Shown here: piece after piece, positions 1-37,279 of the stretch
Layout: each line of letters starts with the position of its first letter
How positions within the stretch are numbered: the stretch's first letter is position 1
Notes under the pieces: generated by a model
Database searches by the model: none
What the model saw: the letters and a program-made list of their open reading frames with translations, nothing else
Told to the model about the DNA's origin: nothing
Source: Limnobacter sp.
Lineage (GTDB): Bacteria > Pseudomonadota > Gammaproteobacteria > Burkholderiales > Burkholderiaceae_E
Length of the DNA: 37,279 nucleotides
Reading direction: 5' to 3'
Assembly (NCBI GenBank): GCA_012513825.1
Contig: JAAZBL010000480.1
Span: 1-37,279 of the forward strand
Translations under genes and position numbers: made by a program

Positions 1-2335
<2,335 letters not shown>

Positions 2336-2345
2336 GATGCAGCGG

Positions 2346-3623
2346 TCAGTGAGCGGATCCGGACTGCGTCCGGGCGGCGGCTTCGTTGCGGGCGGACTTC
2401 CCGCCCTCGCCCTTGCGGGCCTTGGCTTCGTCCATCATGGCGACGAAGCGGTCGAACAGGTAATGGATGTCCTGCGGCCCCGGGCTCGCCTCGGGGTGAC
2501 CCTGAAAGCAGAAAGCGGGCCGATCGATGCGCTCGAGACCCTGGATCGAGCCGTCGAACAGCGAGACGTGCGTGACGCGCAGGTTTTCCGGCAGCGAGTC
2601 GGGGTCGACGGCGAAGCCGTGATTCTGGCTCGTGATGTGGACCTTGCCGGTGTCGAGGTTGCGCACCGGATGGTTCGCGCCGTGATGGCCGAACTTCATC
2701 TTCTGCGTGCGCGCGCCGGCGGCCAGCCCGAGGATCTGGTGACCCAGGCAGATGCCGAACGTCGGCAAGCCGCGTTCGATCAGTTCGCGCGTGGCCTCGA
2801 TCGCATAGTCGCAGGGTTCGGGGTCGCCCGGGCCGTTCGACAGGAAGATGCCGTCGGGGTCGTGCGCCAGCGCCTCGGCCGCCGTGGCCTGCGCGGGCAG
2901 CACGATCAGTTCGCAGCCGCGGTCGACGAGCAGGCGCAGGATGTTGCGCTTGGTGCCGAAGTCGAACACGACGACGCGATGGCGGCGCGTGGTCGGCGAC
3001 ACGAAACCGGTGCCGAGCTGCCACGAGCCCTCGGTCCAGGCATAGCTCTCGGGCGTGCTCACGACCTTGGCGAGATCCATGCCGGCGAGCCCGGGAAAGT
3101 CCCGCGCGGCCTCGATCGCTGCCGCTTCGTCGAGCTTCTCTCCCGGCAGCGTGCCGGCCAGCAGGCAGCCGCCCTGCGCGCCCTTGTCGCGCAGCAGGCG
3201 CGTGAGCCGGCGCGTATCGATGCCGGCGATTCCCTGGACGCCTTCGCGAACCAGGTAGTCGCTCAGCGATTCGGCGGCACGCCAGTTCGAGAAGCGCGGC
3301 GGAACGTCCTTCACGATCAGCCCCGCCGCGTGGATCTGCGAGGCCTCGAGATCCTCGGCGTTGATGCCGTAGTTCCCGATATGCGGATAGGTCAGCGTGA
3401 CGAGCTGGCGGCTGTAGCTGGGATCCGACAGGATTTCCTGGTAGCCGGTCATGGCCGTGTTGAAGACGACCTCGCCGACCGCACGGCCGGGCGCGCCGAT
3501 CGAGCGGCCGCGGAAGACGGTGCCGTCGGCAAGCGCGAGGATCGCGGGAATCGACGGGGGGATCAGGCCGGCGCCGCTCTGCGGGGCGGCTTCGCGTTCA
3601 TCATGCGGGGGTGGCAACGGCAA
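2346..3623 (-). CDS. carA: Carbamoyl-phosphate synthase small subunit; start may be the TTG at 3623 or 3617 (AGGAG upstream)
   Basis: [41 protein letters not shown] and class I glutamine amidotransferase motif [15 protein letters not shown]. Confidence 0.96.
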
Positions 3624-3794
3624 CTCCTGAAGCGGAAGTCACCGGTGCTATGCCTGACGACGCGCCTGACGTGCGGCGCGCGATGCCGCCTGCGGAGGGC
3701 ACTTTCGGACAGCCTGCGGGCCGCAGCTGCACGTGATCGACAGGAACTTTGAGCGAAGGCAGACGCTGGCCGGTGAGCTTGAGGTAAACCGCTC

Positions 3795-3800
3795 GATTGT
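3795..3800 (-). promoter_or_regulatory. Candidate -10 box (TACAAT) upstream of carA
   Basis: Minus strand GGAATGCTACAATCGAG; no convincing -35. Confidence 0.35.
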
Positions 3801-3877
3801 AGCATTCCGGCTGCCTGAAGCGGCGGCCGAAGCCGCCACCTCGATGCGACACGGCAGGCGCGTGTCGCACTTGCACC

Positions 3878-4600
3878 TCAGCCGCGAGCCTTGCGCCGCG
3901 ACACGGCGATGCCGACCAGCCCGATGCCGATCAGCGCGAGTCCTCCCGGAACCGGAACCTGACCGATCTCGCGCTGCAGCTTCAGGGTCAACGACTCTTC
4001 GAAGGCAGCGAAGTTCGGTGCCGTCATGTTGAACGAATTGGGGCCATAGGCGAAGTTCGGCGTGATGCCGATGCCGATCGCGTTGACCACGGTGGCATTG
4101 CCGTTCTCGACGGCCCAGGCCGACGTGCCTGAGGTGCCGGCGCCTCCGGCAGGGTTGGTGCCGGTGTTCCAGCCGCCATCGGTCGACACGTCGATGATCT
4201 TGCGACCGGCATCGCTGCTGAACGTTCCGTTCGCCTCGAATATCCCGCAGGAGATGCAGGTCGAGCTGCCGTTCCCGCTCTGCGAAAGTCCGGTGAAGAA
4301 CGAGGCGAGGTCGGACAGCGCGGTTGCGCTGTCGATGGTCGTGAGACCGCGGACCACGGACGCTGACGAGCCGAAGCGGATCACCGATACCGCAACCGAA
4401 CCGTCGGTCGGCAGGAGACCGGTCAACGCATTCGCGTAGGCCTGCGTCTGCAGGGTCCAGTTCGTGCTGCTGATGCTCCCCGACGCGTCGAGAACGAGCG
4501 CGAGTTCGATCGGCGCAGCCGAAGCGGAGAGCGGCGCAACAGCCGAAGCCGTGGCGAAGCCGGCCGCGGCCAGCATTCTTCGTAGTTCTTGTTTCTGCAC
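3878..4600 (-). CDS. VWA (DUF1194-like) domain protein with PEP-CTERM sorting tail
   Basis: Signal-like N-terminus; LALVLDASGSIS MIDAS motif; C-terminal VPVPGGLALIGIGLVGIAVSRRKARG. GTG start at 4600 preceded by AGGAGGAAATC; the longer ORF (to 4681) would include the predicted promoter. Confidence 0.85.
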   Translation of the reverse strand: MQKQELRRMLAAAGFATASAVAPLSASAAPIELALVLDASGSISSTNWTLQTQAYANALTGLLPTDGSVAVSVIRFGSSASVVRGLTTIDSATALSDLASFFTGLSQSGNGSSTCISCGIFEANGTFSSDAGRKIIDVSTDGGWNTGTNPAGGAGTSGTSAWAVENGNATVVNAIGIGITPNFAYGPNSFNMTAPNFAAFEESLTLKLQREIGQVPVPGGLALIGIGLVGIAVSRRKARG

Positions 4601-4646
4601 GATTTCCTCCTGAGCTTGGCAAGCCTTTCCTGGCGAGGCCCTTCGA

Positions 4647-4662
4647 TGCACAAAGCATGCCA
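4647..4662 (-). promoter_or_regulatory. Predicted sigma54 -24/-12 promoter (TGGCATGCTTTGTGCA)
   Basis: One mismatch to TGGCAYRNNNNTTGCW; predicted TSS about 4636, giving a 36-nt 5' UTR to the GTG start. Confidence 0.6.
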
Positions 4663-4680
4663 GTTCAAGGCAGATTCTCA

Positions 4681-4693
4681 CAAATATTTGATC
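4681..4693 (-). promoter_or_regulatory. IHF-like site (GATCAAATATTTG)
   Basis: One mismatch to WATCAANNNNTTR, at about -45 to -57 from the predicted TSS. Confidence 0.45.
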
Positions 4694-4808
4694 TACAACA
4701 TATTTCGCTCGCCCGGCGTTTCGGGCCGGCGGACGACTGTCAAGACGGTCGACTGCATTCCGGCCGTCTTGGAGCGCGGCGCCCCGCAGGGTCGCCGCCG
4801 TTCACCGC

Positions 4809-5588
4809 TTAGTCGACCTTTCGACGCAGACGGATCGCCAGCGCGCCGAGTCCCAGCAGCGCAAGCGTCCCTGGCACCGGCACGCTCGACCCGGAATCGC
4901 ACTGCGGCCCGGTGCAGACCTGTTCTGCCGTTCCGATCGTCATGTTGTCGAAGGCAAAGATGTCCCCGGAGCCCGACGTCGTGCGGAAGCGGATGCTGTC
5001 GAACTCTTCGGCCGCGTTCTCGGCGATCAGGCCGAAGAACAGGACCGAACCGCCGGTGACGTTCCCGGAGCTGACCAGCAGACTGTCGAGCAGCTCGGCG
5101 CCACTGTAGAGTTCCAGCGTCAGGGTGCCGCTGAAATCGCCGATATCGATTCCGTAGAACCCGAAGGCTGCGATCGATTCGGTGAACGCGATCGAGAAAT
5201 CACCGCTGCTGCCCGCACCGACCTCCCAGAACGCCGACGACGACGGCGACGGAACGCTGTACCGTCCTACGCCGTTGGTGGTGCCCGGGACGACCCTGCT
5301 CACCTGGCCGCTGCCGCCACTGAGCGTTGCAGTCCCGGCGCCGGGGAAGTTCAGGACGAGCGGGGCCGACGTGCCGGTACCGAAACCCTCGAAGGTTTCG
5401 GTACCGGTTCCGACCAGGTTGCCCTTGAAGCTCGCTTCCGCTGCGGTCGAGTTCGGCGTCGTCGCCAGCGGAGTACTTTCCCCCCGGCCCTGATCGAATC
5501 CCTCGAACAGGACATAGGCGTTCGCGCTCGCGGCGCCAACGGCGACGCCAAGTCCGAGCGCAAGCTTTCCGAGCATCTTCTTGTGCAT
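4809..5588 (-). CDS. PEP-CTERM sorting domain protein
   Basis: MHKKMLGKLALGLGVAVGAASANA signal peptide; C-terminus VPVPGTLALLGLGALAIRLRRKVD. Start ATG 5588 with GAGGGAGA upstream. Confidence 0.85.
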   Translation of the reverse strand: MHKKMLGKLALGLGVAVGAASANAYVLFEGFDQGRGESTPLATTPNSTAAEASFKGNLVGTGTETFEGFGTGTSAPLVLNFPGAGTATLSGGSGQVSRVVPGTTNGVGRYSVPSPSSSAFWEVGAGSSGDFSIAFTESIAAFGFYGIDIGDFSGTLTLELYSGAELLDSLLVSSGNVTGGSVLFFGLIAENAAEEFDSIRFRTTSGSGDIFAFDNMTIGTAEQVCTGPQCDSGSSVPVPGTLALLGLGALAIRLRRKVD

Positions 5589-5640
5589 GGGTGTGTCTCC
5601 CTCGTTGTTGTTATCAGGAAAATCCTGACGCACCGCGGCA

Positions 5641-5656
5641 AGCAAAACCCATGCCG
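5641..5656 (-). promoter_or_regulatory. Predicted sigma54 -24/-12 promoter (CGGCATGGGTTTTGCT)
   Basis: Matches TGGCAYRNNNNTTGCW except the first T; predicted TSS about 5630, 5' UTR about 42 nt. Confidence 0.65.
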
Positions 5657-5673
5657 ATCTTCTTGCTCCGCAA

Positions 5674-5686
5674 TAAACGTCTGATT
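5674..5686 (-). promoter_or_regulatory. IHF-like site (AATCAGACGTTTA)
   Basis: One mismatch to WATCAANNNNTTR, at about -44 to -56 from the predicted TSS. Confidence 0.45.
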
Positions 5687-5808
5687 TGGCAAGGCCTTGG
5701 CGAACATCATCGTTCGAAGGCGCGAGTCGAGGACCAGCGGTGTAAGCTGCGCCGACACGTTGCGGAACCAGGGCGGTCCGTCTGCCGAAGGCCTTGCCGA
5801 CCCTCCGA

Positions 5809-6621
5809 TCAGAGCTTCTCCGTCTCCCCGCCCTTCGGCTGCCACTTCATCAGCCGCTTCTCGAACACGCCGACCAGCCAGTCGAGCACCAGCGCGAAGA
5901 TCGTCAGCACGACGATCCCGGCCATGACCGTGTTCATGTCGAAGGTGCCTTCGGCCTGCAGGATCAGGTAGCCGACGCCGCGCGCCGATCCGAGGTACTC
6001 GCCGACGACGGCGCCGACGAAGGCCAGGCCGACCGAGGTGTGCAGGCTCGAGAACACCCAGCTCGTGGCGCTCGGCAGGTAGACGTGGCGCAGCAACTGG
6101 CGCTGGCTTGCGCCGAGCATCCGGGCGTTGGCCAGGATCGTCGGGCTGACTTCGCGCACGCCCTGGTAGACGTTGAAGAACACGATGAAAAAGACCAGCG
6201 TGAAGCCGAGCGCCACCTTCGACCAGACGCCGAGGCCGAACCAGACGGCGAAGATCGGCGCAAGGATCACGCGCGGCATCGAGTTCATTGCCTTGATGTA
6301 CGGGTCGAAGATCGCGGCCGCCGTCGGCGACAGCGCGAGCCACATGCCGACCGCGAGCCCGGACACGGTACCGATCGCGAAAGCCGCGATCGTCTCGAAC
6401 AGCGTGACCCCGAGGTGTACGAAGATCTCGCCGCTGGTGAACCAATGGAGCACCTGGCCGAAGACCTTCAGCGGTTCGCCGAAGAAGAAGGCGGCCTTGT
6501 GCGGGTTGTCGAAATAGAACGGAGGCAGCAGCGTGGGGCTGGTCATCACGTGCCAGAACAGCAGCACGAAGACCAGCACCAGCAGTTGCCAGAAGCGGAG
6601 CTGCAGCCAGGACATCTTCAT
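5809..6621 (-). CDS. ABC transporter permease (nitrate/sulfonate/taurine-type)
   Basis: Multi-TM; SsuC/TauC-like EAA region (YQGVREVSPTILANARMLGASQRQLLRHVYLPSA). Confidence 0.9.
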   Translation of the reverse strand: MKMSWLQLRFWQLLVLVFVLLFWHVMTSPTLLPPFYFDNPHKAAFFFGEPLKVFGQVLHWFTSGEIFVHLGVTLFETIAAFAIGTVSGLAVGMWLALSPTAAAIFDPYIKAMNSMPRVILAPIFAVWFGLGVWSKVALGFTLVFFIVFFNVYQGVREVSPTILANARMLGASQRQLLRHVYLPSATSWVFSSLHTSVGLAFVGAVVGEYLGSARGVGYLILQAEGTFDMNTVMAGIVVLTIFALVLDWLVGVFEKRLMKWQPKGGETEKL

Positions 6622-6687
6622 CGGTCGATTCGTTCGGGCACTGTTCGCAGGCGGGCCATGTCGGGCGAAGCCGGGATCGACAGCCTC

Positions 6688-7545
6688 CTAGGCGACCCGC
6701 TTCTGTTGTTCGTAACCCTTCAGCACTTCCTCGCGCAGCACGCTCCAGATCTGCTCGTGCAGCGCGACGAAGTCCGGCTGCGTGCGGATTTCCGCCACGT
6801 CGCGCGGTCGCGGCAGGTGCACGGCGAACTCGCCGATCGGGTGCGAGGCCGGGCCGGCCGACAGCACGACGACGCGATCGCTCATCGCGATCGCCTCGTC
6901 GAGGTCGTGCGTGATGAACAGCACCGCCTTGCGGCTCGCCGCCCAGAGTTCGAGCAGCTCGTTTTCCATCAGTTGACGCGTCTGGATGTCGAGCGCCGAG
7001 AACGGTTCGTCCATCAGGATGATGTCGGGATCGAGGATCAACGTCTGCGCGAGCGCGACGCGCTTGCGCATGCCGCCCGAAAGCTGGTGCGGATAGCGAT
7101 CGCCGAAACCGCCGAGACCGACCCGCCGCAGCCACTCCTCGCCCTGCTCGCGCGCGGCGGCATCCGGTACGCCGCGAAACTGCAAGCCGGCCGTCACGTT
7201 GGCCAGTGCGCTGCGCCAGGGCATCAGCGCCTCCGACTGGAACATGTAGCCGGCGCGAGCGTTGATGCCCCGCAGCGGCTCGCCGAATACCTGCACGGTG
7301 CCGGCCGACGGTTCGAGCAGCCCGGCGCCGACATTGAGCAGCGTCGACTTGCCGCAGCCGGTCGGCCCGACCACCGAGACGAACTCGCCAGGCGCGACGT
7401 GCAGCGTCACGTCGCGCACCGCCGTGTAGCGCTGGCCCGGATCGTCGCGGGAAACGAAGGTGCAGGTCACCCCGTCGAGCGCCAGCGCGGGGACCGTGTC
7501 GCGGTCCCCGGGGGCGCCGGCCGTTCCGTGCCGGCCCGCGCTCAC
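6688..7545 (-). CDS. ABC transporter ATP-binding protein (nitrate/sulfonate-type)
   Basis: Walker A GPTGCGKST, signature LSGGMRKRVALAQ, Walker B LILMDEPF-type. GTG start at 7545 overlaps the upstream stop (GTGA); the listed 371-aa ORF is over-extended. Confidence 0.92.
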   Translation of the reverse strand: MSAGRHGTAGAPGDRDTVPALALDGVTCTFVSRDDPGQRYTAVRDVTLHVAPGEFVSVVGPTGCGKSTLLNVGAGLLEPSAGTVQVFGEPLRGINARAGYMFQSEALMPWRSALANVTAGLQFRGVPDAAAREQGEEWLRRVGLGGFGDRYPHQLSGGMRKRVALAQTLILDPDIILMDEPFSALDIQTRQLMENELLELWAASRKAVLFITHDLDEAIAMSDRVVVLSAGPASHPIGEFAVHLPRPRDVAEIRTQPDFVALHEQIWSVLREEVLKGYEQQKRVA

Positions 7546-8567
7546 TTCAGCTTGTCGAGCGCCTTGCGGACGAACTCGTTCGTAAAGGTCTTCGACAGGT
7601 CGATCGGCTTGCCCTGCAGGGACGGATCGAAGGTCTGCAGCGTGCGCAGCGCGGTCCGGGCACCGGCCTCGGGCAGCAGGCCGTCGGGCGAGATCGCCTC
7701 GCGCACGTTCGTCCAGGCAGCCAGGTACAGCGCCCGGTCGCCGAGCAGGTAGCTCTCGGGGACCGTCTTGACGATGTCCGAAGGCCCTGCCTGCTGCAGC
7801 CATTTCAGCGCACGCACCATCGCATTGGTCAGCGCCTGCGTGGTGTTCGGGTTCTTCTGGATGAACTCGGCCGGGGCATACAGGCAGCCCGCGGGCATCG
7901 GCCCGCCGAACACGGCGTCGGTCTCGGCCAGCGTGCGCGTGTCCGAGACGATCTTCAGCGCGCCTTCCTGCTGCAGCATCGAGATCACGGGGTCCAGGTT
8001 CGCGATCGCGTCGACCTGCCCGGACTGGACGGCCGCCAGCGCGCCCTTGCCGGCGCCGACGCCGATGAAGGAGACGTCGCTCGGTTTCAGCCCGCCCTTG
8101 GCCAGCACGAAGTTGGCCATCATGTTGGTCGACGACCCCGGCGCGGTGACGCCGATCTTCTTGCCGCGCAGGTCGCCGATCTCCTTGTAGTCCGGCATCG
8201 TCTTCGTCGACACCGCCAGCACGATCTGCGGCGCGCGCCCCTGCAGCACGAACTCGCTGAAGAACTGGCCCTTCGACTGCAGGTTGATCGTGTGCTCGTA
8301 GGCGCCCGACACGACGTCGGCCGAGCCGCCGACCACGGCGCGCAGCGCTGCCGAGCCGCCGGCGAAATCGACGATGTCGACGTCCAGGCCTTCGTCCTTG
8401 AAGTAGCCGAGCTGCTCGGCGATCGTCAGCGGCAGGTAATAGAACAGGTTCTTGCCGCCGACGGCGATCGTGAGCTTCTTCTTCTCGATCGCCTGGGCGA
8501 AGACGGTGGCGGGCAGCGCGACGATCGCCGGCACCGCCAGCATCGAAGCGAGGAAGGTTCTGCGCAT
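7542..8567 (-). CDS. ABC transporter substrate-binding protein (NMT1/SsuA-like)
   Basis: MRRTFLASMLAVPAIVALPATVFAQ signal peptide; periplasmic binding-protein features (YYLPLTIAEQLGYFKDEGLDVDIVDFAGGSAALRAVVGGSADV). Confidence 0.9.
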   Translation of the reverse strand: MRRTFLASMLAVPAIVALPATVFAQAIEKKKLTIAVGGKNLFYYLPLTIAEQLGYFKDEGLDVDIVDFAGGSAALRAVVGGSADVVSGAYEHTINLQSKGQFFSEFVLQGRAPQIVLAVSTKTMPDYKEIGDLRGKKIGVTAPGSSTNMMANFVLAKGGLKPSDVSFIGVGAGKGALAAVQSGQVDAIANLDPVISMLQQEGALKIVSDTRTLAETDAVFGGPMPAGCLYAPAEFIQKNPNTTQALTNAMVRALKWLQQAGPSDIVKTVPESYLLGDRALYLAAWTNVREAISPDGLLPEAGARTALRTLQTFDPSLQGKPIDLSKTFTNEFVRKALDKLK

Positions 8568-8699
8568 GGGTGTCTCCACGTGAAAGGATTTGCCGCCGGC
8601 TCGCGGCCGGGCGATCCCGGTTGGCCGAGGCGAGAGATTACCTCAGCGCCGGAGCCTCCGGGCCGGTGCCGGAACGACCGGGGAGCCGCCGCTGCGTGC

Positions 8700-10049
8700 T
8701 CAGACGACGCCGTCGCGCCGCAACGCGTCGATCGCTTCGCGATCGTAGCCGAGCCCTTCGAGCACTTCGGCGGTGTGTGCGCCGAGATCGGGGCCGGCCC
8801 AGCGCGTGCCGCCCGGCGTGTCCGACAGCTTGGGCACGACGGCCGGCATGGCCAGCGGCGTGCCGTCGGCCAGCGGGACGCGTTCGATCATCTGTCGCGC
8901 CTGGTACTGCGGATCGGACACCATGTCGGCGACGCTGTAGATGCGTCCGCTCGGCACCTCGGCCCGGGCCATGGCCTCCAGCCCTTCGTCGAGCGTATGC
9001 CGCGACGTCCAGGCGGCGATCGCGCCATCGATCTCGTCGGCGCGCCCGGCCCGGCCGGCGTTGCTCGCGAGGGCCGGATCGTCGGCGAGATCGGGCCGAT
9101 CGATCGCACGCATCAGCCGCTTGAAGATCGAATCGCCGTTGCCGCCGATCACGATATGACGGCCGTCGGCCGTCGGATAGGTGTTCGACGGCACGATGCC
9201 GGTCAGGTTCGTGCCGGTGCGTTCGCGCACGATCCCGTAGCGGTCGAACTCGGGCAGCGTGCTCTCCATCATGTTGAAGACCGCTTCGTACAGCGCGACA
9301 TCGACGACCTGCCCGAGGCCGGTGGCCGCGCGGTGGTGCAGCGCCATCAGCGCGCCGATGACCGCGTGCAGCGCTGCCAGCGAGTCGCCGATCGACAGGT
9401 TCATCCGCACCGGCGGACGGTCGGGGAAACCGGTCACGTAGCGCATGCCGCCCATCGACTCGGCGATCGCGCCGAAGCCCGGCCGGTCGCGATACGGGCC
9501 GCTCTGGCCGTAGCCGGACAGCCGCACCAGGATCAGTCCCGGGTTGTCGGCGGCCAGCGCCTCGTAGCCGAGCCCCCACTTCTCGAGCGCGCCCGGGCGG
9601 AAGTTCTCGATGACGATGTCGGCCCGCGCGGCCAGCTCGCGCACGATGCGCTGGCCGGCCGGCGCCTTCATGTCCACGGTGACCGAGCGCTTGTTTCGCG
9701 CCTGCACCGACCACCACAGCGAGGTGCCCGACGGGTCGTCGGGATGCAGCTTGCGCCACTTGCGCAACGGATCGCCGCCCGGCTGCCCGTGGCGAGCCGG
9801 CGGCTCGACCTTGATCACGTCGGCGCCGAAGTCGGCCATCATCCGCGCTGCGAACGGCCCGGCGATCAACTGCCCGAGTTCGAGCACGCGCAGGCCGGCC
9901 AGCGGCCCGTTCGACGGCGCGTCGCCCGGGCCTGCCGCCCGCGGTCCGGCGGACGGTTCGTCGCGCGACGCCGATCGCGCGTTCGGGGTGGAGCCGGGCT
10001 CGCTGCGCGGTGCGTGGGAGCCGGCGGGATTGCGCTTGCTGGTACTCAT
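8700..10049 (-). CDS. CaiB/BaiF family CoA-transferase
   Basis: GPLAGLRVLELGQLIAGPFAARMMADFGADVIKVEPP and LILVRLSGYGQSGPYRDRPGFG are class III CoA-transferase hallmarks. Confidence 0.93.
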   Translation of the reverse strand: MSTSKRNPAGSHAPRSEPGSTPNARSASRDEPSAGPRAAGPGDAPSNGPLAGLRVLELGQLIAGPFAARMMADFGADVIKVEPPARHGQPGGDPLRKWRKLHPDDPSGTSLWWSVQARNKRSVTVDMKAPAGQRIVRELAARADIVIENFRPGALEKWGLGYEALAADNPGLILVRLSGYGQSGPYRDRPGFGAIAESMGGMRYVTGFPDRPPVRMNLSIGDSLAALHAVIGALMALHHRAATGLGQVVDVALYEAVFNMMESTLPEFDRYGIVRERTGTNLTGIVPSNTYPTADGRHIVIGGNGDSIFKRLMRAIDRPDLADDPALASNAGRAGRADEIDGAIAAWTSRHTLDEGLEAMARAEVPSGRIYSVADMVSDPQYQARQMIERVPLADGTPLAMPAVVPKLSDTPGGTRWAGPDLGAHTAEVLEGLGYDREAIDALRRDGVV

Positions 10050-10061
10050 CTGGCCTCTTGC

Positions 10062-10664
10062 CTACCCGGATACCGGCCGCCGGTCGCGCAGGGCCTGCGC
10101 GATCGTGCTCGGATCCACGTACTCGAGCTCGCTGCCCACCGGCACCCCGCGCGCCAGCCGGGACACGCGGATGCCGCGGGCGCGCAGCAGCTCGCCGATG
10201 TAGTGCGCGGTGGCCTCGCCTTCCTGCGTGAAGTTCGTGGCCAGGATGACCTCGCGCAATGCAGGGTCGGATGCGCGCTCGAGCAGCCGTTCGAGTCCGA
10301 TCTGCCTGGGTCCGATGCCGTCGAGCGGCGACAGCCGGCCCATCAGCACGAAGTACAGGCCGGGAAACGACATCGTCTGCTCGACCATCAACTGGTCGGC
10401 CGGCGTCTCGACCACGCACAGCAGCGACGAATCGCGTCGCGGCGACGCACAGGTCTCGCAGATCTCGAGTTCGGTGAAGGTGTTGCAGCGCGCGCAGTGC
10501 CGGATACGCTCGACCGCCTCGCCGAGCGCGCGCGACAGCAGCGCGGCGCCTTCGCGGTCGTGCTGCAGCAGGTGATAGGCGAAGCGCTGCGCGGTGCGCG
10601 CGCCGACGCCGGGCAGCCGGCGCAGCGCCGCGGTCAGCGCTTCGAGGGGCGCCGGCCCCTTCAC
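10062..10664 (-). CDS. recR: Recombination mediator RecR
   Basis: [17 protein letters not shown], Cys4 zinc finger [16 protein letters not shown], Toprim region; conserved dnaX-ybaB-recR order. Confidence 0.96.
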
Positions 10665-10719
10665 CGGCGCCTCATCGGCGTCGCCCGCATCTCTGCCGTC
10701 GAGGCGCCTGCGCGCAGCG

Positions 10720-11046
10720 TCAGAACGGCAGCTTGAAGCCGGGCGGCAGGCCCATGCCGGCCGTCATCGCGCCCATCTTCTCGCTCGCGGTCTGCTCGGC
10801 CCGGCGCAGCGCGTCGTTCATCGCGGCGACGACGAGGTCCTCGAGCATCTCCTTGTCGTCGCTCATCAGGCTCGGATCGATGCTGATCCGTTTGACGTCG
10901 TTGCGGCAGGTCATCGTGACCTTGACGAGTCCGGCGCCGGACTGGCCTTCGACCTCGATCGAGGCCAGCTGCTCCTGCGCCTTCTTCATGTTTTCCTGCA
11001 TCTGCTGGGCCTGCTTCATCAGGCCAGCCAGTTGTCCCTTAAGCAT
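10720..11046 (-). CDS. YbaB/EbfC family nucleoid-associated protein
   Basis: [61 protein letters not shown]; start overlaps the dnaX stop. Confidence 0.95.
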
Positions 11047-12880
11047 GCGATTCTCCTGCGGGGGATTCGGGTTCGGCGAGCGGGCGCACCGAACCGGGAA
11101 CGATGGTGCCGCCGAAATCCTCGAGCAGCGACTGCACGAACGGATCGGCTTCGATCGCGGCCTGCGCGTCGGCCAGATCCTCCGCGCGGCGGCGGCTCGC
11201 CACGACCGCGGCGGTCGGTCCGACCACGGCGCCGACTTCGACGGCAAGCCGGACCTCGCGCCCGAAATGCCGGCTGAGCGCCTCGCGCGCCCGGTTCACG
11301 GTCGAGGCCTCGGCCAGCGGACGGATCGGCACCCGCACGCGGAACTGCAGGCCTTCGTGCCCGATCAGTTCGCTCTGGCGCAGGAACTGCGCGGCCATGC
11401 CGCCCGCCTGCACGCGCTCGACCAGCGCCGGCCAGTCGCCGTCGAAACCGTCGGCCGGGTCGGCCGACGCGGTCGTCCCTGATCGCGATTCGGGCGGCCG
11501 CGATTCGGGCGGCCGCGATTCGGGCAGCCGCGATTCGGGCGGCCGCGAAATCGGGGCGGCCGGCGCGGCAGCCGGGATGCCCGGCGCGCGCGCGGCCACC
11601 GGCGGCGGCGGGGCCGCGCGGCCTGCCTGCGCCGTCCTCCGGGCGTCGGGAACGGGCCGCGAATCCGGAGCGGGCCGCGAGTCGGGCGCGGGCCGCGAGA
11701 GCGCTGCCCGCACGCCCGCCGTCGAAACCGCGCGCGAGCCCGCCGGCACCTGGAGCGCCTGCGCGCGGGCACGCGGCGCGCCGACCGCCGCCCCATCGCC
11801 GCCGTCGTCCGGACGGAACGCGAGCATCCGCAGCAGCGTCATCGTGAAACCGGTGTGCGGGTCGGGGGCGAGCGGCAGGTCGCGCTGGCCATGGATCGCG
11901 ATCTGGTAGTGGACCTGGACCTCTTCGGGCGACAACTGCGCGGCCAGCCGCGCGAGCAGCGCCTCGTCTTCGCCGGGCACGGGCACGCGTGCCTGCACCA
12001 GCGCGATCCGCTGCATCAGCATCGCGAGTTCGGCCAGCGCCGGTTCGAACGGGACGTTGGTCTCGAGCATCGCATCGGCCTGCGCGACCAGCGCGACGCC
12101 GTCGCGCGCGAGCAGCGCGTCGACGATGCGTTCGAGGTGCGCGCGATCGACGACGCCGAGCATCTCGCGCACGGTGGCCTCGGTCGGCTCGCCGCCCGCA
12201 AAGGCGATCGCCTGGTCGAGCAGCGACAGCGCATCGCGCATGCTGCCGGCGGCCGCCCGGCCGATCTGCTCGAGCGCGCCCGGTTCGCAGCCGACCCCCT
12301 CGGCCTGCAGCACCCGCTGCAGATGCCCGGCCACGAGCGCCGGCGGCATGTTCTTCAGGTTGAACTGCAGGCAGCGCGACAGCACGGTGACCGGCACCTT
12401 CTGCGGATCCGTCGTGGCCAGCACGAACACGACGTGCGGCGGCGGCTCCTCGAGCGTCTTGAGCATCGCGTTGAACGCGTGGTTGCTCAGCATGTGCACT
12501 TCGTCGATCACGTAGACCTTGTAGCGGCCGACGGTCGGTGCATAGACGGCGTTCTCGAGCAGCTGCGTCATTTCGTCGACGCCGCGGTTCGAGGCTGCGT
12601 CGAGCTCGATGCAGTCGACGAAGCGTCCGGCGTCGATGCCGGCACAGGCGGCGCAGCCGCCGCAGGGTTTCGAGCCGACGCCGGTCTCGCAGTTCAGCGC
12701 CTTGGCCAGGATCCGTGCGATCGTCGTCTTGCCGACGCCGCGGGTGCCGGTGAACAGGTAGGCGTGATGCAGCCGGCCCGTGTCGAGCGCGTGCGCGAGC
12801 GCGCGCACGACGTGTTCCTGGCCGACCAGCGAACCGAAATCGCGGGGGCGCCACTTGCGGGCGAGCGCCTGGTGGTTCAT
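11039..12880 (-). CDS. dnaX: DNA polymerase III subunit gamma/tau
   Basis: [65 protein letters not shown]. Confidence 0.96.
11484..11543. repeat. 4 x 15-bp tandem repeat (CGCGATTCGGGCGGC) inside dnaX
   Basis: Units at 11484, 11499, 11514, 11529; encodes (minus) PPESR-type pentapeptides. Confidence 0.95.
11647..11700. repeat. 3 x 18-bp degenerate tandem repeat inside dnaX
   Basis: Units cgggaacgggccgcgaat/ccggagcgggccgcgagt/cgggcgcgggccgcgaga; encodes SRPAPD-type hexapeptides. Confidence 0.85.
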
Positions 12881-12962
12881 CGGGAAACGGACTCGGCTAA
12901 GCGGCTTCGGACAAGGCGCGGGGACTCGGAGAGGCGCGGAGCACGGCCAAAGGGGAAAGTCG

Positions 12963-13062
12963 GTGGGCGAGCCGGAACCCCGGCACACATGGAGAAAGGC
13001 TGTGGCTGCTTCCTTCCGGACCTGACCAGTTTCACCCGACCACGCTGCGGGGAGGCCCGCCC
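12963..13062 (-). ncRNA. ffs: Bacterial small SRP RNA (4.5S)
   Basis: Minus strand contains the SRP apical motif GGTCAGGTCCGGAAGGAAGCAGCC with complementary GGGCGGGCC...GGCTCGCCC ends; next to dnaX; -10-like TAGAAT at 13075..13070 places the TSS near 13062. Confidence 0.95.
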
Positions 13063-13176
13063 GGAACGGATTCTAACAGCCGTGGACCGGCCTTCGCCGG
13101 CCGCCCCGGGAGGGCCGCCGGACCCGGCGCTATGATATGGTTTTTGCGACCGATGCAGTCCCCCGCTGGAGCACGA

Positions 13177-13497
13177 ATGACGATTCAACACGTAACCGAC
13201 GCTTCCTTCGAGCAGGAAGTCCTGAAGTCCGACGCGCCGGTCCTCGTCGACTACTGGGCAGAATGGTGCGGCCCCTGCAAGATGATCGCGCCGATCCTCG
13301 ACGAGGTCGCCCGCGACTACGGCAGCAAGCTGCGGGTCGTCAAGGTCAACGTCGACGAAAACCAGTCGGTCCCGAGCAAGTACGGCATTCGCGGCATTCC
13401 CACGTTGATGCTGTTCCGCGACGGCGAGGTCGTCGAGACCAAGGTCGGCGCGCTGTCGAAGTCGCAGCTCACGCAACTTCTGGACAGCCATCTCTGA
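13177..13497 (+). CDS. trxA: Thioredoxin
   Basis: [19 protein letters not shown] active site; start ATG 13177. Confidence 0.97.
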
Positions 13498-13767
13498 TTC
13501 GTTGTAAAGTCGCGCCGCCGGTTTCCCGGCGGCCGCAGGGGACCGAACCGCCCTCCGGACTGCCCCGGACCGGCGCGGCAAGGGCCTCCGGCAGTGACCG
13601 CACCTCCCGGTCAGCGCCTGCCTCTGTCGACCGACAGGGTCGCCACGGCCCTGGAGCAGACACCCCGGTACTGACCAGCTGACGGCGGATTCCCGCCGCG
13701 ACCACCTCACACACCTTCGTCCCGACCATCGGTCCTGTCTACGCCCCCGAGGGCGAGCCCGAACTCC

Positions 13768-15036
<1,269 letters not shown>

Positions 15037-15054
15037 CGGCTCGAGCCTGATCCG

Positions 15055-15663
15055 ATGCCTGTCTTGACGCCGTTCATCCGCTCGCTGATCCTCGCGAACG
15101 TCGTCGTCTTCCTGCTGCAGGGGCTGCTCGGCCCGGTGCTGATCTACTGGTTCGCGCTATGGCCCGGCCGCTTGACCGAAGTGCTCACGACGCCGTGGAC
15201 GCTGGTCAGCTACAGCTTCCTGCACGGCGGGCTGATGCACCTGGCCTTCAACATGTTCGCGATGTGGATGTTCGGCTCGGACCTCGAGCGGGTCTGGGGC
15301 GCGAAGCGGCTGGCCCTGGGCTACTTCGTCGGCGTCGTGACCGGTGCGATCGCGCAGATCGTCTTCGGTGCGCTGTTCGGCGCCCCGGGCGCACCGATCG
15401 TCGGTGCCTCGGCCGGCGTCTTCGCGGTGCTGCTGGCCTACGCGATCGTGTTCCCGCACCGCACGATCATGCTGCTGATTCCGCCGATCCCGATGCCGGC
15501 GCGCGTCTTCGTCGGCCTGTATGCGGGCCTCGAGCTGTTCCTCGGCGTGACCGGCACGCAGAGCGGCGTCGCGCACTTCGCCCACCTGGGCGGGCTGCTC
15601 GGCGGCTGGATCGCCTGGCGCTACGGCAGCAGCGCGGGCGCGGGCTGGGGTCGGCGACGCTGA
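15055..15663 (+). CDS. Rhomboid family intramembrane serine protease
   Basis: HGGLMHLAFNMFAMWMFG, GASAGVFAVLLAYA catalytic Ser region, VAHFAHLGGLLGGW His region. Confidence 0.92.
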   Translation: MPVLTPFIRSLILANVVVFLLQGLLGPVLIYWFALWPGRLTEVLTTPWTLVSYSFLHGGLMHLAFNMFAMWMFGSDLERVWGAKRLALGYFVGVVTGAIAQIVFGALFGAPGAPIVGASAGVFAVLLAYAIVFPHRTIMLLIPPIPMPARVFVGLYAGLELFLGVTGTQSGVAHFAHLGGLLGGWIAWRYGSSAGAGWGRRR

Positions 15664-15721
15664 ACGACGGACTGCGGCCGGTCCCCCGAAGCGGTTCGCT
15701 ACACCGGTCTCCGAAAGCAGG

Positions 15722-16537
15722 TCAGGACTCGACGAGATCCCTGTACGCGTGCCAGGTCGCGTGCCCGAGCAGCGGCAGCAGCACCACCATGCCGACCAGC
15801 ATCGTCGCGAAGCCGACCGCGACCAGCGCCACGATCAGCGCTGCCCAGACGAGCTTCGCCGCCGGGTTCGTCCCGATCGCCTTCACGCTGGTGGCCATCG
15901 CGGTCGCCGCATCGACGTCGCGGTCGACCAGCATCGGCGCCGCGATCGCGCTGACCGAGAACACGACGACCGCCATCGCCGCACCGATCAGCATCCAGGC
16001 CGCCGCCAGCGCCAGGTAGTTCCCGGACAGGAATACGTCGCTCAGGAAGGTGGGCAGGCCGGGAGCGGTGCCGCCATAGAGCAGCGCGAAGACGATCGCC
16101 GACATGCGCTCCCAGGCGATCGCCGTCAGGCCCATCATGGCCGCATAGAGCCCCATCGCGCCGCCGTTGCGCCGCCACGCCCGCAGCGAGTCGCCGAAGC
16201 CGACCGTTGCCCCGGTCTCGTGCCGTCGGCTGATCTCGTAAAGCCCGGCGGCGACCAGAGGCCCGACCAGCAGGAAGCCGAAGACGGCCGACGGAAACAG
16301 GTACGGCGAACTGCGCGCCAGTTGCAGCACCAGCAGCCCCAGCAGTGCGAAGACGAGGCCGTGGGCGAAACTCGCCGTCGGCGCACGGGTCAGGTCGTCC
16401 CAGCCGCGTGCAAGCCAATGGAACGGACGCCCGGCGCCGACCTGGCGAATGACCGGAAGGTCGAAGTGACGGTCGAGCCCCGTCGCGGGCCGATCGAGCC
16501 CGGTCTCGGGCTCGCGGTAGTTTGCCGTGAGTGCCAT
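15722..16537 (-). CDS. DUF2189-like integral membrane protein
   Basis: MALTANYREPETGLDRPATGLDRHFDLPVIRQVGAGRPFHWLARGWDDLTRAP followed by multiple TM segments. Confidence 0.75.
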   Translation of the reverse strand: MALTANYREPETGLDRPATGLDRHFDLPVIRQVGAGRPFHWLARGWDDLTRAPTASFAHGLVFALLGLLVLQLARSSPYLFPSAVFGFLLVGPLVAAGLYEISRRHETGATVGFGDSLRAWRRNGGAMGLYAAMMGLTAIAWERMSAIVFALLYGGTAPGLPTFLSDVFLSGNYLALAAAWMLIGAAMAVVVFSVSAIAAPMLVDRDVDAATAMATSVKAIGTNPAAKLVWAALIVALVAVGFATMLVGMVVLLPLLGHATWHAYRDLVES

Positions 16538-16642
16538 GATGCAGGGACCTCTCGCACGGGTGGACACTGAAGCGCGCCAGGGATACGACGGGCGCGACGG
16601 CTCGATTTCAGTATAGTCCGCCGCCTTTCGGCCGGCGAGAGC

Positions 16643-16672
16643 TTGCCAGCAGGCCCGAAAATTCAATAAAAT
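16643..16672 (+). promoter_or_regulatory. Candidate sigma70 promoter for rpmE2 (TTGCCA - 18 bp - TAAAAT)
   Basis: TTGCCA 16643-16648, TAAAAT 16667-16672. Confidence 0.5.
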
Positions 16673-16763
16673 GGCGGGCTTTGCTGGACGGATTCGCTCG
16701 CATTCCGGTGCGCGCCCATGGTGGGCGCGCCGCGGCGGCCGGCCCGCCCCAGGAGGTCACTCG

Positions 16764-17021
16764 ATGAAAGAAGGCATTCACCCCAACTATCGTGAAGTCG
16801 TGTTCCAGGACATGGCGAGCGACTTCCGGTTCATCACGCGCTCGACGGTCTCGACCCGCGAGACGACCACGATCGACGGCAAGGAATACCCGCTGTTCAA
16901 GCTCGACGTCAGCTCGGAGTCTCATCCGTTCTATACCGGCGCGCAGCAGCGCGTGAACGAAGCCGGTCGCGTCGAGAAGTTCCGCCAGAAGTTCGCACGC
17001 TCCGGCAGCAAGGCGGGCTGA
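16764..17021 (+). CDS. rpmE2: 50S ribosomal protein L31 type B
   Basis: [31 protein letters not shown]...[24 protein letters not shown]; no Cys residues; AGGAGG SD. Confidence 0.95.
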
Positions 17022-17070
17022 TTTCCCGCTCGGGTTCGTCCACGGACGAACCCTTTCGGCTCGTTCCGGA

Positions 17071-17097
17071 AAAGGGCAGCGCTTGCTGCCCTTTTTT
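17071..17097 (+). terminator. Intrinsic terminator after rpmE2
   Basis: AAAGGGCAGC-GCTT-GCTGCCCTTTTTT. Confidence 0.88.
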
Positions 17098-17122
17098 CGT
17101 GGCCGTCCCGTAAGGTTCGCGC

Positions 17123-18871
17123 ATGCGCCCGTTCATGGTCACCGACATCGAGGCCGGCAAGCTGCCCCGCTGGGGGCTGTTCCTGCTGTGCCTGCTGTAC
17201 GTGGTGCCCGGACTCGTCGGGCGCGACCCGTGGCGCACCAACGATGCGGCCGGCTTCGGCGTCGCACTGACGATGAGCCGCGGCACGCTGGCCGACTGGC
17301 TGATGCCGAACATCGCCGGCCTGCCGACGCCGGCCCAGGGGCCGCTGCCGTACTGGATCGACGCGACGTTCGCGCGGATCGCAAGCTGGCTGCCGACGGC
17401 AGGACTGCTGACCGAGCACCTCGCCGTGCGCATCGCGACCGGGCTGATGCTGACCGCCACGCTTTCGCTGGTCTGGTATGCGAGCTATGCGCTTGCGCGG
17501 CGACCGGGGGTACAGCCTTCGGATCCGTTCGGCGCCTCGGCAGGCAGCGTGGACTTCGGCCGGGCCATCGCCGACTCGACGCTGCTGGTCCTGATGGCGA
17601 CCTTCGGTCTGCTGGCCCGCGTGCACGAAACCACGGGCAACGTCGCGCAACTGGCCTGGATCGCCGCGTTTCTCTACGGTTGCGCGAACGCGCTCGAACG
17701 CCCCGAACGCGGCGGCGCGATCGCCGGCGCGGCGATCGCCGCAACGTCGATGTCGCACGGATTGCCGCTGGCCTTCGCGCTGGCCGCCGTTCTGGTCGCA
17801 TTGCCTTTCGCGGTGCGGGCATTCCGGCTGGTCGGCGGCAGGCGCATCCTCGCCGCCGCAGCGCTACCGGCCATCGTCGGCAGCCTGGCCTGGCCGCTGG
17901 TGCTCGGCGTCGGCGACGAGGCGATGCGCGCCCATCTGTCGGGATGGCTTCAGGCGCAGCAGGCGGCGGTCTCCGGTCCGGCCTCCGATGCCCTCACCTA
18001 CTTCGCCCGGACCACGCCCTGGTTCTACTGGCCGGCCTGGCCCGTCGCCACCTGGGCGATCTGGCGCTGGCGATCGCGCTGGAGCGAACCGGCGATCGCG
18101 CTGCCGCTGTTCGCGGCAGCCGCCTTCTCGCTGCTTGCGCTGATCGCGCCGGGCGGCGCCGAGCGCCTGCTGCTGCCCGCCACGCTGCCGATGGCGCTGC
18201 TGGCCGGCGTCGGACTGCCCACGCTCAGGCGCGGCATCGTCAGCCTGATCGACTGGTTCGCGGTGATGAGCTTCACGCTGTTCGGCATCGCGATCTGGGC
18301 CTGGTGGATCGCGCTGATGACCGGTGTCCCGCCGCGCATGGCCTATCGGGCATCCCGGCTGGCGCCCGGCTTCGAGCCGCCGCTCGTGCTGTTCGAGGTC
18401 GTGCTCGGCCTGCTGGCCACGCTGGCCTGGCTGGCGCTCGTGCGCTGGCGCATCTCGCGCCGGCCGCGGATGATCTGGCGGGCGATGGCGCTGTCCTGCG
18501 GCGGCCTGGTGCTCGCCTGGTTCCTGCTCATGACGCTGTGGCTGCCGGTGTTCAACGAACGCAATACCTACCGCGACGTCGCGCTCGGCCTGCAGCAGGC
18601 GCTGGCTTCGGCGCCCGACGAATGCGTGCGAACGCGCGACCTCGGACCGGCTCAACGCGCCAGCTTCCTCTACTTCGCGCGGCCGCGCTTCTCGGCCCAG
18701 GACGGCCACGATGGCGAGGCCTGCGGCTGGCTGCTGGTGCAGGATGACGGCCCGATTTCCCAGACCGTCTCGCCGGCGGTACCGGGCGCCGAATTCGTCT
18801 GGGAAGGCCGGCGCCGCGCCGACCGCAGCGAACGCTTCCGGCTGTATCGATTGCACGACGCGCACCGGTGA
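17123..18871 (+). CDS. ArnT/GT39-like membrane glycosyltransferase family protein
   Basis: Multi-TM 582 aa with DPWRTNDAAGFGVALTMSRGTLADWLMPNIAG...GPLPYWI, resembling GT39-like proteins. Confidence 0.7.
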   Translation: MRPFMVTDIEAGKLPRWGLFLLCLLYVVPGLVGRDPWRTNDAAGFGVALTMSRGTLADWLMPNIAGLPTPAQGPLPYWIDATFARIASWLPTAGLLTEHLAVRIATGLMLTATLSLVWYASYALARRPGVQPSDPFGASAGSVDFGRAIADSTLLVLMATFGLLARVHETTGNVAQLAWIAAFLYGCANALERPERGGAIAGAAIAATSMSHGLPLAFALAAVLVALPFAVRAFRLVGGRRILAAAALPAIVGSLAWPLVLGVGDEAMRAHLSGWLQAQQAAVSGPASDALTYFARTTPWFYWPAWPVATWAIWRWRSRWSEPAIALPLFAAAAFSLLALIAPGGAERLLLPATLPMALLAGVGLPTLRRGIVSLIDWFAVMSFTLFGIAIWAWWIALMTGVPPRMAYRASRLAPGFEPPLVLFEVVLGLLATLAWLALVRWRISRRPRMIWRAMALSCGGLVLAWFLLMTLWLPVFNERNTYRDVALGLQQALASAPDECVRTRDLGPAQRASFLYFARPRFSAQDGHDGEACGWLLVQDDGPISQTVSPAVPGAEFVWEGRRRADRSERFRLYRLHDAHR

Positions 18872-20241
18872 TCCGGGATCTGCTCAGGCTCGCCTGGCCG
18901 GTCTTCATCGGCCAGGTCGCGGTGATGCTCAACGGCGTCATCGACACCGTGATGGCCGGTCGGCTGTCGGCGGTCGACATGGCCGCGATCGGACTCGGCG
19001 CGAGCATCTACATTTCGATCTACGTCGGGCTGATGGGAGTGCTGCTGGCGCTGATCCCGATCGCCGCCCAGCATTTCGGCGCGGGCCGCCTCGATCGCGT
19101 CGCGCACGCAACCAGCCAGGCCGTCTGGCTGGCCGTCGCGCTGTCGATCCCCGGTTGTCTCGCGCTGGGCTGGACGACGCCGTGGCTGCAGTTCGCCGAC
19201 GCGCCGCCCGAAGTCGCACAGGTCGCACGCGGCTACCTGTATGCGACGGCAGTCGGGCTGCCTGCCGCGCTGCTGTTTCGCGTGTTCTATGCGCTGTCGA
19301 ACGCGATCGCGAGGCCGAAGCTGGTCATGGCGATCAACCTGGCGGCGCTCGCGCTGAAGGTCCCGCTGAACGCGCTGTTCATGTACGGCTGGGTCAGTGC
19401 GTCGGGGCAGCCGATCGTCCCGGCGATGGGCGGGGCGGGCGCCGGCCTGGCCACCGCGATCCTGCAGTGGCTGTCGCTGCTGCTGGCACTGGCAGCCGTG
19501 CTCGCCGCGCCGACCTTCCGGCAACTGCGCATCCGTCGGCCCGGGCGCCCCGACTGGACGCAACTCGGCGAGCTGCTGCGGCTCGGCCTGCCGATCGGCG
19601 GCGCCTACCTGGTCGAGGTCACGTCGTTCACGTTCATGGCCCTGTTCCTCGCGCGACTCGGCGCGACCGTCGCGGCCGCCCACCAGGTCGCCGCGAATCT
19701 CGCCGCGCTGGCTTACATGGTGCCGATGGCGCTGGCCAATGCGACGAGCACGATGGTCGCGCAGTCGATCGGCGCCGGCAGCCGGCAGCGCGCGCAGGGC
19801 TATGGCCGCACCGGGCTGCTGCTGGCGACCGGCTTCGCCTGCATGGTCGCAGCCGGCCTGTGGGGCGGCCGGGACGCGATCGCCGGCGCCTATACGACCG
19901 ACGCGGCGGTGATCGCCGCGGCGGTGCCGCTGGTGGCGCTGGTCGCCGCATTCCACGTCTTCGACGCGCTGCAGACGACGGCGGCGTTCGTGCTGCGCGC
20001 GTACCGGATCACGGCGCTGCCGATGCTCGTCTATCTGGTCTGCCTGTGGGGACTCGGCCTCGGCGGCGGCTGGTGGCTGGCCTTCGGCGTCGGCAACAGC
20101 GACGCAGCGATCGCCGGCGCCGTCGCCGGCGCACGCGGCTTCTGGATCGCCGGCGGCTTCAGCCTGATGACGGCGACGCTGCTGATGCTGTTGATCGTGC
20201 GCGGTGTCTGGCGCAGCGACCGGGCGCCGTCCGCGGTCTGA
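18868..20241 (+). CDS. MATE family efflux transporter
   Basis: LLRLAWPVFIGQVAVMLNGVIDTVMAGRLSAVDMAAIGLG; GTG start overlapping upstream stop. Confidence 0.92.
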   Translation: MIRDLLRLAWPVFIGQVAVMLNGVIDTVMAGRLSAVDMAAIGLGASIYISIYVGLMGVLLALIPIAAQHFGAGRLDRVAHATSQAVWLAVALSIPGCLALGWTTPWLQFADAPPEVAQVARGYLYATAVGLPAALLFRVFYALSNAIARPKLVMAINLAALALKVPLNALFMYGWVSASGQPIVPAMGGAGAGLATAILQWLSLLLALAAVLAAPTFRQLRIRRPGRPDWTQLGELLRLGLPIGGAYLVEVTSFTFMALFLARLGATVAAAHQVAANLAALAYMVPMALANATSTMVAQSIGAGSRQRAQGYGRTGLLLATGFACMVAAGLWGGRDAIAGAYTTDAAVIAAAVPLVALVAAFHVFDALQTTAAFVLRAYRITALPMLVYLVCLWGLGLGGGWWLAFGVGNSDAAIAGAVAGARGFWIAGGFSLMTATLLMLLIVRGVWRSDRAPSAV

Positions 20242-21003
20242 TCAGACGGGCGGCGGCAGCGAGTCGTCGGCGGCGCGCCGGTCCGCGATCGCATCGCCGT
20301 CGGCGCCAGCGCCCGACGGGCCGCCGCCCGGCGTGCCGCCGCCCGGCGCGCTCGACCCGCTCGTCGCGCCCGGCGCGTCGCCGTCCTGCGCCTCGATGCC
20401 GCGCGCCGACTCGATCAGCAGGTGACGGCGGTAATAGCGCAGTTCCTCGATCGACTCGACGATGTCGGCCAGCGCCGTGTGGGCGCCGCGCTTCGTGACG
20501 CCGCGCGCCAGGTCGGGACGCCAGCGCCGGCACAGCTCCTTCAGCGTGCTGACGTCGAGGTTGCGGTAATGGAACCAGGCCTCCAGGCGCGGCATGTAGC
20601 GCGCCATGAAGCGGCGGTCCTGGCACACCGAGTTGCCGCACATCGGCGAGGCTCGGGCAGGCACCCACGGCGCCAGGAAATCGAGCATCGCCTGCTCGGC
20701 GGTGGCTTCGGTCCAGCGCGATTCGCGCACCCGATCGATCAGTCCGGAACGCCCGTGCGTCGAGCGATTCCACTGGTCCATCGCGTCGAGCACCGCGTCG
20801 GGCTGCGCGATCGCGATCGCCTCGCTCTGGGCCAGCGTGCGCAGTTCGCCGTCGGTGATGACGATCGCGATTTCGAGCACGCGATCAACCGTCGGGTTCA
20901 GTCCGCTCATCTCCATGTCCACCCAGGCGAGGAAGGTCTCGTTCGGACGCGGAGGCAGGGTCGGCGCGGCGGGTTCGTAAGGCTGCCGGGGGGCGTGTGA
21001 CAT
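20242..21003 (-). CDS. orn: Oligoribonuclease with low-complexity C-terminal extension
   Basis: [28 protein letters not shown] and [21 protein letters not shown] family; about 55-aa Gly/Ala/Pro-rich tail. Confidence 0.95.
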
Positions 21004-21111
21004 AATTTTCTCCGGCCGGCATTCTCCCATACGCACGGCCAGCGACCGCGGCCAGGCACCCGGCCGAGACCGGCCGGCCGCGGATTCGAACGCCATTTCC
21101 CGAGCAACGCA

Positions 21112-22377
21112 TTGCCTTCACTGCACGGCTTCACCTACGTCTTCGCGGCTGCGCTGCTGGTTTCGGTGTTGCTGCGCTTCTGGCTGACCGGCCGGCAGAT
21201 CCGCCACGTCGTGCGCCACCGCGACCAGGTGCCGCCGAGCTTCGCCGACCGGATCGGCCTGGACGCACACCAGCGTGCGGCCAGCTACACGATCGCGCGC
21301 GCCCGGCTCGGGCTCGTCGAAACCGTAGTTTCCGCGGCGCTGCTGCTCGTCTTCACGCTGCTCGGCGGCCTGCAGTTCCTGATGGATGCGGCGTCCGCGC
21401 TGTTTCCGCGATCGCCGATGCTCGCCCAGCTGGGCTTCGTCGCCGGCGTCGCGCTGGCTGGATCGATCGTCGACCTGCCGATCGAGGCCTGGCGACGCTT
21501 CCGGCTGGAGCAGCGTTTCGGGTTCAACCGGATGAGCCCACGGCTGTTCGTCGTCGACACGCTGAAGTCGCTGCTGCTCGGCGCGGCCTTCGGCCTGCCG
21601 CTGCTCGCGCTGGTGCTGTGGCTGATGCAGGTCAGCGGCGGGCTCTGGTGGCTGTGGACCTGGTTCGCCTGGATCGCGTTCAGCGTCATGGCGATGCTGA
21701 TCTTTCCGACGCTGATCGCGCCGATGTTCAACCGCTTCGAACCGCTTCCCGACGGCGAACTGCGCACGCGCGTCGAACGGCTGCTCGCGCGCTGCGGCTT
21801 CCGGTCGAAGGGCCTGTTCGTCATGGACGGCAGCCGGCGTTCGGCCCACGGCAATGCCTATTTCACCGGGCTGGGGCGCTCGAAGCGCATCGTGTTCTTC
21901 GACACGCTGATCTCGCGCCTCGATGCCGACGAGATCGAGGCGGTGCTCGCGCACGAACTCGGTCACTTCCAGCTGCGCCACGTGCCCAAGCGCATCGCCG
22001 CCAGCTTCGTGCTGAGCCTGGGCGCGCTCTGGCTGCTCGGCTGGCTCTCGCAGCAGCCGTGGTTCTATCAGTCGCTCGGGCTCACGCCGCTGCCGGGAAT
22101 GTCGAATGCAGCCGCGCTGGTCCTCTTCTTCCTCGTGCTGCCGGTGTTCGCGTTTCCTCTGCAACCGCTGTTCGCGCTGCTGTCGCGTCGACACGAATTC
22201 GAGGCCGACGCGTTCGCCGCCGCGCACGCCGATCCGCGTCACCTGGTCAGCGCGCTGGTCAAGCTCTACCAGGACAACGCCTCGACCCTGACGCCCGATC
22301 CGGTCCATTCGGCGTTCCACGATACCCACCCTCCAGCCGTTCAACGGATCGGCCGGCTGGCATCGCTCGCGACATGA
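21112..22377 (+). CDS. M48 family metallopeptidase (Ste24/CAAX protease-like)
   Basis: HEXXH motif [24 protein letters not shown], multi-TM. Confidence 0.93.
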
Positions 22378-22727
22378 AACCCGCCCTGACCCGACAGCAA
22401 CTGCTCTCCCGGAAATCGAACCCCGCGGCCGGCGCACGTGCCTACACCGACAGCGAGATCGACGTCCAGTTGTCCGAACTCGCGGGCTGGACGCTGCGCG
22501 ACGGCGCGATCGAACGGACCTATGCGTTTCGCGACTACCACGACACGGTCGCCTTCGTGAACGCGCTGGCCTGGATGGTGCACGGCGAGGACCACCATCC
22601 GGACCTGCAGGTCGGCTACAACCGCTGCACGGTCCGATGGAACACCCACTCGTGCAACGGCATTTCGGAGAACGACTTCATCTGCGCCGCCAAGTCGGAT
22701 GCCGTCTTTGGCCGCGGCTGCAACTGA
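22374..22727 (+). CDS. 4a-hydroxytetrahydrobiopterin dehydratase
   Basis: GEDHHPDLQVGYNRCTVRWNTHSCNGISENDF; ATGA overlap with upstream gene. Confidence 0.93.
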   Translation: MKPALTRQQLLSRKSNPAAGARAYTDSEIDVQLSELAGWTLRDGAIERTYAFRDYHDTVAFVNALAWMVHGEDHHPDLQVGYNRCTVRWNTHSCNGISENDFICAAKSDAVFGRGCN

Positions 22728-23688
22728 AAAGGCGCTGGTCACGGCCGGCTACGGTCGCCACTACCTCGTGCGGCCGGCGACGCCAGCCGAAGCATCCGAT
22801 GCGGCGACCGACGATCGCAGCGAACAACGGCAGCGCACCGGCGAACTGATCGCCGTAACCCGCGGCAAGCGCACCGATCCCTGCGTCGGCGACCGGGTGC
22901 GGATCCGTGCCGTCGGCGACGACCAGGCGGTCATCGAGTCGATCGAAGCGCGCCGCAACGAGATCAGGCGCAGCGACCGGTGGCGCAGCAAGCTGCTGGC
23001 CGCCAACATCGACCAGGTCGGCATCGTGCTCGCCGGCGACCCGCCGTTCTCCGAGGAACTGCTGCTGCGGATGCTGGCGGCCAGCGACGCGGCAGGCGTG
23101 CCGGCAGCCTTGGTCGCGAACAAGAGCGACCTGGTCGAGGCGAGCGCCGCGGTCGCGTCGCGGCTCGCCGTCTACCAGGCGCTCGGCCTGAAGGTCTTCG
23201 CAGTGGCGGTCGGCAGCGACCCGCAGGCGACCCGGGATTCGCTGCGCGACTGGCTCGCCGGGCGGACGACGCTGCTGATCGGACAGTCCGGAATGGGCAA
23301 GTCGACGCTGGTCAACGCGCTGGTGCCCGACGCCGAACTGCGTACGCAGACGATCTCCGAGGCGCTGGCGAGCGGCCGGCACACGACGACGTTCAGCCGC
23401 CTGTTCGATCTGCCGGCCGAGCACGCCCCCGACGCGCGGATCGTCGACACGCCCGGCTTCCAGACCTTCGGGATCGCGCACCTGTCGACCTCGCAGCTCG
23501 TCCATGCGATGCCGGAGTTCGCCTCGTATCTCGGACGGTGCCGCTTCAACGACTGCACGCATCGCGACGAACCCGATTGCGCGATCCGGGCGGCCGCCGA
23601 GGCCGGCGAAATCGACGCGCGCCGGCTGCAGCTCTACGGTCGCCTGGTGGACGAGACGCTCAGGAACCCATCCAGGCCGAGACCGTGA
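22699..23688 (+). CDS. rsgA: Ribosome small subunit-dependent GTPase A
   Basis: Circularly permuted GTPase: NKSDL (G4), GQSGMGKSTLVNAL (G1), DTPGF (G3), C-terminal CRFNDCTHRDEPDCAI zinc site. Confidence 0.96.
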   Translation: MPSLAAAATEKALVTAGYGRHYLVRPATPAEASDAATDDRSEQRQRTGELIAVTRGKRTDPCVGDRVRIRAVGDDQAVIESIEARRNEIRRSDRWRSKLLAANIDQVGIVLAGDPPFSEELLLRMLAASDAAGVPAALVANKSDLVEASAAVASRLAVYQALGLKVFAVAVGSDPQATRDSLRDWLAGRTTLLIGQSGMGKSTLVNALVPDAELRTQTISEALASGRHTTTFSRLFDLPAEHAPDARIVDTPGFQTFGIAHLSTSQLVHAMPEFASYLGRCRFNDCTHRDEPDCAIRAAAEAGEIDARRLQLYGRLVDETLRNPSRPRP

Positions 23689-25087
23689 TCAGCGCGTAGA
23701 GGCCGATCCACATCAGCAGCGAGCGCCAGACCAGGCCGGCTGCCGCCTGCAGGCTTGCCGGCCTGGCCTCGCCGCCGGGCGCCTCGAAGCCGGGTGCGTC
23801 GCCGCCCGATGCCTCGCCGCCGGGCGCCTCGGAGCCCGGCACGGTCTCGAACCGGGCGCCGACGTCGGCATCGACCAGCCGCAAGCCGAGAGCCCCGCCG
23901 CCCGCGGCGAGCAGCAGCGTGCGCGCGTCGCGGATCCCCGCTGCGATGGCCGCGCGCCAGCAGTACAGCGCCTCCTCGAAATTGCCGACGACGGCAAAAC
24001 CGCCGGCGCTCAAGCGGACCGGCAACCAGTCGATCGCCTCGAAGGCCTTGACGGCGAAGGCGCCCCATCGTGAGACGGCGGAGCGGTCGCGGTGACCGAT
24101 GCCTTCGAAGGGCTCGCCGGGTCCAGGGGATTCGACGGCGTCGAGGGTCTCGACCGTTGCGTCGGCGGGCGCGAGCGGTTCGGCGCGCTCGCGTGCTTCG
24201 GGGGCTTCGACGGCCTCGGCGGCGTCGACGCCCTCGGCGGGTCCCACGCGCTCGAGCGGATCGACCACTTCGACGGCTTCGTCGAAGGCATCGCGCTCGA
24301 CGGGCTCGTCCGGATCCAGGTCGAGCCGGGAAGCATGGCGCTCGTACGCTCGATGCTCGTACGCGTCGCGCTCGTACGCGTCCACCTCGCGCTCGCTCGC
24401 GTCCGCCTCGCGCTCGTCCGCCTCGCGCTCGTCCGCGTCCGCCTCGTCCGGATCGATTTCGTCGGCCGCTGCCGTGCCGACGGCCGCGGCAGCCACCACC
24501 GGCTCCGGAGCCTCCTCCTCCCGGCGCCAATGACGGGCGAGCGTTTCGGCGACCCGATAGAGCAGCGGGCCGGCGGCTCCAGGGATGACGATGTAGCAGA
24601 ACAGCGGACCCAGCACCTGCCGGTGGGCGATCAGCAGCGCGTGCGCGACCGATCGGCGGCAGGTTTCGGCCGGGACGCCCGCGCGGTCGAGCGAAACCGG
24701 CGCTTCGCCGGCATCGCTGTCGCGCACCCAGCCGGCCAGGATCCGTCCGGCGCCGGCCGCATCGTCGGCCGCGAAGGCAATGCGGATCTCCGTGAAGGCC
24801 TCGCTGAACTGCCGGAAGCCGATCGTGCAGTACAGGACGAACACGTGCAGCGCGAAGACGAAGACCGGATGCAGTCCGGCGGCGAGCGATTCGGCAACGA
24901 GCACGACGAGCAGCGCGAGCGCCATCACCAGCACCCAGCCGAGCGCGCCGTCGCGCGAGCGCCCGGCGTCGAGACGGACTCGGACGCTGCGAGCAAGCCG
25001 GCCGATCGTCGTGCGCAGGCGGTTGCCTGGTCGCAACGGCTTCAGCCGCTCGATCAGCAAAGCGAGGACGAGCGCGAAGAATCCCAT
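23660..25087 (-). CDS. CobD/CbiB family (AmpE-like) membrane protein with large low-complexity insertion
   Basis: FRQFSEAFTEIRIAFAADDAAGAGRILAGW, ETCRRSVAHALLIAHRQVLGPLFCYIVIPGAAGPLLYR, then acidic insertion, then WLPVRLSAGGFAVVGNFEEALYCWR. Confidence 0.85.
   Translation of the reverse strand: MGFFALVLALLIERLKPLRPGNRLRTTIGRLARSVRVRLDAGRSRDGALGWVLVMALALLVVLVAESLAAGLHPVFVFALHVFVLYCTIGFRQFSEAFTEIRIAFAADDAAGAGRILAGWVRDSDAGEAPVSLDRAGVPAETCRRSVAHALLIAHRQVLGPLFCYIVIPGAAGPLLYRVAETLARHWRREEEAPEPVVAAAAVGTAAADEIDPDEADADEREADEREADASEREVDAYERDAYEHRAYERHASRLDLDPDEPVERDAFDEAVEVVDPLERVGPAEGVDAAEAVEAPEARERAEPLAPADATVETLDAVESPGPGEPFEGIGHRDRSAVSRWGAFAVKAFEAIDWLPVRLSAGGFAVVGNFEEALYCWRAAIAAGIRDARTLLLAAGGGALGLRLVDADVGARFETVPGSEAPGGEASGGDAPGFEAPGGEARPASLQAAAGLVWRSLLMWIGLYALITVSAWMGS
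23766..23840. repeat. 5 x 15-bp tandem repeat (GCCTCGCCGCCGGGC-type) in the CobD-like gene
   Basis: Units at 23766, 23781, 23796, 23811, 23826; encodes (minus) SEAPG/GEASG/GDAPG/FEAPG/GEA. Confidence 0.9.
24335..24455. repeat. Degenerate repeat region encoding acidic/basic DEREA-DAYER peptides in the CobD-like gene
   Basis: Recurring CGCTCGTACGCGT / CGCTCGTCCGCCT units; protein DEADADEREADEREADASEREVDAYERDAYEHRAYERHAS. Confidence 0.8.
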
Positions 25088-25090
25088 CGA

Positions 25091-26128
25091 TCAGGCGGCC
25101 AGCAGACGATAGAGGTTGCGAAGCATGGCGGCAGTCGCCCCCCAGATGAAGTATTCGTCGTCCGAGTCGAGCGCCCGGTACGGCATCGCCCAGAACATCC
25201 GGCTGGCACCCTGGACCTCGATCAGGCGCTGCTCGTGATGGCGAGGGTCCATCAGGAATCCGAGCGGAACCTCGAAGATGGCCGCGACCTCGTGCGGATC
25301 GGGTTGCAGAGGCTGCCCGGGCGGAATCAGGCCGACGACCGGTGTCACCCGGTAGCCGGTGCCGGTCAAATAGTCGGGAAGCCGGCCGATCACCTCGACG
25401 CGCCCTGGATCGAGGCCGACCTCCTCCTGCGCCTCGCGCAGCGCCGTCCGCACCGGCGAATCGTCGTCGGGCTCGAAGCGTCCGCCCGGAAACGCGATCT
25501 GCCCGGAATGGTTGCGCAGGTGCATCGTTCGCTTCGTCAACAGCACGGTCGGCGCACCGCCGTGCGCGACGATCGGCACGAGCACCGCCGCAGGGCGCGG
25601 CGGCCCCGGCCGCAGCACGATCCGGTCGCTGCTCTGCTCCGGTGTCCATGCCGGCGGGTGCGCGAAGCGGCGGCGCAACCAGTCGGGGTCGAGCCGTTCG
25701 GCGGCGACGGCGTCGAACAGCGCCGCGGGCGTGCTGACGAGTGGCGATCTGCGCGGATCGAACGGCGCCGGAACCAGCAGCGAGGGCCTGGCCGGCTCCC
25801 GGTCTCCAGCGGTCGGCGAATCGCCGGAGGCCGGCGAGTCGGCGGCGGTTGGCGAGTCGGCGGGGGCCGGCGTAGCGTCGGAGGTCGGCGAATCGTCTGG
25901 GGTCGGCGTGTCGTCCCTGTCCGGCGAAATAGGACGTGCGGCCGTTTCGACCCGGGCCGGCGGGTTCCCGACGACCGGCGGACTGCCCTTCGCGGCCTGG
26001 CCGCCGATCCGCGGACCGCCGCGGCTCGGCCGGCCCTTGTCGGCGGACGGGTCGCCGACGTCCGCCGGAGCGTCCGCGTCGATGCGCTTCGGATCGTCCG
26101 GATTTTCGGTGGAAGCGCCTCGGGTCAT
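25091..26128 (-). CDS. NUDIX hydrolase / CoA pyrophosphatase-like with long disordered N-terminal extension
   Basis: Nudix box GGRFEPDDDSPVRTALREAQEEVGL; UPF0035-type context LLTKRTMHLRNHSGQIAFPGG. Confidence 0.9.
   Translation of the reverse strand: MTRGASTENPDDPKRIDADAPADVGDPSADKGRPSRGGPRIGGQAAKGSPPVVGNPPARVETAARPISPDRDDTPTPDDSPTSDATPAPADSPTAADSPASGDSPTAGDREPARPSLLVPAPFDPRRSPLVSTPAALFDAVAAERLDPDWLRRRFAHPPAWTPEQSSDRIVLRPGPPRPAAVLVPIVAHGGAPTVLLTKRTMHLRNHSGQIAFPGGRFEPDDDSPVRTALREAQEEVGLDPGRVEVIGRLPDYLTGTGYRVTPVVGLIPPGQPLQPDPHEVAAIFEVPLGFLMDPRHHEQRLIEVQGASRMFWAMPYRALDSDDEYFIWGATAAMLRNLYRLLAA
25815..25922. repeat. 6 x 18-bp tandem repeat in the NUDIX gene
   Basis: Units beginning GGCG(A/T).. 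at 25815, 25833, 25851, 25869, 25887, 25905; encodes (minus) DSPT/DATPAPADSPTAADSPASGDSPTAGD. Confidence 0.93.
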
Positions 26129-26309
26129 CGGGATGCGGGTTCGGGCGGCTGCGGCACGGAGGTCGACGGCGGGCGGGACTTTCGATGATCGCGCAAAACG
26201 ACGAAGGGCGCCGAAGCGCCCCTCGTTGCCGGACTCCTTCGCGGGAAGGCAGCCCGTTTGCGGCCTGCGCGGCCCCGAAGCGATCGAAGCGCTTCGGTCC
26301 GGCCTCTGC

Positions 26310-26693
26310 TTACTTGGCCGCGGCGCTGGTCGAGGCCTTGCCGGGCAACTTCTCCTTGATTCGCGCGGACTTGCCGGAGCGGCTGCGCAGGTAGTAGAGC
26401 TTGGCCCGGCGCACGTCGCCGCGACGCTTGACGTCGATCGAGTCGATCAGCGGCGAGTAGAGCTGGAACGTCCGCTCGACGCCCTCGCCCGACGAGATCT
26501 TGCGGACGATGAACGAGGAATTCAGCCCGCGGTTGCGGCGGCCGACCACGACGCCTTCGAACGCCTGGACGCGCCTGCGCGTGCCTTCGATGACGCGAAC
26601 GTTCACGACCACGGTGTCGCCGGGCGCAAAGTCGGGAATGGTCTTGCCGAGCCGGGCGATTTCTTCCTGCTCGAGTTGCGCGATGAGATCCAT
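26310..26693 (-). CDS. rplS: 50S ribosomal protein L19
   Basis: [67 protein letters not shown]. Confidence 0.97.
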
Positions 26694-26787
26694 CTTCGTT
26701 GGCTCCTTGACCATCGTGCGCCGGCGCTTGTCGACTATTGTCGCCCGGGCAGAGGATGGGGTGATGCGGGAATCCGCAAAACGTTCG

Positions 26788-26793
26788 ATTATA
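26788..26793 (-). promoter_or_regulatory. Candidate -10 box (TATAAT) for rplS
   Basis: Minus strand CCGCTATAATCGAACG; weak -35. Confidence 0.5.
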
Positions 26794-26807
26794 GCGGATC
26801 CCGAGCC

Positions 26808-28286
26808 TCAACCGCGTCGATCGCGGCCGGAAAATCCCTTGCGGCCGTCGATGCTTCGACCAGCGCTGCGCGCGGCACCGTCGCGCCAGGGGGGTACCTG
26901 TCTTGCGCCGTCGGCAGGCGCGGGACGGCGATCGCGTGAATGCGGCTGGGAGACGAAGCTGCCGTCGCCGTAAGCGAAATCGCTGCCGCGGCGGCCACGC
27001 GGGTCGAAGCGGGCTCCGGTCGGGGCGGTGCCGGCCTTCGTCGATTCGACGCGAGCGTGCTTCGCGCCGAAGCGCCCGTCTCCGAAGCCGCCTGCGCGCC
27101 GGCCCGCCGGTCGGCCGGCCGGCCGCTTCGGCGAGGCCTGCGGACGGGCCTTCGGTTCCAGACCGGGGATCACGTCGACGCGGATCGCTTGTCCGGTGTA
27201 GCGTTCGATCGCACGCACGCGGTGCCGTTCGTCGTGCCGCAGCAGCGTGACGGCGACGCCGCTGCGTCCGGCCCGGCCGGTGCGGCCGATCCGGTGCAGG
27301 TAATCGGCGGCCTGTCGGGGCACATCGAAATTGATGACGTGGCTGATGCCGGCGACGTCGATGCCTCGTGCCGCGACGTCGGTGGCGACCAGCACCTGCG
27401 TGCGGCCGTTACGAAGCGCCTGCAGCGTCCGGTTGCGTTGACCCTGATGCATGTCGCCGTGCAGCGCCGCGACGCTGAAGCCATCGCCGGCCAGCATGTC
27501 GCGAAGATCCTCGGCCGACTGGCGCGTCGCCGCGAACACCACGCACTGGCGCACCGAATCGCCGCGCAACAGGGCGTCGAGCAGGCGCGTCTTGTGTCCG
27601 AGGTCGTCGGCGAACAGCAGGCTCTGCTCGATGTCGGCCTTCTTCACCGCGGCGCCGGACACGTCGATGCGCTTCGCCGCTCGCGTCAGCCGCTGTGCGA
27701 GTCCGCCGACCACGCCATCGAGCGTCGCCGAGAACAGCAAGGTCTGGCGCGAAGCCGGGGTGTGCGCAACGATCTGCTCGATATCGTCGAGAAAGCCCAT
27801 GTCGAGCATCCGGTCCGCCTCGTCGAGCACCAGCACCTCGAGCCTCGAAAAATCGACGCACCCGTTGCGGACGTGGTCGAGCAGGCGTCCGGGCGTCGCC
27901 ACGGCGAGGTCGACCGGCCGGGACAGGCGGCGCAGTTGCGGCGCGTAGGGCGAACCGCCGACCAGTGCGACGCTGCTGAAGCCGCGCAGCCCGCGGGCGT
28001 AGCCCGTCGCCGCTTCGTTGACCTGCAGCGCCAGCTCGCGGGTCGGTGCAAGAACGAGAATGCGCGGTCCCTTGCCCGGGCGCGCCGGCGTGCCGAGCAG
28101 GCGCTGCAGGCTCGGCAGCATGAAGGCGGCGGTCTTGCCGCTGCCGGTCTGCGACGACACCATCAGGTCGGCGCCGGCGAGGGCGGCCGGAATGGCAGCG
28201 CCCTGCACTGCGGTCGGCGCGGTGTAGCCGGCAGCGGACAAGGCGCCGGCCAACGGGGCCGCGAGGCCCAGATCGGTGAAGCTCAC
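26808..28286 (-). CDS. DEAD/DEAH-box RNA helicase (RhlE-like)
   Basis: SFTDLGLAAPLAGALSAAGYTAPTAVQGAAIP Q-motif, SQTGSGKTAAFMLP, VLDEADRMLDMGF, HRIGRTGRAGRSG; GTG start at 28286. Confidence 0.95.
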   Translation of the reverse strand: MSFTDLGLAAPLAGALSAAGYTAPTAVQGAAIPAALAGADLMVSSQTGSGKTAAFMLPSLQRLLGTPARPGKGPRILVLAPTRELALQVNEAATGYARGLRGFSSVALVGGSPYAPQLRRLSRPVDLAVATPGRLLDHVRNGCVDFSRLEVLVLDEADRMLDMGFLDDIEQIVAHTPASRQTLLFSATLDGVVGGLAQRLTRAAKRIDVSGAAVKKADIEQSLLFADDLGHKTRLLDALLRGDSVRQCVVFAATRQSAEDLRDMLAGDGFSVAALHGDMHQGQRNRTLQALRNGRTQVLVATDVAARGIDVAGISHVINFDVPRQAADYLHRIGRTGRAGRSGVAVTLLRHDERHRVRAIERYTGQAIRVDVIPGLEPKARPQASPKRPAGRPAGRRAGGFGDGRFGAKHARVESTKAGTAPTGARFDPRGRRGSDFAYGDGSFVSQPHSRDRRPAPADGARQVPPWRDGAARSAGRSIDGRKGFSGRDRRG

Positions 28287-28466
28287 GATTCGACTCTCCA
28301 AACGGATTCGGCGCGCGATTGCTTTAACTTCGCGCGACAGCGGCATCGACGCCAACGGAATCCGGGAGGGCCGGCCGGGGAGCGGCGGGCCGGGTGTGCC
28401 GAGAAGTCGGAGCGATGAAGGGCGTGAACGCCGGCCGTCGGAGGCCATGTTGCGTTGCACAAACGA

Positions 28467-28472
28467 ATGATA
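28467..28472 (-). promoter_or_regulatory. Candidate -10 box (TATCAT) for the DEAD-box helicase gene
   Basis: Minus strand CCGGTATCATTCG within the trmD-helicase gap. Confidence 0.35.
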
Positions 28473-28565
28473 CCGGGGATCGGCGCGCGGCGGTGAACTT
28501 TTTCTTCGGTGCGCGCCCGGGATCGGCCTGCGCGAGCGAGGGTCGCTCGCGTCGCGCGGACGCTC

Positions 28566-29327
28566 TCAGCGTCGGTCCGAGCCTTCCAGCGTTGCGAGGA
28601 ACGCCTCGTCTTCGGCGCTCAGGCGCCCGGCGCTTCGTGCCCTGGCGACCAGGTCCGGACGCCGCTCGGCCGTCGTCGCCAGCGCCCTTTCGCGGCGCCA
28701 GCGAGCGATACGCGCATGGTGACCCGACATCAGCGGCTCGGGAACCGGCACGCCCTCGAAGACCTCGGGCCGCGTGTAGTGCGGGCAGTCGAGCAGGCCG
28801 TCGGCAAACGAATCGCAGCGCGTCGAAGCCTCGTCGTTCATCGCGCCCGGCAGCAGCCGGACGACGGCGTCGATCAGCAGCATCGCCGGCAGTTCGCCGC
28901 CCGAGACGACGAAGTCGCCGATCGAGATCTCCTCGTCGACGTAGCGATCGAGCAGCCGCTGGTCGATTGCCTCGTAGCGCCCGGCCACCAGAACCGCGCC
29001 CTCGGATTCGGCGAGCCGACGCGCGCGAGCGTCGTCGAAACGCGAGCCCTGCGGCGACAGCGCGATGACCGGCCGCCCACCCGTACCGGCGGCCTTGGCC
29101 GCGACGATCGCGTCGGCCAGCGGCTGCGCCAGCATCACCATGCCCGGACCGCCGCCGTACGGGCGATCGTCGACGCGTCGGTAGGGATCGGTCGTGAAGT
29201 CGCGCGGGTTGTGGCTGGCGAACTGCCACAGCCCGCGCTGCAGTGCGCGGCCGGTGATGCCGAAGCGGGTCACCGCATCGAACATCTCGGGAAAGATCGA
29301 GACGACGTCGAACCTGGGTGCTGACAT
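28566..29327 (-). CDS. trmD: tRNA (guanine-N1)-methyltransferase
   Basis: [50 protein letters not shown]. Confidence 0.97.
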
Positions 29328-29370
29328 GGATTCCCGCTGCGAGCCGCCCGCGCGGTCCTGGAGTTCGGGA

Positions 29371-29937
29371 TCAGAAATCGGGATCCCAGTCGGCAACGAT
29401 ACGACGCGCCGGTACGTCGACCTCGGGCACGTGCGTCGAGACGAAGGGGATCAGCCGCTCTCGACCCTGCGGGTCGCGCACGCGCAGCAGTGGGTGTGCG
29501 CCGTGGTCGTCGAGCCCCTCGACGAGGCCGAGCTCGACGCCGTCGGGCGTGGCGACGAGACAGCCGATCAGGTCGACCCAGTAGAACTCGTCGTCGCCGG
29601 CCGGCGGAAACTCGCTGCGGTCGACGGCAACCTCGCAGCCGCGAAATGTGTCGGCGACTTCCTTCGCGTCGACGCCCTCGACGGCGGCGAGCAGGATGTC
29701 ACCCTGCACCTTGCAGCGCAGCACCTCGAACTCGGCAGGCAGTGTCGGCAGCCCGGGACGGGATGCTCGATCGCCCGGCATGGCCGTACCCGGCAGGGCG
29801 GGACGGTGGAACAGCCAGCGCCGCGCCGTCAGAAGGACCGATTCGTTCGGATCGTTGAACGGCTCGATGCGCAGCCAGCCGCGCACCCCGTAGCTGCCGA
29901 CGATCCGGCCGACCACGACGGGTCGGCCCGTGGACAC
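29371..29937 (-). CDS. rimM: Ribosome maturation factor RimM
   Basis: [38 protein letters not shown] start 29937 is my estimate. Confidence 0.94.
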
Positions 29938-29962
29938 CGGAGGCGACTCCGGTGTGCCGGAA

Positions 29963-30232
29963 TCAGGCCGCCGCCGCAACGGGCGTCTGTTTCTTCTGAT
30001 AGTCGCGAACGAGACGGGCAACGGTGGGGGACAACTGCGCACCCTGCTTCTGCCAGTGCTCGATACGGTCGAGCGACAGCACCAGGCCGTTCTCGGACTC
30101 GGCCGCTACCGGGTTGAAAAAACCGATCCGCTCGATGAAGCGACCGTCACGGCGGCTGTGCTTGTCGGTGGCGACGATGTGATAAAACGGGCGCTTCTTG
30201 GCGCCGCCGCGCGTGAGGCGGATGACGACCAT
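29963..30232 (-). CDS. rpsP: 30S ribosomal protein S16
   Basis: [41 protein letters not shown]. Confidence 0.97.
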
Positions 30233-30267
30233 ATCGGTATCCTTTGTCCGTGGGCGGAAAACCGTAA

Positions 30268-30296
30268 ATTATAGCCCGACGCCCGGCGGCTCACAA
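30268..30296 (-). promoter_or_regulatory. Candidate sigma70 promoter of rpsP operon (TTGTGA - 17 bp - TATAAT)
   Basis: Minus strand TTGTGA at 30296..30291 and TATAAT at 30273..30268. Confidence 0.65.
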
Positions 30297-31487
30297 TGTC
30301 TGAAACAACGAGCCCTGCGCCGGGACCTCGCACTCGCGTGCCGGTCGCCGCGAATCGCCGGCAGCAGGGACCGGGCCACGCGCCGGCGGCACGAACAGGT
30401 CGCTGCGCAGATCGACGCGCTCCCGGTTCAGTCCCAGGCGCCGCACCGCGAGCTGGAACCGCAGCCGAAGCAGCTCGGCCCAGGCGCCCTGCCCCTTCAT
30501 CCGGCTGAAGAAGCGGGGGTCGTTGACACGCGGCCCGTCGGGCGCTTCGCCGCGCATTTCGCGAAGCCGGTTCATCACGCGCCTGGCCCGATCCGGATAG
30601 GCGCTGGCGAGCCAGTCGCCGAATACCTCGCGCAATTCCCAAGGCAGGCGCAGGATCGTATAGAACGCGCTGGTCGCCCCCGCATCGGCCGCCTGCCCGA
30701 GGATCGCCTCGAGTTCGGGTTCGTTGAGGAAAGGCGCCAGCGGTGCGACCGAAACGCCGACGGGTATCCCGGCATCGCTCAGCCGGCGGATCGTGCGCAG
30801 CCTTCGCCACGGCGCCGCAGCGCGCGGCTCCCAGGCGCGGGCGAGACGCGCGTCGAGCGTGGTGATCGTGACATAGACGGCGGCAAGCCGCTTCCTGGCC
30901 ATCGGCGCCAGCAGATCGATGTCGCGCTCGACCAACGCCGACTTCGTGACGATCGTCAGCGGGTGCGAGCAGGCGGCCAGCTCCTCGAGGACCTGTCGGG
31001 TAATCCGGTATTCGCGCTCGATCGGCTGGTAGGCGTCGGTCGCCGCTCCGATGTTGATCGGCGCGCAGCGATAGCCGGGTGCCGACAATTCCGCGCGCAG
31101 TCGCTCGGCGGCGTTGACCTTGGCCCTGAGCCGCGTTTCGAAGTCCAGCCCGGGCGACAGTCCCAGATAGGCATGCGTCGGGCGCGCGAAACAATAGATG
31201 CAGCCATGTTCGCAGCCGCGATACGGATTGATCGCCCGATCGAACGGAACATCGGGCGACTGGTTGCGCGACAGGATGCGGCGGGCATGTTCGTTGCTGA
31301 CTTCGGTGCGCAACGGTGGCAATTCGCTGTCGTCGCGATACCAGCCGTCGTCGATCGGCGCCCGATCGAGCTGCTCGAACCGACCGGCCGGTTGCGATAC
31401 TGCGCCCCGGCCGCGCTGCACGACCGAAACACACGCGTTCGACGCCGGTTCGCTCGGAGTACCGCTGCCAGGCCGACGACTGTTCAT
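30291..31487 (-). CDS. PA0069-type radical SAM protein (SplB-related)
   Basis: NPYRGCEHGCIYCFARPTHAYLGLSPGLDFETRLRAK radical SAM CxxxCxxC motif; ATG at 31487. Confidence 0.9.
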   Translation of the reverse strand: MNSRRPGSGTPSEPASNACVSVVQRGRGAVSQPAGRFEQLDRAPIDDGWYRDDSELPPLRTEVSNEHARRILSRNQSPDVPFDRAINPYRGCEHGCIYCFARPTHAYLGLSPGLDFETRLRAKVNAAERLRAELSAPGYRCAPINIGAATDAYQPIEREYRITRQVLEELAACSHPLTIVTKSALVERDIDLLAPMARKRLAAVYVTITTLDARLARAWEPRAAAPWRRLRTIRRLSDAGIPVGVSVAPLAPFLNEPELEAILGQAADAGATSAFYTILRLPWELREVFGDWLASAYPDRARRVMNRLREMRGEAPDGPRVNDPRFFSRMKGQGAWAELLRLRFQLAVRRLGLNRERVDLRSDLFVPPARGPVPAAGDSRRPARECEVPAQGSLFQTL

Positions 31488-31558
31488 AAACACAGTATGC
31501 GCCGACCTGCGCGCCGGTGCAAGGCACCGACTGCAAACCGCTGCGGTAAGCTCGCCCG

Positions 31559-32968
31559 ATGATCGTCAGTTGTCCTTCTTGCGGCCGCTCGAACCCGCCC
31601 TGGGCGAGCCATTGCGCGAAATGCGGCGCGCAGCTCGACGCGGCCGGTCACGTCGAGGCACGCCGCGAAACCGGGACGACCGAGCATGCCGGACCGCCTG
31701 CCGTGGGGCAGGCGCTCGCCGACGAGGCGAACGACAAGCTCGCGCCCGAAAGCACCGCTGCGGCCGGGCGGGGCGAGCCGGCGGACCGCCGGGCAGATCG
31801 CGGGCCTGCCGACGACGATCTCGGCGTTCCGGTAGCGAAGCCCGCAGCCGGCTCTCCATGGCCGGAGTTGCCGCCGGATGCCCTTGCCCCGTTCCTCGAG
31901 CCGGAAACGCCCGGCAGCGAAGCGACGGTGCCGACAGGCGCTCGCCGAACGAACGAACCGCCGTCGGCGCGGGCCCCGGTCCGCACGGAGAAGGATCCGC
32001 TCGCCGGCCTCGAGCCGCTACCTGCGCCGGAACCCCGGCTCGGCGTCGAGCGGCTGATCCCGACCCGGGAAGCGCTCGCGCCGCCGCCGGCGCACCCGTC
32101 GGAGCCGGTATTGCCTCCGCCCTCGCCGGTCGAAGCGGCGCTGGGCAAGCCGGCCTTCTCGGACCCGCCGCTGCCCGATCCATCACGGCTCGATGCGCCG
32201 TCGCAGCCCGCGCCCCCGAAGGGTCCGCTGCACGCGGGCCCGCCGTCGCGAGCGGTCCGTTCCGACAGTCCGCCGCCCGCCGGCGCGCCGCGCGAGCATT
32301 CGCTGCGCCAGGATCCGCTGAACCAGGAGCCGCTGCCCCAGGATCCGCTGCGCCAGCCGCCGTTGCTTCGTGAACCGGCGCTCGCCCGGTCCGACCCGGA
32401 TCTGAGGACTCCCGGCGACCGGGAGCTGCCGCTCCCTTCGCTTCGAGCCGACGTCGACGTCGACCCCGCCACCGAGCGCGTCCCCGAGTTCGGCCCCGCA
32501 CTCGAACCGGATACCGCAGGGCACGGCGCGATCGAGCGCTTCGGCTCGGCTCGCGAGCTGTCGGCGGCCCGCCGCTTCGCCGACGGCGCCGCTGCAGCGG
32601 CCGCCGCGGCGCAGCGCGTGGAACCGACGCTGGATCCCGACGCGGTGACCGTGACCGGCGACCCGAACTTCCCGGCCGGCGACGACGATCCGGTCTACGG
32701 CGCCTTGCCGCCGCTGGCCGGCGAGCGGGCCGGCGGCGAACGGACCATCGCCCCGGCGATCCAGGTATGGAGCGACACCCGACGCCGCCGGGCCTGGCGT
32801 CGCACGGGGCTGGCCATCGTGGCGATCGCGCTGGTGCTCGCCGGGGGTGCCGCCGCCATCGCACTGATCCGGCTGACGGCCGGCGACGTGCCGGCGTCCG
32901 AGTTGAGCGTTGCCGAGGTCGTCGATCGCGTTACCGCGAGGCTTCGCGAGTTCGGGCTGCTGCCCTGA
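31559..32968 (+). CDS. Zinc-ribbon protein with long Pro-rich disordered region and one C-terminal TM helix
   Basis: N-terminal CPSCGRSNPPWASHCAKCG; C-terminal RRTGLAIVAIALVLAGGAAAIALIRL. Confidence 0.75.
   Translation: MIVSCPSCGRSNPPWASHCAKCGAQLDAAGHVEARRETGTTEHAGPPAVGQALADEANDKLAPESTAAAGRGEPADRRADRGPADDDLGVPVAKPAAGSPWPELPPDALAPFLEPETPGSEATVPTGARRTNEPPSARAPVRTEKDPLAGLEPLPAPEPRLGVERLIPTREALAPPPAHPSEPVLPPPSPVEAALGKPAFSDPPLPDPSRLDAPSQPAPPKGPLHAGPPSRAVRSDSPPPAGAPREHSLRQDPLNQEPLPQDPLRQPPLLREPALARSDPDLRTPGDRELPLPSLRADVDVDPATERVPEFGPALEPDTAGHGAIERFGSARELSAARRFADGAAAAAAAAQRVEPTLDPDAVTVTGDPNFPAGDDDPVYGALPPLAGERAGGERTIAPAIQVWSDTRRRRAWRRTGLAIVAIALVLAGGAAAIALIRLTAGDVPASELSVAEVVDRVTARLREFGLLP
32309..32368. 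repeat. 4 x 15-bp tandem repeat (CAGGATCCGCTGNNC) in the zinc-ribbon gene
   Basis: Units at 32309, 32324, 32339, 32354; encodes QDPLN/QEPLP/QDPLR/QPPLL. Confidence 0.9.
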
Positions 32969-33014
32969 GCGGGCAGCCTCCCGGCGAGGCCCGGCCAGGG
33001 CCGCACCGCTTCGA

Positions 33015-34823
33015 TCAGAACTGATCGACCTCCAGCGCAAGCACGCCGGCGGCGCCTTCGAGGATCGAACTCGCCAGCGCCGGCGCCTGGTTCAGGAGGT
33101 GGTCGGCGTGGAAACGCGAGGTTCCGATCTTCGCCTTCAGGAAAGCGGCGTCGGCATTCCCGTCGCCCAGCAGCCTGTCGGCGGCCAGCGCACCGCGCGC
33201 CAGTTGCCAGCCCGACAGCACGATGCCGGCGAGCTTCAGGTACGGCACGCTGCCTGCGAAGACCGCGCGAACGTCGGATTTCATGTTCGAGACGACGAAA
33301 TCGACGGCCGCTTCGAGCGCGCGGCTGCCGTCGGCCAGGCGCTTGCCGACGGCCTGGAGGTCGGCGCTGCGGCTGCCCAGCAGCTCCGCCTCGGTTGCAC
33401 GAACCTGCTCGATCAGCGCCTTCGCGACCGCACCGCCGTCGCGCGAGGTCTTGCGCCCGACGAGGTCGTTGGCCTGGATCGCGGTCGTGCCTTCGTAGAT
33501 CGTCAGGATGCGCGCGTCGCGATAGAACTGCGCCGCCCCGGTCTCCTCGATGAAGCCCATGCCGCCATGCACCTGCACACCGAGCGACGCGACCTCGATC
33601 GACATCTCGGTCGACCAGCCCTTGACGATCGGCACGAGGAACTCGTAGGCCGCCATGCTCTGCCGGCGCAGCTCGGGATCGGGAGAATGATGGGCGATGT
33701 CCGAGCGCGAAGCCGCGTAATAGGCCAGCGCGCGCGCTGCTTCGACGTGCGCGCGCATCGTCATCAGCATCCGGCGTACGTCGGGATGCTGGACGATGGC
33801 CACCGGGCCGGGCGAGCCGGCGACATCGCGGCTCTGCACCCGCTCCTTCGCGAATGCGGCCGCCTTCTGGTACGCGCGCTCGGCCACCGCGATGCCCTGG
33901 ATCCCGACCGCGAAGCGCGCCGAGTTCATCATGACGAACATGTACTCGAGGCCGCGATTCTCCTCGCCCACGAGGTAGCCGATGGCGCCGGGACCGACCT
34001 CGCCCTTGTCGTCGCCGTAGACGAGCACCGCGGTCGGACTCGCCTTGATCCCCAGCTTGTGCTCGATCGAGGTGCACCAGACGTCGTTGCGCTTGCCGAG
34101 CTTGCCGCTGCCGTCGTCGACGAATTTCGGCACGATGAACAGCGAGATGCCCTTGACGCCTTCGGGCGCGTCGGGCGTGCGGGCCAGCACCAGGTGGACG
34201 ATGTTGTCCGCCATGTCGTGCTCGCCGAAGGTGATGAAGATCTTCTGGCCCGAGATCCGGTAGCTGCCGTCGGGCTGCGGCACCGCCTTCGCGCGCACCA
34301 GCGACAGGTCGGAACCCGCCTGCGGCTCGGTCAGGTTCATCGTGCCGGTCCATTCGCCCGAGATCATCTTCGGCAGGTAGGCCTGTTTCTGCTCGTCGGA
34401 CCCGGCGGTCAGCAAGGCCTCGGTGGCGCCGTCGGTGAGCAGCGGGCACAACGCGAACGACAGGTCGGCGGCATTCAGCATCTCGATGCACGGCGTGCCG
34501 ATCAGCTTGGGCAGCCCCTGGCCACCGTAGTCGACCGGGTGCTGGATCCCCTGCCAGCCCCCCTCGGCGAACTGCCGGAACGCTTCGCGATAGCCGGGCG
34601 AGGTCGTGACGACGCCGTCGGACAGCGTGGACGGCATCTCGTCGCCGCCGCGGCCGAGCGGCGCCACGACGCCCTCGTTGAAGCGGGCACACTCTTCGAG
34701 CACCGCCTGGGCGGTATCGATGCCGGCATCCTCGAAGCCCGGCAGTTGCGCCACGGCTTGCAGCTCGGCGACATGCTCGAGCGTGAACAGCATGTCCTTC
34801 AGGGGGGCCTTGTACGCCGACAT
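33015..34823 (-). CDS. Acyl-CoA dehydrogenase family protein (DmdC-like, about 600 aa)
   Basis: MSAYKAPLKDMLFTLEHVAEL, GEWTGTMNLTEPQAGSDLSLVRAKA, QVHGGMGFIEETGAAQFYRDARILTIYEGTTAIQANDLVGRK. Confidence 0.93.
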   Translation of the reverse strand: MSAYKAPLKDMLFTLEHVAELQAVAQLPGFEDAGIDTAQAVLEECARFNEGVVAPLGRGGDEMPSTLSDGVVTTSPGYREAFRQFAEGGWQGIQHPVDYGGQGLPKLIGTPCIEMLNAADLSFALCPLLTDGATEALLTAGSDEQKQAYLPKMISGEWTGTMNLTEPQAGSDLSLVRAKAVPQPDGSYRISGQKIFITFGEHDMADNIVHLVLARTPDAPEGVKGISLFIVPKFVDDGSGKLGKRNDVWCTSIEHKLGIKASPTAVLVYGDDKGEVGPGAIGYLVGEENRGLEYMFVMMNSARFAVGIQGIAVAERAYQKAAAFAKERVQSRDVAGSPGPVAIVQHPDVRRMLMTMRAHVEAARALAYYAASRSDIAHHSPDPELRRQSMAAYEFLVPIVKGWSTEMSIEVASLGVQVHGGMGFIEETGAAQFYRDARILTIYEGTTAIQANDLVGRKTSRDGGAVAKALIEQVRATEAELLGSRSADLQAVGKRLADGSRALEAAVDFVVSNMKSDVRAVFAGSVPYLKLAGIVLSGWQLARGALAADRLLGDGNADAAFLKAKIGTSRFHADHLLNQAPALASSILEGAAGVLALEVDQF

Positions 34824-34938
34824 CTGTCACTCCATCAATGCGAAAGCGAAAAACGGCCGTTCCGTCGCCGGATCGGCCGTAGGGTCTCCATCATCGCATC
34901 CGCCCGAAACGATCGGGCGGACCGGTTGCCGCCGGATC

Positions 34939-35871
34939 TCAGCCGAGCTCCTTGACCAGCTCGGGAACGACCGTGAACAGGTCGCCGACCAGACCGTAGT
35001 CGGCCACGCCGAAGATCGGCGCTTCCTCGTCCTTGTTGATCGCGACGATGACCTTGCTGTCCTTCATGCCGGCCAGGTGCTGGATCGCACCGGAGATGCC
35101 GACGGCGATGTAAAGCTGCGGCGCGACGATCTTGCCCGTCTGCCCGACCTGCCAGTCGTTCGGCGCGTAACCGGCGTCGACGGCCGCGCGCGATGCGCCC
35201 ATCGCTGCGCCGAGCTTGTCGGCGAGCGGCTCGAGCAGGTGGAAGTTCTCGGCCGAGCCCATGCCGCGTCCGCCCGAGACGACGACCTTGGCGCCGGTCA
35301 GTTCGGGGCGGTCGCTCTTGGCCAGTTCGCGGCCGACGAAGCTCGACTTGCCCGAGTCGGTCACCGCATCGACCTTTTCGACCGCCGCCGAGCCGCCGCT
35401 GGCCGCGGCCGCATCGAAGGCCGTACCGCGCACGGTGATCACTTTCACCGGATCGGCCGATTGCACGGTGGCAATCGCGTTGCCTGCGTAGATCGGACGC
35501 GTGAAGGTGTCGGGCGATTCGACGCTGGTGATCTCGGAGATCTGCGCAACGTCGAGCTTGGCGGCCACCCTCGGCGCGACGTTCTTGCCGTGCGCGGTGG
35601 CGGGAAACAGGATGTGGCTGTAGCCGTCGGCGACGGCCAGCACCTGCGCGGCGACGTTCTCGGCCAGTTGATCGGCCAGTTGCGGCGCGTCGGCCAGCAG
35701 GACCTTCGTGACGCCGGCCGCCTGAGCGGCGGCCTGCGCGACGGCTTCGCATCCGGAGCCCGCCACCAGCACGGTGACGTCGCCACCCGTCTGCGCGGCC
35801 GCGGTAATCGTGTTCAGCGTCGCCCCCTTGAGCGTCGCGTTGTCGTGTTCGGCGATTACGAGAGCTGCCAT
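34939..35871 (-). CDS. etfA: Electron transfer flavoprotein alpha subunit
   Basis: [91 protein letters not shown]. Confidence 0.97.
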
Positions 35872-35887
35872 GTCGTGTGCCCCTTTC

Positions 35888-36637
35888 TCAGATCACTTTC
35901 GCTTCGTTCTTCAGCTTGTCGACCAGCGTGGCGACATCGGGCACCTTGATCCCGGCCTTGCGACCCGGCGGATCGGAAACCTTCAGCGTCTTGAGGCGCG
36001 GCGCCGGGTCGACACCCAGGTCCGCAGGCTTGACGTTGTCGAGCGGCTTCTTCTTCGCCTTCATGATGTTGGGCAGCGTGACGTAACGCGGCTCGTTCAG
36101 GCGCAGGTCGGTCGTGATCACCGCCGGCAGCGCGATCGAGACCGTTTCGAGCCCGCCGTCGACCTCGCGCGTGACCTGGGCCTTGCCGTCGGCGACCTCG
36201 ACCTTCGAGGCGAAGGTGGCCTGCGGCATTTCGGCCAGCGCGGCCAGCATCTGGCCGGTCTGGTTCGCGTCGTCGTCGATCGCCTGCTTGCCCAGGATCA
36301 CGAGCTGCGGCTGTTCCTTGTCGACCAGCGCCTTGAGCAGCTTGGCCACCGCCAGCGGCTGCAGTTCCGCATCGGTCTCGACGAGGATGGCCCGGTCCGC
36401 GCCGATCGCCATCGCGGTGCGCAGCGTTTCCTGGCAGGACACCGGCCCGCAGGAGACGGCCACGATCTCGGTCGCCACGCCCTTCTCCTTCAAGCGTACG
36501 GCCTCTTCGACGGCAATCTCGTCGAACGGGTTCATCGACATCTTCACATTGGCGATGTCCACACCGGTCTGGTCGCTCTTGACGCGCACCTTCACGTTGT
36601 AGTCCACCACGCGCTTCACGGGGACGAGGATCTTCAT
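35888..36637 (-). CDS. etfB: Electron transfer flavoprotein beta subunit
   Basis: [53 protein letters not shown]. Confidence 0.97.
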
Positions 36638-36672
36638 CGAGGCCTCTCGGATCTGGGGTGGGTGAGGAATCA

Positions 36673-36678
36673 ATTATA
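36673..36678 (-). promoter_or_regulatory. Candidate -10 box (TATAAT) for etfBA-acyl-CoA dehydrogenase
   Basis: Minus strand ACCTATAATTGATTCC; -35 not evident. Confidence 0.5.
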
Positions 36679-36781
36679 GGTACCGGGAGCGACGGCCGCA
36701 GAACATCGGAAGCGACGGCCGAATGCCGTCGAAGCCCGCAGCGGACGCTTCGCGATCGGCCGGACCGGCAGGGCCCGGCAG

Positions 36782-36800
36782 GTGTCAACCTGGTTGACAC
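36782..36800. promoter_or_regulatory. Palindromic operator candidate 1 (GTGTCAACCTGGTTGACAC)
   Basis: Perfect 9-bp arms around a central T; contains TTGACA (36794-36799). Confidence 0.75.
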
Positions 36801-36828
36801 GGCGATTATCGTGCGCGACGATGTTCGT

Positions 36829-36843
36829 GTCAACCTGGTTGAC
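36829..36843. promoter_or_regulatory. Palindromic operator candidate 2 (GTCAACCTGGTTGAC)
   Basis: Identical 15-bp core to candidate 1; centres 45 bp apart. Confidence 0.75.
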
Positions 36844-36875
36844 GCTGTTCAAGCTTTCCGGCGGTCGAGCGCGCG

Positions 36876-37279
36876 ATGTCCACCAATCTCCAGCAACTGC
36901 TGATTTCCCGCACCGAATGGTTCTCCCGCGGCATCATGAACCACGTGCGCCGCGAGCACGCTTACATCACGCCGGCACAGAGCCGGTTGCTGATGCACAT
37001 GGCGGGCCGCCCGGCCAGCATGTCCGAGCTGGCCAGGCGCCTCGCGATCTCGCGCCAGGCCGTGCACAAGACCGTCGCCGAACTCGTTCGGCGCGGCATT
37101 CTCGAGGTGCGCGCCGACCCCGAGCGCCGCAACCAGCGGCTGGTCGTCTATACCGCGAAGGGCAAGCAGGTGAACCGCTCGGGCGTACGCATCATCGAGT
37201 CGATCGAGCAGCGCATCGCCAAGCGCCTGGGCCACGACAAGCTCGAAACGCTGCGGGAACTGCTGGCGGCCGACTGGGA
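36876..37279 (+). CDS. MarR family transcriptional regulator (3' end beyond window)
   Basis: MSTNLQQLLISRTEWFSRGIMNHVRREHAYITPAQSRLLMHMAGRPASMSELARRLAISRQAVHKTVAELVRRGILEVRADPERRNQRLVVYTAKGK: winged HTH with DxRxxR-type wing. Confidence 0.88.
   Translation, partial: MSTNLQQLLISRTEWFSRGIMNHVRREHAYITPAQSRLLMHMAGRPASMSELARRLAISRQAVHKTVAELVRRGILEVRADPERRNQRLVVYTAKGKQVNRSGVRIIESIEQRIAKRLGHDKLETLRELLAADW

Follow-up and report, generated by a model that had tools for sequence, protein, structure and literature searches.

Twin palindromes between divergent marR and etfB genes as probable operators of a MarR-family autorepressor

The window analysed here, i.e. the whole stretch of 37,279 nucleotides, is an entire contig (C439), and the MarR-family regulator gene at its edge is therefore cut by the contig end. 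The regulator gene is divergent from etfB, which is followed by etfA and an acyl-CoA dehydrogenase gene:

33015..34823, minus strand: acyl-CoA dehydrogenase of 602 aa, its C-terminal domain being PF12806 (best PDB match 8png, E=8e-148)
34939..35871, minus strand: etfA, electron transfer flavoprotein alpha subunit (PF00766 and PF01012)
35888..36637, minus strand: etfB, electron transfer flavoprotein beta subunit (PF01012, E=3e-42)
36876..37279, plus strand: MarR-family regulator gene, cut by the contig end (PF12802 MarR_2, E=2e-14)

EtfBA links acyl-CoA dehydrogenases to the respiratory chain as the carrier of their electrons. Comparison with orthologues shows the truncated MarR gene to lack only about its last two residues, and its winged-helix domain scores above the curated cut-off (PF12802, 53.8 bits versus 27). 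A structure model of the protein (pLDDT 93) adopts the MarR fold, in which residues 58-65 (ISRQAVHK) start the recognition helix (H60-72) and the wing is formed by E76-80/E88-92; the best fold matches in the PDB are MarR proteins with a TM of about 0.7-0.8. Every match to the named NCBIfam MarR equivalogs, including AdcR, TcaR, HpaR and BilQ, is far below the cut-off.

Between the divergent genes the palindrome GTCAACCTGGTTGAC occurs twice, at 36784-36798 and 36829-36843, and we predict the two copies to be operators:

36782..36800 (core 36784-36798), no strand: predicted operator 1, GTGTCAACCTGGTTGACAC, containing the -35 of marR and, for the etfB promoter P1, the predicted start site
36829..36843, no strand: predicted operator 2, GTCAACCTGGTTGAC, carrying the minus-strand -35 of P1 and the predicted marR start site

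The first palindrome extends to 19 bp, the second reads TGTCAACCTGGTTGAC together with the preceding T (36828), and 32 bp lie between the second copy and the MarR ATG (36876). The centres at 36791 and 36836 are 45 bp apart; an earlier note on this DNA had described two identical 15-bp cores, the first reaching 19 bp, at this distance, which is correct to the base. The same note had proposed a genome search for further copies, and this search for exact GTCAACCNGGTTGAC sites returned only the twin copies in the 4.05 Mb genome, with 0.011 expected from base composition. Allowing up to three mismatches gave four matches in the window against 1.0 +/- 1.1 expected, so that weight can be given to the two perfect copies only. 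A regulon search of the own genome with up to two mismatches yielded 32 places, of which only the twin copies are perfect; the others were rejected as regulon sites, as they look like GC-rich chance matches, although not each was inspected. Relaxing the pattern to GTCAAC-N3/4-GTTGAC added one genome site (C394:12435-12450, with the N4 spacer; position 1501 of L121), which was rejected as an operator, being located inside a flagellar-hook-type coding sequence. As a separate observation, a single GTCAACGCAGGTTGAC recurs letter for letter in eight genomes of the family (its own, on C394, and G078, G079, G084, G009, G014, G016 and G017); this recurrence probably reflects coding constraint, with only the own-genome copy read as coding.

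Orthologues of the MarR protein (58-100% identity) were found in 24 of 74 family genomes, the window's own included, among them Zeimonas arvi (75% identical protein), a Lautropia sp. assembly and Quisquiliibacterium transsilvanicum, while a 25th family genome has only a 38% homologue (L013). A protein search of 399 sampled genomes of the order found no orthologue outside the family. All counts and p-values given here overstate independence, the orthologues being phylogenetically related. In gene arrangement, marR is divergent from etfB (83-98% identical) in 24/24 loci, and etfA and the dehydrogenase gene come next wherever the fetched DNA reaches. GTCAAC-N3/4-GTTGAC is present in the marR-etfB gap of all 24 loci. 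Two palindromes (up to two mismatches) with starts 45-47 bp apart occur in 19 of these gaps, four (L051-L054) have one palindrome and a TGTCAAC half-site 47 bp on, and L048 has a single palindrome. Across 43 sites each of the six positions of the GTCAAC half-site is conserved in 83-86 of 86 cases, while the flanks drift.

The core spacer is 3 bp in both window copies, 4 bp in the nearest relatives and mixed in L037-L042; the dimer must thus tolerate both the 15-bp core of the window and the 16-bp core of its closest relatives. The change is matched within a locus, as both operators have the 3-bp spacer in the window and both have 4 bp in L008-L010, a pattern suggestive of gene conversion or of operators and regulator having evolved together. 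In MarR-less genomes no palindrome was detected upstream of etfB at any of 26 loci with upstream DNA available. The resulting co-occurrence of site and regulator is strong (Fisher p about 3e-14, calculated on slightly smaller counts), although the relatedness of the orthologues overstates its independence.

The palindromes coincide with two overlapping, oppositely oriented promoter predictions, and a third element lies closer to etfB:

36794..36822, plus strand: predicted marR promoter (TTGACA 36794-36799, 17-bp spacer, GACGAT 36817-36822)
36805..36833, minus strand: predicted etfB promoter P1 (TTGACA 36833-36828, 17-bp spacer, GATAAT 36810-36805)
36673..36678, minus strand: TATAAT -10 of a predicted second etfB promoter P2, with a weak -35, about 105 bp from the first palindrome

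Each palindrome holds the TTGACA of one of the two overlapping promoters, and the predicted starts, at about 36798 for etf and 36829 for marR, fall on the inner edges of the opposite operators. The positions previously given for the TTGACA and GACGAT hexamers hold, and the assignment of this TTGACA as the marR -35 gains support from a -10-like hexamer conserved 17-18 bp on in the orthologues, the window's own GACGAT being weak (3/6). P1 is the stronger of the two, shares the same 45-bp stretch and had been overlooked. We compared one representative per clade (13 clades) with 5000 shuffled spacers: the observed score for -10-like elements at 17-18 bp was reached by 0/5000 shuffles on either strand, the plus-strand -10 usually being nAnnAT and the minus-strand -10 TAnnnT or GATAAT. 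The TTGACA of P1 is kept in 23/24 family loci, and in L051-L054 the outer arm of operator 2 has been lost, yet its etfB-directed TTGACA is retained. The 45-47 bp between the sites correspond to 4.3-4.5 helical turns, placing them on roughly opposite faces of the helix, so that the spacing appears to fit promoter geometry better than dimer-dimer contact.

A TATAAT for the etf cluster about 100 bp away had been pointed out before and is indeed present, but the operator-tied etf promoter is P1 inside the palindrome pair. TATAAT lies 35-80 nt ahead of etfB in most loci of the family, those with MarR and those lacking it alike (etfB upstream regions: L152-L171), and we count it separately from the operators. 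Judged from its sequence, P2 is a putative ancestral, MarR-independent second etfB promoter.

Beyond the family, a scan restricted to a single genome for each species yielded a distant set of 41 MarR loci with 19-54% identity, the 54% being a short match. ISRQAVHK was one of the search seeds, making the common helix of the 41 loci partly a product of construction; the operator was not used in the search, and hence only its association is independent. TGTCAAC-N3/4-GTTGACA (at least 11 of 14 positions) occurs within 300 bp upstream of 37 of the 41 ISRQAVHK MarR genes, with 0 to 0.2 expected per locus, and a second site lies 36-51 bp away in 21 of the distant loci. In contrast, the motif is found upstream of none of 13 MarR genes of 27-41% identity with other helices (37/41 versus 0/13, p=2e-9). 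The ISRQAVHK regulators range over Burkholderiales, Pseudomonas, Acinetobacter, Legionella, SAR86, Rhodobacteraceae, Campylobacterales and Bacillaceae. Homologues of 37-43% identity divergently flank acyl-CoA dehydrogenase genes (L076, L078, L082, L083) or adjoin AMP-binding, acyl-CoA ligase-type genes (L077, L079). More distant ones have unrelated neighbours (CarD-like, MFS, DUF2798, LysM) and the operators persist.

The arrangement of the pair differs between groups. Four Bacillaceae loci (L098, L101, L108, L110) combine an ISRQAVHK MarR gene with twin TGTCAAC-N3-GTTGACA sites 45-47 bp apart and are divergent from CarD-like genes, the neighbour being Pfam-confirmed in L098 and similar in sequence in the other three. 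Alphaproteobacterial and Campylobacterales homologues (L099, L102, L103, L105, L106, L109, L112) have their twin sites 37-39 bp apart, not 45-47.

Searching in the opposite direction, from twin sites to the genes beside them, in 369 genomes sampled across the class and 399 across the phylum returned six beyond the window. In L181 (about 1500-1580) and L183 (about 1500-1578) twin GTCAAC palindromes separate an aminotransferase-like gene from a divergent MarR-like gene; the helices differ (SKQAMHG and TKQALNA, respectively), and this is the same layout in another MarR subfamily. Of the other four, one is close to a MarR-like gene with the helix SRQAAHK, another adjoins a TetR-like gene (L184) and two have no assigned neighbour. 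Twin sites at MarR genes with other helices and at a TetR-like gene mean that the motif recurs at MarR genes and is not diagnostic of one helix.

We consider it slightly more likely than not that ISRQAVHK MarR proteins share one operator code, TGTCAAC-N3/4-GTTGACA, whatever their targets, and that in about half of them two such sites form a pair (about 38-39 or 45-47 bp) whose spacing would be set by the overlapping divergent promoters and not by dimer-dimer contacts. If this is true, the autoregulatory sites of many uncharacterised regulators become predictable from sequence alone, and the association of helix and operator would extend such predictions to the sites and targets of many uncharacterised MarR genes. 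We consider this cross-phylum association the more interesting part of the analysis.

The sequences show the palindromes, their conservation, their co-occurrence with the regulator, the geometry of the promoters and the association of helix with operator; binding, the sign of regulation and the ligand are inferred. Together this supports a model according to which the palindromes are very probably twin operators of the adjacent MarR autorepressor, acting on the divergent marR and etfB-etfA-acyl-CoA dehydrogenase genes, with acyl-CoA-type release and P2 giving basal expression. MarR dimers would occupy both operators, each covering the -35 of one promoter and the predicted start of the other, and would block both interlocked, opposite sigma-70-type promoters. 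MarR may then be released by a metabolite connected with the oxidation of acyl-CoAs, the likeliest candidate being an acyl-CoA thioester, at which only the gene neighbours hint, while P2 with its TATAAT would supply MarR-independent basal expression of the etf electron carrier. Control of marR and possibly of the etfBA-acyl-CoA dehydrogenase cluster had been proposed in the earlier note; phylogenetic footprinting, co-occurrence of site and regulator and the helix/operator association now strongly support control of marR and, probably, of the cluster.

The twin palindromes might instead regulate marR only, the etfBA-acyl-CoA dehydrogenase genes running from P2 without meaningful control. The conservation of the P2 TATAAT near etfB with and without MarR, the persistence of the operators beside changing neighbours beyond the family and the loss of the outer arm of operator 2 in L051-L054 are in line with this reading, and P2 could carry most of the etf expression with MarR control being minor. 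Against it, the etf-directed TTGACA-17/18-TAnnnT/GATAAT element is kept in 23/24 loci, even where a palindrome arm is gone, and marR-etfB synteny is found in all orthologues; we therefore regard exclusive control of marR as improbable. Somewhat less probable still is that MarR acts as an activator or that its ligand tightens DNA binding, as acyl-ACP does for FabT: ligand-enhanced repression of the FabT type and activator MarR proteins both exist (PMC5487221), but here the sites overlie, in both promoters, the -35 as well as the predicted start, which favours steric repression. It is very unlikely that the palindromes bind some other regulator, or are RNA hairpins or a sequence repeat, and lie near marR by chance: twin GTCAAC sites do occur at MarR genes with other helices (L181, L183) and at a TetR-like gene (L184), but every MarR-bearing locus has the sites, compared with 0/26 MarR-less etfB loci, and the motif tracks ISRQAVHK MarRs across phyla despite different neighbours.

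Our preferred model, the autorepressor acting on both divergent units, describes a circuit of an ordinary kind, while this particular circuit seems undescribed: the literature searched, with incomplete coverage, contained neither a MarR regulator of etfBA nor a match to this operator. A MarR protein dedicated to etfBA and the dehydrogenase would add a new point of local control, and interlocked promoters with twin operators and a MarR-independent second promoter form a compact, testable design. FadP, PsrA and LiuR, proteins of the TetR or MerR families that regulate the catabolism of fatty acids and branched-chain acids, likewise control acyl-CoA oxidation genes in beta- and gammaproteobacteria (PMC5343134). 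The regulators of fatty-acid degradation named there (FadR, FadP, PsrA) include no MarR protein, and for the corresponding genes in Burkholderia and Ralstonia the predicted regulator is FadP, which is of the TetR type (PMC5343134). The best PDB match to the recognition-helix segment is AdcR, a zinc-dependent MarR protein (3tgn), from which the window protein differs in its helix residues and in its score (31 bits versus the NCBIfam cut-off of 175).

CouR from Rhodococcus jostii RHA1 is a MarR repressor of hydroxycinnamate catabolism with an acyl-CoA thioester ligand, and its inverted repeat overlaps -35 boxes of the TTGACA type in divergent promoters, one of which is that of couR itself (PMC4737184). 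Unlike the twin GTCAAC-N3/4-GTTGAC sites of the window, one common operator, cATTGA-N5-TCAATg, serves couN/couR; a PDB chain labelled CouR (6c28) matches the window MarR weakly (23 bits). BadR of the bad-ali cluster in Aromatoleum sp. CIB is a MarR repressor responding to cyclohexanecarboxyl-CoA, whose two operators cover the -35 boxes of a divergent promoter pair and which tolerates a half-site spacing varying from 2 to 4 bp (PMC9795900). It resembles the window system in being a MarR protein with an operator over each divergent -35, a placement predicted from sequence in the window, and in its acyl-CoA-metabolising target genes. The two differ in operator and target, BadR recognising CAAT-N2-ATTG with CHC-CoA as effector, whereas the window locus has TGTCAAC-N3/4-GTTGACA in its place and etfBA-dehydrogenase as the predicted target. 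BadR is the closest described system and CouR the second, the operator sequence and the targets of the window system being distinct from those of both.
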